From contig JAPLOA010000035.1 in assembly GCA_026400835.1 (NCBI GenBank), positions 124,001 to 188,000 on the forward strand: a DNA stretch of 64,000 nt. Reading direction: 5' to 3'. Shown in pieces: positions 1-64,000 of this stretch; the stretch's first letter is position 1; every line of letters begins with the position of its first letter. Position numbers and translations under genes: made by a program. The notes below the pieces were generated by a model. That model did not search any database and was not told the DNA's origin. It worked only from the letters and a program-made list of their open reading frames with translations. The DNA comes from Planctomycetales bacterium (lineage in GTDB: Bacteria > Planctomycetota > Planctomycetia > Planctomycetales > Planctomycetaceae).

Positions 1-893
1 TTCCGGTTGATGATCTTCCCTGCATGGTTGACGAACACGAGGTTATCGCCTGCCGTTGGGTGTCCGTCCATCATCATCTTGGCTCTGTGCTTGTCCAGGG
101 CTTCCATAACGTAAGGCGGCACGACGATTGAACGATTCCCCGCGTCTGTCTTCGGAACCTCTCCAATCGTCGCCTTGCCTTTGTTGTCGGTCAACGTCCG
201 GGAAATGCCGATCTCGTTTTTCGTCCAGTCGATATCGGACCAATATAACGCCAGGGATTCGCCTTGCCGCATTCCCGTGAACATGGCGAGTGCGAACAGG
301 GCAAACCAGCGATGCCCCGCCACATGCTTCAGGAATGCCTGAGATTGTTCGGCAGTCCAGACGGTTCGCTTCGCTTTTGTCAGTCGTGGCTTGTCTGACT
401 TTGAACAGGGATTGAAGCCGATCAAATCCCGTTTGACCGCATCATTGAGAGACTTACTCAGGACTGCAAAAATCTTCTGCTGACTGGCGGCTGAATACTC
501 ATCTTTTGCCGCTGTGCTGATAACGCTGTCGATGTGCAGCCCTGTCAGTTGCTGTAGCCTTACCTTGCCGATCAGAGGATTGATCTTCGTCCGGATATCC
601 TGCTGATATCGGTCTTTTGTGGACGTCGCCGCCTTGCTGATGTTCTCAATCCAAAACTTGAGATACTCTTCAACAGTCGTTCTGTTCGCTGTCGGAAGTC
701 TGCCAGCGTCGTTTGCCGTTTGTGCGTTGCGGAGTTTCTTTTGAACCTCCTGCTTTGTCTTGCCGTAGATATCTTTGCGTCTACGTTTCCCGTCCGGACT
801 GACCCCCAGGGAAATTGTTGCCCGCCAGCTACCGTCCGGCCGCTGCTGAATCGAGCCTTCGCCACGTCCACGACTACGCTCTTTCTTCGCCAT
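1..893 (-). CDS. Tyrosine recombinase/integrase, C-terminus cut by window edge
   Basis: I read this frame directly; it has no stop inside the window, so the 3' end lies to the left. 297 codons are visible. An N-terminal arm-binding-like segment (residues 1-55, with GSWRATISLG) is followed by a SAM-like core-binding domain (about 70-165) and the start of the catalytic domain with the first catalytic Arg in TGMRQGE (R209) and a likely beta-hairpin Lys in PKTDAGNR (K248). The HxxR and Tyr motifs are off-window. The ATG start has a GAGGAG Shine-Dalgarno about 9 bases upstream. It would catalyse site-specific integration and excision of the element that ends in the tRNA-Phe fragment at 8196-8237. 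The family call is firm; completeness cannot be judged. Confidence 0.92.
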   Translation of the reverse strand, partial: MAKKERSRGRGEGSIQQRPDGSWRATISLGVSPDGKRRRKDIYGKTKQEVQKKLRNAQTANDAGRLPTANRTTVEEYLKFWIENISKAATSTKDRYQQDIRTKINPLIGKVRLQQLTGLHIDSVISTAAKDEYSAASQQKIFAVLSKSLNDAVKRDLIGFNPCSKSDKPRLTKAKRTVWTAEQSQAFLKHVAGHRWFALFALAMFTGMRQGESLALYWSDIDWTKNEIGISRTLTDNKGKATIGEVPKTDAGNRSIVVPPYVMEALDKHRAKMMMDGHPTAGDNLVFVNHAGKIINR

Positions 894-1040
894 CGTTGCC
901 ACTCCTCACAAAAGTGATCTCACAGATTGAAAAACGGGAAACTGACTGTGAGGAACAGCTTGTCGGCTTCGGTTAATTACTCCGAGCCTATCCCGCTGAA
1001 TCAGTATCGTCGTTTATCGCTGTCGCTGTCCAGTCCTGCC

Positions 1041-1319
1041 TCAATCAGGCCAACCATAAAACGGAACGCTGCCGTACTTGCGATGAAGGCTGACCGCATA
1101 ATCGCGAACAGCCAGCCAGCCTGATTGATCTCCAATCGGTAACTTCTGTGCCGCCTTCATCAATCGAAGTGCTTCAGACCGCTCCGCAGCATTTGCATCT
1201 TCAGGCAATGGCAGTGCGAGCAACTTCTGCCCCTGTCGTACCATTCGCGGATCTTCTTTTTTCAGCGGTCTCAAGAACGGCCTGCATTCAAGGCTGAACA
1301 GTCGGCGTCGTAAACTCAT
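1041..1319 (-). CDS. Small hypothetical protein of the integrative element
   Basis: 92-aa basic protein that I do not recognise. Its ATG overlaps the stop of the gene upstream (1316-1687) in an ATGA arrangement, so the two are translationally coupled, which is the main reason to believe it is real. It has an Arg-rich N-terminus and ends in an aromatic YGSVPFYGWPD tail; there is no signal peptide or membrane segment. It lies between the HTH protein and the integrase. Confidence 0.55.
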   Translation of the reverse strand: MSLRRRLFSLECRPFLRPLKKEDPRMVRQGQKLLALPLPEDANAAERSEALRLMKAAQKLPIGDQSGWLAVRDYAVSLHRKYGSVPFYGWPD

Positions 1320-1687
1320 GACTTCGATTCCAGTGCTTCGAGGCGTTGCCGAAGTTCGCCAAGTTCAGTCATTGGTCCCAATTGCGTCAGGATCGCTTTA
1401 GCCGCGTTCAGGCGAACAGATGGTTCATTCTCCGCAGTCAGCAGAGAACGGATCGTAGCCACCGCTACAGATGCCGCTGCTGATAATTCGCCAACCGCTG
1501 CGTTCGTCATCTCGGAACGGATCTCAGAGACACGAGATTTGAATTCTGCCGACGCCGCAACACGATAGCCCTGGCGTTCGCTACAACCGCATGATTCCGC
1601 CGCCGCACGAATCGTCGAGCCACTGGCCACGTGCATAGCCAGCAATTCGGTAAACCTGCCAGAATCGGACGTTTCTGATTCCATCAT
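1316..1687 (-). CDS. Helix-turn-helix protein, possibly small-terminase-like
   Basis: 123 aa. Residues about 15-50 form a homeodomain-like HTH (GSTIRAAAESCGCSERQGYRV), the kind used by small terminase subunits and transposase N-termini to bind DNA. The rest is Ala-rich and helical (SAAASVAVATIRSLL, then NAAKAILTQLG) and ends in a short coiled coil (ELRQRLEALES). The start is one of two adjacent ATGs preceded by GGAG. No large terminase is visible, so if this is a TerS homologue it would fit a phage satellite rather than a phage. A plain regulatory role is equally possible. Confidence 0.65.
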   Translation of the reverse strand: MMESETSDSGRFTELLAMHVASGSTIRAAAESCGCSERQGYRVAASAEFKSRVSEIRSEMTNAAVGELSAAASVAVATIRSLLTAENEPSVRLNAAKAILTQLGPMTELGELRQRLEALESKS

Positions 1688-1768
1688 GGTTCATTTACTC
1701 CAAAAAGCCGCCATCGAGCGAAAGGTGTACTCGATGACGGCCCGTGAAATGACGGGCAAAGTGCCCCG

Positions 1769-2419
1769 TCATGTGAACAGCCTTAGAAACTCCGCTGGTG
1801 CTTCTCTGAGCCTCAGTAGATTCAGATTGACTGATCGTGCAAGCTCGTAAGACAACGCCGCTGCTGCGTCCTCATATCGCTCAGGCGAAAGGCTGTAGAT
1901 TGAATGCAGAAACTGCAGATCGTTTGGACACAAAATAACCTGTTTCCTCGCTCGCCAGTACAGATGAAAGCCCAGTCGAACGAAGTCTGAACCATGCTGT
2001 CCACGGATCAGGGCGTTCCTGTCGATGCCAGCATCCCTCAGGATCTCTGATTCACAACCGCTCAATAACTCCCGAGCCACTGGAGACAGATTTACCTTTG
2101 GGCAAAGTGCATCTGGCTGATTCAGATGTTCAATTCCGTGAGCCACTTCGTGTAGCAGCGTTCCGATCTTGCAACGTGGCGACCATGTTTCAAAGTCATT
2201 GCGAACGATGATACAGATTCCGCGACCACGCCATAACCCGATAGATTCCAGTGGCCCTTGTGACTGCAAATCTGCCAGGGGGCTGAATGCCGCCATCCAT
2301 GATGGTTCCCATTCAGTTTCCGTCTCATCGCTTTTCAGAATGTAAATTGGCGTGCCGCTGAGTTCAGGAACAACTTGACGAATGAACGCGACATGTGTTG
2401 TGGACCAGTGAGCAGTCAT
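1769..2419 (-). CDS. HExxH zincin-type protein (putative metallopeptidase)
   Basis: 216 aa. Residues 88-95 read TLLHEVAHG, a canonical HExxH zinc-binding helix (H90, E91, H94). About 50 residues later comes HGSDF (142-146), a plausible site for a third ligand His, reminiscent of the spacing in SprT-like and minimal zincin families. No signal peptide, so it is predicted cytoplasmic. Its start overlaps the stop of the coiled-coil gene upstream (ATGA-type junction at 2416-2419), so it belongs to the same transcript. The substrate is unknown; processing of a DNA-bound or host protein would be speculation. Confidence 0.7.
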   Translation of the reverse strand: MTAHWSTTHVAFIRQVVPELSGTPIYILKSDETETEWEPSWMAAFSPLADLQSQGPLESIGLWRGRGICIIVRNDFETWSPRCKIGTLLHEVAHGIEHLNQPDALCPKVNLSPVARELLSGCESEILRDAGIDRNALIRGQHGSDFVRLGFHLYWRARKQVILCPNDLQFLHSIYSLSPERYEDAAAALSYELARSVNLNLLRLREAPAEFLRLFT

Positions 2420-3180
2420 GGCTTCAACTTCTCCTGATGGATCTGATTCAGTTCGGCCGGCAGTCGCACTTGCTTCTGTTGTCGTGGTCGAATCGCTTCC
2501 TGCAGTTGCTGCAATTCATCACGGACCGCTTCAATCCGTGCATCTGTGGATTTGATAGCCGCGTCAGCCTGTTGCAATCCAAGCATCTCGAGCGGTAGCC
2601 AGGGGATCGAAGCGTGGTCACGCAGTTTTCCGACGTGTGACTGGAGATTTTCCAAGGTCGTTTGTCTGCGTGCCTGATCCTGCAAGAGCGGTTTCAACTC
2701 GTTGTTGACTTCACGCAACTGAGCATTGACAGCCGCTTCACGTTCCAGCAGCTCCTTGTCGATGATGTTCTCTGGATCAGCCAACCATGCCTCTGCCTGC
2801 ATGGTTGTCATAAACTTATGATTGGCGTCATTCAGTCGGGCTTGTGCCTGATCAATCGCTGGCTGCAGTTTGTCGTACGCTGCCTGCAGTGCCCTCTGTG
2901 CGGCCTGTAGTTCGCTTTCCGCCTGCAGACGATCAGAAACAGACTGCTGATTGATCCGCAATTGCGCCGCCCAGGACAATCGCTGCTGCTGTAGATTCAC
3001 GTCGCGTTCAAGGTCGGCTTCGTTTTTGTCGGCAACGTCCAGAACGATAGCGACTTCATCGGAATCGCATTCGGCACCGCTCGCCAGTTCACGGACCGTT
3101 GCGAGATACTGCTGGAACGTAGTGCGTTCGGCTACCTGTTTTCTGGATTTCAGTTTTTGCACCAATGTTGCAAGGCTCAT
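2416..3180 (-). CDS. Coiled-coil protein of the integrative element
   Basis: 254 aa, almost entirely helical with long Gln/Ala/Leu/Glu-rich heptad-like stretches (for example ESELQAAQRALQAAYDKLQ and DARIEAVRDELQQLQEAI). No enzymatic motif, signal peptide or membrane segment. It overlaps both neighbours by 4 bases, placing it in a tightly coupled block between the zinc-ribbon gene (3177-3407) and the HExxH gene. A structural or scaffolding role is possible; I do not recognise the family. Confidence 0.65.
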   Translation of the reverse strand: MSLATLVQKLKSRKQVAERTTFQQYLATVRELASGAECDSDEVAIVLDVADKNEADLERDVNLQQQRLSWAAQLRINQQSVSDRLQAESELQAAQRALQAAYDKLQPAIDQAQARLNDANHKFMTTMQAEAWLADPENIIDKELLEREAAVNAQLREVNNELKPLLQDQARRQTTLENLQSHVGKLRDHASIPWLPLEMLGLQQADAAIKSTDARIEAVRDELQQLQEAIRPRQQKQVRLPAELNQIHQEKLKP

Positions 3181-3407
3181 TTTAGATTCCCTAAAAGTTG
3201 TGAATCGGTTGATACCTGAAGTATCGCCGCCATCGCTTCGTTGCGGTCGATGTTGCTACTAAACAAAACGCGAATCACGGAAACGGTTTTCGATGTCTGT
3301 CCGCAGGTTCTGCAGCGTCGATAGCGGGTCGTGAACATCGAGCCCCGCACCGTGCAATATGTGATTGCCGGACCTCCGCAGTGCGGGCAAATTGTTGGAA
3401 TTCGCAT
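3177..3407 (-). CDS. Small zinc-ribbon protein, Ogr/Delta-like
   Basis: 76 aa. Two CxxC pairs (CPHC at residues 7-10 and CRTC at about 32-35) separated by a basic stretch ending YRRC resemble the Ogr/Delta-type zinc finger, used by P2-like phages and their satellites as transcription activators. The match is by pattern only. Its stop overlaps the start of the coiled-coil gene by 4 bases. Two other frames are open across this stretch; this one is preferred because of the Cys pattern and the coupling. Confidence 0.55.
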   Translation of the reverse strand: MRIPTICPHCGGPAITYCTVRGSMFTTRYRRCRTCGQTSKTVSVIRVLFSSNIDRNEAMAAILQVSTDSQLLGNLK

Positions 3408-3526
3408 TGCTGAACGCCTGCTTCAAGAATTTGGAAAACCGGACATAAGTACTTTCTGTCAAGGAATCGGGCTCTTTCGAATCGCCCTGTAATGCCAGAA
3501 GCCAAAAGATCGTTTGACGAAAGTTT

Positions 3527-3715
3527 TCAGCCCCTCTCGTGATGTCCGTTGTAAACGCTGCTGCTCATCGCCTCCCGCCTTCCGTCCGCCAGTCGATGTG
3601 TTGGCCGCTGATCGCTGCGAAGCCTTGAGAGGCGTTCGCGATCGCTCCAGCCTGATTGGATCTCAAGACAAGCCGCTGCGATTTGTTCTGGTGTTGGATC
3701 TCGTGTTGCTGCCAT
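3527..3715 (-). CDS. Small hypothetical protein downstream of the helicase
   Basis: 62 aa. The ATG is preceded by AAAGGA at good spacing. The N-terminal half (TPEQIAAACLEIQSGWSDRE) has the look of short planctomycete proteins with an IRxxWSxxER-type motif, but the C-terminal half is low in recognisable structure. It could be intact or a shortened remnant. No function assigned. Confidence 0.4.
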   Translation of the reverse strand: MAATRDPTPEQIAAACLEIQSGWSDRERLSRLRSDQRPTHRLADGRREAMSSSVYNGHHERG

Positions 3716-3738
3716 GTGGTTCGGTCCTTTGACGCAAG

Positions 3739-3886
3739 TTGTCCGAGGTCAGTTGTCCACGGTCAGGCTACCACCACCGCGGACAGTCCCTTTAGGGCTG
3801 TCGCGGAGGTAGTCTGTCCGAGGTCAACCCTCGGACGTCGGACAGTGAACCTTGGACAGTGTCCGAGGTCATTTTGTCCGAGGTCA
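3739..3886. repeat. Iteron-like direct repeats at the 3' end of the helicase gene
   Basis: At least five same-orientation copies of a 13-bp unit with consensus TTGTCCGAGGTCA lie at 3739-3751, 3753-3765 (one change), 3814-3826, 3859-3871 and 3874-3886. The octamer GACGCAAG flanks the set at 3731-3738 and 3887-3894. Partial inverted copies (CCTCGGAC, GGACAGT) lie between. The last three copies fall inside the helicase reading frame and encode its repetitive LTSD/LSDVRGLTSD tail; the first two lie beyond its stop. Clustered repeats beside a replicative helicase gene are the usual arrangement of an iteron origin, which is my inference. Confidence 0.6.
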
Positions 3887-5345
3887 GACGCAAGCCAGTT
3901 GTTGCTTTTCTGGAGTTCGGCGGGACATAGTTTTCGCTGATCTCGATCGCCCCTGATTCCTTCAATTCGTCGATGATGTCAGCAAACGGGTTTCGATCTT
4001 TCTTTGTGCTGCATCGCTCAGCCAGGCGGGACAAAGATATCCAGTCCTCGGACAGATACTTCAGAACCTTTGTCTGCATCACTGAGACTCGCTCAGCGTC
4101 TTTTGCGTTTGTTGGCAGTGCTGGTTCAACATCATGTGCCACCGTCCACAATGGCCAGTTCCAGCGAAGTGTCATCGGTTCCACTGGTACGAATGACCGC
4201 AATGTGGCATCGAGCACAGCGAACCCTGACTGCTGATGTGGCCTGATGACCATGTGAAGGTCAACGGTTCGGGACTGAGAACCGCCACCGCTGCCGATGT
4301 CGGTAACGGCCTTGCCTGTCTGGTCGCCCTTTGTGCTGTGGTGGACCAAAACAATCGGGCAGTTCATGACACCAGCAAACTTGTCGATCATGTTGTGGAA
4401 TGTTGTCTGATCGTCGTTTGAGTTCTCCTCCAGCCCGTTTCCGAACAGTCGATACTTCGCGTCAATGACGATCATGTTCAGCGAGCCAGGGGGATGTTTT
4501 GCTGGAATGCCTTCAATCAGATCCTGAATTGAAATCCAATCGCCACGACAGGACAGATACTCAAACCGTTCCTTATGTTCGTCTTGTTCAATCTGCATTG
4601 CGAAACGGACTGCCGCGATTCTGTTTTCGATCGTCTCTCTGTGCAGTTCGTTGTCGATCAGGAGAACATTCCCACGGGCAACCCGTCTGCCGAGCCAATC
4701 ACGCCCCGTCGCAATACAGATCAGGAGCATCAACGCGAACCAGCTTTTGCCCGTCTTTGTGCTGGCGATGAAGTTTCCCACCTCGCCACGCCGCAATAAT
4801 CCTTCAATGACGCATTCCCGCATCTGTGGCGGTTTGAAGGCTCCCTGCCATGCATCGTTAAACGTCAGTCTGGACTGAGAACCAATCTGCGACTCTTGCA
4901 ACATCTTTGCAGCATGTTCAACGATGTGCTGTATATCGCTGTCTGGTCGCCGTGCTTCGCTGAGAACCTGCTCACATTTGTAGATCAACTGCCGCCGCTG
5001 GTACTTCTCACGCACAATTCTTGCGTAATAGCGAACATGCTCAGCATGTGGAACAGCTTCAGACAACGTCATCAGGTACGGAACACCGCCAGCATCTTCC
5101 AGCCTGCCAGTTCTGGCGAGTTCGTTTCCGACTGTTACAGCGTCGATCGCCTTACAACCAGAATCCCATAGGGTGACAATCGTTTCCGCAACCAATTGAT
5201 TCTGGCTGGAGTAGAAAATCTCAGGCTCTGGCCTGACAACGTCAATTGCCGAGTTCATGAAAAACAGACTACCGATGAAGGCACGTTCTGCGTTCTCATC
5301 GCATGGCGGGACCATTGCCGAGCGTTCGATATCGGTGTCTATCAT
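3792..5345 (-). CDS. Replication protein: DnaB-N domain fused to RepA-type AAA ATPase
   Basis: 517 aa. Residues about 14-150 match the N-terminal domain of DnaB helicases (ENAERAFIGSLFF; AIDAVTVGNELARTGRLEDA). A RecA-fold ATPase of the RSF1010 RepA/AAA_25 type follows, with Walker A ASTKTGKS (194-201) and Walker B LNMIVIDA (D295), plus the VLVHHSTKG motif typical of these helicases. The C-terminus contains a winged-helix-like segment (VLKYLSEDWISLSRLAERCS) and a repetitive tail encoded by the direct repeats. It should drive autonomous replication of the excised element. It overlaps the upstream 71-aa gene by 4 bases. Confidence 0.88.
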   Translation of the reverse strand: MIDTDIERSAMVPPCDENAERAFIGSLFFMNSAIDVVRPEPEIFYSSQNQLVAETIVTLWDSGCKAIDAVTVGNELARTGRLEDAGGVPYLMTLSEAVPHAEHVRYYARIVREKYQRRQLIYKCEQVLSEARRPDSDIQHIVEHAAKMLQESQIGSQSRLTFNDAWQGAFKPPQMRECVIEGLLRRGEVGNFIASTKTGKSWFALMLLICIATGRDWLGRRVARGNVLLIDNELHRETIENRIAAVRFAMQIEQDEHKERFEYLSCRGDWISIQDLIEGIPAKHPPGSLNMIVIDAKYRLFGNGLEENSNDDQTTFHNMIDKFAGVMNCPIVLVHHSTKGDQTGKAVTDIGSGGGSQSRTVDLHMVIRPHQQSGFAVLDATLRSFVPVEPMTLRWNWPLWTVAHDVEPALPTNAKDAERVSVMQTKVLKYLSEDWISLSRLAERCSTKKDRNPFADIIDELKESGAIEISENYVPPNSRKATTGLRLTSDKMTSDTVQGSLSDVRGLTSDRLPPRQP

Positions 5346-5557
5346 TCGGACACCTCACGATCAAACAGCGTTCCCTGCTGTTCTGTCGGGGGAGTTTTCC
5401 ACTGCGGCATTCCGAGTTCGGCCCGCAGCTCTGATTCGGTCAAGCCGAAGTGCTGAGCCACCTTTGGCACTAGCCACCCGCAACCGATCATCTGTCCCGC
5501 ATCAATCTTCTGTTCAGCGTCCAGAGTTCTCTGGAGTTTTCGCCTGCCAATATCCAT
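5342..5557 (-). CDS. Small HTH-like protein upstream of the helicase
   Basis: 71 aa. Residues about 25-50 (GWLVPKVAQHFGLTESELRAEL) look like a helix-turn-helix in which VAQHFG and SELRAELG are the two helices. Its stop overlaps the helicase ATG (ATGA), so it probably belongs to the replication operon and could regulate it or assist origin binding. The family is not recognised with certainty. Confidence 0.55.
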   Translation of the reverse strand: MDIGRRKLQRTLDAEQKIDAGQMIGCGWLVPKVAQHFGLTESELRAELGMPQWKTPPTEQQGTLFDREVSE

Positions 5558-5625
5558 AATGATGTTGCTCCTGTTGCTGCCCTGCCAGGCAGTTGAATTG
5601 AAAATGTTGTCGCAAGAACGCTCGA

Positions 5626-6375
5626 TCAGCTTCCCAGTTGGTCGAGCTTTTCTTTCTTCATCATGTGATCAACTGACGCGTAGACCATCTCACGCTCCTC
5701 TGGTGTCATGCTCAGGAGTTGCTTGCAGATCACATATCCGCGATCTTGCAACGTGAGGCGATACAGTGCATCGTTCGCAATCTGCATCAGTTGCGGGTGG
5801 CGTTTCTTGTCCTTGCCCATCTTGATCAACGTGCGTTGAATCTGAATGACGGTCGGAGACTTCTTTTCCACCTCAGGTTCTGCCGTTGCAGTTGCAGGCT
5901 TCGACACCAAGGGCTTGACGGTCTCCACCGCTGTGATGACTTCAACCGCTGGCTTGTCCTCTGTGACGATCTCATCAGCCACCGGAACATCTGCAGCCAC
6001 CGGAACATCTGAAGCCACCTCGATGACTTCACCGGTCGGCTTGCCGAGTCGCTTTGGTGTTTCTGGGTCGTCTGCAATCATGCGCAGTGCCTCACGGATA
6101 CTGGTCGCATCTTTCAAATTCAACACGCGTGTGGAATTTGAAGCGATGGCCATGAATCGCCGTGCATGCTCCTGGCTGTAGTCAAAGTTTTGACCGAGCC
6201 AACCGCCCCACTCGCCATGTGGTAACTTTGCTTTGATCGCAATCAACGCCCGGCCGCATCGCTCAGCATGCTCCACAGCTTTCTTTGCTGCGGTCTCAAC
6301 TTGCTCTGCGGATTCGTTAGCAATACCGATCAGAACATCTATTTCCAGTGATTCAAACTTGATGACGTTGGCCAT
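5626..6375 (-). CDS. DUF3102-like protein
   Basis: 249 aa. The N-terminal 80 residues (AERCGRALIAIKAKLPHGEW then SQEHARRFMAIASN) are characteristic of DUF3102-type proteins on phages and integrative elements, where a short helical domain precedes a variable tail. The middle is a Val/Pro/Glu-rich linker with a tandem DVPVA repeat (encoded near 5985-6020), and the C-terminal third (PTVIQIQRTLIKMGKDKKRH) is helical and basic. The ATG overlaps the stop of the next upstream gene by one base. Function unknown; association with replication or partition functions of elements is inference. Confidence 0.65.
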   Translation of the reverse strand: MANVIKFESLEIDVLIGIANESAEQVETAAKKAVEHAERCGRALIAIKAKLPHGEWGGWLGQNFDYSQEHARRFMAIASNSTRVLNLKDATSIREALRMIADDPETPKRLGKPTGEVIEVASDVPVAADVPVADEIVTEDKPAVEVITAVETVKPLVSKPATATAEPEVEKKSPTVIQIQRTLIKMGKDKKRHPQLMQIANDALYRLTLQDRGYVICKQLLSMTPEEREMVYASVDHMMKKEKLDQLGS

Positions 6376-6581
6376 TACAACACCTCCTTCAGTCGATCAA
6401 ACGCCCATAAATCAACACCCGTTTCCTTGTCGTCGCGAACTGGCTTTTGCTTCGGCAGGTCAAGCAGCGTTGGCACATCCTCTGGCTTGCATCCGAGATA
6501 AGCCGCCGCGCGTTCTTCGTCGCCACCGTTGCGGAGGAATTCAGTGGCTTCACGAATGGTGTCTGCGTCGATGTATTTCAT
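6375..6581 (-). CDS. Small hypothetical protein
   Basis: 68 aa, acidic (MKYIDADTIREATEFLRNGG). It shares a one-base TAATG overlap with the DUF3102-like gene and a 4-base overlap with the upstream gene (6578-6799), which supports translation. The segment ATEFLRNGGDEERAAAYLGC could be a short helical DNA-binding unit, but I do not recognise the family. Confidence 0.5.
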   Translation of the reverse strand: MKYIDADTIREATEFLRNGGDEERAAAYLGCKPEDVPTLLDLPKQKPVRDDKETGVDLWAFDRLKEVL

Positions 6582-6799
6582 AAGCCCACCTCGCTTTCAT
6601 CGGACAGACTGGGATTCTCAATCAGCATCCGAGACCGTATAGCGTCGTTGACTCCGACGAGTGCCGCACCAACTTCAGTCCATGACAGGTCTGGCACCTC
6701 TGCGCGGCATTGCTCAATCTCGTCGCACAGTCGCACAATCAGACACGACATGTATACAAGTTTTTTTGTGTCCTGGTCGCCGTCGTGATATGGGGTCAT
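6578..6799 (-). CDS. Small hypothetical protein
   Basis: 73 aa from the ATG at 6799 (MTPYHDGDQDTKKL). I chose this start rather than longer upstream ones because upstream of it the same DNA encodes the excisionase-like gene in another frame and the two genes meet in a one-base TAATG junction. No recognised domain; one amphipathic helix around residues 15-35. Confidence 0.5.
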   Translation of the reverse strand: MTPYHDGDQDTKKLVYMSCLIVRLCDEIEQCRAEVPDLSWTEVGAALVGVNDAIRSRMLIENPSLSDESEVGL

Positions 6800-7020
6800 T
6801 ATTCGCCCCCCTGCATTGCTGAATCTGCGATTCTGTACAATGCTTCCCACGGTACGCGCCGAGCATTGCGGATCTTTACGGATGCTAGTTGCCCGTCTCT
6901 GATCATCGCGTAGCAGGTCACATGGCCGACATTCAGAAAATCGGCCGCTTCTTTGATCGTGGCAAACCCTGCCCGCCGTTGCTCGCGATTCGGTTCTACC
7001 GTCGCCGCTTTCGTTATCAT
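6799..7020 (-). CDS. AlpA/excisionase-type helix-turn-helix protein
   Basis: 73 aa from ATG 7020, chosen because GGAGTG lies 8 bases upstream; a GTG at 7050 is an alternative start. Residues 20-70 are a MerR-like winged HTH of the HTH_17/AlpA type: FATIKEAADFLNVGHVTCYA, then MIRDGQLASVKIRNARRVP. Such proteins act as recombination directionality factors or regulators of integrase. First gene of the right-hand minus-strand operon, directly downstream of the hairpin and repeats at 7102-7173. Confidence 0.8.
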   Translation of the reverse strand: MITKAATVEPNREQRRAGFATIKEAADFLNVGHVTCYAMIRDGQLASVKIRNARRVPWEALYRIADSAMQGGE

Positions 7021-7101
7021 GGTTTTCACTCCGCATGGTTTTTGTTCCACGTCTCACAGCGTTGTTCGCTGGACGTCATGCGGACATAAATATCAACGAA
7101 T

Positions 7102-7173
7102 GAACCCCGGTCAATTTTCATTGAACGGGGTTCGGTGTCGGTTCGGGGATCGTTCGGGGATCGTTCGGGGATT
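7102..7173. promoter_or_regulatory. Palindrome plus three 11-bp direct repeats
   Basis: A hairpin with arms GAACCCCG-x-TCAAT and ATTGA-x-CGGGGTTC around a 4-base loop spans 7102-7133. It is followed by three tandem copies of GTTCGGGGATC (7141-7151, 7152-7162, 7163-7173; the last ends in T). The block sits between the excisionase-like gene and the stop of the 255-aa gene, so it may be an operator for the operon, an RDF/integrase binding array, or a terminator of the upstream gene. The sequence structure is clear; the role is inferred. Confidence 0.5.
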
Positions 7174-7940
7174 CAGTCTTTCGATACCTTCAGGAACTCA
7201 TCTCGCTGCTTCTTTGAGCCTCGAAACTTCTGCGGGAGGTCTTCAACATGAACTCTGTAACGCTGAGAACTGGATTCGACAATTCGCCATGTTGGGCCTT
7301 TGGCTTTTTTGGTCATCCGATTCCGAAAAGTGTCATCAGTGAAACCACATATCAACGCCCACTCGCCTGACGGTCGATCTTCTTCCGTGAGTTCGTTTCG
7401 GAGAACGGTATCACCCGCGATTGTCTGCAGGCAGTCGTCCGGAATAGTGGATTCTTTCGGCTTTTCATCGCTGCAAAGAGCCCCCGCCCGAATCTCTGCT
7501 GTGATTCTCTCACGCCATTGTCCGATATCGTTCGGAATTCTGCCAAGATGCAACGGTAGACGTTGAACGCACAACTCCGCGTTCTGGCCTGACAATTCAC
7601 GCCGCAATCCGTTGTACAGATGCCAAGATGAATTCAGAGCCGCCGAGCACCATGCCAAGTCATCCGCTGGCCTGTTCAGGCTGAATCGTCCGGCCGCGGA
7701 TGCCACCGCAACGCCACGTGCTTTCCAGTGCTGCTCAGCATCACTGGCCATGAACTGAAGCGTATCGACTTCGCTTGTCACTTGATCACGGATGTAGGCG
7801 ACGTCGCAATTCTCAGACGTCAACTCACCACACTCCGTCAGCATGGCCTGCATTGCGTCCAGATGCTCAACCAATCGCTTGAACGCCGCAAACGTCTGAT
7901 TCCATTCATCGGGGATAAATCCCGCCGGTATCGTGGTCAT
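7173..7940 (-). CDS. Hypothetical protein, rightmost gene of the element
   Basis: 255 aa from ATG 7940 (MTTIPAGFIPDEWNQ), preceded by GGAAAG; a longer reading from 8012 has no better support. The N-terminal half is helical. The C-terminal 80 residues (for example RNRMTKKAKGPTWRIVESSS and YRVHVEDLPQKFR) read like a small DNA-binding module with a basic helix and strand-turn. No enzymatic motif, signal or membrane segment. It lies beside attR, where elements often carry regulators or cargo, and could be either. Confidence 0.6.
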   Translation of the reverse strand: MTTIPAGFIPDEWNQTFAAFKRLVEHLDAMQAMLTECGELTSENCDVAYIRDQVTSEVDTLQFMASDAEQHWKARGVAVASAAGRFSLNRPADDLAWCSAALNSSWHLYNGLRRELSGQNAELCVQRLPLHLGRIPNDIGQWRERITAEIRAGALCSDEKPKESTIPDDCLQTIAGDTVLRNELTEEDRPSGEWALICGFTDDTFRNRMTKKAKGPTWRIVESSSQRYRVHVEDLPQKFRGSKKQRDEFLKVSKD

Positions 7941-8043
7941 GTTCGACTTTCCGACAAGTCGATTCCGAATCAAAAAGAGAACACGCCAGGCGGTTCGGAT
8001 GCCGCTTTTCAACTGGCCGGTTTAGGCGTGTCTCTATGCTCAA

Positions 8044-8089
8044 AATACCGCCATTCATACCGCCATTCGGTTTGAACAATGGCGGTATT
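8044..8089. repeat. ACCGCCATT repeats beside attR
   Basis: Two direct copies of ATACCGCCATTC (about 8045-8056 and 8057-8068) are followed by an inverted copy AATGGCGGTATT at 8078-8089, giving a 12-bp perfect palindrome between the first and third. They lie upstream of the 255-aa gene and about 110 bp inside attR. Candidates are arm-type integrase/RDF sites or an operator for the rightmost gene. Confidence 0.5.
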
Positions 8090-8195
8090 CAGTGTATCAG
8101 GGCGAACGAACAGTGTACAGACAATAACACAAAAGCCAATGTTTTAACGTCTCAAATGAACAACTCTGTACAGTAATGAAAGCTCGATGTGTGCC

Positions 8196-8237
8196 CTGAA
8201 AATCCTGGTGTCGGGGGTTCGATTCCCCCTCTGCCCA
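8196..8237 (+). other. attR: 3' half of tRNA-Phe(GAA)
   Basis: Starting at an anticodon loop CTGAAAA (anticodon GAA), the sequence continues with TCCTG, variable loop GTGTC, a T-arm of GGGGG-TTCGATT-CCCCC and acceptor strand TCTGCCC plus discriminator A, with no encoded CCA. The pattern matches the 3' half of bacterial tRNA-Phe. The preceding bases (GTGCC) do not pair with TCCTG and no acceptor GGGCAGA lies upstream, so the 5' half is absent. This is the expected scar when an integrase recombines in the anticodon loop; the intact tRNA should be at the other end of the element, left of the window. Confidence 0.85.
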
Positions 8238-8247
8238 TGTAAAAAGA

Positions 8248-8282
8248 AAAAGGGTTCCCTAGAAATTCGGGAACCCTTTTTT
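8248..8282 (+). terminator. Rho-independent terminator after the tRNA fragment
   Basis: Perfect 12-bp stem (AAAGGGTTCCC arm at 8248-8259, partner 8269-8280) with a 9-base loop, running into Ts. It lies 10 bases after the tRNA fragment and is probably the native tRNA-Phe terminator, left on the host side of attR. Confidence 0.85.
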
Positions 8283-8303
8283 CGTTTCCGCCCGTCCCTT
8301 TTC

Positions 8304-8513
8304 GGCGAGCGGCAGGGCGTCAGCCTTCAGAGCACACCCGCATCTCACGCGCACCACCCGCTGCTTCCCCGTCATCCTGCTGCGTAAAGATTCCAGCGCG
8401 GACCGAAGCACCACCGACGACTCAACCAACCTGCCACGCAAAACATATAGCGATAACCGAAACACAGAATCGCAAGGAGTCGCACTCGGAGGGCTGACGC
8501 CCTGCCGCTCGCC
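8304..8513. repeat. 22-bp perfect inverted repeat pair, 166 bp apart
   Basis: Positions 8304-8325 and 8492-8513 are exact reverse complements (core GAGCGGCAGGGCGTCAGCC). The pair sits in the otherwise gene-free stretch 8283-8733 between the terminator and the secreted protein gene. No open frame between the arms looks coding. It may be a palindromic mobile repeat or two REP-like units in opposite orientation. The rest of 8514-8733 shows nothing else I can support. Confidence 0.65.
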
Positions 8514-8733
8514 GGAGGCTTATGCAGACCGAGTCTTTTCGCGGGATTACAAAGATTCTTGAAATAGTTGGCCGACGGATTCGCTGTCGTTCGATCTGCA
8601 GCTTAACCATCACCCTGTCGAGTGCTAAAGATTTCGCTGGCGGGTGAACGTCACATCCACTGTCGTGGGACGCCGGGGTCTGTGGGGATCTCGAACAAGT
8701 TGTTCAACACCAACAAAGAAGTGAGTTCAAATC

Positions 8734-9528
8734 ATGAAGTCGAATGCCTGGAAGACCTGCCTGTTATTTTCCACCGTATACCTGGCCGCGGCAACGGCTT
8801 CAACTTTCGGTGAAGAGAAGGTGAAGCTTCAGATCGCCGGATACTCCGTGGGGCAAAAAGATCCTTCGTCTGAGTTTGGCCAGGGGTTGTCCATGATGCG
8901 GCAGCCGGGACTCGAAGTGGATCTGCATTTTCATGCACCCAAAGAAACCGTCCTGTCGCTTGATGCAAAGCAAACGGCGCTTGTGTTAAAGCAGGATGAC
9001 GGAACCGAACTGCCTCTCGAGGAGATGTTTGATGGCAACTTCCGATTGAGCCTGAACGAGAAGCCAGAGAAAGGCCTGGTGTCCATGCGGACGTCAGAGA
9101 TTCCAGCCAAAGGAACAAAGCAGATTCAAATGGAAGGCGATCTGGTTCTTGTTGTAGGACGAGATCTGAAGACTGTCGATGTGGAGATTGTGCTGGAAGA
9201 GGGCAAGGAACTGAAGTTTGGTCCTCTGGATGCAACAGTCGGAGAGATTGGAGATGCCTTTGGGGAGCCTTTCAAAAAGACGTTTCAAATGAGCAGCAAG
9301 AAGCCATTTGATTCGATCGCCTCGATTGAGTTCGTTGATGCAAAAGGTAAGACTGTCGAAAGTTCCAGCGGCGGCTCCGGAAGTTTCGGCTTCGGCGACG
9401 ACGTGACCTATTCACGATCGTGGCAGATTGCATCGGATGCAAAGTCGATCAAGGCCAAGGTCTCCTACTACACAAAGACGGAGACAATGAAGGTGCCTTG
9501 TAAACTGGAATTCGGTCTGGGGTTGTGA
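8734..9528 (+). CDS. Secreted hypothetical protein
   Basis: 264 aa. An N-terminal signal peptide is visible (basic MKSNAWK, hydrophobic TCLLFSTVYLAAATA, likely cleavage near TFGEE), so the protein is probably periplasmic. The remainder is beta-rich and acidic with a Gly/Ser-rich loop near residue 215 (SSGGSGSFGFGDD). No domain is recognised and no catalytic motif is visible. A hairpin terminator follows, so it is probably monocistronic. Confidence 0.75.
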   Translation: MKSNAWKTCLLFSTVYLAAATASTFGEEKVKLQIAGYSVGQKDPSSEFGQGLSMMRQPGLEVDLHFHAPKETVLSLDAKQTALVLKQDDGTELPLEEMFDGNFRLSLNEKPEKGLVSMRTSEIPAKGTKQIQMEGDLVLVVGRDLKTVDVEIVLEEGKELKFGPLDATVGEIGDAFGEPFKKTFQMSSKKPFDSIASIEFVDAKGKTVESSSGGSGSFGFGDDVTYSRSWQIASDAKSIKAKVSYYTKTETMKVPCKLEFGLGL

Positions 9529-9566
9529 TCGCTCTTTGATCAGCTCGATACCGCGCAAATTTCCGC

Positions 9567-9595
9567 AGCCGCCTTCACTCGAAGACGGCTGTTTT
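9567..9595 (+). terminator. Terminator after the secreted protein gene
   Basis: Stem AGCCG-c-CTTC / GAAG-a-CGGCT around loop ACTC, followed by GTTTT, 38 bases past the stop codon. Confidence 0.7.
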
Positions 9596-10151
9596 CGTTG
9601 ACGCGACGTCATCTGGCACAAAATTCAAATTCGTTTTGGCCGATACTTCCGGCAATCAACGATTGGGATGATCGGAAGGCGAAATACTCGCCGCATTATG
9701 CCAAAGGACTTGTCCACCGGGAGCCGTCACGTGTCACTTTCTGCCATTGAATCGATGATGTCCCAATTCCGTTCCGTCGTCAGCCGCTTTCGAGGCGTTC
9801 TCGCCCCCGCCAAAAGCACCCGCACAACTCGCCAATTTCAAACAGTGGCAATTCAGGCAAATTGCAGAGACTTGCAGGGCAAGCGAGGGGTCTCTCGGAG
9901 TTCTCAACGGCTCACATTGTTCCGAAGATGCTTTATCCGAGTACGCAGCGAGCAGAATTCTTCTTCTCGATGGCTTATACCGTAGCGGCCTTCGAAGACC
10001 GCTGCCAGGATATTAAGTACTGTTGCCCGGGGCAATCGCGTCTCAACACTTGAAGAGCACGGACGTTTTTGTACGCCATGATGTAACACGGGGCAGTTAG
10101 TCCTGTTCTGCTGGAACTGATATCGCGCCATTTGGCACAACAGAAAATTCC
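9596..10151. other. Gene-free stretch
   Basis: About 550 bases between the terminator and the GAF-HlyD gene. The open frames here lack Shine-Dalgarno sites and protein-like composition. It presumably holds the promoter of the export cluster, but I cannot point to one. Confidence 0.4.
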
Positions 10152-12017
10152 ATGAGCGCATTGTCGACAGATCAATTTGAGTCTCATCTGGAGCAGTTGG
10201 AGACTGCGGCCCGGCGAGGGGACTCGTTGAATCTTCTGTTGCAGATCGCTCAGAAGTCACTCATCTCGCTGGTAGGTACGAACGACGTTGTGATTGTCGT
10301 CGCGGAGGGCAATCAGATTCGACTGCTCGCGGGAACGCCGTCCAGCGAAATCTGTGAGCACATCGGCGATTCAACTCGACTATCGCAAACTCATTCGGAT
10401 CTGCAGATTCAGGAGCAAAGCTCAGGAACCGCCTGGCATGTGACGGTCGCCAGATTGCTCTCAAAGGAACATCGTTGCGTCTGTCATTTCGTGCTGAGTC
10501 GTGATCCACACAAGAATTCTCTGCTCACAGATGCCTGCCAAACTCTGGCCGACGTTCTGACTGAAGCGACCGGACGATTATTGTTGTCTGATCTCAATCA
10601 ACGTCTTCGACAGTATGGTCAGGTCAGCAGTTTTGTGCATAGTCTGGCAAGAACTCGCAGTCTGCAGGAGTGGTCGCAGGAGATTGTGCAGCGTGGCCCC
10701 GAGCATCTCGGGAAAGGTCGCATTACTGTGCTGTCTCGTCAGCACGGAGAATGGATCGCTCTTGCGGCGACCGGCAGCTCAGCGATTAATCCGGCCGCGG
10801 ATGCGGTGTCACGCAATCAGCAGATGGTATCGCTACTCACAAAAGCTTCGATGGTTGGGGAATGGTTGTCGACAACAGCACCATCGGGCACCTCCGATGC
10901 CAGCCTTCTGACTTTGTTCGCACAGTATGAAGCCCTGGGTATTCGCTTCCTCCGAGCGGAAACCGTTTGCGGCAATGACGGCAGTGTGAATCATGCGTTT
11001 CTGACAGAGGTCTTTGGGGCTGAAACGCTTCCCCCGGAGCCGCTCGTTCAACTGCTGAGACAGGAAATTTCTGAGGCGGCTCGATTACTGCCGCGGGAGG
11101 TTGCTCAATCCGGCCTCGCATTGCCGAGAAACCCTGTTACTCGCTGGCTGCTCATCGCGGCTGCAATATCTGGCATTTTGATGGTGATCCCGGCTGATTT
11201 TGAAATCGAAGTTCAGGGACAGGCTTTTCCTCAGGAACGCCGCCGAATTTTTGCGCCGGATGACGGGATCGTAGAAGAGCTTCTGGTGACCGCCGATCAA
11301 AAGGTGTCTGCTAATGAACCGCTGTTGAGATTGCGAAACCCGGAGCGAGAACTCGATTTGAATCGAGTGCTCGGGGATATCGATTCGGCCGTTTCACGAC
11401 TGCAGGCAATCCGGGCTACTCGAACGACGACCGGAGCGACAAACGGAAACAATCCCGCCGCACGTTCGGCGGATTTAAGCAGCGAAGAGCAACAACAGGA
11501 ACGCAAGCTGGAGACGCTGCGTCAGGAACAGACGCTGGTCGAACAGCAGATTGCAGCACTCACAATATCGTCCCCCATTGATGGCGTGGTTTACCAAAGC
11601 CGACTGCAGGAACAATTGCGTTCGCGGCCAGTCCAGCGTGGCCAGCAGTTGCTGGAGATCGTAAACGATTCGGGAGAATGGCAATTGGATCTTCAGGTAC
11701 CTGATTTGGTTGTCGGCTATATTCCCGTGGCAGAGTTCACAAAAGATATCGACAAAGTCGAGGTCCAATTTACTTTAAACGATGACTATCGTTCCGTTCA
11801 CGAGGCGACACTAAAATCGCTCGACACAGCCACCCATCTTCATGATGGACAACTCACTTGTCTGGCGACTGTCGGCGTCGAAAAAACTCTGACAAAGAAA
11901 CTGCGCCCCGGACAAACCGTGTCGGCTCGTATTCGTTGCGGGAGAAAGTCTTTGGCGTTCGTGTGGTTTCGAGAAATCGTTGAGTTCTGGCAAAGGAAAC
12001 GCTTCACGTGGCTTTAG
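10152..12017 (+). CDS. GAF-domain/HlyD-like membrane fusion protein
   Basis: 621 aa. The N-terminal about 320 residues are cytoplasmic and GAF-like (LQEWSQEIVQRGPEHLGKGR onward, about residues 165-320). One membrane segment follows at about 330-347 (WLLIAAAISGILMVIPA). The C-terminal part is a periplasmic HlyD/RND-adaptor fold: a lipoyl-type half (FAPDDGIVEELLVTADQKV), a coiled coil (about 440-475, EEQQQERKLETLRQEQTLV) and the second half (SPIDGVVYQSRLQEQLRSRP). Joining a sensory-type domain to an adaptor suggests ligand-gated or regulated export. First gene of a three-gene set, separated from the next by a repeat element. Confidence 0.82.
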   Translation: MSALSTDQFESHLEQLETAARRGDSLNLLLQIAQKSLISLVGTNDVVIVVAEGNQIRLLAGTPSSEICEHIGDSTRLSQTHSDLQIQEQSSGTAWHVTVARLLSKEHRCVCHFVLSRDPHKNSLLTDACQTLADVLTEATGRLLLSDLNQRLRQYGQVSSFVHSLARTRSLQEWSQEIVQRGPEHLGKGRITVLSRQHGEWIALAATGSSAINPAADAVSRNQQMVSLLTKASMVGEWLSTTAPSGTSDASLLTLFAQYEALGIRFLRAETVCGNDGSVNHAFLTEVFGAETLPPEPLVQLLRQEISEAARLLPREVAQSGLALPRNPVTRWLLIAAAISGILMVIPADFEIEVQGQAFPQERRRIFAPDDGIVEELLVTADQKVSANEPLLRLRNPERELDLNRVLGDIDSAVSRLQAIRATRTTTGATNGNNPAARSADLSSEEQQQERKLETLRQEQTLVEQQIAALTISSPIDGVVYQSRLQEQLRSRPVQRGQQLLEIVNDSGEWQLDLQVPDLVVGYIPVAEFTKDIDKVEVQFTLNDDYRSVHEATLKSLDTATHLHDGQLTCLATVGVEKTLTKKLRPGQTVSARIRCGRKSLAFVWFREIVEFWQRKRFTWL

Positions 12018-12022
12018 GAACA

Positions 12023-12312
12023 GTCCCAAAATAACATCCGGATTTTACTGAGGCGAGACATCAAACCCGACGCGTTAGTATTGAAGTTGCGATGTTCAAG
12101 ACTGGGGAAGATCAACGGGGCGAAAACAAGGGGGAATTATCACAACCCGACGCGTCAGCGAGGGATTTACGGAAACATTGGTAAAACGAGAAATCGCAAT
12201 CCCTCGCTCACGCAGCGGGTTGGGATGGCGGCAAACGCGCAACTTCAAGACGCGTTAGCGAGGGATTCTTGAGTCAGACGTCGATCCCTCGCTGACGCGT
12301 CGGGTTGTGATA
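12023..12312. repeat. MITE/REP-like palindromic repeat, family A
   Basis: Starts with AGTCCCAAAATAACATCCGG six bases after the stop codon of the GAF-HlyD gene. It contains four half-sites of CCCGACGCGTCAGCGAGGG in alternating orientation (about 12138-12167, 12198-12226 inverted, 12248-12267, 12283-12311 inverted). The same end sequence occurs inverted at 44440-44483, and the four-half-site core, including the spacer GCAAACGCGCAACTTCAA, recurs at 62691-62880. Noncoding. The remaining bases to 12474 carry the AGGAG ribosome binding site of the next gene. Confidence 0.8.
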
Positions 12313-12474
12313 CCGAGATCGGCAGGCGTCGTGTTTCACTCAGTTGGGATCCTGTGGAAAAGCGTGTTATGTTCGGCTTAAGCGAAGAGATTTGAGAGAT
12401 ATGCACTGGCGTCTCAGGCCTCGTAAGTGTTGTTTGTTGTGCTGTCCGAGCATTCGGGAATAGGAGTTAAGAGA

Positions 12475-13635
12475 ATGGCAGCTTATCGCACGATCTTTCG
12501 AACCAGACCGATCGCAATCGCACTGAATATTCTCGTGCTGACTCATGTCTCGGCACAGACAGACGAGTTTGAAACCTCAATCACAGTGCCGTCAATGACC
12601 ACGGCCTTGATTCAACATGCTGAAATTGCAGCCCGTGAACCGGGGATTCTGAAATCTCTCGCCGTCAAGCCAGGCGACTCGATTGCGGACGGACAATTGC
12701 TGGCGACACTGGATGATGAGTTGCAGGAAATCGCTGTACAACAGGCTGAACTGAATGTTCGAATAGCAGAACTGAAAGCCAACAACAGTCTCCCGGTAGA
12801 GACGGCCAGGGCCATGGTTCGTGAAGCCGAGCAGGAAAAAGCTAAACTCGAAATCGCGGCTCGCATCAGTCGAAAACAAGCCGAGAGTGATGTAGCAGTC
12901 CGCCTTGCTGAGAAGAGCAAAGAGATCGCAAAGTATGAGCTTGACCGTGCTCAGAAGGCCAAAGAATCTTTCAGTGGAAGCATCTCAAACTCCGAACTCA
13001 ATCGACTGGCCGTTTTGTTCGATCAACGCACCCTCGAAATTGAAAAAACGCAGGAAGACCGTGCGATCAGCCTGCTCAAACCCGAGGCTGATCTGGCAGC
13101 CGTGCAACAACAGGCAGAAGCGATTGCACGCACTCAATCGTTGGCCGCCGAGAAAGAACAGGAACAGCAGGTCGCGCAGGCTAATCTGGAGCTAGCCAAC
13201 TCGGAACTCGCCGAAGCCAAACTGCAATTAGAAAGGCGAAGGCTGAAAGCTCCGTTTGCCGCGACTGTTGTCGCTGTGAGTCGTCAGACTGGCGAGTGGG
13301 TCGAGCCGGGCTCGGTTGTTCTGCGCGTCATTCAACTCGATCGTTTGCGAGTGGAAGGTTTTGTTTCTGCAGATCAAGCAACTGCGATTGAACCCGGCCA
13401 ACGTGTACGGATCGTGTTCCCGGGTAACGTCGGCAAACCAGTTTCAGGTGAGATTACGTTTGTGAGCCCGGAGGTTGAACCCGTCAATCAGCAGGTTCGT
13501 CTCTGGGCGGAATTTGATAACCCGGAAAAGCAAATTCGCCCGGGCCTTGTCGCCACCATGGAAGTCAAATCCAGGAATTCAAAACCTGACGATCGTGAGG
13601 CGAGGAAGGGGAACACTCCACCAGCCACACGTTGA
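12475..13635 (+). CDS. Periplasmic adaptor protein (HlyD/RND MFP family)
   Basis: 386 aa from ATG 12475, chosen over an upstream in-frame ATG because AGGAG lies 8 bases before it. Signal peptide about residues 1-28 (FRTRPIAIALNILVLTHVSA). The fold order is typical: lipoyl half (PGILKSLAVKPGDSIADGQL), a very long Ala/Glu/Gln coiled-coil hairpin (about 85-235), second lipoyl half (LKAPFAATVVAVSRQTGEWV), beta-barrel with GQRVRIVFPG and the terminal IRPGLVATMEV motif. No inner-membrane RND or ABC pump is adjacent; the partner in this locus is the M50-HlyD fusion downstream. Confidence 0.88.
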   Translation: MAAYRTIFRTRPIAIALNILVLTHVSAQTDEFETSITVPSMTTALIQHAEIAAREPGILKSLAVKPGDSIADGQLLATLDDELQEIAVQQAELNVRIAELKANNSLPVETARAMVREAEQEKAKLEIAARISRKQAESDVAVRLAEKSKEIAKYELDRAQKAKESFSGSISNSELNRLAVLFDQRTLEIEKTQEDRAISLLKPEADLAAVQQQAEAIARTQSLAAEKEQEQQVAQANLELANSELAEAKLQLERRRLKAPFAATVVAVSRQTGEWVEPGSVVLRVIQLDRLRVEGFVSADQATAIEPGQRVRIVFPGNVGKPVSGEITFVSPEVEPVNQQVRLWAEFDNPEKQIRPGLVATMEVKSRNSKPDDREARKGNTPPATR

Positions 13636-13778
13636 AGACAGAACTGACCGTTTCGTCCATCGATTCAAACAGGTTAGCAGTCCGCTCAGCCATCAGAGGG
13701 CGCGAGAACAATCGGTGGCGAAAACTAATCATCTCATCACTCGAGATGATCCGCATCAATAAACGGAGACTCTGATTT

Positions 13779-15968
13779 TTGGTTGAATCCGGAGCATACC
13801 CGCAAGCACCGTCGCAGCAGCGACAGGAATCGCCGCCAATTGACTGGCGTCAGCGATGCGATCTGATCATACGTCCGCAGGATTCAGGGTATTGGATCGT
13901 CAAAGATCCGCTGTCACTCTGCTACACAATGCTCAATGAACAGGAAATGGCAGTCCTGAGACACGTGGATGGTTCTCGGACTGTGACCGATCTTCTCGGC
14001 CTGCTGAATTCGGCATGGCCCCAGCGGGAGTTCACTCGCGAAGATGTTGAAGATTTTCTTGCTCAATTGATCCAGAATCAACTCGTTGTCCGAACATCAA
14101 TGAACCGAGCCACCACCGCCTCTCGTTCAACGAAACCCGCAGCCCCAAAGCCGCGCTTCCGAATTGGCCGTTTGCTGCGATTTCAATTGCGATTGATCGA
14201 TCCCACCGCATTCCTGAATCGACTGGAACCATTGATTCGTCAGCTCTTTTCAAAGAAATGCGGACTCGCGCTGATGATGCTGGTGGTCGTTGCAATCGCT
14301 ATGGTGTTCCTGCGGTTTGATCAGCTTGCCCACAACTTACCCGGCCCGTGGGACTTCTTTGGCCCTGATAACTTATTGTTACTTCTGGCAACATTTGTCG
14401 TCGTCAAGACTCTGCATGAAATGGGACATGCCTTCGCAGCTCGACGATTTGGTGCCGAGTGCCACGAAGCAGGGGTCATGCTGATGATGTTTACGCCGCT
14501 GCTTTATACAAACGTTACGGATGCATGGATTCTGGATCGTCGCAGTCGATTGATGATCACTGCGGCCGGTATGCTTGTGGAGCTGGCTTTAGCCTCCGTT
14601 GCCACGATACTGTGGTTTGCAGCCGCTCCCGGAATTCTTAAAGTGATGCTCACCAATGTGATGGTGCTGTGTACCGTCGGAACGATCGTTTTCAACGGGA
14701 ATCCTCTGCTGAGATTCGATGGGTACTTCCTGCTGACGGATTTGGCGGGACTTCCCAATCTCTCTCAACGTGCTTCTCATCGCCTGCAGCAGTTTCTGTC
14801 GTTTCTGTTAATTGGGCGAACAGAGATTCGCCGTGACCGGGAGCCGCCGTTTGTACTGGCCTACGGCGTGTGTTCAGGGATTTATCGAATCTGCCTGAGC
14901 CTCGCGATTCTCCTGATGCTTTATCATCTGTTCGACCACTGGAACCTACGAATCATAGGCTTCGCGCTAACCATGATGGCCTCGGTCTCAATGATTGTTT
15001 TTCCGCTGTTCAATTCATTCAGTGGCCTGGTGGCCGAGATCCTGCATCAGAAGCAGCGAGGATATCTGCTGATGCGATCGTCTTTCATTTTTGCACTACT
15101 TGCGGCGGGCCTGTGCATTCCTCTGCCGCATTCGATCATCGTGCCGTGCGTTGTCGAACCCGTCGGTCGACCGATCTATGCAACAATGTCCGGAGAATTG
15201 AAGTCAGCGGCCAATTATGGCCAGATCGTTTCGCCGGGCGATGTCGTCGCTGTCACCAGCGACCTCAAGCTTCTCCAGCAGCTTACGCATTTACAGGGCG
15301 AAGTGAAAATCCTGCAGACGCGAGTTCGAGCCTATGAACTTGACCGCTCAGGCACGCAGTCCGCATTGCTTCCGGAAGCTCGAAAGATTCTGGATTCAGC
15401 GACGCAGCGAGTCGACCAGTTTGAATCGGAATTAGAAAGATTAGCCACAAGATCGCCCTCAAGTGGCCTCCTGATGCCGCCTCGCGTGACCCCGTTGTCG
15501 GACGATGAAAGTTCGCTCAGCAAGTGGCATGGCTGTCCACTCGATGCCAACAATGTCGGCGCTTTTATCGAAGAAGGAACGTTGCTGGGAACAATTGTTG
15601 ATCCAGCAGCTGTGGAACTCATCCTGCCTGTGAACTCCGCCCAGCGACAACTTCTGCGAGACGGCCAGTCTGTTGAGTTTCAGCCAACCGGGAATCCTCA
15701 CCTGAAGTTCTCTGGTTCGATCGTGCAAATGCCGACGCTGGAATCGACGGAGATTCCTCAGGAGTTGACCGCCGCTGGTCTCGTGCCTCCTTTGACGGCC
15801 GCGAAACCCGGCGAGGACGCTCGACGCTGGCAGGTTGTTTGCCGGGCGGTCGTTCCGGAAGGAAACACACCGCCGCGTCTCTATTCGACCGGCCATGTGA
15901 AAGTGACTGTGGAGCCAGCCTCGCTGTTGACTCGAATGCTCCGCTACGTGAACGCGGCTTTTGAATAG
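13779..15968 (+). CDS. PqqD-like / M50 site-2-protease / HlyD fusion protein
   Basis: 729 aa from a TTG start preceded by CGGAG. Residues about 28-105 resemble a PqqD/RRE winged helix (SGYWIVKDPLSLCYTMLNEQ to FTREDVEDFL). A multi-pass M50 domain follows with zinc motif HEMGH (213-217) and the second motif NGNPLLRFDGY (306-316), the Asp ligand being D314. The C-terminal 240 residues form an HlyD-like lipoyl/coiled-coil region. This architecture is known in YydH-like peptide maturation or export proteins. All catalytic ligands are present, so it is predicted active. It probably works with the two adaptor proteins upstream. Confidence 0.87.
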   Translation: MVESGAYPQAPSQQRQESPPIDWRQRCDLIIRPQDSGYWIVKDPLSLCYTMLNEQEMAVLRHVDGSRTVTDLLGLLNSAWPQREFTREDVEDFLAQLIQNQLVVRTSMNRATTASRSTKPAAPKPRFRIGRLLRFQLRLIDPTAFLNRLEPLIRQLFSKKCGLALMMLVVVAIAMVFLRFDQLAHNLPGPWDFFGPDNLLLLLATFVVVKTLHEMGHAFAARRFGAECHEAGVMLMMFTPLLYTNVTDAWILDRRSRLMITAAGMLVELALASVATILWFAAAPGILKVMLTNVMVLCTVGTIVFNGNPLLRFDGYFLLTDLAGLPNLSQRASHRLQQFLSFLLIGRTEIRRDREPPFVLAYGVCSGIYRICLSLAILLMLYHLFDHWNLRIIGFALTMMASVSMIVFPLFNSFSGLVAEILHQKQRGYLLMRSSFIFALLAAGLCIPLPHSIIVPCVVEPVGRPIYATMSGELKSAANYGQIVSPGDVVAVTSDLKLLQQLTHLQGEVKILQTRVRAYELDRSGTQSALLPEARKILDSATQRVDQFESELERLATRSPSSGLLMPPRVTPLSDDESSLSKWHGCPLDANNVGAFIEEGTLLGTIVDPAAVELILPVNSAQRQLLRDGQSVEFQPTGNPHLKFSGSIVQMPTLESTEIPQELTAAGLVPPLTAAKPGEDARRWQVVCRAVVPEGNTPPRLYSTGHVKVTVEPASLLTRMLRYVNAAFE

Positions 15969-16143
15969 GCGGGGGATGCAAACCGCGAACTGCGGCAGGA
16001 TGAAACGCGACCTGCTTCCAGCAAAGTGCGATACGCGGGCCGGTGACATCGCCAATCAGCAGAAGCAGAAGGAAAAAGCAAAAGAATACCGCTGATGAAA
16101 TCGTCGTGACATTCAATATGCGGAGTCTATTCTGTTGAGCCGC

Positions 16144-17445
16144 TTACCGGCTGTACTGAATCTCTGATCCTCGAACAGACTCATTCAATTTGCCATCAGC
16201 AAAAACGGTTTGCCCCATGACCCAGGTACGAACCGGCCAGCCGGTGAGAGTTGTTCCATGCCATGGAGACCATCGTGACTTAGTCAATTGGTTCTCGTTT
16301 AGAATGGTCTGTGTCTTGTTCAAGTCGACGAGCACCAGATCCGCGTCATAGCCGACTCGAATGGCCCCTTTGTTATGAATATTCCAGACTCGGGCCGGCG
16401 CTTCACACATCCAGGAAACTACCTGACTCAAAAGGCATCGGCCGAGATTCACTTCGTTCAGCAACAAAGCCAAAGAATTCTCAACGGCTGGCAGGCCCGA
16501 GGGCGACTTTGGATACGGTTGACGTTTTTCTTCCAGCGTATGCGGAGCATGGTCCGTTGCAACGACTTCCAGAGTCCCATCCAGCAACCCCTGCCACACG
16601 GCAGCGCAGTCGGCTTTGGATTTGATCGACGGATTCATTTGAATCAGTGTGCCCAGTCGATCGTAATCGTCAGTGCTGAAAAACAGATGATGTGGGCAGG
16701 CTTCGGCAGTGATCAGATCACTGGTGCCTCGCAGGAACTCCACTTCCTCAGCCGTCGACACATGCAGGACGTGAAATCGATGGCGATGTCGTTCGGCCAG
16801 ATCCACTGCTCGTTTCGTCGCAATGATGGCCGCTCTGTTATCTCGAATGCGACTGTGATCCGCCACGGTTGAACCGCCGCCCAGTGCCGCTGCATTGGCT
16901 TTTACGGTTGCTTCGTCTTCACAGTGAGCACAGATTGGCAAAGTCGTCTCAGCGAAGATTCTTTCCAACGCAGCCTGGCTGTCGACGAGCAGATCGCCGG
17001 TGCTTGACCCAATAAAGATCTTGATACCTGGTGTTCGTTGAGCAGCCTTCAGGACATCAATATTGTCCGGCGTGGCTCCGATGTAAAAGCCGTAATTGAC
17101 CAGGCACTTCTGTGCGGCGATTGCAAGTTTGTCCTCCAGTGCCTGCAGAGTTGTCGTCGTCGGTTTGGTATTTGGCATTTCAAGGAATGACGTCACTCCG
17201 CCCCGCGCACAGGCGCGTGTGGCTGTAGTTAAGTCTTCCTTGTGAGTCAGCCCTGGCTCGCGGAAGTGGACCTGATCATCGATGACTCCGGGAATCAAAT
17301 GCAGACCCGCTGCGTCGACGACTTCATCAGCGATTGTTGAATCCGCGGCGTCCAGGACTGCAATCGTTTGGCCGTCAATCAGAACATTGATGCGTTCGAT
17401 CGCGTCAGGCAGGATGACGGTTGCGTTACGAATCAGAGTTTTCAT
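16144..17445 (-). CDS. pyrC: Dihydroorotase
   Basis: 433 aa, class I dihydroorotase (amidohydrolase fold) converting carbamoyl-aspartate to dihydroorotate in pyrimidine synthesis. Landmarks: [18 protein letters not shown] (residues 52-69), [27 protein letters not shown] with the Lys that would be carboxylated, [27 protein letters not shown] and the catalytic Asp in ATDHAPHT. The usual HxH metal pair reads QVH: Q58 replaces the first His, as in the Bacteroidetes-type enzymes. It follows the GNAT gene by 9 bases, so the two are probably cotranscribed. No other pyr gene is nearby. Confidence 0.9.
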
Positions 17446-17454
17446 AAGTCGCTT

Positions 17455-17970
17455 TCAGAGCACTTTCAGATAAATCACTTTGGAATCACCATCACCGTAG
17501 AACTCCGGCAGTTCTGCAGCTTTCACGTATTCACATCGTTCATAAAAACTTCGTGTGGGAAGATAGTCGGGCCGTCCGGATGTCTCGACATAGATTCGTC
17601 GACCTTCTCGACTGCGAATCAGTTGTTCGGTCAGAGTCATGAGCCACCGTCCGATGCCGTTTTTCTGTTCATCGCGATGCACAGCAATCCAGTACACATC
17701 GTAACTAGTGGCGGTGCAGGCAATCGGACCGTAGCACGAATACCCAATCGCCATGCCTTCGAGTTCCACAAAGGCAAAAAAGTACCCGGAGGCATCTCCG
17801 CGTCGCAGCCGTTCTTCAACCAGCTCAACGGCGACATCAACTTCAGGGGGGTGAAAAAACCCTGTCGACTCCACGATTTCCCGCACGCGAGTAACGTCCG
17901 CCTCGATGACGTCGTATCGCAGCGTCAGGTGCCGTTCACCAGAGACAATTTGTAGAGGAGGAAAACTCAT
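17455..17970 (-). CDS. GNAT-family N-acetyltransferase
   Basis: 171 aa. The acetyl-CoA-binding motif is visible as HRDEQKNGIGRWLMTLTEQL (pattern Q/RxxGxG/A), preceded by the beta strand DVYWIAVHRDE, and followed by the typical late segment RSFYERCEYVKAAELPEFY. Predicted cytoplasmic. The substrate is unknown; GNAT family membership is clear. It lies 9 bases upstream of pyrC on the same strand. Confidence 0.87.
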   Translation of the reverse strand: MSFPPLQIVSGERHLTLRYDVIEADVTRVREIVESTGFFHPPEVDVAVELVEERLRRGDASGYFFAFVELEGMAIGYSCYGPIACTATSYDVYWIAVHRDEQKNGIGRWLMTLTEQLIRSREGRRIYVETSGRPDYLPTRSFYERCEYVKAAELPEFYGDGDSKVIYLKVL

Positions 17971-18182
17971 GGATCCGCTTTACACGACAATCTGGATGAT
18001 TCGCTGTGAAGCTAACGCGAAAAAAAGTTCACGAATGATAATGCGTGCAATGTCTTAATTGAAACCGGCCGACGAAACTTTGCCATGAAGTTCCGCCATT
18101 TGCCCCATTCTGCCCCGGAGAAGTTGTCCGAAGGCGACAGGCGATGACTCGTCAGGAAAGTTTCGGTTTGGCATTAACGCTG

Positions 18183-18812
18183 CTAGAACCTTTCCTTTCG
18201 AACAGACCGTTTGATGTCGCTGATGTCGATCATCAGGAAATCCTCAAGGTAGTCTTCCGCTTCGTTCCCTTTCGTCTGTTCGCTGTCCTGAGAAGTCTTT
18301 TCGGAGAACGTTGTCGATTGGAGCTTTTCCGGACGAGGCTTTTTCGCCGCAATCTTCGTCAGCTTTGCTGTTTTCCTGCGGATCGCGCCGAGCGGTTCTG
18401 GCTGGTCGAACTGCCGCAGGAATTCCTCGCTGTCGATGCAGGTTGCCTTCCTGCGACCGGCCGCTTTGTGGAGTCGGTGATCGCTGGAAACAATCAGTAT
18501 CTGTCGGGGGCTGCTATGCGTCTCCAGGATCAGTTCGATTTCAGCATCGGCGTCTCGCCCCTCGCGTGAGAATCGTACCGCGAGCGGGGCACGAGGTAGC
18601 GGAGGACCGTTATCAGGATCGCGGGGCACCGCCATGTGGGCATCGAACACCACCAGAGCATCTGCGGCAATCTGTTCATCCAGAACGGCCGCAGTCTGAT
18701 TCAGAAGGCGATTGCGATTTCGCTCCAGTTCTCCCGGTCCATACTCTGAGCGGCCCAGGCCTGCGGCATGCATCAGGTTATATCCATCGATCACCAAATA
18801 CAGTCGGGCCAT
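18183..18812 (-). CDS. NYN-domain (YacP/Rae1-like) ribonuclease
   Basis: 209 aa. N-terminal PIN-like NYN domain: LYLVIDGYNLMHAAGLG with the first acidic residue, ALVVFDAHM, AVRFSREGRDADAEIELIL and ILIVSSDHRLHKAA, which matches the order of conserved acidic residues in YacP-type endonucleases. The C-terminal 70 residues are a Lys/Glu-rich tail. Members cut mRNA or rRNA in stalled translation. Strong GAGGTAA ribosome binding site; starts 9 bases after the symporter stop, so they are probably one transcript. Confidence 0.83.
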   Translation of the reverse strand: MARLYLVIDGYNLMHAAGLGRSEYGPGELERNRNRLLNQTAAVLDEQIAADALVVFDAHMAVPRDPDNGPPLPRAPLAVRFSREGRDADAEIELILETHSSPRQILIVSSDHRLHKAAGRRKATCIDSEEFLRQFDQPEPLGAIRRKTAKLTKIAAKKPRPEKLQSTTFSEKTSQDSEQTKGNEAEDYLEDFLMIDISDIKRSVRKERF

Positions 18813-18821
18813 CGAGTTACC

Positions 18822-20783
18822 TCAGATTTGCAGCGACAACCATTTTGTGCCGATGATCATGACGATAACAATCACCCAGGCAATCAGGAAACCCACCGTA
18901 CCGCCGGCCGTGGGCCCAGGAAACTGAAATCCGAAAAAGGACACTGCAGGAACCAGTTCAGCATCTTCCGGCGGAGTGTACTGATCTGCGTATTCTGATT
19001 CGTCCGGGGAAACTCGTGTGCGGATAACACGGTAAAAATGTTCGAGCTGATCATCCTGCTGCGGATCAGTCAGAATTGAAGCGATAACACCACAGGCCAA
19101 TCCGCCGGAGAGAATACAGGCGATCTTCCATGCGTCGATCATGACGAGTCCGGTCGGCTCCTGCAGAAACATCAGCTCTGAAAAGCCTGGTAATGTCTTT
19201 TGAATTTCTTCAGGATAGTACCCGCAGAGAATCCCCAGGAACGCGGACGTGAGTGTCGTGGTCCAGACAGAGATGGTATTCCAGCGGACCCACACGAGTC
19301 CCATCCACATGCTGATACCGATCACAGCTGGTGTCTTGATCACCAACTTTAACACATCGGTAATGTCTGTGAATGTCGTTTGCAGCATCAGGGCGACAGC
19401 AACCAGCAAGGGTCCGCAGAGTCTTCCCACGGCAAGGTAATGAGCCGGTTCGTAACCAGGTGCGATGTGGTGCCGATAAAGATGTTCTGAAAACAGTCCG
19501 CTGCCCACAATCATTTGGGTTCCACAATGGCTGACGACTGAGGCCAGAACCATCGCGGCCATGGCTCCCACGAGCCCCGGCATGATGTCCGGCAGAATAT
19601 CGCGAGCAGCGTAGCCCAGTACGCGGTCACCGAACGAAGCGTCGGCAAGTTTGGCCTGGGTGACTTCTTCAGCCGACTGGGTCGCAAAGTCACCGGAGGC
19701 AATGACACTCATCTGACTCAGAGCCTGAGATTGTTCGTGCGTCGCATTTTGCTGACGCAGAGGACTGTCCGGGCCGAGATACCAGAGGATGCAGGCCAGC
19801 CCCATGAACGCCCATGCCACAGACAGACAGCGTTTCAGCAGGCTGCCAAAGGTGAAGCCAATCCGCGAATCCATTTCTGTTCGACCGGCACCACACATCG
19901 TAATGATATGCGGCTGGACAATGATTCCGGCCAACGCTGCGATGGACAACATGCAAAGATAAAACGGAGTGAAGGGTTCATCACCAACTTCGACGCGTGC
20001 GTTTGAACTGGCAACAAAATCCAGCATGCCCGGCTTTAGTGATTCCATCGTGTGCATCACGCCGAAGCCACCGATCTTTCGGAAGAGGATCGGAAGCATC
20101 AGGCAAGTGAGCCCGATTCGAAGGATCCCCTGAAAGGCATCAATGACGATTGCCGAGCCCAGCCCGCCGATGACTCCGGAGAGAATCAGAACGATCCCGA
20201 GGCAGCAAGCCGCGATATCCTCACTGCCAACCTGACGCCAAACAACGACCGGAGGGCGGTCCGCGGAGGGCGGTTCTATGGCGGCTGCGATGTCAAACAC
20301 AGGAAGCTGCAAGTGGACAGCCTGAGATACTTCGCTGAAAAATGGGTGGGTGAGAGTCACCAGCAGTCGCGCACCGCCAAAGAGTACTCCTGCCATCAGC
20401 ACCACAGAAATGATCATTCCGTACACGGAATAGAGCGCGGCCGTGCTTGGCCCAAAACGCATGGCGAAAAAATCGGCCGTGGTGATGGCTCTGAGGCGGC
20501 GCAGCAGGGGAGCCACGATCCAGTAGAACGGGGCGATGGGAAGCCATAGAAATTGCCACCAGAGCCCGGCTAGCCCGGAACGCCACGTCGCGGCCATCAC
20601 CGAAGACTGGGTATCGCTGCTGGTTCCTGACCCAAAGGCAAACAGAATCAAAAGCCAGCGACGAACACGTCGACCGGCCGTAAAGTATTCATCCGGGGCG
20701 CGCATCCGCATGCTCATGACCACAGAGATGGTCAGAATCAATAGCAGCGACGCCGCAAAGACAATCCAGTCAGCCGTTTTCAT
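18822..20783 (-). CDS. Sodium/solute symporter family protein
   Basis: 653 aa multi-pass membrane protein with about 13-14 hydrophobic segments. SSS-family features: short first helix (WIVFAASLLLILTISVVMSM), the RMRAPDEYFTAGRRVRRW loop, GSGTSSDTQSSVMAATWRSG, ITTADFFAMRFG and a scaffold helix with SAIVIDAFQGILRIG. The extracytoplasmic insertion (about 160-185) is longer than usual. The substrate cannot be read from sequence. It heads the transcript that continues into the NYN nuclease. Confidence 0.87.
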   Translation of the reverse strand: MKTADWIVFAASLLLILTISVVMSMRMRAPDEYFTAGRRVRRWLLILFAFGSGTSSDTQSSVMAATWRSGLAGLWWQFLWLPIAPFYWIVAPLLRRLRAITTADFFAMRFGPSTAALYSVYGMIISVVLMAGVLFGGARLLVTLTHPFFSEVSQAVHLQLPVFDIAAAIEPPSADRPPVVVWRQVGSEDIAACCLGIVLILSGVIGGLGSAIVIDAFQGILRIGLTCLMLPILFRKIGGFGVMHTMESLKPGMLDFVASSNARVEVGDEPFTPFYLCMLSIAALAGIIVQPHIITMCGAGRTEMDSRIGFTFGSLLKRCLSVAWAFMGLACILWYLGPDSPLRQQNATHEQSQALSQMSVIASGDFATQSAEEVTQAKLADASFGDRVLGYAARDILPDIMPGLVGAMAAMVLASVVSHCGTQMIVGSGLFSEHLYRHHIAPGYEPAHYLAVGRLCGPLLVAVALMLQTTFTDITDVLKLVIKTPAVIGISMWMGLVWVRWNTISVWTTTLTSAFLGILCGYYPEEIQKTLPGFSELMFLQEPTGLVMIDAWKIACILSGGLACGVIASILTDPQQDDQLEHFYRVIRTRVSPDESEYADQYTPPEDAELVPAVSFFGFQFPGPTAGGTVGFLIAWVIVIVMIIGTKWLSLQI

Positions 20784-21737
20784 GAATTTACGATTCAGGA
20801 GTCAGCCTGGTGACACAGCGGACTCGTTTACGGGACCCGTCCCGTGAAAGCTCAAATCGGGAGAACTCGCGGCCGGTACTCTAGGCCACGAGAATCATAC
20901 CGGACAGCACCTCTGTGACGCACGTGTGGCGATTATCGAACATGCGGAACGGCCAAAGAATGCAGGGAAATTCAGTGTGTGGTCAGGAAGTTGAGTTGTG
21001 GGGATCGCCCTTGTCCACTTACTGTCAAGATTCAAATGAATGATCACCAGTTACACTACGCAATACAAGCGAGACACCCCACGGCCGCACTTTGGTGGCT
21101 CACAGAATATCGATCAAGCGTTCATGTCGTTCAGGAGCAGGGCATGAAAGGACTTCGATGCTTTCGGCATCATCGGCCTTGCGTTTCTGCGGTCAAGCAG
21201 TTCAGATCGTGCCAATGCTTCCGAATAGGTTAGTCAGTTCGGTCTCAACGAGTAGCTAAAAGTGGTAACCGATGCGGATTCAGGGTGATGGGTAATGCAG
21301 TAAAGGTTTGAGTGTTTCAAGGTCGATTCAGACCAGCATCTGCTCGATCATTTCGCCACGAAAGTCTTACGCTGGCATGAACACTACTGACAATGAAACT
21401 CTGGATTCCTCATGGCATCTGCAGATTCTCAGCGATTGTGACGACGTACTGCAGGGGCTAACCCGGGTCATTGGGAATCTCCGCAAGCAACGCCGGCGAG
21501 AATTCAGGAATGTCAGAGGTCTTTGCATCTTTCAGGAATCCTGGACGACCTCGGCCGGAACTTTAGAGCGATCTGATTTGGCTTAAATGGCGATTGCGCG
21601 TTTGGCCAATTCGTTCCCCGGTGTCTTCGGTCAGCAGCTTTCACCGAACCCGGGAAGACGTCCGCTCCCGAAATGACTCGGCGAAACACGCGTGATCTCG
21701 CAAAAACGCCGCAAAACCTACCGCTTCCAGGAACTTC
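20784..21737. other. Long gene-free stretch between symporter and sat
   Basis: About 950 bases. Two short plus-strand open frames (20979-21233 and 21308-21586) lack ribosome binding sites and recognisable composition, so I do not call them. No tRNA cloverleaf, CRISPR or riboswitch fold was recognised. It contains the divergent regulatory regions of the two flanking genes. Confidence 0.4.
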
Positions 21738-21766
21738 TTGACTCAGCAGAGTAGTTCCTCTAGGTT
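21738..21766 (+). promoter_or_regulatory. Putative sigma-70 promoter of sat
   Basis: TTGACT at 21738-21743 and TAGGTT at 21761-21766 with a 17-base spacer, about 70 bases upstream of the ATG. The spacer region also contains an imperfect palindrome (AGGAACTT / TAGTTCCT). Match by eye only. Confidence 0.35.
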
Positions 21767-21834
21767 CCGCCTCTTCATGAGATTCGGCAGAAGTTCTGGC
21801 CGAAGGAATCCCTGGTTCAAAGGAAGTTTTCGAA

Positions 21835-23094
21835 ATGGCCGACCTGATCGCACCTCATGGTGGATTATCAGAACCTGTTTGTCGCACCGTAGGCGAGCAG
21901 GAACGTGAAGCATTCCTTGCTGAAGCCGCCACGCTTGTCAAAGTCCCTGTCTCTTCAGCAGACCTCTCCAGCGTCTACCGGTTTGGCGACGGCACCCTGA
22001 GCCCGCTCACCGGGCCGATGAACTCTGCGGTTTACAATCAGGTTCTCGACGAATGCTACGTGGTCAGCAACGGCCAGAAGTATGCGTGGACCATTCCGAT
22101 TGCATTTCCAATCACAGCGGATATGGCCAGGACTCTGAAGCCCGGTCAGAAAGTGGCTTTGACCAACCCGGCTGGCGATATCGTTGCGACGCTCGAATTG
22201 AACGACGTGTATGCGTGGCCAAAGCTGAAGTACCTGAAGTCGGTCTACCTGACTGATCGAATCGATCATCCAGGTGCTGATATGGTGATCAAGGGCGAAG
22301 CTGCTAACTCACACCTGATCGGTGGCGAGATCCGAGTTCTGCCACAGCCAAAGAATCCTTCCTTCGGCAAGTACGTTTTGACTCCTCGCGAAGTGCGCAA
22401 AGCTCTTGCGGCCAAAGGCTGGGATGCCGTTGTTGCCTTCCAGACTCGCAATCCGCTGCATCGTGCTCACGAGTACGCTCTGGTACACGGTCTTGAAACC
22501 TTGCTTCGAGAAGGCAAGAACGCGGGCGCCTGCCTGAATCCGCTGATTGGCGAAGTGAAGGGCGATGACGTTAACGCCGAAATCCGAATGCAGACCTACG
22601 AAAAGCTGATCACCGACCGCTCACTGGGTGATGGCGACAGCGATACGACCCTGTGGGGACCACGTGGCGAGTCTGTGCCTGATCGAGTGATTCTGTTGGG
22701 CCTGGACATCAAGATGTTCTACGGCGGACCAAAAGAAGCTGTTATGCACGGGATCTATCGCCAGAATATGGGCTACACTCATCTCGTGATTGGCCGCAAG
22801 CATGCAGATGCTCCTTACGCCAACGGCGAATCCATCTGGGGCGACTTCGATGCTCAGGAAATCTTCAGCAAGCTTGGCGGCGATCTGAAGATTAAGACGA
22901 TCAATGTCGGATTCGCAGCTTACTACGAATCTGTTGGTCGAGTCGACCTGATGGAACGTCACAAAGACGAAAAGCCATGGTCTATCAGCGGCAAAGATAT
23001 CCGCGCGACTCTGCAGAAGGGCGAACTGGTCGACGGCCGCATTATGCGACCGAGCACTTCCAGAATTCTTGGAGATGCGATGAAGTCTGCTTAA
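21835..23094 (+). CDS. sat: Sulfate adenylyltransferase (ATP sulfurylase)
   Basis: 419 aa, the single-chain ATP sulfurylase that makes APS from sulfate and ATP. Landmarks: PUA-like N-terminal domain with LSPLTGPMN, the ATP-binding motif [14 protein letters not shown] (203-216) with its paired His, the [11 protein letters not shown] loop, [20 protein letters not shown] and GRKHADAPY. No APS kinase domain is fused at the C-terminus and no APS reductase or kinase gene is adjacent. AAGGAAG lies 9 bases before the ATG. A clear terminator follows, so it is monocistronic. Confidence 0.95.
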
Positions 23095-23127
23095 TGCGGA
23101 CTCATGGCTGAATCAGCAGGATAATTT

Positions 23128-23169
23128 GGGCCCGGTGAGTCGAAAATAGCCGACTCTGCGGGCCTTTTT
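23128..23169 (+). terminator. Rho-independent terminator of sat
   Basis: GC-rich stem (GGCCCG and GAGTCG paired with CGACTC and CGGGCC) ending at 23163, then TTTTTC, 34 bases after the sat stop. Confidence 0.85.
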
Positions 23170-23618
23170 CATTCATAGGCCCGCTGCAAGGCTAAGCTCA
23201 GGAATCCGATCGTGTGCGCCTTCAAGACAGTGTTTCCAAAGCAAGGAGTTTTGAGGCAGAAATACCCCGGCCAGCTTTCTGCCCGTAATGCTTTCGTACG
23301 ATGATCAGTTTTCGCTCGGCAGTGGCGCATTGTTTTCATTGAAGAGGGCCACGCATCGAACCGGGGGACGGTGCATGAACAGAGTTGCCGAAGACCAGCC
23401 TGCCACAACTTCCCTGACAGTGTATCTGATCAGACGGTTGCCCTGTTTGCGAGGACCAGTTGTTCGTGCTACCTTGGAGTGATTCGGCAATTCATTGAAT
23501 ATTGAGTGGTATGCGATGCGCGGCCACGATTTAGGTAACGAGCTGAACGACATATCCCACAAAGACGTCGCCTCAATTTATGCCGCCTGAAGTATAAGTC
23601 ATTTCCAGGATTTTCGCA
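23170..23618. other. Gene-free stretch upstream of the TPR gene
   Basis: About 450 bases. Open frames on both strands overlap one another without ribosome binding sites and are treated as chance. The last bases contain AGGA positioned for the GTG start at 23619. Confidence 0.4.
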
Positions 23619-24923
23619 GTGGATCAGCCTGCATCACAACAAAAGTCTGCCAGCCGATCTCGTCACCGACGAGGTCGTTCGCCGAGCCCTCTACGGTGGT
23701 TGATGTTACTGATCGCGGCTGCGGGGCTGATTGCTGGTGTCCTGTGGGGAGCAGTTTGGTGGGAAGAACGCCCATTGGCAGAAGTAGAAAAGCAACTTCG
23801 GAACAAAGACTATGATCAGGCCCTGGCACTGGTCGACAGATTCCTCAGAAAGTTCCCGGAAAACGGGCGTGGTATTGCTCTCAAAGCACGGGCATTGGTG
23901 CATCAGGGAAATGCTGCAGAGGCAGTTCGCTTATTTGATCAGGTTGGAGCCGCATCCCCGGATGAGATTCGGGACTGCGCAAAGGCTTTCCTGATCCTTC
24001 AAAGATGGCTTCAGGCGCTGCCATTGCTCGAGTATCTGCACACGATGAATCCGAAAGACCCTGACCTGCTCCATGAACTCAGTGCCTGTCGAGCCAAATT
24101 GGGACGGTACGACGACGCTATCACGGCTGCTCTGGAATTTTCAAAACTACCCGAATGTGAGGCGAGAGGCTATACCTTGATCGGCCTGCTTGAAACGGAA
24201 CGAGGGAATCATCGGACAGCATGCGAAGCATGGCAGCGAGTGCTCACAATTTCCCCCGGTGGAGAGGGGCTTCAAGTGCCGCCTGAAGAGTTTCTCGCCG
24301 AATATGGTGCAGCGTTGCTCAAAGTCGGCAATCCAACCGCTGCACTTGTTCAACTGCAACGCAGCGTCAGCACTAAACCAACTGTCAGGTCGCTCATGCT
24401 TTTGGGAAAGGCTTTTTATCAGGAAGGCCGGATTGAAGAAGCAAAACAAACGTGGCAGGAAGTGATTTCTCTGGATAAGACGAACGAAGAATCAAGACAG
24501 GGGCTTGCTGAACTGGCCATGAAAAGGTCCGACTTTTCGTCAGCATTGAATTGGCTGATGCCGCTTGCAGAGGCGCCAACAATTTCCAGCACAACCGCGT
24601 TTCTGCTGCAACGTGCTTTTTCGCTTTCCGGTGATCAAACGACTTCGCAACAATGGCAAAGCCGTGCAAACGAGATTCGTCGCCGTGAAGAACGGAACAG
24701 AACCGTGGACCAGATCCTGATCGATAGCCCGACTTCGCTGTGGGGTCAGGTATTGCAGGCGTATCGGCTGGCAGAACAGGAAAACTGGGATCAGGCCGCT
24801 TTGATGATGACGGGGATCCCGGATGAACAATCGCATCCTTTTATCACGAAACTGGCGAACGCAGTTCGTGATCACGGACCGTTGCCGGACCTCACGTCAC
24901 TCCCGCTGGAAGTATTTCCATAG
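23619..24923 (+). CDS. Membrane-anchored TPR protein
   Basis: 434 aa from a GTG start with AGGA 9 bases upstream. A basic N-terminus (RSRHRRGRSPSPLRW) precedes one membrane segment (about 28-48, WLMLLIAAAGLIAGVLWGAV), so the bulk is outside the cytoplasm. The body is a series of tetratricopeptide repeats (for example YDQALALVDRFLRKFPENGR, HRTACEAWQRVLTISPGG, RIEEAKQTWQEVISLDKTNE). It probably scaffolds protein-protein contacts for the cytochrome/CRTAC1 cluster that follows; a second TPR protein closes that cluster at 32389. Confidence 0.85.
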   Translation: MDQPASQQKSASRSRHRRGRSPSPLRWLMLLIAAAGLIAGVLWGAVWWEERPLAEVEKQLRNKDYDQALALVDRFLRKFPENGRGIALKARALVHQGNAAEAVRLFDQVGAASPDEIRDCAKAFLILQRWLQALPLLEYLHTMNPKDPDLLHELSACRAKLGRYDDAITAALEFSKLPECEARGYTLIGLLETERGNHRTACEAWQRVLTISPGGEGLQVPPEEFLAEYGAALLKVGNPTAALVQLQRSVSTKPTVRSLMLLGKAFYQEGRIEEAKQTWQEVISLDKTNEESRQGLAELAMKRSDFSSALNWLMPLAEAPTISSTTAFLLQRAFSLSGDQTTSQQWQSRANEIRRREERNRTVDQILIDSPTSLWGQVLQAYRLAEQENWDQAALMMTGIPDEQSHPFITKLANAVRDHGPLPDLTSLPLEVFP

Positions 24924-24989
24924 TCCGGAGCAGGGTATTATTCTCCGTTCGTCGTCAATTGAGCCCGGGTGCCCGCGAGATACCTTGTA

Positions 24990-25025
24990 GAAGATCGCCT
25001 CAATCCGGAAGATCGCCTCAATCGT
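24990..25025. repeat. 18-bp tandem duplication
   Basis: GAAGATCGCCTCAATC occurs twice head to tail (24990-25005, 25008-25023), giving an 18-bp period in the gap between the TPR and cytochrome genes. Confidence 0.7.
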
Positions 25026-25186
25026 GGCCGTGCACAGAAAATTGATCACCCGCCCTGGTGACCGAATTTCAAGTTTTTGGGAAACATGACGAAAACAGGT
25101 CGTTTGACCAGAACAGTGCCAGATATTTCCGAATACAGAATCTGAAAGGCGTTGTGTCTTTGAGGCAGCGCGCGATAATCATTCTG

Positions 25187-26587
25187 ATGAAAACCTCTCG
25201 ACTCATCCTGATTGCAGCCGTGCTATTCCTGATAGCCTGGCTACTTGTTCTGCAGAGGGATGAGTTTACTGTAAAGCCCCTGCGTGATCTTGACTCGGTT
25301 CGGGAAATCGCGCCCAGCGAATGGGTTGATCTTGTCACAGCCGGACAAAACACTGCACCCGGGACGGTTTTCATCCCCCAAAAAAACACCGGGGTGGAGT
25401 TCCGGTCAGGGGTGCGGCCGGAGTCCCGAGGATTTCTCTCTCCAGAAGTCTGCAGTGAGTGCCATGCAGAGAATTACCGCGGATTTCTCACCACTGCTCA
25501 TGCCTTTACATCACGGGAACCCGACGACCATTCGATCCTCGGCAGTTTCGCGGAGGAGCGAAGTATGCTGTCGACGAGGAATCCGGACCTCTGGTTTAAG
25601 ATGTTGGCCGATACAACAGGCTTTTACCAGCAGTTGACAGTGCAAAAGGATCGAATCCACTACACGGAGAAGCGTTCAATCGATCTCGTTATTGGGTCTG
25701 GAAATCATGGTCAGGCTTATCTGTCATGGGAAGGTGATCACCTCTACCAGATGCACGTGAGCTATTTGACGGAGTCAGACCAATGGGTCAATAGCCCCGG
25801 GATGTATGTGGACGGCACCGCAGACTTTGCAAGGCCGGTTCCAGGGCGTTGCCTTGATTGCCACACGACGTGGTTTTCCGAAGATGCGACCGCAGTTAAT
25901 CGATTTGATCGCAGCAATTATCTGCTGGGTGTAACCTGTGTCCGTTGCCATGGCCCGGGACACGAACATGTTGCCTACCATCGCGAGCATCCGGACGAAG
26001 GAGTCGGCAGGCAGATTGTCAATCCCTCCGGACTATCACGTGATCGGATCAATGAACTGTGTGCTCAGTGTCATTCCGCCGGAGAACCACTCGCCCCCTC
26101 GTTCACCTATCGCCCCGGAGAGCCGTTGTCGGAGTATCTGGAATTGGATCTTGCGGCAGATGCCCCGACAAATGAAGATCCCCATAGCGCAAATCAGCTT
26201 GCAAGGCTGATGAAGAGCAAGTGTTATATCGCCAGCGAAACAATGACTTGCATCACGTGTCACGATCCGCATCAGGATCAGCGAGGTGACACCTCTGGTT
26301 TTTCCAGAACCTGCCAGCAATGCCATCAGCCGGAAACTTGTCGCGAACAGAAAACTTCCGGTTCAGCGATTAATGACCGCTGTGTCGAATGCCATATGCC
26401 CTCACGAAGAGACGAGCAGGTTAGTATCGAAATGAAATCGGGAACTCTTATGGCACTGATTCGCGATCATCTGATCGGCAAGTGGCCTGCCACTTCAGAC
26501 CGTGTCCGTGCGAAGATCGCTGCCGATGCACAAAGTCAGGCCCGCTCTGCTCGAGATACGCAACAGTCACAGAGGGACTCACGATGA
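25187..26587 (+). CDS. Heptaheme cytochrome c (c554-like)
   Basis: 466 aa from ATG 25187 (MKTSRLILIAAVLFLIAW), chosen because it begins a clean uncleaved signal/anchor segment; the open frame extends 43 codons upstream without support. Seven CxxCH heme motifs are present in order: CSECH, CLDCH, CVRCH, CAQCH, CITCH, CQQCH, CVECH. The arrangement resembles cytochrome c554-type multiheme proteins that move electrons in the periplasm. Its TGA overlaps the ATG of the CRTAC1-like gene (ATGA), so the two are coupled and probably function together. Confidence 0.9.
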   Translation: MKTSRLILIAAVLFLIAWLLVLQRDEFTVKPLRDLDSVREIAPSEWVDLVTAGQNTAPGTVFIPQKNTGVEFRSGVRPESRGFLSPEVCSECHAENYRGFLTTAHAFTSREPDDHSILGSFAEERSMLSTRNPDLWFKMLADTTGFYQQLTVQKDRIHYTEKRSIDLVIGSGNHGQAYLSWEGDHLYQMHVSYLTESDQWVNSPGMYVDGTADFARPVPGRCLDCHTTWFSEDATAVNRFDRSNYLLGVTCVRCHGPGHEHVAYHREHPDEGVGRQIVNPSGLSRDRINELCAQCHSAGEPLAPSFTYRPGEPLSEYLELDLAADAPTNEDPHSANQLARLMKSKCYIASETMTCITCHDPHQDQRGDTSGFSRTCQQCHQPETCREQKTSGSAINDRCVECHMPSRRDEQVSIEMKSGTLMALIRDHLIGKWPATSDRVRAKIAADAQSQARSARDTQQSQRDSR

Positions 26588-28386
26588 ATCCAGGCCTGCG
26601 ACAAATATGCTTCGCAGTCGCGATGCTGAACATCGTGTTGATCGGCTGTGGAAACAAGACAACGCCGCAGGAATCAAACAATCAGCAGGCTGTTGTCAAT
26701 CGTACTTTGGCCGAACAGGCGGCCCCCATAAACAAGGGCAGCGAAGGAGCCCTCAAAAAACGGGCTGAAATCTATTTCCATTCGATGCTGAGTGAATCGG
26801 GAATTGACTTTCGGCATGTCAGTGGGAATTCCGGGGAAAAAGCATTTCCGGCAGCCAATGGAAGCGGGCTGGCTACGTTTGACGCGGACATGGATGGACA
26901 TGTCGACTTGTATTTTGGAAACGGAACCCGGTTTCCTGTCGACTCGGAACGCGACTCATCCTTCGATGAATTCTATCGCAACCTTGGCGAGTGGCGATTT
27001 AGCAAGGCAACGGCGTTGGCCGGGTTTCGGAATCCGAATTACACCACCGGAGTTGAATACGGCGATTTCAATGGCGACGGTTTTCCGGATGTTTACACGA
27101 CCAGTGTCGGTCGGAATCAATTGTACCTGAATCTTGGTGATGGAACCTTCGTCGACGTGTCTACATCCAGCCGCACAGATGACCCGCGTTGGGCGACGAG
27201 TGCTGCATTCACCGACATTGATAACGACGGTCTGCTGGACTTATACGTCTGCAATTACGGAAAATGGACCCTTGAAACCAATCAGTATTGCGGCGATAAG
27301 GCTCGTGGTATTCGTATGTTTTGCAGCCCTACGATGGTGCCGTCTGAAGATGACGTCCTCTACAGGAATCAAGGAGATGGAACGTTTGAGGACTACTCAG
27401 AGGCCAGCGGTATTCGCGTTCGTAACGGGCGAGGGCAGGGCGTCATTGCCCTCGAACTGAATGACGACGCAAGGACAGAACTTTATGTGTCGAACGACAT
27501 CAACCCGAACTTCTTGTTTCTGGGCGACGGAAAGGGACACTTTACCGAAGTCGGTGAACTCTCAGGGACGGCTTTTGATCATCAGGGTCAGGCCCAAGCT
27601 GGTATGGGGCTTGCCGCAGGTGATGTCGATCGAAATGGGCACTTCGATTTGTTCGTCACGAACTACCAGAATGAGCATAATGCACTCTACGAAAATCTCG
27701 GCAATGGCATCTTTCTGGAAACAGGGATCACGCGAATACCGGAGGGAAGTCTGCCTTACGTCGGCTGGGGAACCGCACTGGAAGATTTTGATCTGGACGG
27801 ATGGCTGGATTTGATCGTTACAAACGGTCACACCGATGAAAATCTGGCGGCACTGGGCAAAGAAGGTGCCTATTTGCAGCCGCCAGGATTATGGAAGAAC
27901 AGGAACGGGCGATTCAGACTCCTTGAGGATGATCGTGGACCCTATTTCGAGGAACTCCACAATGGCCGTGGCTTGGTCGTTGCGGACCTGGACCATGATG
28001 GTGATTCCGACGTTGTGATCGGGCACCAGGATGATCACCCGGGATTACTTCGAAACGATAGTGTGGACACTCCATCGGGGAAAATGATCTGGTTAAGACT
28101 GGTTGACAGGTCTTGTAATCGCAATGCGATCGGTGCCGTCATAGAGCAACTGCATGTGGATCTTCCCGTCCGGCGAACGATTTCCGGGGGGGGGAGTTAT
28201 GCCTCAGCCTCTGACCGTCGCGTTGCGATTGCGATTGATAAAGCCGCGGCGGCCGCACTGAGGATAACCTGGCCGGATGGTACGTCGTCTTTGATCGACG
28301 GATTGCAGGCCGGGGCAGGTTTTGTTATCGTCAGACCGCCGGAATCCGGCAGCCCTGTGCGTGTTGTCAGGATCAAGGATCCTTGA
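26584..28386 (+). CDS. CRTAC1-like lipoprotein: FG-GAP/VCBS repeats plus ASPIC/UnbV
   Basis: 600 aa. Lipoprotein signal with lipobox LIGC near residue 22. Six calcium-binding FG-GAP loops are visible (DADMDGHVDLYFG, DFNGDGFPDVYTT, DIDNDGLLDLYVC, DVDRNGHFDLFVT, DFDLDGWLDLIVT, DLDHDGDSDVVIG), forming a likely integrin-like beta propeller. The C-terminal ASPIC/UnbV domain (WLRLVDRSCNRNAIGAVIEQ to ALRITWPDGTSSLIDGLQAG) closes it. Such proteins are envelope-exposed; biochemical function is unproven. A run of nine Gs (about 28186-28194) encodes SGGGSY in the ASPIC domain. ATGA coupling to the cytochrome gene. Confidence 0.9.
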   Translation: MNPGLRQICFAVAMLNIVLIGCGNKTTPQESNNQQAVVNRTLAEQAAPINKGSEGALKKRAEIYFHSMLSESGIDFRHVSGNSGEKAFPAANGSGLATFDADMDGHVDLYFGNGTRFPVDSERDSSFDEFYRNLGEWRFSKATALAGFRNPNYTTGVEYGDFNGDGFPDVYTTSVGRNQLYLNLGDGTFVDVSTSSRTDDPRWATSAAFTDIDNDGLLDLYVCNYGKWTLETNQYCGDKARGIRMFCSPTMVPSEDDVLYRNQGDGTFEDYSEASGIRVRNGRGQGVIALELNDDARTELYVSNDINPNFLFLGDGKGHFTEVGELSGTAFDHQGQAQAGMGLAAGDVDRNGHFDLFVTNYQNEHNALYENLGNGIFLETGITRIPEGSLPYVGWGTALEDFDLDGWLDLIVTNGHTDENLAALGKEGAYLQPPGLWKNRNGRFRLLEDDRGPYFEELHNGRGLVVADLDHDGDSDVVIGHQDDHPGLLRNDSVDTPSGKMIWLRLVDRSCNRNAIGAVIEQLHVDLPVRRTISGGGSYASASDRRVAIAIDKAAAAALRITWPDGTSSLIDGLQAGAGFVIVRPPESGSPVRVVRIKDP

Positions 28387-28530
28387 CGGCGGTTATTCCC
28401 ACGACGGTCTGCCGTCAACGAATTCGTGGTCCGTTCGATCTCTTCCCGAAGACCCTGTCCTGATGTCCCCTGCAGCCTCTCATGGCGGCGCCGGGCAATT
28501 GGACCTACGCCAGACCTGGTGCAACTCAGC

Positions 28531-29127
28531 ATGCAAAATCCACCATCGGAAAAACTCTCCACAAATCCTGATGTTGACTCCGCCCCGGTTGTTCGTGCAG
28601 CAACGGGGTTCAGCATCTTTCGAGTCATTCGGACAGTAGTGATCCTTGGTGTTGTCGCTGGAGGCAGTTATGGGATCTGGACCTCGTCGCAAACGCCCCC
28701 CACGCTCGTTCAATTCACAGGAAGAGTGGTCTATGAGGGAAAGCCTGTGACCACTGGAGGCATCGCGACCCTGCGGCTGGATGATCAGTTGGACAGCGCT
28801 ACCAGCGCGCTGGACTCCGAGGGTAAGTTTACTCTGGAAACCAACGGAGAGCCCGGTGCCTATGTGGGGCGTCACAAGGTTGTTATCTCAAGCATGACAC
28901 AAACAATGCCGCCACAACCCCTGATTCCCGGTGTTTATGCGAGCATGGCAACAACTCCCCTCGTGATTGATGTTTCCACCGATCCGAAAAAAAACACACT
29001 CGAAATCGTTTTGGAAGGATCACTTCCGGGCGCGGGATCGACACCGCCGAGGGGTAATGCGATTCCCCCGGCCGCAGCAGATGCTAATTCCGATGAGCCC
29101 GGAATCGCAGCCCCACAGGTGGACTAG
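28531..29127 (+). CDS. Membrane-anchored small beta-domain protein
   Basis: 198 aa from ATG 28531; an upstream in-frame start at 28426 gives an implausible Arg-rich leader. One membrane segment near residues 30-46 (VVILGVVAGGSYGIW). The body (FTGRVVYEGKPVTTGGIATL, SEGKFTLETNG, GAYVGRHKVVISSM) is the carboxypeptidase-regulatory-like sandwich that commonly sits next to DUF1559 genes in planctomycetes. It ends in a Pro/Ala/Gly-rich tail. Function unknown; the envelope location is well supported. Confidence 0.72.
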   Translation: MQNPPSEKLSTNPDVDSAPVVRAATGFSIFRVIRTVVILGVVAGGSYGIWTSSQTPPTLVQFTGRVVYEGKPVTTGGIATLRLDDQLDSATSALDSEGKFTLETNGEPGAYVGRHKVVISSMTQTMPPQPLIPGVYASMATTPLVIDVSTDPKKNTLEIVLEGSLPGAGSTPPRGNAIPPAAADANSDEPGIAAPQVD

Positions 29128-29425
29128 TTATTTGGATTAGTCGGACTTAATCCGTCGGCTGCAGCCACCCAGCATTCTGTCGCTTCATTGCCAACCCCTG
29201 CTGTTTGCATGCAGGGAAACTGGCTTTTGCTTGCAGGAAATGCCGATTAGAGAAAAATCCGGCAAGAGTGGCTGAAGGTATACGCTCAACAGTGATGTTT
29301 CTTTTTTTCTCAACACCATTGATCTTTCTCTGGGCATATATTAACTTTCCTGAACTTAGGACGCGAGCTCCAAAGCGTGCGTTTTTAGGTCTGAAGCTCT
29401 GCTTACCCTTTTTTTGGAGTCATCT

Positions 29426-30451
29426 ATGAAGCGGTCCTGGTTGTCCAGATCTGGTTTCACACTGATCGAGCTCTTGGTTGTGATTGCAATTATTGCAATC
29501 CTGATTGCTCTCTTGCTGCCGGCGGTGCAGCAGGCTCGTGAAGCCGCTCGAAGAACGCAGTGTAAAAACAATTTGAAGAACATTGGGTTGGCGATGCACA
29601 ATTACCACGATGTTCACAATGTGTTCCCTCCAAGCATCGGTTGGGGTCAGCAGACGGGCGATCGTCATGCAGCCTGGTCAGACAAGGTGTTTATGTTGCC
29701 GATGTTGGAGCGAAGCGCTGAGTTTGCGTCATTGAGGTACGATGAGCTTCCCTACACTCACTGGGATCGTGGCAGTAATACCCGACTGAGTGGTCGACTT
29801 CCTGTCTTTAACTGCCCGTCCGATCAGCCAAATCAGAATGGTCCGGATGGAAATTTCTCCTACGCGATTAGTAACGGGACTATGCGTTGGACTAACCCTG
29901 GTGCCTCAGGTCCGTCGAGTGGTTGGGAAGGTCGTCATAACGGGGTTGCATCATATACAGGTTACCCGGGTCACAACGCTCCTGTAGGATTTTCGAACAT
30001 CACCGATGGCACAAGTAACGTCGCGGCATATTCTGAGTTTGCGAAAGAGCCCTTCATTCCTGAGCCTTATGGCCCGAGGGGCAAGCAGTTGAAGACTTGG
30101 GTCGCAGATGCGGGATCCCATACGCAGCTTCGGCAGGCCTGCCTCGCACAGACAGCGTCTGCCGACAACGGTGGTGGCCGTCATTCAATGCGTGGTGCGG
30201 GGTGGTCATGGTCATTCATCGGCCAAGCCTCTACATATGCTCACAACATGAATCCGAATGAGAACAGCTGTTTCTCACACCAGGGAGACTGGTTCGGAAG
30301 CACGCTTAATGCAGCCTCAAGTTATCACGTTGGTGGCGTTCAGGTTGCCTTGGCGGACGGCTCAGTCCGGTTCGTCAGCGACAATGTTGACAACGAAACC
30401 TGGGCTCGACTCGGCAACCGTAACGACGGACAAGTCATCGGCGAGTTCTAG
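29426..30451 (+). CDS. DUF1559 prepilin-like protein
   Basis: 341 aa from ATG 29426, with GGAG 7 bases upstream. The N-terminus is a type IV prepilin/pseudopilin signal (SGFTLIELLVVIAIIAILIA) followed by the planctomycete hallmark LLLPAVQQAREAARRTQCKN and NLKNIGLAMHNYHD. The C-terminal part holds the DUF1559 domain and ends in the H-x9-G signature region (SSYHVGGVQVALADGSVRFV). It is processed at the Gly before FTLIE and likely assembled or anchored in the inner membrane by a pseudopilin machinery encoded elsewhere. A strong terminator follows. Confidence 0.95.
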   Translation: MKRSWLSRSGFTLIELLVVIAIIAILIALLLPAVQQAREAARRTQCKNNLKNIGLAMHNYHDVHNVFPPSIGWGQQTGDRHAAWSDKVFMLPMLERSAEFASLRYDELPYTHWDRGSNTRLSGRLPVFNCPSDQPNQNGPDGNFSYAISNGTMRWTNPGASGPSSGWEGRHNGVASYTGYPGHNAPVGFSNITDGTSNVAAYSEFAKEPFIPEPYGPRGKQLKTWVADAGSHTQLRQACLAQTASADNGGGRHSMRGAGWSWSFIGQASTYAHNMNPNENSCFSHQGDWFGSTLNAASSYHVGGVQVALADGSVRFVSDNVDNETWARLGNRNDGQVIGEF

Positions 30452-30476
30452 TGGTTGGTGAGGAAAGATGGATTCA

Positions 30477-30517
30477 AAAGGTCGAACTTGCTGGAAACAG
30501 CAGTTCGACCTTTTTTT
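30477..30517 (+). terminator. Terminator after the DUF1559 gene
   Basis: Long stem (AAAGGTCGAAC / GTTCGACCTTT with inner GCTG-GAAA-CAGC) followed by seven Ts, 26 bases after the stop. It separates the cluster into two transcripts. Confidence 0.88.
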
Positions 30518-30592
30518 GTTTTGACTGCCGCGAATTCACGGTCTCTGGACTTCAGAGCTTTGCGGCGCAGAAAAGAGGCTCCTAAAAACGGG

Positions 30593-32392
30593 ATGACCCG
30601 ATTGATGAAAACACAGTACACAGGACTTATTGCCATTTGCGTCCTGCTTGGTTGCAACTCAGGTCAGGACATGAAGCCAGATAGTACGTCAGCAAAGAAG
30701 CCTGTAGCCAATGGGGACAAGTCGAAATCGAAGCCATCACCGCAGGTGATTAAGGAGAAATCTGCTGCTTCTGTTCAACCGCAGTTCGTCAATGTGGCGG
30801 CAACAATGGAACTTGAATTTGAGTATTTTGAGGATCGGGTCCCGGGCCGTTTTTTTCTGCCGGAGGTCATGGGAGGTGGCGTTGGCTGGGGAGATTTTGA
30901 TCGAGACGGCTGGACCGATCTTTATCTCATGAATGGTGCCGTGCTTGATCCGTCAGTGCGAGCGGTTGGAGAGAGCGAGCATCGAAATGTGTTGTTTCGA
31001 AACATCCGCGGTGGCCGAATGACAAACGTCGGATTAACGGCAAATGCAGCGGACAGCGGTTATGGACAGGGATGCGCGATTGGCGACTTCGACGCCGATG
31101 GTTTTTGTGACGTCTATCTGTGCAACTACGGTCGCAACGCACTACTGTCGAACAACGGAGACGGGACGTTCGAGCACTCCAGCGGCATTGAGGAGGAAAA
31201 CGACGGGCAATGGAGTTCCAGTGCGGTCTGGGTTGATCTGAACGCAGATGGAAATCTGGATCTCTACTGTGTGAACTACATGGATTGCACTCTGCAAAAC
31301 AGCAGAGTCTGTCAGTATGGAGAGAGTTCGGGTTATTGCGGACCGGGAAATTACGAGGGTGTTGCAGATGTTGTCCTGCTCAATACAGGCGATGGCCAGT
31401 TTCGCGACGCAACCATTGAACTGGGGTTTGGCGACCTTCAGGGAAAAGGGCTGGCGGTCGCGGTCAGTGATTTTGATAAAGACTTCTATCCGGATATCTA
31501 TGTCGCCAACGATATGGAGGCCAACAACCTCTTTGTTCGTACCGTGAGCAAAGCCCCGGACAACGGTACGGGTTCGATACACTATCGTGACGTGGCGCCG
31601 GAGTCCGGGTGCGCTGTGAGCGGAGAAGGTCTCAACGAGGCCAGCATGGGGATCGCCTGTGCGGACTTTGATGGCGATGGGTTAGTCGATCTCTATTTGA
31701 CACACTATTACCAGATGAAAAACACGCTCTACCGTAACCTTGGGGGGGGGCAGTTCGAAGATGACAGTTTTCGAACTGGCGTTGCAGTGACCAGTTTTCC
31801 GTTTCTTGGATTTGGTGTAGTCTCATTGGACGTTAATCAGGATCGATATCCTGATTTATTTGTTGCCAACGGCCATGTACTTGGCCCAACGATTGACCCA
31901 AATGCAATGACTCCACAGTTACTGCTGAACGACGGTCGGGGCAATTTTATGGATCATTCGAAGACAGCTGGCGCATATTTTGAAGATGTTTGGCTGGGAC
32001 GTGGAGCCGCGGGGGCTGATTTTGATAATGATGGAGATCTTGATATCTGCGTTTCCCATATTGACCGACCCGTTGCTTTGCTGCGGAACGACACCACCAC
32101 AGGAAAGAACTTTATTACGGTACAACTCGCCTGTCGGAATCGCACGCCGTGCCACTGTGCGAGGGTGACAATGACAGATGGAGACCATCACGTAATGCAG
32201 GTCTTTGGAGCGGGCGGAAGCTACCTGTCGTCGTCCGATGATCGTCTGCACTTCGCAGTCCAGGACAGCTCTTCAGTAGTCAGACTGCTTGTGGAATGGC
32301 CCTCGGGACAATCTGAACTCTATGACGCACTGCCGGTCAACCGCGGCTGGCAAATCACAGAACGCCGCTCGCCATCTGAGAGCGTAAAATGA
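30593..32392 (+). CDS. Second CRTAC1-like lipoprotein (FG-GAP/ASPIC)
   Basis: 599 aa from ATG 30593 (AGAGG 14 bases upstream); ATG 30605 is an alternative. Lipobox LLGC. Seven FG-GAP loops are readable (DFDRDGWTDLYLM, DFDADGFCDVYLC, DLNADGNLDLYCV, DFDKDFYPDIYVA, DFDGDGLVDLYLT, DVNQDRYPDLFVA, DFDNDGDLDICVS), and a C-terminal ASPIC/UnbV domain ends VRLLVEWPSGQSELYDALPV. It is a paralogue of the protein at 26584-28386. A nine-G run at 31742-31750 encodes LGGGQF. Its stop overlaps the next gene start (ATGA). The open frame upstream of 30593 crosses the terminator and is not coding. Confidence 0.9.
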   Translation: MTRLMKTQYTGLIAICVLLGCNSGQDMKPDSTSAKKPVANGDKSKSKPSPQVIKEKSAASVQPQFVNVAATMELEFEYFEDRVPGRFFLPEVMGGGVGWGDFDRDGWTDLYLMNGAVLDPSVRAVGESEHRNVLFRNIRGGRMTNVGLTANAADSGYGQGCAIGDFDADGFCDVYLCNYGRNALLSNNGDGTFEHSSGIEEENDGQWSSSAVWVDLNADGNLDLYCVNYMDCTLQNSRVCQYGESSGYCGPGNYEGVADVVLLNTGDGQFRDATIELGFGDLQGKGLAVAVSDFDKDFYPDIYVANDMEANNLFVRTVSKAPDNGTGSIHYRDVAPESGCAVSGEGLNEASMGIACADFDGDGLVDLYLTHYYQMKNTLYRNLGGGQFEDDSFRTGVAVTSFPFLGFGVVSLDVNQDRYPDLFVANGHVLGPTIDPNAMTPQLLLNDGRGNFMDHSKTAGAYFEDVWLGRGAAGADFDNDGDLDICVSHIDRPVALLRNDTTTGKNFITVQLACRNRTPCHCARVTMTDGDHHVMQVFGAGGSYLSSSDDRLHFAVQDSSSVVRLLVEWPSGQSELYDALPVNRGWQITERRSPSESVK

Positions 32393-33687
32393 GCGACGAT
32401 CTGAGGATTACTTTGAAATCAACGGACCATCCACCACGTCCTCGACGGCTCCTCGCCGGCATTGCATTGCTTGTCTTAACGGGGCTCTTTGTTTGGTTGG
32501 GCGTTTCCTATTATAACGCAAGCCAATCGCTGCAACGTGGAAAACGTTTTCTTCGGCAAATGCGCAATGTCGAAGCGGAAGCCGAGTTTCAGCGGTTTAT
32601 TCGATGGCATCATTCTCACGCGGAAGCTCGCCTTTTGCTGGCTGAGGCTATTGTGAAAGGGGATCGTCGGCAACCTCAGGACGCTGCGGAGATTGCCATG
32701 GACCTGCTTCAGGGAATCCCTGACTCTTCACCGCTCGCGGCCGAGGCGAGGATGCGACAGGGCCGACTTGCGTTGTTCATTCTGCAAAGGCCGGCCATTG
32801 CAGAAGAACTGTTACTGAAGTCTGTCCGCTTGAATGCTCAACTGCTCGACTCCCACTTTCTGCTGTGGAAACTGTTCGATTTAACGGAACGCTTTCAGCA
32901 TGCTGAGGAACATTTTTGGAACGTCTACCGATTGACTGAGGAATCTGCGAAAGCTGAACGCCTCCGTGAATGGTACACGAGCCAATTCAGCCCAGGAGCC
33001 GCAACGGCTGAACTGGACAGAAGAATGGGGTTTCTTCAGGCGGGCGAAATGGCAAATGATTTCGCCTCCCGAAACCGACTTTCCGCATTCATGAAAAATG
33101 AAAGCGATTCGGCTGTCGTCGTAGCGGCAAATGCAAGGGCGTTGCTGGATAGCCGAGAACGCGACGCGGCTGTTGAACTTCTGCTGGGGGTTAAGAACAT
33201 CGAATCGGCGATTCAGAATCATTTTTTTCTGTTTACATTGATCGAAGCAATGATTGAGCTGGGGAGACTGGAAGAGGCGAAATCGTTTTTTGCAAAATGG
33301 AGGACATCCAGGGATGAACACATTTTCTGGCGAACTGCCGGGCGGATTGCGGAGATCGCTGAAAGGAACGACAAAGCCGCTGTCGAAGCCTATGACCAAG
33401 CCCTCAAAATATGGCCCGGTCCGGCAGAGTGGACCTTGATGCACCGCCGTGCTCAATGTTTAGCTCGTCTGGGTGATCGGGAAGAAGCGGAAAAGGGCCG
33501 TCAGGAATCCAAACGCATCGAGCAGTTAATGGAAACTGAAATTCATAACAAGCTGCGGCTCGCTCTGGTTGATCTTAAGGATCCGGGCACCCTGAAGTTG
33601 ATGGTTGAATTCTACCGTAGTCTGAATCGGGCACGAGAATCAACCTGTTGGCAAACCGAACTTGAACGATTGTTGTCTGCACGTTGA
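32389..33687 (+). CDS. Membrane-anchored TPR protein
   Basis: 432 aa. A membrane segment at about residues 25-44 (LLAGIALLVLTGLFVWLGVSYY) anchors a periplasmic helical-repeat body (RQMRNVEAEAEFQRFIRWHH, HAEARLLLAEAIVK, PAIAEELLLKSVRLNAQLLD, WTLMHRRAQCLARLGDREEA). It is coupled to the CRTAC1-like lipoprotein by ATGA overlap, mirroring the association of TPR, cytochrome and CRTAC1 in the first half of the cluster. Confidence 0.82.
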   Translation: MSDDLRITLKSTDHPPRPRRLLAGIALLVLTGLFVWLGVSYYNASQSLQRGKRFLRQMRNVEAEAEFQRFIRWHHSHAEARLLLAEAIVKGDRRQPQDAAEIAMDLLQGIPDSSPLAAEARMRQGRLALFILQRPAIAEELLLKSVRLNAQLLDSHFLLWKLFDLTERFQHAEEHFWNVYRLTEESAKAERLREWYTSQFSPGAATAELDRRMGFLQAGEMANDFASRNRLSAFMKNESDSAVVVAANARALLDSRERDAAVELLLGVKNIESAIQNHFFLFTLIEAMIELGRLEEAKSFFAKWRTSRDEHIFWRTAGRIAEIAERNDKAAVEAYDQALKIWPGPAEWTLMHRRAQCLARLGDREEAEKGRQESKRIEQLMETEIHNKLRLALVDLKDPGTLKLMVEFYRSLNRARESTCWQTELERLLSAR

Positions 33688-33857
33688 AAGTTATACTGCG
33701 GTACCGAGCTTTTCCATCCTGTCCCATTGCTCTGATTAAGAACAATAGCATTGTGTTTAGGAGCGAGGCCATAAGGGGCGGTTTGCTGAGACTCGCATTC
33801 AGTTTTTCGTGACGTGTTAACTGATTTTTTTGACAAAGTCTGAATGGGATGCTTGAT

Positions 33858-34055
33858 ATGAAATCATCTTTCGTTGGATTAGCAGTTCTGTGTCTTTGCT
33901 TTTCCGCTGGATGTGGCGGGGCAGTTGATGAAATCCCACCAGGAGGGGGAGGCCCGTCCCCACAATCACCGGAGGAAATCAAGAAGCAAATGGACGAGAG
34001 CATGAAGAAGAGTGGCGGGAAGTACAAAGGGTCCTTGCCTGGTGAAACAAAGTAA
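33858..34055 (+). CDS. Small lipoprotein
   Basis: 65 aa from ATG 33858 (an in-frame ATG at 33849 is possible). Signal peptide with lipobox SAGC (FVGLAVLCLCFSAGCGG), then a Gly/Pro-rich linker and a charged tail (PEEIKKQMDESMKKSGGKYK). Short planctomycete lipoproteins of this style are common and lack assigned functions. A hairpin (arms 34133-34140 and 34158-34165) without a T-run lies downstream. Confidence 0.7.
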   Translation: MKSSFVGLAVLCLCFSAGCGGAVDEIPPGGGGPSPQSPEEIKKQMDESMKKSGGKYKGSLPGETK

Positions 34056-34229
34056 AGGGCTCAGTATCATTCGGAATAGAAGTCCCGATCGAGTCCCTGC
34101 TCAACATGGCGTTGATCCGCTGGCGTAAGTTCGAGGGCTGGAGTTTTCCACAAACTTCAGCCCTCCTGACGCGTTTATGGCGATCCTGATGTAGAGATCG
34201 CCTGGACACAGAATCGCCGTAAACGGTTA

Positions 34230-35288
34230 TCAGTTCGCCTTGATCAACTGCAATCGCATCAAGGTTCTGAACACTCGGACGACGTCCGAGAGCGAGACCG
34301 TGCCCAACAACTGTTTCTCGTCCTGCACAACGACCACATCCCGTTCTGTTTCAATCAAACGGCTAAGCGTTTCAGAGAGTCGAGAGGTCGGCGAAACCGT
34401 AATCAGCCGGCTCTTCGCAATGCTTGTAATCGGCTCCGACAGAGTTGCCTCCTGACCACTGGCCAGCAGATCAACCATCGCCGGCAGTGCACACTTATGA
34501 TCCAGCAGCGAGGGACGAGCCGGAGGCTGCAGAGCGAACAGGATATCATTCTGGCTGACGACTCCCACGATCTGGTTGTTGTCATCCTGTACCAACAGGA
34601 ATCGGACACGATTATCACGCATCATTGTGATCGCTGTGGCCACGGGTTCGCGGCTGGCAATCGCGACCGGAGTACTCATGACATCCCGAGCTGTTTGAGC
34701 ACCGCGGCAGAAGATCTCATCGAGCGATAACTCGCTGTCCAGATCCACCAGGCGTAGTCGCTGCAGTGGCTGCAATTGCTGGAAGACGCTGTAGTAGAGC
34801 AGCATCGCCCGAGCAAAGCTGCCCGGCGTGATCATCCCTTTGAGCTGATGCGGATCGTCATAGATTAAGATCTGCTCACAATCCTGTCGCACCAGAATCT
34901 CGAGGGCTTCCAGGAGTGTCGCCGAAGGACTCAGGCTGGGTGACTGACGCGAAACCAGATCGCAGACATTAGTTGTCAAAATGCTGCGGTCGCGATCGCT
35001 TTCTTTGAGTGTGTTCAAGTAGCGCGGCAGGCAGCGAAGAATTGTGGAGTGTTTCAGCAGTCCGATCAGGTCGCCTTTCGCGGAGTCGATCACGGCCAGC
35101 GAAGTCAGCGACGAGGGATCTTTGCGGCCGACGATGTCACCCAGGCTGACCTCGGAACTGACCACGGGAACCTGGGTCGTCATCAGTTCGGTGACAGATT
35201 TCAGCCGGGCAAAGAAGCCAAATTCATTGCGAGCCAGCTGATTGAAGAGATCAACAACGCTTTGAATCATGCGCGCACCAATTCTCAT
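34230..35288 (-). CDS. CBS-domain protein, four tandem CBS motifs
   Basis: 352 aa, no membrane segment or signal. Two Bateman modules can be traced: CBS motifs at about residues 32-95 (MTTQVPVVSSEVSLGDIVGR), 105-165 (VCDLVSRQSPSLSPSATLLE), 200-260 (TARDVMSTPVAIASREPVAT to GVVSQNDILFAL) and 285-345 (SRLITVSPTSRLSETLSRLI to LLGTVSLSDVVRVF). Such modules bind adenine nucleotides and act as energy or ligand sensors. There is no linked enzyme domain, so the partner is unknown. Start 35288 (35270 possible). Divergent from the His-rich lipoprotein gene. Confidence 0.85.
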   Translation of the reverse strand: MRIGARMIQSVVDLFNQLARNEFGFFARLKSVTELMTTQVPVVSSEVSLGDIVGRKDPSSLTSLAVIDSAKGDLIGLLKHSTILRCLPRYLNTLKESDRDRSILTTNVCDLVSRQSPSLSPSATLLEALEILVRQDCEQILIYDDPHQLKGMITPGSFARAMLLYYSVFQQLQPLQRLRLVDLDSELSLDEIFCRGAQTARDVMSTPVAIASREPVATAITMMRDNRVRFLLVQDDNNQIVGVVSQNDILFALQPPARPSLLDHKCALPAMVDLLASGQEATLSEPITSIAKSRLITVSPTSRLSETLSRLIETERDVVVVQDEKQLLGTVSLSDVVRVFRTLMRLQLIKAN

Positions 35289-35489
35289 GGAAAACAGTGA
35301 ATTCGACTCAAGTTATCGCAGTCGCCGCCCGGGACTTGCGGATGTTTGCTGTCAATTCGGTCCGATCAGGGTAAAATCCCGCAGCTCGCTCCATCAAGAA
35401 CCTTGGCGCGTACGTAATTCCGGGGTACCAGTTTTCCCCTGATACGGTGCTGGTTTTTCTATTCAATGTCTTTTTCGGAACCCAGTGAA

Positions 35490-36188
35490 ATGCGATTTCC
35501 AACGACTCTTTCCGGACTTGCCCTGGCCGCGTTTTTCGCTGCGGGATGTGATGAGGGCAGTTACCAGGACTACAGCAAGGCTCCTTTGAGCGAAGGTCAC
35601 GATCACGGACATGACCATGGTCATGATCACGGGCACGATCATGGCGGTCATGCCGGAAAGTACGGCGGGCATGTGCTTGAACTGGATGATACTCACGGTC
35701 ACCATGCCGAGATGCTGTTTGACAACGCAACTCGCGACATCACACTTTACTTCTATGGCAGCGAAATCGGCGTCGGTAAGCCGGCGACAGGTCTGGCGTT
35801 CGAAATCGAAAAGGATGGAGCCGAAGTCATTCTGGAAGCCAAGGCCTCCCCGCTCGAAGGCGAAACCGAAGCCACAGCGTCACGATTCGTGGTTGCAGGC
35901 AGCCAGCTCCCTGAAGCGATCAAATCTGAAGAGCAACTGGACGGACATTTTCACGTCACGATTGACGGAAAAGAACTCGTCGGCGAATTCCATGCTCATA
36001 GCCATGATGAGCATGCTCATGGTGAGGGCGAAGCCAAGGCGGAACAGAAGGACAATGATCACAAGCCGGCCGAAGAAAAGTCAGAGGCCCCTGCCGCGGA
36101 TGCTCCGAAGGCCGAAGCGGCTCCCGCTGCAGACGCCCCGGCCGTAGAGGCACCTAAACCAGCTGCCGATGCTCCAAAGGCTGAGTAG
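35490..36188 (+). CDS. His-rich putative metal-binding lipoprotein
   Basis: 232 aa from ATG 35490. Lipobox FAAGC near residue 19. A striking HDHG tandem (four copies, about residues 36-52) is followed by GHAGKYGGHVLELDDTHGHH, a short conserved-looking domain (ITLYFYGSEIGVGKPATGLA), a second His cluster (HAHSHDEHAHGEGE) and a Pro/Ala/Glu/Lys tail with repeated APAADAPKAEA units. It is probably an outer-facing lipoprotein binding zinc, nickel or copper through the His tracts. No metal transporter is adjacent. Confidence 0.8.
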   Translation: MRFPTTLSGLALAAFFAAGCDEGSYQDYSKAPLSEGHDHGHDHGHDHGHDHGGHAGKYGGHVLELDDTHGHHAEMLFDNATRDITLYFYGSEIGVGKPATGLAFEIEKDGAEVILEAKASPLEGETEATASRFVVAGSQLPEAIKSEEQLDGHFHVTIDGKELVGEFHAHSHDEHAHGEGEAKAEQKDNDHKPAEEKSEAPAADAPKAEAAPAADAPAVEAPKPAADAPKAE

Positions 36189-36213
36189 TGCAACTTCAAC
36201 ACTTGACCTGCAA

Positions 36214-36269
36214 GTAGGATGGGCATTCTTGCCCGTCGAAACTCAGTCGGACAAGAATGTCCAACCTAC
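36214..36269. repeat. Palindromic repeat, family B
   Basis: Imperfect inverted repeat: GTAGGATGGGCATTCTTGCC on the left pairs with GGACAAGAATGTCCAACCTA on the right around a short loop. A reverse-orientation copy with the same arms lies at 59394-59449. Noncoding, 25 bases after the His-rich gene. Confidence 0.75.
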
Positions 36270-36325
36270 ATATCAGGTCTTGATCAAGCACTCGTGTTGA
36301 CTGCACGAATGCTGAGGAGGCGTTG

Positions 36326-36348
36326 CTGTTCGTGTTGATCACGAACAG
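36326..36348 (+). promoter_or_regulatory. Hairpin upstream of the permease gene
   Basis: Perfect 9-bp stem CTGTTCGTG / CACGAACAG with a 5-base loop, 54 bases before the permease ATG. It may be an operator or part of the leader; there is no convincing T-run. Confidence 0.35.
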
Positions 36349-36402
36349 GGCTGTCTTTCCCACGATGCGATAAGTTTGCTTCTCCGAATCGGGCATTGAC
36401 CT

Positions 36403-37725
36403 ATGAAACCGGATGCTCGCTTCGGGCTGACAACTCTGACCTGCGTCGTCATTGCCAGCATGATTGGGTCCGGTGTGTTTACGACCTCCGGATTCTCCAT
36501 CGCGGCCCTCGGTTCTGCGGAACGGGTTTTGGTTGCCTGGTGTATTGGCGGTGTCGTCGCAATCTGCGGAGCGATCGCGTACGGAGAACTGGCCCGTCGG
36601 CTGCCAGTCTCGGGAGGCGAATACCTTTATCTCAGTCGGCAGTTGCATCCGTTCGCAGGCTTTCTGGCAGGCTGGATTTCGCTGACCGCGGGGTTCAGCG
36701 GGGCCATCGCCATGGCCGCGATTACATTTGAAGCCTATGCGGTCCCGGAATCCATTCGCCCTGCATGGTTTTTACCGAACAGCGTTGCCGTCGCTTCCAT
36801 TCTGATCTTCGGATTCGGGCACGCATTTCTGGTCAGACTTTTTGCCGCCATCCAAAACGCCGTCGTGGGAATCAAGCTCATCGCACTGACCACGTTTCTG
36901 ATCGCAGCCGCCACTCAGATTTCGTCGCGACAATGGTATTGGGCACCGCTCGAAGACAACCTGCCACCCGTGTGGTCAATGGCGACGTTCACAGCCATGG
37001 CAGGATCCGTCATGTGGATTTCTCTGAGCTATGCCGGGTTCAACGCCGCCGTGTATATCGCTTCCGAAGTGAAGAATCCGGAAGTTACGGTCCCGCGTTC
37101 TTTATGGCTCGGGACAATTCTCGTCACGGTTCTGTATCTTTCTCTCAATGCCGTTTTTGTTTCCGCCGTGCCTGCATCCGAACTCGCCGGAAAGCCGGAG
37201 ATTGCCGCGATCGCCGCCAAGGCTGTTGGCGGTGATTCGATGGAACTGCTGATCCGCTGCGCGATAGGCCTGGGGACGTTGTCATCTGTGGCCGGAATGA
37301 TCATGACGGGGCCGCGAGTGTTCTCGAGGATGGCCGATGATGGCGTGTTCCCGGCGATGTTTCGAACCGGCCCGAACTCAATCAGTCGAACCGTGCTGTT
37401 GCAGACCGTGATTGCAGCCAGTCTGGTCATGGTGAGTAATCTGTCGGAGCTTCTGGGATATCTCAGCACAACCCTGGCGCTCTCGTCGGCGGTTGCAGTG
37501 TTTACTGTGCTTTTGCCTGCACGAGGTTCCGAGTCGACTTCTTCCGCTCCATCATGGCTCGTCAAAATCTGTGCGATCACTTACGTCGCCGCAACATTTC
37601 TGATCGCAGGACTCATGGCAAAGAACGAACCCGCTGATTTAAAGGCTACGGGAATCACATTGCTGCTGGGCGGAATTCTATGGCTGTTCAGTCGCGGACG
37701 ATTTCTGTCCGAAAACAAAGGCTGA
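36403..37725 (+). CDS. APC-family amino acid permease
   Basis: 440 aa with about 12 hydrophobic segments. The N-terminal consensus ASMIGSGVFTTSGFSIAALG is the APC substrate-binding unwound helix, followed by YGELARRLPVSGGEYLYLSR and, later, SEVKNPEVTVPRSLWLG with the conserved acidic/proline stretch. The substrate cannot be specified. No enzyme of amino acid metabolism is adjacent. Confidence 0.9.
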   Translation: MKPDARFGLTTLTCVVIASMIGSGVFTTSGFSIAALGSAERVLVAWCIGGVVAICGAIAYGELARRLPVSGGEYLYLSRQLHPFAGFLAGWISLTAGFSGAIAMAAITFEAYAVPESIRPAWFLPNSVAVASILIFGFGHAFLVRLFAAIQNAVVGIKLIALTTFLIAAATQISSRQWYWAPLEDNLPPVWSMATFTAMAGSVMWISLSYAGFNAAVYIASEVKNPEVTVPRSLWLGTILVTVLYLSLNAVFVSAVPASELAGKPEIAAIAAKAVGGDSMELLIRCAIGLGTLSSVAGMIMTGPRVFSRMADDGVFPAMFRTGPNSISRTVLLQTVIAASLVMVSNLSELLGYLSTTLALSSAVAVFTVLLPARGSESTSSAPSWLVKICAITYVAATFLIAGLMAKNEPADLKATGITLLLGGILWLFSRGRFLSENKG

Positions 37726-38076
37726 CCCGATCTTTCCGACTCTCCGAATCGGGTCTAGTCGCTGTTGATTGTCAAAGTAGGTCCTTTCTGCCGGAAAGGA
37801 CTTTCGCCGCAAGGCGAACCATGTGTGCAACTGGCTGAGTATCGCAACTGGCTTTATCAATCCCGTTGCACAGAGGTCGCGCACGGCCGCGAAGTCCTCC
37901 TCGGCAAGAGGACCTGCCGAAATCGCCGACTGCGCCCCTCCGAATCTCGGAGGGGTCGGCTCATTTGACTCTGAGATCATCATCCGTTGTGATGCCTGTT
38001 CACGCGGGCTGACAAGAAGCCCGCTCTTTCCCCACCTCTTGCTTCCACGCCCGTTCGACCTTTACAGAGCACAACA
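37726..38076. other. Noncoding stretch with a strong hairpin
   Basis: About 350 bases between the permease and the amidohydrolase. It contains a palindrome CCCCTCCGA / TCGGAGGGG (37935-37943, 37947-37955). A 101-codon minus-strand open frame crosses it; I regard that frame as part of a palindromic repeat unit rather than a confirmed gene. Confidence 0.45.
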
Positions 38077-39063
38077 ATGAATTCACGTCGCCAGTTTCTT
38101 TCGACATCGGCCGCAGCGGCTATTGCCGTCGCACTGAATGAAACAGTCAACGCATCCGCGAACGAAGCGGCGGCGGATATCCCGATCGTGGATACTCATC
38201 AGCATCTCTGGGATTTGTCTCAGGTTCAGCCACCGTGGCTCTCTGGTGCACCAAAGATTCTCAGCCAGACTTATGGACTTGCCGAATTCGCAAAGGCAAC
38301 GGAAGGCTTGAATGTCGTGCAGGCTGTTTACATGGAAGTGGACGTCGCTCCTGAAGATCAGGCCAAAGAAGCCGACACACTGTTGGAGATCTGTCGCAGC
38401 AAAAAGGGCCCCACGGTCGCTGCTGTGATTTCCGGTCGACCTGGACAGGAGACTTTTGCTCCTTACATCCGTCGATATGCCAAAGACAAAGAGATCAAAG
38501 GTGTGCGGCAAGTGTTGCATGCGGAAACTGCTGAGAAAGCCATGTGCCTGAAGCCGCAGTTCGTGGCATCAATCAAACTATTGGGCGAACTGGGGCTCAG
38601 CTTCGACCTGTGCATGCGAGCAGGAGAACTCTCCGACGGCCTCACTCTCGCGAAGCAATGTCCCGGAACACGTTTCATTGTGGACCATTGCGGCAACGCA
38701 GATCCGTCAGTCTTCCTGAAGAATGCCGCAGGCGACAAGCCAACTCACGATCCACAGAAATGGCGCGACGATATCAGGGCTCTGGCCGATCAGGAGAACG
38801 TGATTTGCAAGATCAGCGGCATTATTGCCCGTGCTCCGAAGGGAGTTCCATTCGTTGAATCACTTGCGCCGATTGTCAACCACTGTCTCGATAGCTTCGG
38901 TCCTGATCGAGTCATCTTTGGCGGTGACTGGCCGGTCTGTCTGCTGGGTGGATCTTACAAAGATTGGGTCACCTCACTGAAACAGATTATTTCCAGCCGT
39001 CCTGTTGCAGATCAGAAGAAGCTGCTGCACGAGAATGCTCGCAAATTCTACGGGCTTTCATAG
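38077..39063 (+). CDS. Tat-exported amidohydrolase-fold protein (COG3618-like)
   Basis: 328 aa. Twin-arginine signal (NSRRQFLSTSAAAAIAVAL). TIM-barrel amidohydrolase 2 features: IPIVDTHQHLWDL (HxH metal motif), then VYMEVDVAPEDQ, GVRQVLH, RFIVDHCGNAD and the late FGGDWPVC motif with the catalytic Asp. Relatives are lactonases or sugar-lactone-type hydrolases; substrate unknown. Its 3' end overlaps the convergent gene at 39058 by 6 bases. Confidence 0.87.
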   Translation: MNSRRQFLSTSAAAAIAVALNETVNASANEAAADIPIVDTHQHLWDLSQVQPPWLSGAPKILSQTYGLAEFAKATEGLNVVQAVYMEVDVAPEDQAKEADTLLEICRSKKGPTVAAVISGRPGQETFAPYIRRYAKDKEIKGVRQVLHAETAEKAMCLKPQFVASIKLLGELGLSFDLCMRAGELSDGLTLAKQCPGTRFIVDHCGNADPSVFLKNAAGDKPTHDPQKWRDDIRALADQENVICKISGIIARAPKGVPFVESLAPIVNHCLDSFGPDRVIFGGDWPVCLLGGSYKDWVTSLKQIISSRPVADQKKLLHENARKFYGLS

Positions 39064-39546
39064 GGCTCTTCGGTGAAACAGCAGAAAGAGTCCAGCGTTG
39101 CAAAGCCCCCAGACGGCGAAGGCAATGATCCATTGCCTTCGCCGATCACGCTGAAAGACTTCCGTTGGTGCAGATTTCATCTCTGAATGAATATCATCCG
39201 CGTCCACCGCATCTGGAGAATCGTAGACACCGTTGCTGCCCGGTGTAGAGACTCGATAGTGACCTACCGGCATGACTTCGACACGATAAGAATTGCCCCG
39301 GATATCCTTCTGAGCAGCAATTGGCTGCAGGGCTTCAACAGAATTTGCCGCCATCTCCGCAGCGATGCGTCGGGTCTCATGCCATGTCTGGATTCTCCTC
39401 GCTTCTTCTCGGCCAATGTGGAAATGCGGAAGAAGATTGAGGAAGATCGGAACAAGAAGAGTGGCCAACGCGCAGAGAAGTAAACGAACGACGGTTGTGA
39501 ACCAGTCAAATGCGTCCCAGCCGGAAAGCAGCTTAAGTGGACTCAC
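39058..39546 (-). CDS. Hypothetical membrane protein
   Basis: 162 aa from a GTG start. Hydrophobic segments at about residues 18-42 (TTVVRLLLCALATLLVPIFL) and 138-157 (WIIAFAVWGLCNAGLFLLF), with a soluble loop between that includes ALQPIAAQKDIRGNSYRVEV. Family not recognised. It follows the GT-C-like gene on the same strand by 64 bases, so they may share a transcript. Confidence 0.65.
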   Translation of the reverse strand: MSPLKLLSGWDAFDWFTTVVRLLLCALATLLVPIFLNLLPHFHIGREEARRIQTWHETRRIAAEMAANSVEALQPIAAQKDIRGNSYRVEVMPVGHYRVSTPGSNGVYDSPDAVDADDIHSEMKSAPTEVFQRDRRRQWIIAFAVWGLCNAGLFLLFHRRAL

Positions 39547-39610
39547 AAACGCACTTCGGTGGCCGCATGCTTTGCAAACAACGACTTATCGCGGGTCACA
39601 ACATCGACTT

Positions 39611-41326
39611 CTATTCAATCCTGTGTGTTGCACCCGTTGCAATGATCTTAGAGTGAAACTGCGACAACGGGAAATATTCGCTCGTCAGTGAACCCGGGGG
39701 GCTGTCAACTTCAAACAGGACGTAGCTGCCGGATCGGAAGACGGGCCGCTGGTTATATGGAAAGAATAACTCCGTCCTGCTGGCTTCCAAAGCAGCAGGC
39801 AAAAGCATGTTCGGGGGCACGTCGTCTTCCCAGCCGTCTTCCCTCAGATTCGCCACAACATACCGGACATTGCAGCGTTCAACCTCCTGCAGCATCTCCT
39901 GACGTCGACGAGGAAAACAGCGGGCCAGCACGTCGAGGTACACAAATCGCGTGGGCGGATTATATTTCAGTCGTGGATAGAGATGAATCAGGTTTCCGTT
40001 GTAGGCCAGTAACTCGCGATCAGGAATACTCATTTCGCGAAGGTGATCAATTAACGGTTCGAGTTCCGCCCAACACGGGAACGGGCTCTGCGAAATTGCG
40101 TCTCTGACATCGGAAGACAATGAACCATAAACGCAAGCCGAGACACACGGACGAAGATCTGTCAGGCGACTTTGAATACTGAGCCCTGAACTTATGACTG
40201 ACATGATCACAATCACACTCGCCATGCATGAAACAGGGCTGAACGGGAATCTCGCAACAGCATCTGAACTTAATTGAGAAGCAGTGGCGGTATGTGAAGC
40301 ATGAAGTTGCTCTTTCACCGAACGAATACAAATCGCGATCGCCAGGATCACTCCGGGCACATGGACGTAATCAAAGAGTTGTTGCAATAACACCGCCTGC
40401 AGTAACCATCCCAGATAGCAGGCACACAGCAGTGATCGACGGTTTCGGATACTGATCACGATCGCAGGAAGATGGAACATCACCCAGGGCCAGAATCGTG
40501 ACGCATGAGCCTGCAGGCGTTCCAGGTTCCAGCGACTTCTTCCTGCCTGATAATAGTCACCATTCCAGGAAGTCATCATTTCCACGAAGTACGTCCAGCA
40601 ACCGGCATTGACCATCCAGAGTATTCCCAGCAATCCAACACCTGCGCCGGCCGCTATGACGTACCCGGCATGTTTCAGCCACGATTGGGTTGAAGCGAAC
40701 TGACTCCGTGATGCCAGCATCACTGCCACAGCAGGGAACGCCACGAACGGCTTGATCCAGAATGCAATCGCCCACAAGCTCCCCTCCAGAAGGGCCAGCA
40801 ACAGAAACGTTCGCTGATGGTTATCATCGAGAACGAATGATCGCGGTGATGTCGCATTCCCGAACTGAACGCAGCACGCCTTTCGCGTGGCCACGGCCAA
40901 TAAACATGGCAGCAGCATCCAGGTGTCGCGCTGGCAGTGGCACCATTCTGAAGTGCCGAGGCAGAACATCAAAAGCAATGACGCCAGCACAGCCATTGAG
41001 GCGTGTTGAAGCTTTCTTGAATCTGTCTTGTCAGCAACAATGCGACAGAGCATGCCCGTGATGCTGAGGACGATGACAAGATCGAAGACTCTCAGCACCT
41101 GATCCGACTCGCCGAAGAGCTTGCGGACGATGGCATGGATCCAGACGACTCCGGGAAGGTTGGGCTCGACGATGTCGCGGTAGAGCACTCCGCCCTGCAT
41201 CAGACAGCGGGCCTGCAGATCGTACAGGACAGCATCCGGGGTCAATGGCATCTGCAGAAACACGGGCACCTGCAGCATCAGCAACAGCGCTGGGATTGCC
41301 CAGAAGATGATGGCCCTGCGGGACAT
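39611..41326 (-). CDS. Multi-pass GT-C-like membrane glycosyltransferase
   Basis: 571 aa. The N-terminal hydrophobic helix is followed by an acidic luminal loop (QMPLTPDAVLYDLQARCLMQ to YRDIVEPNLPGVVW), the organisation of dolichyl-phosphate-mannose/ArnT-like GT-C enzymes, then about nine further membrane segments. The C-terminal third is soluble. Substrate unknown; the GT-C label rests on topology and the first-loop acidic residues and is therefore moderate. Confidence 0.65.
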   Translation of the reverse strand: MSRRAIIFWAIPALLLMLQVPVFLQMPLTPDAVLYDLQARCLMQGGVLYRDIVEPNLPGVVWIHAIVRKLFGESDQVLRVFDLVIVLSITGMLCRIVADKTDSRKLQHASMAVLASLLLMFCLGTSEWCHCQRDTWMLLPCLLAVATRKACCVQFGNATSPRSFVLDDNHQRTFLLLALLEGSLWAIAFWIKPFVAFPAVAVMLASRSQFASTQSWLKHAGYVIAAGAGVGLLGILWMVNAGCWTYFVEMMTSWNGDYYQAGRSRWNLERLQAHASRFWPWVMFHLPAIVISIRNRRSLLCACYLGWLLQAVLLQQLFDYVHVPGVILAIAICIRSVKEQLHASHTATASQLSSDAVARFPFSPVSCMASVIVIMSVISSGLSIQSRLTDLRPCVSACVYGSLSSDVRDAISQSPFPCWAELEPLIDHLREMSIPDRELLAYNGNLIHLYPRLKYNPPTRFVYLDVLARCFPRRRQEMLQEVERCNVRYVVANLREDGWEDDVPPNMLLPAALEASRTELFFPYNQRPVFRSGSYVLFEVDSPPGSLTSEYFPLSQFHSKIIATGATHRIE

Positions 41327-41783
41327 GCGAGAATCGACTGACTGATGATCAAGAACAAAGGGAACACGCTGAATTGCCGCTCTTCTGAGCGTACTTCATG
41401 GTTCCACGGTCGCTCCGAAATTGCCGCGACGCGTTGCAAAACGTCAACATTTCCCTGGTCTCCGAGCTATGGAATCAGGGGCCCACGATACTGGCAATGT
41501 CGTGTCATGTCAGCTCTGATGGTTATACCGGTTATTCAGACCAATTTCCCGCAGGATACGGAGAGTCCATGATCGTTCTATTCCGGCGAGAACTGCCGTT
41601 CAAGCTGCAGGAATATGCTGTTCCGGAGTCGAACTCAGCAGTCTCTGAGCACCTGCGCTTCATCAGTAAAATGAATCTCTGGAACGGAAGGATTTTCTCT
41701 CCTCGAAATTCACGACCAACGTTTTTTTGGACGATCCCCAAGGGTAGGGACCAGAGCACTCGAAGTCGTTTGAGAGTACCGAC
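41327..41783. other. Gene-free divergent region
   Basis: About 450 bases between the minus-strand GT-C-like gene and the FHA gene. Overlapping open frames on the plus strand have no ribosome binding sites. No repeat or RNA is recognised. Confidence 0.4.
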
Positions 41784-42533
41784 GTGCAAGAGATTACACC
41801 ATTTCTGCCGGGAGATACGGTCGCATATTTGCGGCTGGCGGATGAGGAACGGAAGTTTCCTTTTCGTCCGATTAGTCCCGGTCTGTTCCTGATTGGGCAA
41901 GGCCCCGGCTGCGATCTTCGACTCGGCCTGGAAGAAATGCCGCCGATTCATTCGGCGATACAAATGTCTGAATCCGGCGCGGAGCTCACAAAGATAGCGG
42001 AGTCCCCTGAACTGTTCGTCAACGGCGAACCCGTCGATCATCTGTTCCTCGAACATGGTGACCTGATCGAGGTCGGTGATGTGCGTCTGGCATTTTTTCG
42101 CTGCAATCACTCGGCCGCCAATGCAGCAGAACGTCCCATCGAACACAGTAAGTTATCAGCCAGACAACTGATCGATGGTCTTGAGTTTGAGTTGGATCTG
42201 CTGGATGCTGATAGTAACCGGACTGGTCGAATTAGTGATCTGCTGAAAGCCGCCCAGCAAGCTGTTGATGCATGCCAGTTCGCTCAAACGATTCGTTTCG
42301 CCGATTACGCTTCACAGAAGGCCGCTCCCGAAACGCCGCCGCAGTCAGATTCTTACCTGCAGGTTCTAAATCGCCTGTCATCTCAGGAAACGCGGCTTGA
42401 TGAAATCTGCAACGTGCTTGAGCAGGTCGTTCACCAGCAGCAGATGATCGCCACGGCATTACATTGCGTCGTTGAACGCCTCGACGATATGCGTTCCGGT
42501 GCGCAACCCGGCTCAATGCGAGCCAGCGCGTAG
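41784..42533 (+). CDS. FHA-domain protein
   Basis: 249 aa from a GTG start. Residues about 15-110 form a forkhead-associated-like domain: RPISPGLFLIGQGPGCDLRL (GR-type turn written GQ), PPIHSAIQMSESGAELTKIA (SxxH-type ligand loop) and LFVNGEPVDHLFLEHGDLIE (the N-G-x motif). The C-terminal half is a coiled-coil-like region (LKAAQQAVDACQFAQTIRF; SSQETRLDEICNVLEQVVHQ). It would bind phosphothreonine peptides; no kinase is adjacent. Confidence 0.78.
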   Translation: MQEITPFLPGDTVAYLRLADEERKFPFRPISPGLFLIGQGPGCDLRLGLEEMPPIHSAIQMSESGAELTKIAESPELFVNGEPVDHLFLEHGDLIEVGDVRLAFFRCNHSAANAAERPIEHSKLSARQLIDGLEFELDLLDADSNRTGRISDLLKAAQQAVDACQFAQTIRFADYASQKAAPETPPQSDSYLQVLNRLSSQETRLDEICNVLEQVVHQQQMIATALHCVVERLDDMRSGAQPGSMRASA

Positions 42534-42997
42534 GGTCTTGTCAGAAACCCATTGCTGGTCGTCTCGCGAAACGAGCCAATCAAGTTTCCTCAACACCATA
42601 AAGCTGTCTTCGCAGAACAACATCGCACGCCGTTAGTTTCTCAATGTCTGCGGTGTCGGACAACTATCATGGCACTGACGCGTTTGCTGACAGCGAAGGC
42701 GGCCGTCGCTGCCGAGGTGACGATGGATGCACGACAAGCCGTTCCCATTTCCCGAGCAGAGGATTCCTCATCACCTCACTTGTGCTGAACTGCATGGTTC
42801 GGCGGCCTCTAAGCCAAAGAGCCACCGACTGATCGTTGGCGTGGTCTTGTCTCGCTTGTGATGCACGACAAAATCTGGCATCCTCCGGGCGGTGGTGACA
42901 ACGAGGGGAAAACGCCTGCAGACGCACCCCTGGATTTCTGACCGGATCCAGACCGAAACATCCGGACCTCTATCCATATTCCGAAAGTCATGCAATC
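42534..42997. other. Gene-free stretch
   Basis: About 460 bases between the FHA and ABM genes. Several overlapping short frames look like shadows; none has a ribosome binding site or a recognisable motif. Nothing else seen. Confidence 0.4.
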
Positions 42998-43291
42998 ATG
43001 GTCGATCTCACGGTCATTCTGACAGCCAATGATCCGGCTCATCTTCCCGAATTGCGCGAGTTGCTGGCAACTCAGGTGCAAATGTCCCGCGCGGAACCCG
43101 GATGCATTCGGTTTGAAGCGTTTGAATCTCAGACCGTTCCCGGAACCTTTATTCTGGTTGAACGCTGGGAATCACAAGAGGCCCTGAATGAGCACCGCAA
43201 AGCGACCGCATGCATGACGGTTTACTTCCCGAAGGTCATTCCTCTGGTCAGCCGAGTGCCTCATGTCTGCTCGGTCCTGACGGGCACCTGA
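42998..43291 (+). CDS. ABM-type monooxygenase (antibiotic biosynthesis fold)
   Basis: 97 aa, the usual size for the dimeric alpha-beta barrel ABM/YgiN family. Recognisable: VDLTVILTANDPAHLPELRE, SRAEPGCIRFEAFESQTVPG, FILVERWESQEALNEHRKA and the short final strand. Members oxidise quinol or aromatic substrates without cofactor or protect against them. Its last 31 bases overlap the 3' end of the convergent ispH gene. Confidence 0.85.
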   Translation: MVDLTVILTANDPAHLPELRELLATQVQMSRAEPGCIRFEAFESQTVPGTFILVERWESQEALNEHRKATACMTVYFPKVIPLVSRVPHVCSVLTGT

Positions 43292-44229
43292 CTGCCCGGG
43301 GGCTGAAGCGAAAACAGTTCACGCGGCATAGCGAAGTGAACATGTTCCTCTCGAAGCACCTCTACAGAAATTGTGGCATTGAAGTGCAGCTTAAGGAATT
43401 CAAGGCATTGCTGTACCACAATTTCGGGAGCACTCGCGCCCGCGGTGACGGCCACCGTTTGAGCTTCTGAGAACCATTCCCGCTTAAGTTCGCTCGCTCC
43501 GTCAACGAGGTAACTCGGAACACCTCGTGCGGCCCCCATCTCCATCAGGCGGCGGCTGTTGGAACTGTTCTGACTTCCGAGCACGATCAACACGTCAGCG
43601 GATTCAACGAGCACCTTCACGGCTTCCTGCCGATTCGTGGTGGCGTAGCAGATATCTTCTTTTTTGGGTGAGTCGATATTGGGATATCGATTCCGCAGAG
43701 CCTGAATGACGGAATTGGCTTCTTCAACGCTGAGCGTGGTCTGCGTCAGATAAGCCAGCTTATCGCCCTGAGTAAACGGCAGGCGCTGCACATCATCTGA
43801 CGTTTCCACAAGCGTTATGCTCTCAGGTGCCTCACCCATCGTTCCAATGACTTCATCGTGGCCTTCATGTCCAATCAGGATGATGTTGTATCCCTGGTTA
43901 GCGTAACGAATGGCCTCCAGATGAACCTTCGTTACCAGCGGGCATGTGGCGTCGACGGTCTGCAGCTTTCTGCTGCGTGCGATCTGCCGAATTTCCGGCG
44001 ACACGCCGTGAGCACTAAACAGAAGAATTCCTCCGATAGGAACTTCTTCCAGAGAGTTCACGAACTTGACGCCCTGACCGGTGAAGCGATCCACGACGTA
44101 CTTGTTGTGAACAATCTCGTGATACACATAGATCGCGGGACCAACTCGACGAATCGCTTCGTCGAGACATTCGATGGCCATATTGACCCCGGCACAGAAC
44201 CCGCGGGGGCTGGCGAGCAGAACTTTCAT
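43261..44229 (-). CDS. ispH: 4-hydroxy-3-methylbut-2-enyl diphosphate reductase
   Basis: 322 aa from ATG 44229, chosen because AGGAAGG lies 6-7 bases upstream and the protein then begins at the family N-terminus MKVLLASPRGFCAGVNMAIE. The three Cys ligands of the 4Fe-4S cluster are in GFCAGV, DATCPLVTKVH and EDICYATTNRQ; HEIVHNKYVVD, SAHGVSP, TQTTLS and GSQNSSNSRRL are also present. It performs the last step of the MEP isoprenoid pathway. Transcribed towards the ABM gene, with a repeat element between it and obgE. Confidence 0.95.
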   Translation of the reverse strand: MKVLLASPRGFCAGVNMAIECLDEAIRRVGPAIYVYHEIVHNKYVVDRFTGQGVKFVNSLEEVPIGGILLFSAHGVSPEIRQIARSRKLQTVDATCPLVTKVHLEAIRYANQGYNIILIGHEGHDEVIGTMGEAPESITLVETSDDVQRLPFTQGDKLAYLTQTTLSVEEANSVIQALRNRYPNIDSPKKEDICYATTNRQEAVKVLVESADVLIVLGSQNSSNSRRLMEMGAARGVPSYLVDGASELKREWFSEAQTVAVTAGASAPEIVVQQCLEFLKLHFNATISVEVLREEHVHFAMPRELFSLQPPGSQVPVRTEQT

Positions 44230-44350
44230 GAGACCTTCCTGCAAATCTTCTATCCACTCGCTTGCAGCTCCGGCATCAGCAGGAATTCTGCACAGCACGA
44301 CGTGCCTCGGCAACCGCCTGCAGAGGACACGATAAATGTCATTGAGGAAC

Positions 44351-44483
44351 AGTCCCGAAAAAAGTTCCCGGTATCACAACCCGACGCGTCAGCGAGGGAT
44401 CGACGTTTGACTCAGGAATCCCTCGCTGACGCTTCGGGTTGTGATGTCTCGCCTTAATAAAATCCGGATGTTACTTCGGGACT
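44351..44483. repeat. Complete MITE-like element, family A
   Basis: 133 bp with terminal inverted repeats AGTCCCGAA (44351-44359) and TTCGGGACT (44475-44483). Inside are two opposed copies of CCCGACGCGTCAGCGAGGG. The right end continues GTGATGTCTCGCC and ATCCGGATGTTAC before the terminal repeat, matching in inverted orientation the start of the 12023 copy. No coding capacity. It lies between obgE and ispH in the region 44230-44564, the rest of which shows nothing else. Confidence 0.82.
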
Positions 44484-44564
44484 ATTCATTAACTGCGGCC
44501 AGCGAGGCCTTGTCTTAAAAATGGCCCCTGTGAACTACGAGCCTGTCAAGACAATTAGATTGAC

Positions 44565-45650
44565 CTACTTTGCTGTCTCCGTTGATTCAGAGACGCCACT
44601 TGAGACAGCAGCATCTCCCTGCGGTTGGGTACTCTGAACCTTTGGGGATTCATTGGCTGACTTCAATGCAGCCAACCGCTGAATGATCAGCCGATTTAAC
44701 TCCGGCAGACCTTTTCCGGTTACCGCTGAGATCACAAATACGTCCTTCCCTGTGACTTCACGCAATAATTCTGCGCAAGTTGCAGCATCCGGCAGTTCTG
44801 CTTTAGTCACGCAGATGATTTCCGGACGCTCGGCCAATGACTGATCGTACAACCGCAGTTCCTCACGGATCTGGGCATAGTTATCCAGTGGGTCCGATTG
44901 ATCCATGGGATCCGGTTCCACCAGATGCACCAACAGACGCGTTCTTTCCACATGGCGAAGAAACTCGTGACCCAACCCGGCCCCAGCATGTGCGCCTTCA
45001 ATCAGGCCGGGAATATCAGCGAGCACATATTCATTGTCGTAGCCGACATGAACCAGCCCGAGATTCGGATACTTTGTCGTGAAGGGATAGTCGGCGATTT
45101 CAGGAGTTGCCCGAGAGACGCGGCTCAGCAGAGTCGACTTGCCTGCATTCGGTTTTCCCACCAGACCAACGTCCGCAATCATCTTGAGTTCAAGAATGAC
45201 CTCTCGATAATCGCCCGGATGACCGGCTTCTGATTCACGCGGCGCGCGGTTGGTAGGAGTGGCAAACCGGGTGTTGCCTCGTCCACCTCGACCACCATGA
45301 CAAAGGATGACACTGTCGCCGTGATTCTGAAGATCCTTCAGCACGTGACCGTGTTTCAGATCTTTGATCAGAGTACCGGGCGGAACCAGAATCACGGTGG
45401 ATTTTCCACGTTTGCCGGCGCAAAGTGCCCCAAGGCCATGCTCACCGCGTTCTGCGTTCCAGTGCCTGTGACCAACGAGGTTACCCAGGGAGCCCTGATT
45501 GGTATCAGCCTTGAGAATAACGTCGCCGCCGTTGCCGCCGTCGCCACCATCGGGGCCACCGCGAGGAACAAAAACTTCACGACGAAAACTGCTGCAGCCA
45601 TTGCCGCCATCGCCTCCGCGACAATACAGAATGACTCGATCGGCAAACAT
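44565..45650 (-). CDS. obgE: Obg-family GTPase
   Basis: 361 aa from ATG 45650 (a TTG 21 bases upstream opens the same frame). Gly-rich Obg fold at residues 1-158 (CRGGDGGNGCSSFRREVFVP, GGPDGGDGGNGGDVIL), then the GTPase domain: G1 GLVGKPNAGKSTLL, switch region YPFTTKYPNLG, G3 DIPGLIEGAHAGAGLGHEFL, G4-like CVTKAELPDA, G5-like VISAVTGKG. It couples ribosome assembly and stress to growth. The C-terminus is short (no OCT domain) and Ser/Thr-rich. Confidence 0.94.
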   Translation of the reverse strand: MFADRVILYCRGGDGGNGCSSFRREVFVPRGGPDGGDGGNGGDVILKADTNQGSLGNLVGHRHWNAERGEHGLGALCAGKRGKSTVILVPPGTLIKDLKHGHVLKDLQNHGDSVILCHGGRGGRGNTRFATPTNRAPRESEAGHPGDYREVILELKMIADVGLVGKPNAGKSTLLSRVSRATPEIADYPFTTKYPNLGLVHVGYDNEYVLADIPGLIEGAHAGAGLGHEFLRHVERTRLLVHLVEPDPMDQSDPLDNYAQIREELRLYDQSLAERPEIICVTKAELPDAATCAELLREVTGKDVFVISAVTGKGLPELNRLIIQRLAALKSANESPKVQSTQPQGDAAVSSGVSESTETAK

Positions 45651-45997
45651 GGTCACGACTTTCGGGGACAATACAGAGAACTTTTCCGGCCCCGGATTGT
45701 AGCATTTTCCCGGTCTTCATGGTTGTCTTTTCGGGTGGAATCGTGGCCATTCTCCGTTTGACATTCTCGCCCTGAGGCTCAGAATCCGGGCCTTGAGGGG
45801 GAGAATACCATTCTGTTCGCATCCACGATTGAATCATTACTCCAAATGATGTCCCCCGCAGATTGGTGCTCAGAACGGGTCGCAAAACCGGGACGGGCTC
45901 CCGCAGAGATCTCAAAATCAACCGAAGGAGGGCCGAGATGGGTGCCTTTATCGGCCTTGTTATCGCTTCTTAATTCATACTGTGCAAAGAATAAGAC
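45651..45997. other. Divergent intergenic region
   Basis: About 350 bases between obgE and the Rieske gene. It must carry both promoters; no confident -35/-10 pair, palindrome or RNA is recognised. Confidence 0.4.
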
Positions 45998-46330
45998 ATG
46001 TCAGAATTCCAGTCGGTCGCAAAGGTGGGCGACATCCCGGAAGGACAGGGGCGATCCTTTGCCGTGAATGGCACAATGGTCGGCGTCTTCCTGTCTCAGG
46101 GTCGTTACCTGGCGATCAACGACTTTTGCCCGCACATGGGGGCGTCACTCGCGGATGGGCATGTCGAAGACGACGCTGTCATGTGCCCATGGCACGCATG
46201 GCGATTTAGCCTGAAAGACGGCACGTGGCTGGATAATTCCCGCAGCAAGATTCGCAGTGCCTGCTATGAAGTACGAGTTGAGGACGGAGCGATTCAGGTG
46301 AAAGTACCAACCGAGTGTAAAGCCGAGTAA
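45998..46330 (+). CDS. Small Rieske 2Fe-2S ferredoxin-type protein
   Basis: 110 aa. The two cluster-binding boxes are CPHMG (C44, H46) and CPWHAWRF (C63, H66), the 2-Cys/2-His Rieske set, within the typical frame YLAINDFCPHMGASLADGHV. It is the size of NirD-like or dioxygenase ferredoxin components. No partner oxygenase or reductase is adjacent, so its electron partner is unknown. Confidence 0.9.
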   Translation: MSEFQSVAKVGDIPEGQGRSFAVNGTMVGVFLSQGRYLAINDFCPHMGASLADGHVEDDAVMCPWHAWRFSLKDGTWLDNSRSKIRSACYEVRVEDGAIQVKVPTECKAE

Positions 46331-46331
46331 C

Positions 46332-46637
46332 TCAGGCGACTTTGTGCGGCAGGCGAATTCGCCCGTACCTCTTGCCGGTCGCATCGTACAGAAGAACCTC
46401 GTTGGAGGACTCTGCCCAGACTGCGGCGAGTTTAACGGATCGAGGACCGTGCAGAACAAATTGGTAGCCGCAACGGCGGCCATTCTGCTGTAGTTCCAGT
46501 TCGCTCATCGGGAAATGATTTTCCAGCAGGTTTTCTTTGCGACACAAAGTAATATGCACAAAATGTCGCAGATGGTCCAAAGAGCGAACCTCGGCCGGCG
46601 TTTCGGGAAGATGTGGAGCAGCAACAGACTGACACAT
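46332..46637 (-). CDS. Small conserved-looking hypothetical protein
   Basis: 101 aa (a start at residue 44, MSELELQQNG, is also possible). The C-terminal half (RRCGYQFVLHGPRSVKLAAV then EVLLYDATGKRYGRIRLP) looks like a small beta domain. It converges with the Rieske gene, one base apart. No family recognised. Confidence 0.5.
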   Translation of the reverse strand: MCQSVAAPHLPETPAEVRSLDHLRHFVHITLCRKENLLENHFPMSELELQQNGRRCGYQFVLHGPRSVKLAAVWAESSNEVLLYDATGKRYGRIRLPHKVA

Positions 46638-47072
46638 GCAGAAACAGCCCTTACCGAGAAATAGCGGTGAGTTTTCGGGATCGGTGAATTCAGTAAGGCA
46701 GGAAAGCTCGGGAAGCTTATGCCCTCCGCCGGTGGCTGTGATATCGGACGATGGGTTTCAGGCACTTCCGAATTCATTCGCACCGCTGTACAGCCCGCAT
46801 GAGCGCTTCGAACCGAATCATCTACGAATCCGAACTGGTCGGAGAGTTGATTGGGAGCGACCGGGGCGAAATCCGGACTTTAATCAAGTCCGTTAATTCT
46901 CTGCTTTCCAGCTTCGGATGACAACTGGCGGCTATGGGATACTCAGCCGAAGGCACCAGCGGGCTGTTGAAAAGGCTCTTAGGGCTGACTTCAGCCGGCT
47001 TGGTTGCTAAGAAGACTGCTGGTGGTGGTGGAAGCGGGGCTAAGCCAAAGCCATGGATTCGGATACCGACAT
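46638..47072. other. Gene-free stretch upstream of the BBP7 terminator
   Basis: About 430 bases. A 46-codon plus-strand frame (46934-47074) rich in Gly and Lys is open, but it has no ribosome binding site and is not called. Nothing else seen. Confidence 0.35.
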
Positions 47073-47109
47073 AAAAAAACGGCCTGCTTCGTTAATCGAA
47101 GCAGGCCGT
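47073..47109 (-). terminator. Terminator of the BBP7 gene
   Basis: Perfect 13-bp stem (ACGGCCTGCTTCG / CGAAGCAGGCCGT, loop of 5) followed on the minus strand by seven Ts, about 80 bases after the BBP7 stop. Confidence 0.9.
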
Positions 47110-47190
47110 CTATGGATAAAAGATTGTTGAGTCTCGCGGGTCTTCGAGGTCTTTGGCTGCGCGTTAGACACTGGACCCCGTGTGTGTGAA

Positions 47191-48477
47191 TTAGTAACGG
47201 AACACGGCACCGACACTGAATCCATTCACAACCAGATTCTGCAGTTCGACACGCTGACCGATATCTGCCGTGCGATCACCCAGAGCATCTGTAACGCTGT
47301 TGTAATAGATGTTATCAAACGGCTTGCTGACCCCGGTCAGCACCATAAAGTCGTAGCCGCCGAACACTGAGAATGCAGGGCTGAGATGAACCTCTGCCGC
47401 GAGATTAACTTGGGTAATCGTTCCAAAATCAACGTTCTGGTAGTCGTGTGCGGTCCCGTTAACTCCCTCGATCACCGAGTTCACACTGGCGCTGTTGTCG
47501 TTGATACCGAACATGACTCGAGGAGTCGCACTGAAAGTGAAATACTTTGACGACAGTGCAAGTCGAGCCCCAAGCTCAGGACCATAGAAATTGTTGATTG
47601 TCGAGGAGTTCACTGAAGACGCGGGAATGTTGACGGCCTTACCTACGAAGCCATAGCTTTCATCAACATTGACGTAGCGGAAACCGCCCAACCATTGGTA
47701 CGAAGCACCTGCTCCGCCGGGAGCGTTGCTGTCTGTCAGGAAGACGATTTCCGAACCCCACATCTGCGTCTCAAGGTTCTGCGAGAACGACTCGGAGAAG
47801 ATCAACGCGTTGACGTCAGCCACTGGGGCGATATTGCCATCGGTCAGCAAAGGAACCGCTGTATTGGGAAACACACTTGTTCCGAACTCGGGAGGTGTAG
47901 TCAGCCCAACGAAGACTCGAGCTGCGCTGATATCATCATCCACCATGCTGGATGACGACTGACCCATTCCGAAGAAGCTCATTTCCATGTCAGCTCCGTT
48001 CAGATCGAGTCCCCAGGTGCCTCGAACGCCAGGGATGTCTTTTGTTCCCAGCATTGTGGCATTGGGAAACAAAGCGTCCCCGGTGTCGACCGTGCCTCCG
48101 TTGAGGTTGTCGATCAACGGCACGGGGACCGTGTAGCCCTCAAGCTCGCCTCGTGAGTTGGCCTGAAGTCCGGACACAGGGGCCCCAATATGATCGTGGT
48201 CCCCGTTGTTATTCCACATCAGGAATTCCAGACGGATCCAGCTTCGGTCAGCCACGTCACCGAGGAAGCTTTCGATCGGTCGGTTTTCGTCCCACACCTC
48301 TGTGTTGCCACGAATGTAGTGGTCCTGGATCGGCGCCTGATACGACGAGCGAGGCAGGCGATGGGCCGAAGGATCACCCGGTCCACCATAAAACCCATCC
48401 TGGGCGCTGGCGGCAACGGGTGCGAGTGTCAGGCAGGCGACGGCTGCTGCGAAAGAACGCAGGTTCGGACGGATCAT
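47191..48477 (-). CDS. BBP7-type outer-membrane beta-barrel protein
   Basis: 428 aa. Signal peptide (RSFAAAVACLTLAPVAASA, cleavage before QDGFYGG). The body is rich in alternating hydrophobic beta strands and Gly/Asn loops (WIRLEFLMWNNNGDHDHIGA, YQWLGGFRYVNVDESYGFVG, GPELGARLALSSKYFTFSAT) and ends with an aromatic last strand (LQNLVVNGFSVGAVFRY), as in outer-membrane barrels. Family assignment to BBP7 is from the N-terminal WxRxEFLMWW-like pattern. Monocistronic, with its own terminator. Confidence 0.82.
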   Translation of the reverse strand: MIRPNLRSFAAAVACLTLAPVAASAQDGFYGGPGDPSAHRLPRSSYQAPIQDHYIRGNTEVWDENRPIESFLGDVADRSWIRLEFLMWNNNGDHDHIGAPVSGLQANSRGELEGYTVPVPLIDNLNGGTVDTGDALFPNATMLGTKDIPGVRGTWGLDLNGADMEMSFFGMGQSSSSMVDDDISAARVFVGLTTPPEFGTSVFPNTAVPLLTDGNIAPVADVNALIFSESFSQNLETQMWGSEIVFLTDSNAPGGAGASYQWLGGFRYVNVDESYGFVGKAVNIPASSVNSSTINNFYGPELGARLALSSKYFTFSATPRVMFGINDNSASVNSVIEGVNGTAHDYQNVDFGTITQVNLAAEVHLSPAFSVFGGYDFMVLTGVSKPFDNIYYNSVTDALGDRTADIGQRVELQNLVVNGFSVGAVFRY

Positions 48478-49038
48478 TCGAGCCGGACCTTTTTCAAAGA
48501 GTCAGATCACCCATAGCATTCCGCTGGAGAATCCGTTTCGGGACTCGCAACGCCGATGGCAGACGAATCGGTGTCTATGGACAAAACCTAACCGTGTGGA
48601 AAACACAGTCTGCTGTCGTCGATATCGTCCTCGCCTGACTGTGAACTTTGCTCCAATTGTTCCGAAGAGATCGAATTTGACGTTTGGAACGATCCTTTCG
48701 TTTGTGTGGGTCCTGATGCCGTTCCGAGGGCCAATGGAACTCCCGAAACGGCGTCTTTTGCCGGTCGGAATTGATTCCGGCCGTGGCGATCACCGGCGGA
48801 GTCAGACCATCGCGACTAATCCTCAGACCAGCAGGGCGAGTCACTTACGAACAGCACACCAGGGCTTTCGGAGACATTGCGAGCCTCGCACACTCTGACA
48901 AACGGATGCAATTTGCTGACTGCCCGAAAACTGCGTCCACAGCTTTAGTCTGACTCCACGAAGTAGCGCTTTTCCGGGATCATGTTTGTTGCTAATCTTA
49001 TCCACTGTTATCCATCGATTCAGAAAGGGCCAGGCACG
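48478..49038. other. Divergent gene-free region
   Basis: About 560 bases between the BBP7 and DUF1501 genes. No supported short gene, repeat or RNA; it holds both upstream regulatory regions. Confidence 0.4.
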
Positions 49039-50487
49039 ATGTCCCCCGTCAATTCTCGCCGTGAAATGTTGACCCGAGCCAGTTGCGGCTTCGGGGCGTT
49101 AGCTCTTCAGGCGATGCTCGCCGACACCAACCGGTCGCGAGCTGCGGAATCACAGTCTTCGCCGTTTACCAGTAAGTCGCTGCTGGAACGGCCGACCATG
49201 TTTGCTCCACGAGCCAAGCGGATTATTTTTGTCTTCATGCAGGGCGGGCCCAGTCACGTCGATTCGTTCGATTACAAACCCGATCTGATTGCGAAGGATG
49301 GTCAGTCGATCGACTTTACCGGGGTTCGTTTTGGTGACTTCGGACAATCCACGAAGCAGAAACTGATGAAGCCGCTATGGCGATTTCAACAGTATGGGCA
49401 GACCGGAAAACATGTTTCGGATCTGTTCCCACTGATCGGGCAACACGTGGATGATCTCTGCTTTCTGCATGGTGTGCATACGGAAGGAGTTGCTCATGGT
49501 CCGGCGACTCTGTTCCTGCATACCGGCGCAACGACACAGGTGCGCCCATCAATGGGCTCGTGGATCCTTTACGGGCTTGGTACAGAAAATCAGAGTCTGC
49601 CTGGATTCGTGTCGCTGCAACCTTCTGACGCCAACGGCGGACCACGAAATTACTCGAATGCTTTTCTGCCGGCCGTCTGTCAGGGAACTTCCATCGGTCG
49701 TTCGTTTCAACCGGCAAGTCAAATGACGATCGACTTCATTCGGAATGCGGAGCTGACACAGGATCAGAGTCGCCGGCGTTATTCGCTGACTCAACAAATG
49801 AATCAACTGCAGTCCGCGCGGAATCACAATGCGGACGACGAAGTCAACGCGGTGATTCGGAACTATGAGCTTGCGTGGAGAATGCAGGCTCAGGCCCCGG
49901 AAATCCTTGATCTGTCAAAAGAGTCGGAAGCGACTGCAAAAATGTATGGCATTGGAGAGAAAGAGACGGATGAATTCGGTAAGCAATGCCTGATGGCACG
50001 ACGCTTGTCGGAGTCAGGTGTCAGATTTGTGCAGGTCAATTACTCAGATCAATCGACAAATCCCCGCTGGGATCAGCATTCAAATATGCCTCAGCATGCC
50101 GTCCATGCCAAAGCCACAGATAAACCGGTTGCCGGTCTTCTGCAGGACCTGAAGCAACGTGGGCTGCTGGAAGATACGATCGTCTGGTGGGGCGGTGAAT
50201 TCGGCCGAACCCCGTTTTCTCAGGGCTCCGACGGACGAGACCACAATCCTCGCGGTTTCACAGTCTTTCTGGCTGGCGGTGGCGTGAAGCCAGGCTTTTC
50301 CTGGGGCACAACAGACGAAATTGGTCACCTCGCCGTGGAAGGCAAGGTTCACATGCATGACCTGCATGCAACTTTGCTGCATTTGCTGGGTGTCGATCAC
50401 GAACGTCTGACTTTCGAACACGCGGGGCGCAACTTTCGTCCAACAGATGTCTACGGACGAATTGTTCAGGAGATCATGAAGGCCTGA
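49039..50487 (+). CDS. DUF1501 family Tat-exported protein
   Basis: 482 aa from ATG 49039 (MSPVNSRREMLTRASCGFGA), which gives a twin-arginine-like leader; the upstream ATG at 48982 adds 19 residues without a signal-like composition. DUF1501 (sulfatase-like fold) features: RIIFVFMQGGPSHVDSFDYK, LPGFVSLQPSDANGGPRNYS, VRFVQVNYSDQSTNPRWDQH, EDTIVWWGGEFGRTPF, DHNPRGFTVFLAGGGVKPG and LHATLLHLLGVDHERLTF. In planctomycetes it usually pairs with DUF1549/DUF1553 proteins; here it stands alone with a zinc-finger gene 15 bases downstream. Confidence 0.92.
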   Translation: MSPVNSRREMLTRASCGFGALALQAMLADTNRSRAAESQSSPFTSKSLLERPTMFAPRAKRIIFVFMQGGPSHVDSFDYKPDLIAKDGQSIDFTGVRFGDFGQSTKQKLMKPLWRFQQYGQTGKHVSDLFPLIGQHVDDLCFLHGVHTEGVAHGPATLFLHTGATTQVRPSMGSWILYGLGTENQSLPGFVSLQPSDANGGPRNYSNAFLPAVCQGTSIGRSFQPASQMTIDFIRNAELTQDQSRRRYSLTQQMNQLQSARNHNADDEVNAVIRNYELAWRMQAQAPEILDLSKESEATAKMYGIGEKETDEFGKQCLMARRLSESGVRFVQVNYSDQSTNPRWDQHSNMPQHAVHAKATDKPVAGLLQDLKQRGLLEDTIVWWGGEFGRTPFSQGSDGRDHNPRGFTVFLAGGGVKPGFSWGTTDEIGHLAVEGKVHMHDLHATLLHLLGVDHERLTFEHAGRNFRPTDVYGRIVQEIMKA

Positions 50488-50502
50488 CAGGACAAACAGC
50501 GA

Positions 50503-51228
50503 ATGCCAATCAACATCACCTGTCCTCAATGTCAGCGTCAATTTGTTGTGCGTGATGAAATTGCCGGTAAGTCCTTTCGTTGCAAGGACTGCGAGGCGGT
50601 TGTCAGCGTCCCCGCGATCAAGCCTGTACAACAAAAATCTGCAGAGCCTGAATCGGTAGAACCAAGGCCTTCTGTCGCAAGACGTAAGGCTGCGGCGCCG
50701 GAGCCTCCGGGAGAAGAAGACTGGGGTTACGACGAGACTTGGCATGACGATCAACAATCGGCACTGGCTGCCCCTGCGCGGCGAGCAAGACGGAAAGCAT
50801 CGCTGGAACGAGGAGCGGAGACGAGCGAATCACCAGTCATTCCCATCGAAGGCATGGTGGCAAATGCCAGTATCGCGGTGCTTGGTGTCTTAAATCTTTG
50901 GGTGTTGATTTCGCCAGACGACATTCTTTGGAAGCTGATTGCGGCAATCCGAATTGCTGTGGAGGCCCGTGTTGTCTGGGGGATTCGCGAACGCAACGGC
51001 CAGACTGGGCTCGCCGCTACTATCGCGGCCGTCATGATGACGCTGATCAGCGCGTTTATGCTTTGGAGTCTTAACTCGGACCCGGAGGTTCGTGCCGATG
51101 TAAGCCCACAAGAGCTACGAAACGGACAAATCTTCCTGACGGTCCAGCTCGTAGCCGAGATTGGCGTCATTGTTGGTCTCAATCTCCCGAGAACCAGACG
51201 CTGGATGGCGACAGGCAATGGCTCGTGA
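50503..51228 (+). CDS. Zinc-ribbon (MJ0042-like) membrane protein
   Basis: 241 aa. N-terminal treble-clef zinc ribbon ITCPQCQRQFVVRDEIAGKS then FRCKDCEAVVSVP (two CxxC pairs), a charged linker, and three to four hydrophobic segments in the C-terminal half (for example SIAVLGVLNLWVLISP; GLAATIAAVMMTLISAFML; IFLTVQLVAEIGVIVGL). This head-plus-membrane design is frequent in planctomycetes, with unknown function. It starts 15 bases after the DUF1501 stop and is probably cotranscribed. Confidence 0.78.
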   Translation: MPINITCPQCQRQFVVRDEIAGKSFRCKDCEAVVSVPAIKPVQQKSAEPESVEPRPSVARRKAAAPEPPGEEDWGYDETWHDDQQSALAAPARRARRKASLERGAETSESPVIPIEGMVANASIAVLGVLNLWVLISPDDILWKLIAAIRIAVEARVVWGIRERNGQTGLAATIAAVMMTLISAFMLWSLNSDPEVRADVSPQELRNGQIFLTVQLVAEIGVIVGLNLPRTRRWMATGNGS

Positions 51229-51351
51229 AGTAACGTCCCTGATGGTGACGTGTTGAGCGGCTGGAATAACTAACGACAAGCATTGTCAAGGAATGGATCT
51301 GTCCGATGGATTTCGGATGCTGCCACAACTGACGTTGTGCTCGTTGAGGAC

Positions 51352-52692
51352 TTATTCACGTTCAAATACACCACACGCCACATGACCGCCAAAGCCCAAA
51401 GACAGCTTGGCGGCCCGTTGCAGGCCGGGCCACGATTTCAAGGCGGATGTCAGAGGAAGTTTGCAATTCGGGTCCTGATCCCGCAGATTGGTCGTGCCAG
51501 GGATCATCTGGTCGCGCAAGGCGAGAATGGTGAGGATCGTCTCGACGCTTCCAGCGGCTCCCAGCAGATGCCCCATCGCTCCTTTAACGCCGAAGCATTG
51601 CGGAATGTTGTTACCAAGCGCCGCGTCGATTCCTCGCGATTCAGCGAGATCGTTAGACTCTGTACCGGTTCCGTGCACGCTGATTATCTCCGGGAGAAAA
51701 CCATGCGTCCTGAAACTCCGTCGCAAAACTTCGCTCACGATGGAGCCGCTCTGGTCAATCTGAGTCATTCCCGTCGGATCGCTCAGCCACTGCCCACCTA
51801 AGATGCGAGCTATCCCCGGAACTCCTCGCGATTCCGCATGGCGGCGCGATTCCAGGATCATCACGCCGGCTCCTTCACCGATCAGGAATCCGTCTCGATC
51901 AACATCAAACGGACGACATGCGTTTGCAGCATCGGCATGTCGCGAGGTGACTCGCAGGCGATGAAACGAGGACATCACGGAGGCTCGCAAACCGGCGTCA
52001 GCACTTCCGACAATGCAGACATCGCACTGCCCGCTGCGAATCATAGCCGCTCCCTGCAGCACCGAAATCAGTCCCGTCGCGCACGCGGCGACCGGACAAC
52101 TAATGCCCGCCATTGCACCTGAGATCGCAGCAATGGCACGCGTCGCGCTGTCGGTGGCGAAGGCATGTTGCCAGAGCAGATCAAACTCGGTGGTGAGGGA
52201 CGTACTTTGCTGATCGTCGGCATCGCCTGATCTCATCAACTCAGCCAGCCGTTCAATCGTTCGCAGGCCACCTTTACTACTGCCAAAGACAACGGCCGTT
52301 CGAGTCGCAATGGCCTCTCGCCGGGATATGAACGTCTCTGTCAGCCTAGCCTGAGTAACCGCTTCAATGAACGCCACAAGTGACATCGCCACGAGCGGTT
52401 CGGAAAGCCAGGTATCAACGACATCCGGCGGGAGATGCGTCAGGAGCTTCGATTCAATCAGAGACTGTCGGAGACCAGCCGAATTTACCGGCGCACCGTG
52501 CAGTCGCAATCCATCAATACGAGACAGTTGATCGTAGTGATCAATGTCGGACGAATTCAACATTCGCCCGGCTCTGTCTCCAGCCAGCAGGCGATTCCAT
52601 GTGATATCCGCAGAATTGCCCAGCGGCGTGACCAGCCCCATGCCCGTCACGAGCACATCATCGGAACTGGATTTAGGTCGGGATGAAATCAC
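51352..52692 (-). CDS. Beta-ketoacyl-ACP synthase, KAS II/FabF type
   Basis: 446 aa thiolase-fold condensing enzyme. The nucleophile Cys is in CPVAACATGLISVLQG (C204), and the two His are in SVHGTGTESNDLAESRG (H340) and KGAMGHLLGAAGSVE (H375), a complete Cys-His-His triad. It begins with VLVTGMGLVTPLGNSADITW. It extends acyl chains by decarboxylative condensation. Sequence between residues 60 and 170 is longer and more variable than in housekeeping FabF, and no acyl carrier protein is adjacent, so it may serve a specialised pathway. Confidence 0.87.
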   Translation of the reverse strand: MISSRPKSSSDDVLVTGMGLVTPLGNSADITWNRLLAGDRAGRMLNSSDIDHYDQLSRIDGLRLHGAPVNSAGLRQSLIESKLLTHLPPDVVDTWLSEPLVAMSLVAFIEAVTQARLTETFISRREAIATRTAVVFGSSKGGLRTIERLAELMRSGDADDQQSTSLTTEFDLLWQHAFATDSATRAIAAISGAMAGISCPVAACATGLISVLQGAAMIRSGQCDVCIVGSADAGLRASVMSSFHRLRVTSRHADAANACRPFDVDRDGFLIGEGAGVMILESRRHAESRGVPGIARILGGQWLSDPTGMTQIDQSGSIVSEVLRRSFRTHGFLPEIISVHGTGTESNDLAESRGIDAALGNNIPQCFGVKGAMGHLLGAAGSVETILTILALRDQMIPGTTNLRDQDPNCKLPLTSALKSWPGLQRAAKLSLGFGGHVACGVFERE

Positions 52693-52726
52693 AATGCAGC
52701 CGCAGAACAGGCGTTTTATGAACAGG

Positions 52727-53135
52727 CCCGAAACAAGTTCCCTTAATCACAACCCGAACCAGAAGTTTTAAAGTTGTGCATTTTCAGGCCCGGCGGGCCG
52801 ACAAATCCAATGCCGGTGGCGTGTCGGAGTGTTGATTTAGTCGTTTAACGGCAAGCCGCAGGCGTGGCCGCTCGATTTCGCCTACGCCTGCGGCTCGCCG
52901 TTAAACGAAAACGATCAATACACGACTCAATCAACACCCCGCTTACGCGTTCAGGCTGATTAATTCAACACGCCGTCACGCCACCGGCATTGGATGTGCC
53001 GAGCTTCCAGCCCTGACGAAAACGCACAACTTCAAAAAAGCAGAAGCGCGGGATCGGAGTCTGGAAAGAAATCCCTTACTGACGTTTCGGGTTGTGATTT
53101 CTCGCCTAAGTATTATCCGGATGCGATTTCCGGAC
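52727..53135. repeat. Expanded or interrupted family A repeat
   Basis: The left end CCCGAAACAAGTTCCC plus ATCACAACCCGA at 52727-52756 and the right end GTTTCGGGTTGTGATTTCTC followed by TATTATCCGGATGC at about 53085-53125 are the two ends of the family A element at 44351, but 330 bp apart. Between them lies the nested palindrome of family C (52807-52993). It fills the gap between the KAS gene and fusA. Confidence 0.65.
52807..52993. repeat. Nested palindrome, family C
   Basis: Three concentric inverted repeats: outer 17-bp perfect arms (52807-52823 and 52977-52993, CCAATGCCGGTGGCGTG), middle arms with GTGTTGATT / AATCAACAC, and inner arms CGTTTAACGGC / GCCGTTAAACG flanking GCCGCAGGCG / CGCCTGCGGC. 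The inner part resembles a degenerate copy at 59478-59542. It appears to be inserted in a family A element. Confidence 0.75.
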
Positions 53136-53196
53136 GGTACCTCAGGAGGCCTCAAGTTGAAGCAGCGACCCTTCCGTTGGCGGCTGAATACGAAAG

Positions 53197-53226
53197 CAGC
53201 ACTGTAGCAAAAGCCACAGTGCTGCA
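53197..53226 (-). terminator. Possible terminator of fusA
   Basis: Perfect 10-bp stem GCAGCACTGT / ACAGTGCTGC, 39 bases after the fusA stop on the minus strand; only TTTC follows, so it is weak. Confidence 0.5.
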
Positions 53227-53264
53227 TCGAGAATACACTTACGTCGTGAGCAAGATTCAGCAGA

Positions 53265-55400
53265 CTACTTCGCAGCAGCCTGAGCTTCTTTCTCTTTGCG
53301 GCGTCGTTCCAGAATTTCGCCCTGCAGACCACGAGGTACCTGGCGATAAGCAAGGAATTCCATGCTGAAGGTACCCTTACCCTGTGTCATGGAGCGAAGT
53401 TCGTTTGCGTAGTCGAACATCGCAGACAGCGGAGCTTCGCCGTTGATGACGCAAACGCCGCCATTGACTTCGGAACCTGTGACCATCCCACGCTTGCTGG
53501 AAAGGTGACCGGTCACCTGACCCTGATATTCGTCTGGCACTTCGATTTCGAGCTTCATGATTGGCTCCTGCAGAGTCATGTCTGCTTTACGCAGAGTTTC
53601 TCGCATACAGCCAATACCAGCGATCTTGAACGCCATTTCCGATGAGTCCACGTCGTGGTAGCTTCCGTCCTGCAACCGCATGCGGACGCCAACCACTTCG
53701 TACTCTCCGAGAGGTCCTTTTGGAAGGCTCAACTGGAACCCGGCATCAACCGGAGGAATGAATTCGCGAGGAATTCGTCCGCCAGAAACTTCATCAACGA
53801 ACTCGTAAGCGGTCTCGTGAGTTTCCGGAAGTGGCTCCAGAACACCCACAATATGAGCATACTGACCAGAACCACCAGACTGCTTCTTGTGCTTGTAGTT
53901 GAACTCCACGGACTTTGTGGGACATTCTCGGTAAGCCACGCGTGGCTCACCAATGATGCACTCACACTTGTATTCACGTTTGATTCGCTCAACGTAAATT
54001 TCGAGGTGCAACTGACCCATCCCGGCGATCAGCGTCTGGCCAGTTTCTTCGTCAGTCAGAACACGGAACGTTGGGTCTTCGCGACGGAAACGTTCCAGAG
54101 CCTTGCTGAGCTTATCTGCGTCATCTCGCTTCTTCGGTTCAATCGACAGGCGAATAACCGCGTTGGCGACGAAGATGTTTTCCAGAGACAATTGCAGACC
54201 TTCTGATGTGAAGGTATCCCCTGACGCACAGTCAACGCCGACGATGGAGATAATGTCACCAGCTTCACCGAACTCGATATCTTCACGGTCGTTTGCGTGC
54301 ATACGAACGAGTCGACCGAATCGAACTGATCGGCCAGTACGAGCATTCACGTAAGCCTGACCTTTGACCAGTTTACCCTGATAGATTCTGGTGTAGGTCA
54401 ACTGACCGAAGCTTTCGACTACGGTCTTGAACGCCATCGCGACGACTGGCGCGTCGTTGGAGTCGCTGAGAAGCACGCGAGGGTGCTTGCCGTCTTCTCC
54501 GATTGGCTTGCTGTAGTCATTCGCGTACTTGTCACGGTCTGGCGGTGAAGGCAGGTAGCGAACAACGGCATCAAGAGCTTCCTGAACACCCTTGTCTTTG
54601 AATGCGGTTCCCATCAGAACAGGCACGATTTGCTGAGCAAGTGTCGCCTTTCGGATGATCGCTCGGATCTGCTCAATGGAGACTTCTGATTCTTCCAGCA
54701 GAGCCGACATCAGATCGTCGTCGTGAAGAGATAGCTCTTCCAGCATTTCGCGACGAGCGGCCTCTGCATCGCTCTGGTATTCCGCTGGAATCGGCTTGCG
54801 AATCACGTCATCGCCTTTTTCGCCTTCGAAGTAAACGGCTTCCATACGAATCAGGTCAACTACACCCTGGAAAGCGGATTCCAGACCCATTGGAATCTGA
54901 AGCGGCACGGCATTGCACTTCAGCTTGTCCTTCATGGCCGCCATTACCTTGGCCGGATTGGCACCGATGCGGTCCATCTTGTTGATGAAGGCAATACGAG
55001 GCACGCCGTAACGACGCATCTGACGGTCTACCGTCAGAGACTGACTCTGAACACCGCCCACGGCACACAGAACCAGAATGGCTCCGTCGAGAACTCGCAG
55101 TGAACGTTCTACTTCAACGGTGAAGTCCACGTGTCCCGGAGTATCAATAATGTTGATCGGGTGCACTGTCCCCAGTTCTTCGTCTTTCCACTCAACACGA
55201 GTTGCAGCGGACGTAATGGTAATCCCGCGTTCGCGTTCCAGGTCCATATGGTCCATGGTCGCGCCGCCGTCACCACCCTTCACTTCGCGGATCTTGTGAA
55301 TTCGACCGGCGTAGTACAGGATGCGTTCGGTCAGAGTCGTCTTCCCTGAGTCGATGTGGGCCGAGATCCCGATGTTGCGAAGCAGGGTAATGTCAGTCAT
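53265..55400 (-). CDS. fusA: Elongation factor G (spdEFG1/mitochondrial EFG1-like)
   Basis: 711 aa, all five EF-G domains. G1 reads [20 protein letters not shown], with Ser where classical EF-G has Ala, followed by IHKIREVKG: the signature of mitochondrial EFG1 and the bacterial spdEFG1 group found in spirochaetes, planctomycetes and some deltaproteobacteria. G3 is [10 protein letters not shown] and G4 is FINKMDRIG. Domain IV contains [20 protein letters not shown] and [11 protein letters not shown]. It catalyses translocation; in organisms with this type a second paralogue handles ribosome recycling. No str operon genes are adjacent. Confidence 0.95.
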
Positions 55401-56171
55401 TGCAGAACGATCCTAAGTCTGAAAAAAAGATACGAAATCCGCGGCCTTGCCGCAAAAAACAGGGACAGCCAATCGAATAATTCGGTTCGTGGCTGTTCGA
55501 TGAGAACAGGCTGCCTGTTCCCATCTTGCCATGATGCCTAGTGTCTGATGCCCAGTGTCCGCATCCCCAGCGTCTGCATGGAGAGTCAACCGCAACGGTC
55601 GCAGAGACCTGAAACGCCTGACCTGCTTCCGCCCGCAGGACCAGATCGGAAAAGATCCCGTCCACCGCAGACTGGTCAACATTTCGCACTGCCGCAAACC
55701 GTCACCGGGTTCCCGGCAGGATACGAACTGAGCTTACATTTCGACGACAGAAGGACTGAAAGTCCACCACCGCCAGCGCGCACATCTGTACATCATCTCG
55801 TGTTTAGAGATCGCGGATGGTATCGACGATTTTCGCGTTTCGAAAGAGGAAGAGCCCCGAATTCATTGAACTCGAGTAGCTTTCCCCCGCTGAGAAAGCC
55901 TGATTCCTTCGCAAATCCCTGTAATTCGCCGGCACTTCCAGCCTGTGAAACAACCAGCCCTAAAAACGAATGTGATCACTTGCTGTATTCCAGCCCTGCT
56001 GCTGAGCCGGCTGGAATCGATTAAAGCGATTCTGCTCGCCATGTTCACCTCAGGCAACAAACCCTGCCAGAAGTCAACGCTCCGGAGAACTCAAGTCGAC
56101 GATCTGTAGACCGCGACCTAAGATGCAGGCGTAAGTTGCCATAAACCAGCTCCGCTACTGAGACGTCCAAA
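55401..56171. other. Gene-free region with small tandem repeats
   Basis: 770 bases between fusA and the rhomboid gene. At 55533-55575 three copies of a 14-15-bp unit (GATGCCTAGTGTCT, GATGCCCAGTGTCC, GCATCCCCAGCGTCT) follow two small hairpins near 55455-55525 (for example GAACAGGCTGCCTGTTC). These may be part of the fusA leader. No open frame is convincing. Confidence 0.45.
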
Positions 56172-57038
56172 ATGGGCATTGAGAATCGGGAATACCTGCG
56201 AGACGAATACGACGGTCCTGGACCAATGCGCTTTTCGGCGTCATCTGTGCAGGTCAAGCTGATCATTGTCACGGTCGCTGTTTTCATTTTGCAGCTCCTG
56301 ACGACTCGTAATGGTGATTCCGTCGTGACTCGCTGGCTGGACCTTAGCGGCCCCGATCTCTATCAACGCGGTCAGGTTTGGCGATTGTTGACCTATGCCT
56401 TCTGCCATAGCGTCAACGATCCATTCCATCTGATCTTCAACATGATGACGCTGTACTTTGCTGCAGAGACTCTGCAGAGACTGCTTGGGCAGAAGGAACT
56501 GTTGTGGTTTTACTGCTGCTCGGCGATGTTCGCCGGCATGTCGGCAGTCGTCGTCTATGCAGTTATGGACAGAAACGCGGCTGTCATCGGAGCTTCCGGC
56601 GCAGTCTGTGCGATGTTTGGTGTCGTAACAATGCATTACCCTCGACAACGCGTGATGTTGATGGGGTTGTTTCAGATGGAAATGCGTTGGGTGCTTGCTG
56701 TTTTCATGCTGTTGCCCGTATTGATGGGACAACTGAGTGGCACACGAGTATCCCATGCCGCGCATTTTGGCGGCCTGCTGTTTGGATATCTGTACTTCAA
56801 ATCACACATGCAGCTCAGTCGCTGGTGGGATAACTTCGCCGGACGCATCGCGATGAAGCGTCGCAATAAGGGTAAACTCAGGATCTTTGCACCAACGGCA
56901 GCGACCGATTCCAATCTTCACGCCCAGATGGATGCAATCCTCGACAAGATCAATCGTGAAGGCGAAGCCAGCCTGACACAGCGTGAACGCAACGTTCTGA
57001 TTCAGGCCGGTAACAAGCTGCGAAAAGAACGCGGTTAG
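56172..57038 (+). CDS. Rhomboid-family intramembrane serine protease
   Basis: 288 aa with six hydrophobic segments in the rhomboid order. Catalytic Ser is in IGASGAVCAMFG (S142) and catalytic His in SHAAHFGGLLFG (H198); the first-loop WR motif appears as QVWRLLTYAFCH and the HLIFNM motif in PFHLIFNMMTLYF. The C-terminal 75 residues are a cytoplasmic tail (MDAILDKINREGEASLTQRE) of the type often seen with planctomycete rhomboids. Predicted active; substrates unknown. Confidence 0.9.
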   Translation: MGIENREYLRDEYDGPGPMRFSASSVQVKLIIVTVAVFILQLLTTRNGDSVVTRWLDLSGPDLYQRGQVWRLLTYAFCHSVNDPFHLIFNMMTLYFAAETLQRLLGQKELLWFYCCSAMFAGMSAVVVYAVMDRNAAVIGASGAVCAMFGVVTMHYPRQRVMLMGLFQMEMRWVLAVFMLLPVLMGQLSGTRVSHAAHFGGLLFGYLYFKSHMQLSRWWDNFAGRIAMKRRNKGKLRIFAPTAATDSNLHAQMDAILDKINREGEASLTQRERNVLIQAGNKLRKERG

Positions 57039-57059
57039 AGGTGACCATCAGGTCTGGAA

Positions 57060-58306
57060 TCAACGAAAATCATTGGCTGCGTTTTGCCGCTGATGGTAAG
57101 CAGCCAACGGTTCACACCGAAACGGGTGATGTTGTCGAAACTGATCAAGGCGTCGCGCCCCGCTTGCTTTCTGCTCTTCCGGAGCAGCTTCAGGACTCCG
57201 CGCTGCAAGCTCAACAGCCTTCCGGAAGTCTCTGAGCTCCGCGTGAGCCGCTGCCGGGATTGAAAGGACGAACCAGTGGTCGATTCCTGTTTGAGGTCCC
57301 AGCTTCTCGGCAATGTCCAGTGCTTGGTTTCCGTCTCTCAATGAGTCGTCATGGGCCCCGGTCAGCAGGACCGCGTAATTCCGCAGTGCGTGCAGGTTGT
57401 CTGGTTCACGTTTCAGGGCTTCCTGAAGCTCATCAACGGCCAGGTTAAACTGTTGATTCTCAGCCGCGACCAATGCTCGCAAAACTCGTGCGTGCGAATC
57501 GCCAGAACTGGCCGCCAGCACTAACTCAACGTCCGACGCCGCCTTTGCGAGTTCACTGCAATTCAGCAATGCCTCTGCTCGCATCAACCTTGCATTCTTC
57601 AGGTCCTCCTTGAGATCTTCTGCGACACTCATCGCGGAAATCACGTCATCGAACGCTGCAACTGCTTCGTCGAAACGAGGCATGGCTGACAGAATTCGTC
57701 CTCGAGCCACCTGAGTGCTGGCGGTCACCATTAAATTGTCTGCAGATAAAATGTTTGCAGAAGTTGAGACCTGTTGCAGGACGAGATCGTATTGCTCGAG
57801 AGCTTCCTGCCATTGCCTTTGTTTCCTTTCCAGGATTGTTGCAGGAAGCATGAAACTATTGACTCGATACTCTCCTTCAAGAAGCGGGATTGCACTCCGC
57901 AAATCACTCTCTGCTCGCTTGTAGTTTCCTTCAGCAAGATGGCAATCTGCAGCATGGCTCGCTGATAAAGTAACTCGGCTCGATCGTGCCCCTCAAAAGC
58001 CAACATCTGTGCCTGTGCTTTGATACGATCAGCGGCTTCCCGCGGCATCCAGTTCTTCTTTGGCGGTCGATACCGTCCTGAGGCGATAAAACGAAAGATC
58101 CCGTACGACAGCATGATCACAAAACCGCAGACATCGGCCAGTCTGAACCGGTTCCACGGTCGATAAAGCAACGGCGACGCGACACCCAAAGAAATGACAA
58201 CGCGATGATGACGAGTCAAAATTGTCGGCGACGTACGTTGATCATCAGCCTGATCTTTTATGATGCTACGAATCCGCAAACAAAAGATCGGTCCGCTGGG
58301 TTCCAT
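57060..58306 (-). pseudogene. TPR membrane protein split by a frameshift
   Basis: Two overlapping minus-strand frames together make one protein. The 5' part (58306 down to about 57945) has a membrane segment (LADVCGFVIMLSYGIFRFIA) and runs into RAELLYQRAMLQIA. The 3' part resumes one base out of frame as CHLAEGNYKRAESDLRSAIP and continues through several TPR motifs (RQWQEALEQYDLVLQQ, PRFDEAVAAFDDVISAM, FNLAVDELQEALKREPDNLH). The switch is near 57940-57955. It may be a real lesion, programmed shift or sequencing error. Its 5' end overlaps the nuclease gene 3' end by 41 bases. Past residue 230 the frame loses TPR character. Confidence 0.7.
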
Positions 58307-59288
58307 CCGAGTGAAATTTAGTGACTACCTCGCGAGCTTGCTTTCCGTTCTCGCGCAGCCACTGCACCATGGGACGAGTATAACCGTGAGTCACCAGGAC
58401 CTGCTCGGCCTCCGATCGCTCGATAGCAGTCAATAACCCCGGCCAGTCTGCATGATCAGAAAGTGGAAAGCCCACATCAACCGATCGTGCTCGGCGAGTT
58501 CCCTGGGTCAGGGCCCATCCGGATACGATGGCGGTCGACGTTTTCCCAAATCTGCTCATCCACGCCGAGTTGGCGACCATTGGCGGAGCAATGACCAGCA
58601 CGCCGCCCCAGTCGTTTCGCGCGGGAGCCTGTGTTGGCAACCATGTCGCCGGCAATTCAATTCCCGTCGCTCGATAATCCTGATTCAGCATTTCAACTGA
58701 GGGATGACAAAAGATGGGACCCAGAGCGGCATCAACTCCGGCGATGACGCGCTGAGCTTTCCCGAGGGAATACGCCAGAACCACCGCAGCCACATTGTCA
58801 GCTCGACACTGTTTCCACCAGCGATTAATGTCTTCGAACACATATTCCTGAGCTGGCCAGCGATAGACTGGCAACCCAAACGTTGATTCTGTCACAAAGG
58901 TGTGGCACTTCACATGCTCAAACGGAGTGCATGTGCGGTCCGGTTCAATCTTGTAATCGCCACTAATGACCCAGATCTCGCCCTGATACTCGACCCGCAC
59001 CTGAGCCGACCCAAGAATGTGGCCGGCTGGATGGAGTGACACAGTGACTCCATTCATCAATACCGTTTCACCAAACGCCAAAGTATCAATGCTCGCGGAA
59101 GGTCCAAGCCGCGTCCTCAGAACTCGCCGACCTTCCTTTGAGGTGAGATATTTCCCGGAGCCTGCTCGCGCATGATCTCCATGCGCATGAGTAATGACGG
59201 CCCTGGACACTCGACGCACCGGGTCGATATAAAAATCCCCCACTTCGCAGTAGAGCCCGGCTGGAGTTTCCTGAATCAGTGATTTCAT
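58266..59288 (-). CDS. MBL-fold, ligase-associated DNA exonuclease-like protein
   Basis: 340 aa from ATG 59288 (MKSLIQETPAGLYCEVGDFY); the open frame extends 32 codons upstream. Metallo-beta-lactamase fold with the motif THAHGDHARAG, further metal ligands in HPAGHILGSAQV and SGDYKIE, and the terminal beta-CASP-type elements FPLSDHADWPGLL and VLVTHGYT. It belongs to the mRNA 3'-processing-factor-like nucleases that accompany ATP-dependent DNA ligase and helicase in DNA repair clusters. The ligase partner is not in the window. Confidence 0.87.
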   Translation of the reverse strand: MKSLIQETPAGLYCEVGDFYIDPVRRVSRAVITHAHGDHARAGSGKYLTSKEGRRVLRTRLGPSASIDTLAFGETVLMNGVTVSLHPAGHILGSAQVRVEYQGEIWVISGDYKIEPDRTCTPFEHVKCHTFVTESTFGLPVYRWPAQEYVFEDINRWWKQCRADNVAAVVLAYSLGKAQRVIAGVDAALGPIFCHPSVEMLNQDYRATGIELPATWLPTQAPARNDWGGVLVIAPPMVANSAWMSRFGKTSTAIVSGWALTQGTRRARSVDVGFPLSDHADWPGLLTAIERSEAEQVLVTHGYTRPMVQWLRENGKQAREVVTKFHSDGTQRTDLLFADS

Positions 59289-59393
59289 GAAATCATTCGA
59301 AGAAGTGCAGAAGTGCTCTGGGTCAACGCGATGAACGCCAGTGGCGTGAACTATTTTAGCGGCATGGCGATTGAGTCTTGCCAAAACTCAATT

Positions 59394-59449
59394 GTAGGTT
59401 GGACATTCTTGTCCGACCATGAACTGACGGGCAAGAATGCTCATCCTAC
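59394..59449. repeat. Palindromic repeat, family B (inverted copy)
   Basis: Arms GTAGGTTGGACATTCTTGTC and GGGCAAGAATGCTCATCCTA; reverse complement of the copy at 36214-36269 with about four changes in the arms. It lies between the nuclease start and rpoD. Confidence 0.75.
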
Positions 59450-59477
59450 CCGCAAGTCAGGCCTTGTTGATCCAGTA

Positions 59478-59542
59478 CGTTAGCGGTAAGCCACAGTCGT
59501 CGTTGCTCGACTTCACTGTCGCCTTCGGCTCGCCGTTAAACG
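59478..59542. repeat. Degenerate family C palindrome
   Basis: CGTTAGCGGTAAGCC on the left and GGCTCGCCGTTAAACG on the right match the inner arms of the element at 52807-52993, with a degenerate centre. Confidence 0.6.
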
Positions 59543-59620
59543 AGAACATTGAGGGCGCGATTAAATCATCAGCCCAGACCACGACACCGCTCCCAAAAGC
59601 ACAACGATCAAACCACCAAC

Positions 59621-59656
59621 AAAAAAGCACTGCCGGAAGCTTGTTCCGGCAGTGCT
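59621..59656 (-). terminator. Terminator of rpoD
   Basis: Perfect 13-bp stem (AGCACTGCCGGAA / TTCCGGCAGTGCT, loop GCTTG) followed on the minus strand by TTTTTT, 40 bases after the rpoD stop. Confidence 0.9.
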
Positions 59657-59695
59657 GAAAGTTCAACTGAGGGCTAACTTGTCAATCTGATCGAC

Positions 59696-61414
59696 TCAGG
59701 CGACGCCCAAATCTTCCATGGCTTCTGCTGGCTCGGGCACATCTTCGATGACAGGAAGCGGCATGTCGTCTTCCATATCAACGAATCCTTTCAGATGGAT
59801 CGCTCGAGTATGGTGCTGAAGTTTCTTCAGCGCCTTGCTTTCGATCTGACGAATTCGCTCGCGAGTCACCTTAAAGATACGACCGGTCTCTTCAAGCGTA
59901 TAGCTGTAGCCGTCCCCGAGACCATAACGCAACTTGATAATTTCGCGTTCGCGGTAGGTCAGACTCTTAAGAACATGGTCAATCTTGTCACGCAGCATCT
60001 GCTTGGCGGCTGATTCCGCCGGGCTGCTTTCGTGGCTGTCTTCCAGGAACTCACCGAAGCTGCTGTCTTCGCTTTCGCCGACTGGAGTATCCAAACTAAT
60101 TGGATGCTTCCAGGTCTTCATGATGCGTTCGGTTTCCTCGATGCTCATGCCGACCGCTTCGGCCAGCTCTTCGTTGCTTGGCTCACGTCCCGTCGCCTGG
60201 CGAATTTCTTCGGCCTTGGCCTTAAGCATTGAGATGCTCTGGAACATGTGCACCGGAATACGAATCGTACGAGCATGGTCGGCGACAGCACGAGTAATCG
60301 CCTGACGAATCCACCATGTCGCGTACGTCGAGAACTTGTAGCCGCGACGATACTCGTACTTCTCGACGCCACGCATCAGACCGGCGTTACCTTCCTGGAT
60401 CAGGTCCAGGAAGCTCAGGCCACGGTTTCGATACTTCTTGGCAATCGAAACCACCAGACGCAGATTGCCGCCGGACAGTTTCTGTTTGGCATCGGTCCAA
60501 CCATCCAGACGCTTCTTGATTTCACGGCAGCGACGCAGGAACTGGTCCGGAGTTTCGAGCAGCATCTGCACGTACTCTTCCAATTCGCGTTCCAGAGCAT
60601 GTCGTTCGGTATCAGCCGTTCGCATGCCACGCAGGCAGGAGATTTCATCCTGCAGTTGTTCAATGCGTTCGCCAATCTGCAGCATCCGCTTCAGAACCGG
60701 TTGCAGGCGATGAGTTCGCACGCTCAGTTCTTCACAAAGGCTGCACATTTTTCGTCGACGAATGGTGATGACTTCGCCAAGAGTCGCTTTCTCTTTTGAC
60801 CCATCGACCAGCGTTCGCCACCTCAGGAACTCTGCCTTGTTCAACTCCATCAGATGACGAAGCGTACGAAGATTCAACTCCATACGACCTTCGATCTGCT
60901 CCTTACGGACATCTTCGGTTTCAGATGTTCGCAGAGTTCGCTCGAAAGGCAATTCGCCGCGACGAACCTTTTCGATGGTCTCGACGGCAATGTTCAATGC
61001 GAAGTCCGACTCGAGCATATGCCGACGCATACGCTTGCGAGTGATTTCGATCTGCTTGGCAAGAAAGATTTCTCGATCACGTGTCAGCAGCGGGATGTTC
61101 CCCATCTGGCTGAGATACATTCGGATCGGGTCACGAGATGACAATGCTGATGTTTCAGGACCCAGAAGCGCGCGAGCGGCTTTCTCTGCCTGAGCCTGTT
61201 TGACCTCTTCCTCGACCGGTGGTGGTTCGAGGTTGATATCCGGGTCTTCGATAAAGTCGAGCCCAGCGTCGTCCAGAGAGATGATCAGCGAATCGACCAT
61301 CAGCGGATCGCCGCCTTCGTCAGGCAGCCAGGCATGCGCCTGCTGTACCGTGACAAATCCTCGCTCTTTTCCCTGCTTGATGATCGCCTTCAATCCAGCA
61401 TCCAGACGATACAC
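59696..61414 (-). CDS. rpoD: RNA polymerase primary sigma factor
   Basis: 572 aa from a GTG start at 61414, chosen because AAGGGG lies 7 bases upstream; a TTG at 61471 is the only longer start. Region 1.1-like N-terminus ([20 protein letters not shown]), region 1.2 ([20 protein letters not shown]), non-conserved region (about 150-320), region 2 ([40 protein letters not shown]), region 3 ([17 protein letters not shown]) and region 4 ([37 protein letters not shown]) are all present. It directs housekeeping transcription. An acidic tail ends the protein. Confidence 0.95.
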
Positions 61415-61994
61415 GCGATTCCCCTTTTCAGAGTTCCACCATTTGTCACAACGCGTGTCGCCGACAAACAATGGCGGAGCATTCCGCTCCCGGTTTTAAC
61501 GAGTGTCCGTGCCTCCGTGGTGAGACACACGCATCGTCAGCACACCGCTGACGCGCCCTGCCAGTTCGACTCCTGCTCAGATATGAGCGACCGGCTGTTT
61601 CAGCAAACCAGCATACCCATGAATCTGAAAAATCAATCGACCGTCAGGCCAAAAAAACAAGGATCAGCAGATCCGTCTCGAAGTCAGTTACACCAACTTC
61701 CGGAATTCCACTGAAACTCCCACTTCCAAACACCACTGACTTGAGTCCAATCTGCGGATTATTCGCGTCCGGACCGCCTTACGTCAACGTTCTGGGCCGA
61801 TAGTTTATTGTCTTTCTTTAACTGTGTCTCATGTTTTTCTCGAATCACCCTTCGCCAGATTCACAAAATTCCGAGCCATTTCGCAGCCTCGACCAAACAA
61901 ATCTGCCGCTGAGGAACGCTTTTCATTAGACTGCAGCCTCACAGATTGAATGCATCCTTGTTTCATTTCAACATCTCCTTTCGCCTGACTGTTC
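61415..61994. other. Divergent region rpoD/smpB
   Basis: 580 bases holding the promoters of both genes. No repeat, tRNA or tmRNA-like structure recognised, and the short plus-strand frames have no ribosome binding site. Confidence 0.4.
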
Positions 61995-62492
61995 ATGGCC
62001 TCGCCGAATAACAAATCGAAATCATCCAAAGACTCCAGCGGTCCGGAACGCCAGATCGTGTGCACCAATCGCAGGGCTCGCCACGAATACGATGTGCTGG
62101 ATGAGATCGACTGCGGCATCGTGCTGACGGGCAGCGAAGTCAAAAGCATTCGTAACAACAAGATCACAATCGAAGAAGCTTACGCCCGCGTTGATGACCA
62201 CGAAGTCTGGCTCGTTGATTGCGATATCGCCGAATACGCTCAGGCCAGCATCTACAACCATGCCCGCCAGCGAAAAAGAAAGCTGCTTCTGAATCGACGC
62301 GAAATTCGCAAGTATGTCGAAGCCGCTGAAAGTGATGGACAAACACTCATACCCCTGGCGGTGTTCTTTCAGCGCGGGCTGGTGAAGATCCGACTGGGGC
62401 TATGCAAAGGCCGCAAGCTTCACGACAAACGTCAGAAGCTTAAAGAACAGGATGCTCGAAAAGAAATGCGCGAAGCCAAAGCTCGCAGGTAA
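61995..62492 (+). CDS. smpB: SsrA-binding protein
   Basis: 165 aa, normal length. SmpB landmarks: RQIVCTNRRARHEYDVLDEI, the strand CGIVLTGSEVKSIRNNKITI, the turn DHEVWLVDCDIAEYAQASIY and the tail KKIRLGL-type segment RGLVKIRLGLCKGRKLHDKR ending in a basic helix (EQDARKEMREAKARR). It binds tmRNA and positions it in stalled ribosomes for trans-translation. A Ser/Lys-rich N-terminal extension of about 18 residues precedes the core. The tmRNA gene is not visible in the window. Confidence 0.95.
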   Translation: MASPNNKSKSSKDSSGPERQIVCTNRRARHEYDVLDEIDCGIVLTGSEVKSIRNNKITIEEAYARVDDHEVWLVDCDIAEYAQASIYNHARQRKRKLLLNRREIRKYVEAAESDGQTLIPLAVFFQRGLVKIRLGLCKGRKLHDKRQKLKEQDARKEMREAKARR

Positions 62493-62690
62493 TGCGTTGT
62501 GGATCCAGAACGACATCGACTCTATAGAATAGCGTGAGAGTTTGCTTCCGAATCGACTTGAGTGCTACAACCGCTCACTCATCACATCTGGCCAATTTGT
62601 CAATTTATGAGAGGTGTGTGCAGCGGAGCGAAACACACCAATGCGGATTCGTCGAAAGCCATGGTGCTACGGCGCAGAAACGCAGGAGAT

Positions 62691-62880
62691 CATCATAACC
62701 CGACGCGTGAGCGAGGGATTTTCCCAAACACTGCGTGAAACGCAGAAGCTCAATCCCTCGCTCACGCAGCGGGTTGGGATAGTCGCAAACGCGCAACTTC
62801 AAGGCGAGTGAGCGAGGGATTGTTCTGAGGCGTTTGCGAAGTGTCTCCGTAAATCCCTCGCTCACGCTTCGAGTTGGGAT
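62691..62880. repeat. Family A repeat, four-half-site form
   Basis: Four alternating half-sites (62691-62720, 62752-62780 inverted, 62803-62821, 62851-62880 inverted) with the core GACGCGTGAGCGAGGGAT, and the same internal spacer GCAAACGCGCAACTTCAA as the 12138-12311 copy. It ends 1 base before the stop codon of the methylase gene. 62493-62690 shows nothing else. Confidence 0.8.
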
Positions 62881-62881
62881 T

Positions 62882-63706
62882 TCAGTGCATCACACTCATG
62901 TGCTGCCGTCGACATTCGTAAAGAACAATGCCAGCCGCGACGGCCGCGTTTAGTGACGCAACCCCACCCAGCATTGGAATGGCAACCGGAGCGCTCGCCT
63001 CAGCCAAGAGTTCCGGAGCAATTCCCGCAGATTCAGAACCAACAATCATCGCCTGAGCCCCGTGCATGTCGCAGTTCCAAAGCAGACTGTCAGACTTCTC
63101 TGAGGCGGCCAACACGTTCACCCCGTGCGTCTTCAACTCGCGCAGTGCCTTAAGAAGATCGGGGACTCGATAAATCGAAAGATGATTGACCGCTCCGGAA
63201 GAAGCACGGGCGACATGCGGGGTTACCGACACCTGAGCCCGCTCACCGATGATTACGCCGTCCACTTGTGACGCATCGCAACATCGAAGAATGGCTCCAA
63301 AATTGTGAGCATCCTGGAGGCGATCACAGACAACAAACAGCGGCGGCAGATTGCGTCCACCGGCGGATCGTTCTTCAGCTGATTGTCGGAGCAGTAGCTG
63401 CAGATCTTCGAACGTGCCGCAGGGGAATTCACCCATCCGAGCCAGAAAGCCCTGATGCTCTTCCGTGCGACATAATTCTGTGAGCCGAGAACCTGGTACC
63501 TCCTGAAGTCTCAGACGAACCGCCGAAGCCAGCCGGCCAGCCTCGTCAATGATCTCACGAGGCAAATCCTCGTCCAGGAGCAGCTCGACAACCGGCCAGC
63601 GGCCTGCTGTAAGGGTTTCCATGACGGCGTAACGCCCCCATAACCAGCTTCTTTGGTGACTTGCGGCGAGACTTCGGGACGTCTTTTTCTGTGAACTTCG
63701 ACTCAT
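62882..63706 (-). CDS. TrmH-family (SpoU) RNA 2'-O-methyltransferase
   Basis: 274 aa. N-terminal L30e-like substrate-binding domain (residues 20-100, LWGRYAVMETLTAGRWPVVE) and C-terminal SPOUT knot with the three motifs: DRLQDAHNFGAILRCCDA, AMIVGSESAGIAPELL and SLNAAVAAGIVLYE. It resembles RlmB-type enzymes that methylate 23S rRNA, but the exact target cannot be read. A GGAG lies directly before the ATG. Confidence 0.9.
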   Translation of the reverse strand: MSRSSQKKTSRSLAASHQRSWLWGRYAVMETLTAGRWPVVELLLDEDLPREIIDEAGRLASAVRLRLQEVPGSRLTELCRTEEHQGFLARMGEFPCGTFEDLQLLLRQSAEERSAGGRNLPPLFVVCDRLQDAHNFGAILRCCDASQVDGVIIGERAQVSVTPHVARASSGAVNHLSIYRVPDLLKALRELKTHGVNVLAASEKSDSLLWNCDMHGAQAMIVGSESAGIAPELLAEASAPVAIPMLGGVASLNAAVAAGIVLYECRRQHMSVMH

Positions 63707-63973
63707 CTCCGGAGTCTAATGGCCAGAGGTCCGTGTGTGCCAGCGCCTTCCGGGAATCCTGACCCATCAGACGGGAATCCTCAAATCATGGCATTTCTTC
63801 GACTCCGCATCTCTGCGAGAATCCAGAGCGAAGCGGTTGATTCGAAGAATCTGGCAAGTCACACCACAGGAACTCCCCTTGGTTCAAGGCTCGAAATTCC
63901 CTATCGTCCGCGTCAAATTTTTGACACATTCTGTTCTTCAGGTTCCAGCGGTCTCAGCACCTCTGCCGATTTC

Positions 63974-64000
63974 ATGAAACGCACTCTGCTTAAATCCAAG
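63974..64000 (+). CDS. panD: Probable start of panD (cut by window edge)
   Basis: Only nine codons are visible: MKRTLLKSK. This matches the first residues commonly seen in aspartate 1-decarboxylase, where the N-terminus reads like RTLLKSKIHRATV. The decarboxylase makes beta-alanine for pantothenate and CoA. There is no clear ribosome binding site and the evidence is short, so this is tentative. The stretch 63707-63973 otherwise shows nothing supported. Confidence 0.4.

Follow-up and report, generated by a model that had tools for sequence, protein, structure and literature searches.

The closest described counterpart of the locus analysed here is the secondary SecA_DEAD-associated type I-like module of Kamneva, Poudel and Ward (2015; PMC4452313), whose partners can sit elsewhere in a genome; that report proposed the M50 protein as a pore and called the role of the module unknown. 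The terms PqqD, giant, cadherin and adhesin do not occur in its main text, and its clusters 4 and 5, which appear only in supplementary figures, may record large neighbours. The window, a 64,000-nucleotide stretch of a Planctomycetales bacterium contig, carries three consecutive plus-strand genes encoding a GAF-HlyD protein, a periplasmic adaptor and a PqqD-M50-HlyD protease (Table 1), which bears out an initial annotation of two adaptors and a membrane protease at these positions. Like the published module, the trio combines a GAF/HlyD protein (gene 1; HlyD detected directly, GAF through homologues and model only), an M50/HlyD protein with transmembrane helices (gene 3; M50 just below the Pfam cut-off) and an HlyD/biotin-lipoyl adaptor (gene 2), with no ABC transporter. 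The module described in PMC4452313 also has a secondary SecA and sometimes an OEP, whereas no SecA adjoins the trio in the window. PMC4452313 already contains both the architecture of the trio, published together with a secondary SecA ATPase, and the suggestion that the inner-membrane part is the M50 protein itself.

Table 1. Positions of the three genes and their domains and motifs in the window.
Feature	Position	Strand	Basis
Gene 1, GAF-HlyD, 621 aa: two cytosolic GAF-like domains, TM helix, periplasmic HlyD adaptor fold	10152..12017	+	
First GAF-like domain, about residues 1-118	10152..10505	+	AF2 secondary structure; Pfam GAF in homologues, not here
Second GAF-like domain, about residues 171-320	10662..11111	+	Homologue GAF matches, AF2
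TM helix, residues 328-345	11133..11186	+	AF2 helix, hydrophobic sequence
HlyD/MFP part of gene 1	11190..11951	+	PF13437; Foldseek MacA 1.7e-13
Gene 2, periplasmic adaptor, RND_mfp type	12475..13635	+	Profile matches; signal-peptide-like stretch after likely ATG start
Gene 3, PqqD-M50-HlyD membrane protease, 729 aa, TTG start	13779..15968	+	Pfam, NCBIfam, AF2
PqqD/RRE-like domain, about residues 22-105	13842..14093	+	PF05402, TIGR03859; AF2 beta3-alpha3
HEMGH zinc-binding motif, residues 213-217	14415..14429	+	
NGNPLLRFDGY, residues 306-316, third zinc ligand Asp314	14694..14726	+	
C-terminal HlyD/MFP part, about residues 449-715	15123..15923	+	PF13437; Foldseek MacA 8.1e-12

The gene 1 protein matches HlyD_3 in Pfam (E=1.5e-10), and its AlphaFold model comprises two alpha/beta domains with a long connecting helix, one transmembrane helix and an adaptor fold. 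As the 50 Foldseek matches listed are all adaptors, the GAF assignment draws on homologues and on the pattern of the model: no GAF profile in Pfam matches the protein itself up to E=1, PF01590 occurs at E<=0.01 in 25 of 44 aligned family members, and the family profile matches two PDB histidine-kinase chains over part of the second GAF-like region. Gene 2 scores 125.9 bits against RND_mfp (cut-off 94.9); by eye, ATG at 12475 is a likelier start than GTG at 12427, which gives a longer ORF. The AcrA-type hairpin-tip motif is not conserved in gene 2 (R in 54 and L in 14 of 104), and we therefore make no docking claim.

The N-terminal region of gene 3 matches PF05402 over residues 48-103 (E=6.4e-4; 20.4 bits, below the 23.4 cut-off) and NCBIfam TIGR03859 (E=1.2e-6), and its AF2 model follows the beta3-alpha3 order of PqqD/RRE domains at residues 30-105. 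Pfam further identifies M50 (E=1.2e-5; 25.2 bits, below the 27.2 cut-off) and HlyD_3 (E=5.8e-7), and the daptide RRE-M50 protease model NF041824 aligns to residues 34-413 with 178.8 bits, short of its cut-off of 300. Here too the 50 Foldseek matches listed are all adaptors; profiles and motifs are therefore the basis for assigning PqqD and M50. Both zinc-ligand motifs are kept in 144/144 homologues (>600 aa, >100 bits); PqqD is found by Pfam at E<=0.01 in 7 of 21 family members, and of four M50 proteins from plasmids three show no Pfam match to it. The domain calls of the initial annotation, namely a GAF-like domain on one adaptor, an M50 protease with all zinc ligands, its HlyD-like C-terminus and a PqqD/RRE-like N-terminus whose profile match it had made decisive, all stand, the first of them through homologues and model.

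The same annotation had noted that no ABC or RND pump is present, and Pfam scans of 13 further ORFs lying between 1.8 and 28.4 kb of the window agree, returning no ABC, RND, OEP or SecA family; the arrangement of a type I secretion system (T1SS), an ABC transporter with an MFP and a TolC-family OEP, is accordingly absent among these neighbours. The MacA/AcrA-like adaptor folds would also fit a tripartite assembly for small-molecule efflux with the M50 protein as pump, which we consider the least probable reading, given that no energised transporter was found adjoining, that the protease motifs are kept in all 144 homologues and that relatives are linked to giant proteins.

Of 144 M50-centred loci, 133 remained after deduplication removed 11. 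Both partners lie upstream of the M50 gene on the same strand at 56 of the 103 deduplicated loci whose sequence reaches far enough upstream; the trio is thus conserved together in other genomes, as its initial interpretation demanded. The suspected link to TolC also appears in relatives, with an OEP nearby at 28 of 90 deduplicated loci with at least 8 kb upstream and SecA at 8 of 90, and two SecA-centred loci (L246, L249) hold complete cassettes ordered giant < OEP > SecA > MFP > GAF-HlyD > M50. Within the clade of the window (L057-L060 and L074; local support 99), all five sister loci keep the order GAF-HlyD > MFP > M50 and four have a divergent OEP directly upstream. Across 120 genomes, absence of M50 goes with absence of a secondary SecA (p=0.0013); 17 genomes lack the latter when the line is drawn at E=1e-95 and weaker matches are taken as housekeeping SecA, among them 13 of the 115 that bear M50. 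This recurrence of TolC-family OEP, SecA and giant genes argues against a signalling role, in which GAF would sense a ligand, M50 would perform regulated intramembrane proteolysis of a regulator and the HlyD parts would be periplasmic sensors. Such proteolysis is often performed by site-2 proteases and GAF-like domains are present; among the recurrent neighbour clusters, however, no regulator family was conspicuous by eye, and we judge a signalling role highly improbable.

The initial annotation favoured RiPP-like maturation and export of a small peptide, the RRE binding a short precursor. By profile the RRE-M50 part is indeed closest to daptide MpaP, which PMC10036551 describes as removing daptide leaders. 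However, no recurrent short precursor family is present near the 133 deduplicated loci, where the only plausible recurrent small-ORF family is DUF3467-like (15 loci, plus four similar by eye) and the leading small-ORF clusters beside the trio proved by eye to be antisense or redundant frames. The radical-SAM neighbours envisaged there likewise failed to appear: an ORF with CxxxCxxC, the motif by which we probed for such enzymes, lies within 6 kb at just 6 of 133 loci and so does not recur, and neither short precursor ORFs nor modifying enzymes by this probe accompany the window trio. What recurs instead is giant proteins whose N-termini bear an LExRxLL tag, and these the evidence favours as substrates; a RiPP small-peptide system is not supported, and we regard it as very unlikely. 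DUF3467-type proteins also adjoin four of nine annotated plasmid modules.

Giant surface-protein genes often adjoin module relatives in two bacterial phyla, and many of these giants carry an N-terminal tag approximating LExR-x-[LV]-[LMF]-[SND]-A (NCBIfam LEPR-XLL). Of 20 SecA-centred planctomycete loci, some of them close kin, 9 have a tagged ORF beside the OEP or SecA, in one case truncated where the contig ends. On plasmids of Pseudomonadota, all 12 loci examined, drawn from 20 listed of 76 records (H5, H7 and H20 looked like near-copies; H12-H16 were left out), have a giant frame upstream of the module, and the tag or a close variant is present in 11 of 11 N-termini reached, the start of the giant in the Indioceanicola locus (L286) not having been identified. 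The neighbour of one plasmid module, in Thalassospira, is annotated with LEPR-XLL; Methylosinus and Cupriavidus likewise have a giant gene linked to the module. Around the M50 loci, the LExR motif falls within the first 100 residues of 9 of 43 neighbour ORFs of at least 1000 aa (11 of 45 with the discovery loci L054 and L055), compared with no match for eight of nine control motifs and one for the ninth; the corresponding figures are 14 of 165 versus 0-2 for ORFs of at least 600 aa and 20 of 769 versus 0-5 for at least 250 aa. Such an ORF occurs within 6 kb of M50 at 17 of 133 loci and is absent from the other 116, some of which are shortened by contig ends.

A tag model trained only on the SecA-centred and plasmid tags found one ORF among the M50 loci at E<=0.01; raw scores, compared with reversed sequences after this strict result, gave 12 ORFs at 8 bits or more, against none in the reversed set and 0 of 90 ORFs in small control regions. 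Some of the 12 (L157, L163) may not be true tags. At genome level, tag matches at E<0.005, a threshold picked after viewing the table, occur in 97 of the 115 M50-bearing genomes and in none of the 5 that lack M50, and the association between absence of LEPR-XLL (NF012209) and absence of M50 is not significant (p=0.12).

The tagged N-termini have no Sec-like hydrophobic stretch: the best 15-mer before the tag has a median hydropathy of 0.65 versus 2.01 for OEP N-termini, in a set of 35 tag rows that includes two (L055, 278 aa; L101, 384 aa) omitted from alignment A6 as apparent chance ORFs. This observation, and the sharing of one cassette by OEP, three HlyD parts, the giant and often SecA, weigh against the module merely maturing or anchoring tagged giants, by leader cleavage, surface holding or LapG-like release, while Sec or an ABC-type T1SS exports them. 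That the sole catalytic domain is a protease, that SecA is missing at many loci and that 18 of the best 21 LEPR-XLL matches lie away from the module would fit such a role, which we nonetheless find unlikely.

In the genome of the window, the genes for the OEP, SecA and tagged proteins lie away from the trio. No cargo, SecA or OEP gene was found in the window (contig C53): the three SecA_DEAD genes of the genome are on contigs C54, C112 and C52, leaving no secondary SecA_DEAD gene near the trio, and its OEP genes are on other contigs, one (C85) being 60% identical to the OEP of sister locus L057. No tagged large protein adjoins the trio, the single tag-motif match in the window, at residue 3 of an ORF of 288 aa, being unlikely to be a tag; eight matches at E<=0.05 occur elsewhere in the genome, in stop-to-stop frames of 306-5297 aa. 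Contigs C52, C95, C72, C27 and C26 encode proteins that match the tag. A pairing of the trio with the SecA-OEP-giant locus on C52 was dropped, as trees suggest the paralogue L018 instead. Because no cargo, SecA or TolC-family gene adjoins the trio and no tagged ORF adjoins the module at the five sister loci, we infer the role of this copy as an exporter from its family.

The tag shared by giants adjoining relatives suggests both an exported cargo and a mode of its recognition. We take the trio as the probable core, in the inner membrane and periplasm, of a TolC-linked exporter that has no ABC transporter and both processes large surface proteins and secretes them. We regard as evenly poised the more specific proposal of a distinct pathway in which a PqqD-type domain reads the LExRxLL leader of the giants, M50 cleaves it, and a SecA-like ATPase works with three HlyD parts to move the chain out through a TolC-type channel. 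As in relatives, the precursor would bear the tag some 20-100 residues from its start, behind a leader that is largely basic and does not resemble a Sec signal. The cytosolic PqqD/RRE-like domain would bind the tag, and the M50 active site may cut at or near its hydrophobic end, a step suggested by the conserved ligands and by the RRE-M50 leader peptidase of daptides. A secondary SecA, where present, could drive the chain, as already proposed in print, with the tandem GAF domains speculatively docking or gating this step, and the three HlyD parts would form one adaptor ring leading to the TolC-family channel. New here is the substrate lead: our data suggest tagged giant proteins as a candidate substrate class, and their tag as a candidate recognition signal, for a module known since 2015 without a substrate. 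If this is correct, the LEPR-XLL domain that very large surface proteins carry gains a role, a proteolytic, ABC-free route joins the known ways of export, and the export of such proteins in planctomycetes and many Pseudomonadota is explained.

Among known systems, LEPR-XLL (NF012209) is a domain label for the tag on giant neighbours; PMC10868602 places it in a Vibrio protein of ~8000 aa with an RTX end and, in its account of that protein, gives the domain no function, and PMC11573180 lists Planctomycetota with the bacteria in which huge proteins are most plentiful. Our search of the open-access literature (subscription papers, preprints and supplements being outside its scope) found no link between LEPR-XLL or giant proteins and the M50-HlyD module. 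Like daptide MpaP (NF041824), as portrayed in PMC10036551, gene 3 fuses an RRE/PqqD-like domain to M50, and the daptide leader motif ELExMEAP bears a resemblance, and only that, to LExRxLLSA here. Unlike MpaP, gene 3 has an added HlyD part, falls below the NF041824 cut-off and has no short precursors found beside it. The proposed exporter shares with the T1SS of giant RTX adhesins (HlyB-HlyD-TolC) an MFP, a TolC-family channel and giant repeat cargo. T1SS substrates carry a C-terminal signal; the module differs in working without an ABC transporter, in the N-terminal tag of its candidate cargo and in the protease within its membrane part.

The three consecutive genes that the initial annotation took for a candidate sensor-controlled peptide-processing export system were borne out as plus-strand genes with HlyD parts, a PqqD-like domain and M50 zinc motifs (table). 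The N-terminal half of gene 1, the GAF-HlyD protein, has no Pfam match of its own; Pfam GAF is found at E ≤ 0.01 in 25 of 44 aligned gene 1 members, the window protein not among them, and the AlphaFold model of gene 1 (mean pLDDT 81.9, pTM 0.52) comprises two alpha/beta domains, one transmembrane helix and an adaptor fold. Gene 3 carries the motifs HEMGH and NGNPLLRFDGY, both retained in 144/144 homologues longer than 600 aa and above 100 bits, and its model (pLDDT 86.6) displays the beta3-alpha3 order of PqqD/RRE domains, with a weak match of the family profile to PqqD structure 3g2b (E=0.098). A Pfam scan of 13 other window ORFs returned no ABC, RND, TolC-family outer channel (OEP) or SecA families, in agreement with the pump-less neighbourhood described initially. 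Separately, ten copies of the GACGCGTYAGCGAGGGATT repeat (up to 3 mismatches) occur in the window against a chance mean of 0.01, and the interval between genes 1 and 2 holds four.

Coordinates of the trio and of the repeat copies in the window
Feature	Position	Strand or orientation	Description
Gene 1	10152-12017	+	C-terminal HlyD part by Pfam
Gene 2	12475 (12427)-13635	+	RND-type adaptor over NCBI's cut-off
Gene 3	13779-15968	+	PqqD-like domain, M50 protease and HlyD part
GACGCGTYAGCGAGGGATT repeat copies	12149-12301, 44383-44435, 62702-62870	alternating	

A gene 3 relative is present at E ≤ 1e-10 in 115 of 120 genomes sampled from the same family. Removal of near-copies left 133 M50 loci, 103 of which have at least 4.5 kb upstream and were used to count partners: the adaptor gene lies near M50 in 75; the GAF-HlyD gene does so in 71 when strand is disregarded and in 65 when it must match that of M50; both partners accompany M50 in 56 and neither does in 18. 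The trio is conserved together, and its initial reading is in part supported. Gene 3 of the window groups with loci L057-L060 and L074 in a six-member clade (FastTree local support 99), and all five sister loci share the window gene order, with identities to the L057 counterparts of 31% for gene 1 and 38% for gene 2. Four of the five carry a divergent OEP gene that is absent from the window; contig C85 of the window's genome encodes an OEP 60% identical to that of L057, one of several OEP genes in that genome. The same genome holds three further M50-HlyD modules in different tree clades (L017; L018, grouping with a SecA-linked clade; and L019, grouping with the L103 clade). In a sister genome whose gene 3 is 90% identical (L056), the DNA upstream of the trio (upstream of about 8900) differs and, read by eye, looks like an integrated element beside a tRNA-like end.

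Both secondary (non-housekeeping) SecA genes of the window's genome lie on other contigs and are adjoined by giant ORFs that carry LExRxLL close to their N-termini. Among 20 next-ranked SecA relatives, some close kin and all in one of two SecA clades, 9 loci have an LExRxLL ORF beside OEP or SecA (L235, L237, L244-L246, L248, L249, L251 and L253; the L245 ORF is cut off at 324 aa), with a complete cassette of giant, OEP, SecA, adaptor, GAF-HlyD and M50 at L246 and L249. Of the best 21 matches to LEPR-XLL (NF012209), 3 are module-linked (L245, L266, L268), and most such genes are therefore scattered. For the tag, LExR-x-[LV]-[LMF]-[SND]-A, 35 rows were aligned, of which two are probably chance matches; the search itself fixes L/I, E and R, and A stands at +8 in 27 rows and L at -5 in 21. 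Because the stretch preceding the tag is basic in most rows and not hydrophobic (median best 15-mer hydropathy 0.65 vs 2.01 for OEP N-termini), this leader is unlike a Sec signal.

Gene 3 matched 76 plasmid records; 20 of these were listed, and the 12 that we opened all come from Pseudomonadota. By annotation and ORFs, the module is preceded by a giant frame in 12/12, the unannotated Pseudohalocynthiibacter frame spanning the start of its record. The tag or a close variant is found in 11/11 N-termini reached, Indioceanicola being the twelfth record: IEPRILLSAD (Thalassospira), LEPRVLLNAD (Methylosinus), LEPRLLLSAD (Mesorhizobium), LEPRYLLSAD (Ensifer), LEPRLLLAAD (Alisedimentitalea, in an in-frame extension 5' of the annotated start), LEARYMFDAA (Variovorax), LEPRFMFDAA (Azospirillum), LEPRMLFDGA (Kosakonia), LESRQLFDGA (E. 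coli), and YEPRLLLSAD (Pseudohalocynthiibacter) and LEPRLLYDAA (Cupriavidus), which were missed by the search pattern and found by eye. SecA is absent from modules with FDA/FDG-type tags and from those of Cupriavidus and Indioceanicola; in these SecA-less modules the HlyD partner is shorter and, in two tested, has no Pfam GAF match.

Across plasmid modules L275-L286, SecA lies next door in 5/6 with a full-length GAF-HlyD partner (L275-L278, L280, L283; exception L276) and in 0/6 with a shorter one (L279, L281, L282, L284-L286). GAF and SecA thus seem to go together there, which would fit GAF domains serving SecA. Module L285 (NZ_CP081687.1), lacking SecA and a detectable GAF domain, adjoins a tagged Ig-like protein of 4459 aa. 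The M50 gene of this module occurs at ≥99% identity in 24/5426 complete E. coli genomes (22 over ≥80% of length), at 21 plasmid and 4 chromosomal places. A DUF3467-type protein (about 100-195 aa), which may be a chaperone or pilot, adjoins the module in 15/133 planctomycete loci (Pfam check on two) and at four annotated plasmid modules (examples: L148, L158, L276, L280, L283).

At M50 loci, discovery loci left out, we searched the first 100 residues of unlabelled ORFs for the motif and for nine altered motifs as controls. The motif occurs in 9/43 ORFs of ≥1000 aa (controls 0 for eight, 1 for one), 14/165 of ≥600 aa (0-2) and 20/769 of ≥250 aa (0-5), and 17/133 loci have a motif-bearing ORF within 6 kb of M50. 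A tag model whose training was confined to SecA-linked and plasmid tags detects 12 M50-locus ORFs at ≥8 bits, with 0 reversed and 0/90 control ORFs, and a single ORF at E ≤ 0.01. In the 120 genomes, with secondary SecA called by a line we drew at E=1e-95, it is missing in 4/5 genomes lacking M50 vs 13/115 with M50 (p=0.0013). LEPR-XLL tends to be missing where SecA is missing, with p=0.0011 for a match limit of E ≤ 1 and p=0.029 for E ≤ 0.05; its absence is not significantly associated with M50 absence (p=0.12). A planctomycete tag model has a best match of E<0.005 in 97/115 genomes with M50 and 0/5 without, at a threshold picked after the table was seen, with training loci drawn from M50-bearing genomes and related genomes not independent.

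In the favoured reading, the PqqD-like domain of the M50 protein would read the tag, M50 would cut it, SecA, where present, would drive the chain, and the three HlyD parts would lead it to OEP. We infer the cargo of the window copy from family behaviour; its five sister loci have no tagged neighbour. Eight matches to the tag were obtained in the window's genome at E ≤ 0.05, in stop-to-stop frames of 3165, 1301, 364, 306, 5297, 1368, 1963 and 928 aa, the first belonging to the model's training set and the tag position within the other seven being putative. A link of substrate or tag to the M50-HlyD module was not found in the open-access literature searched. The trio architecture and the idea of M50 as pump are not new, because Kamneva et al. 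had described the one and proposed the other (PMC4452313). By profile, the nearest relative of the RRE-M50 part of gene 3 is daptide MpaP, described as a leader remover (PMC10036551).
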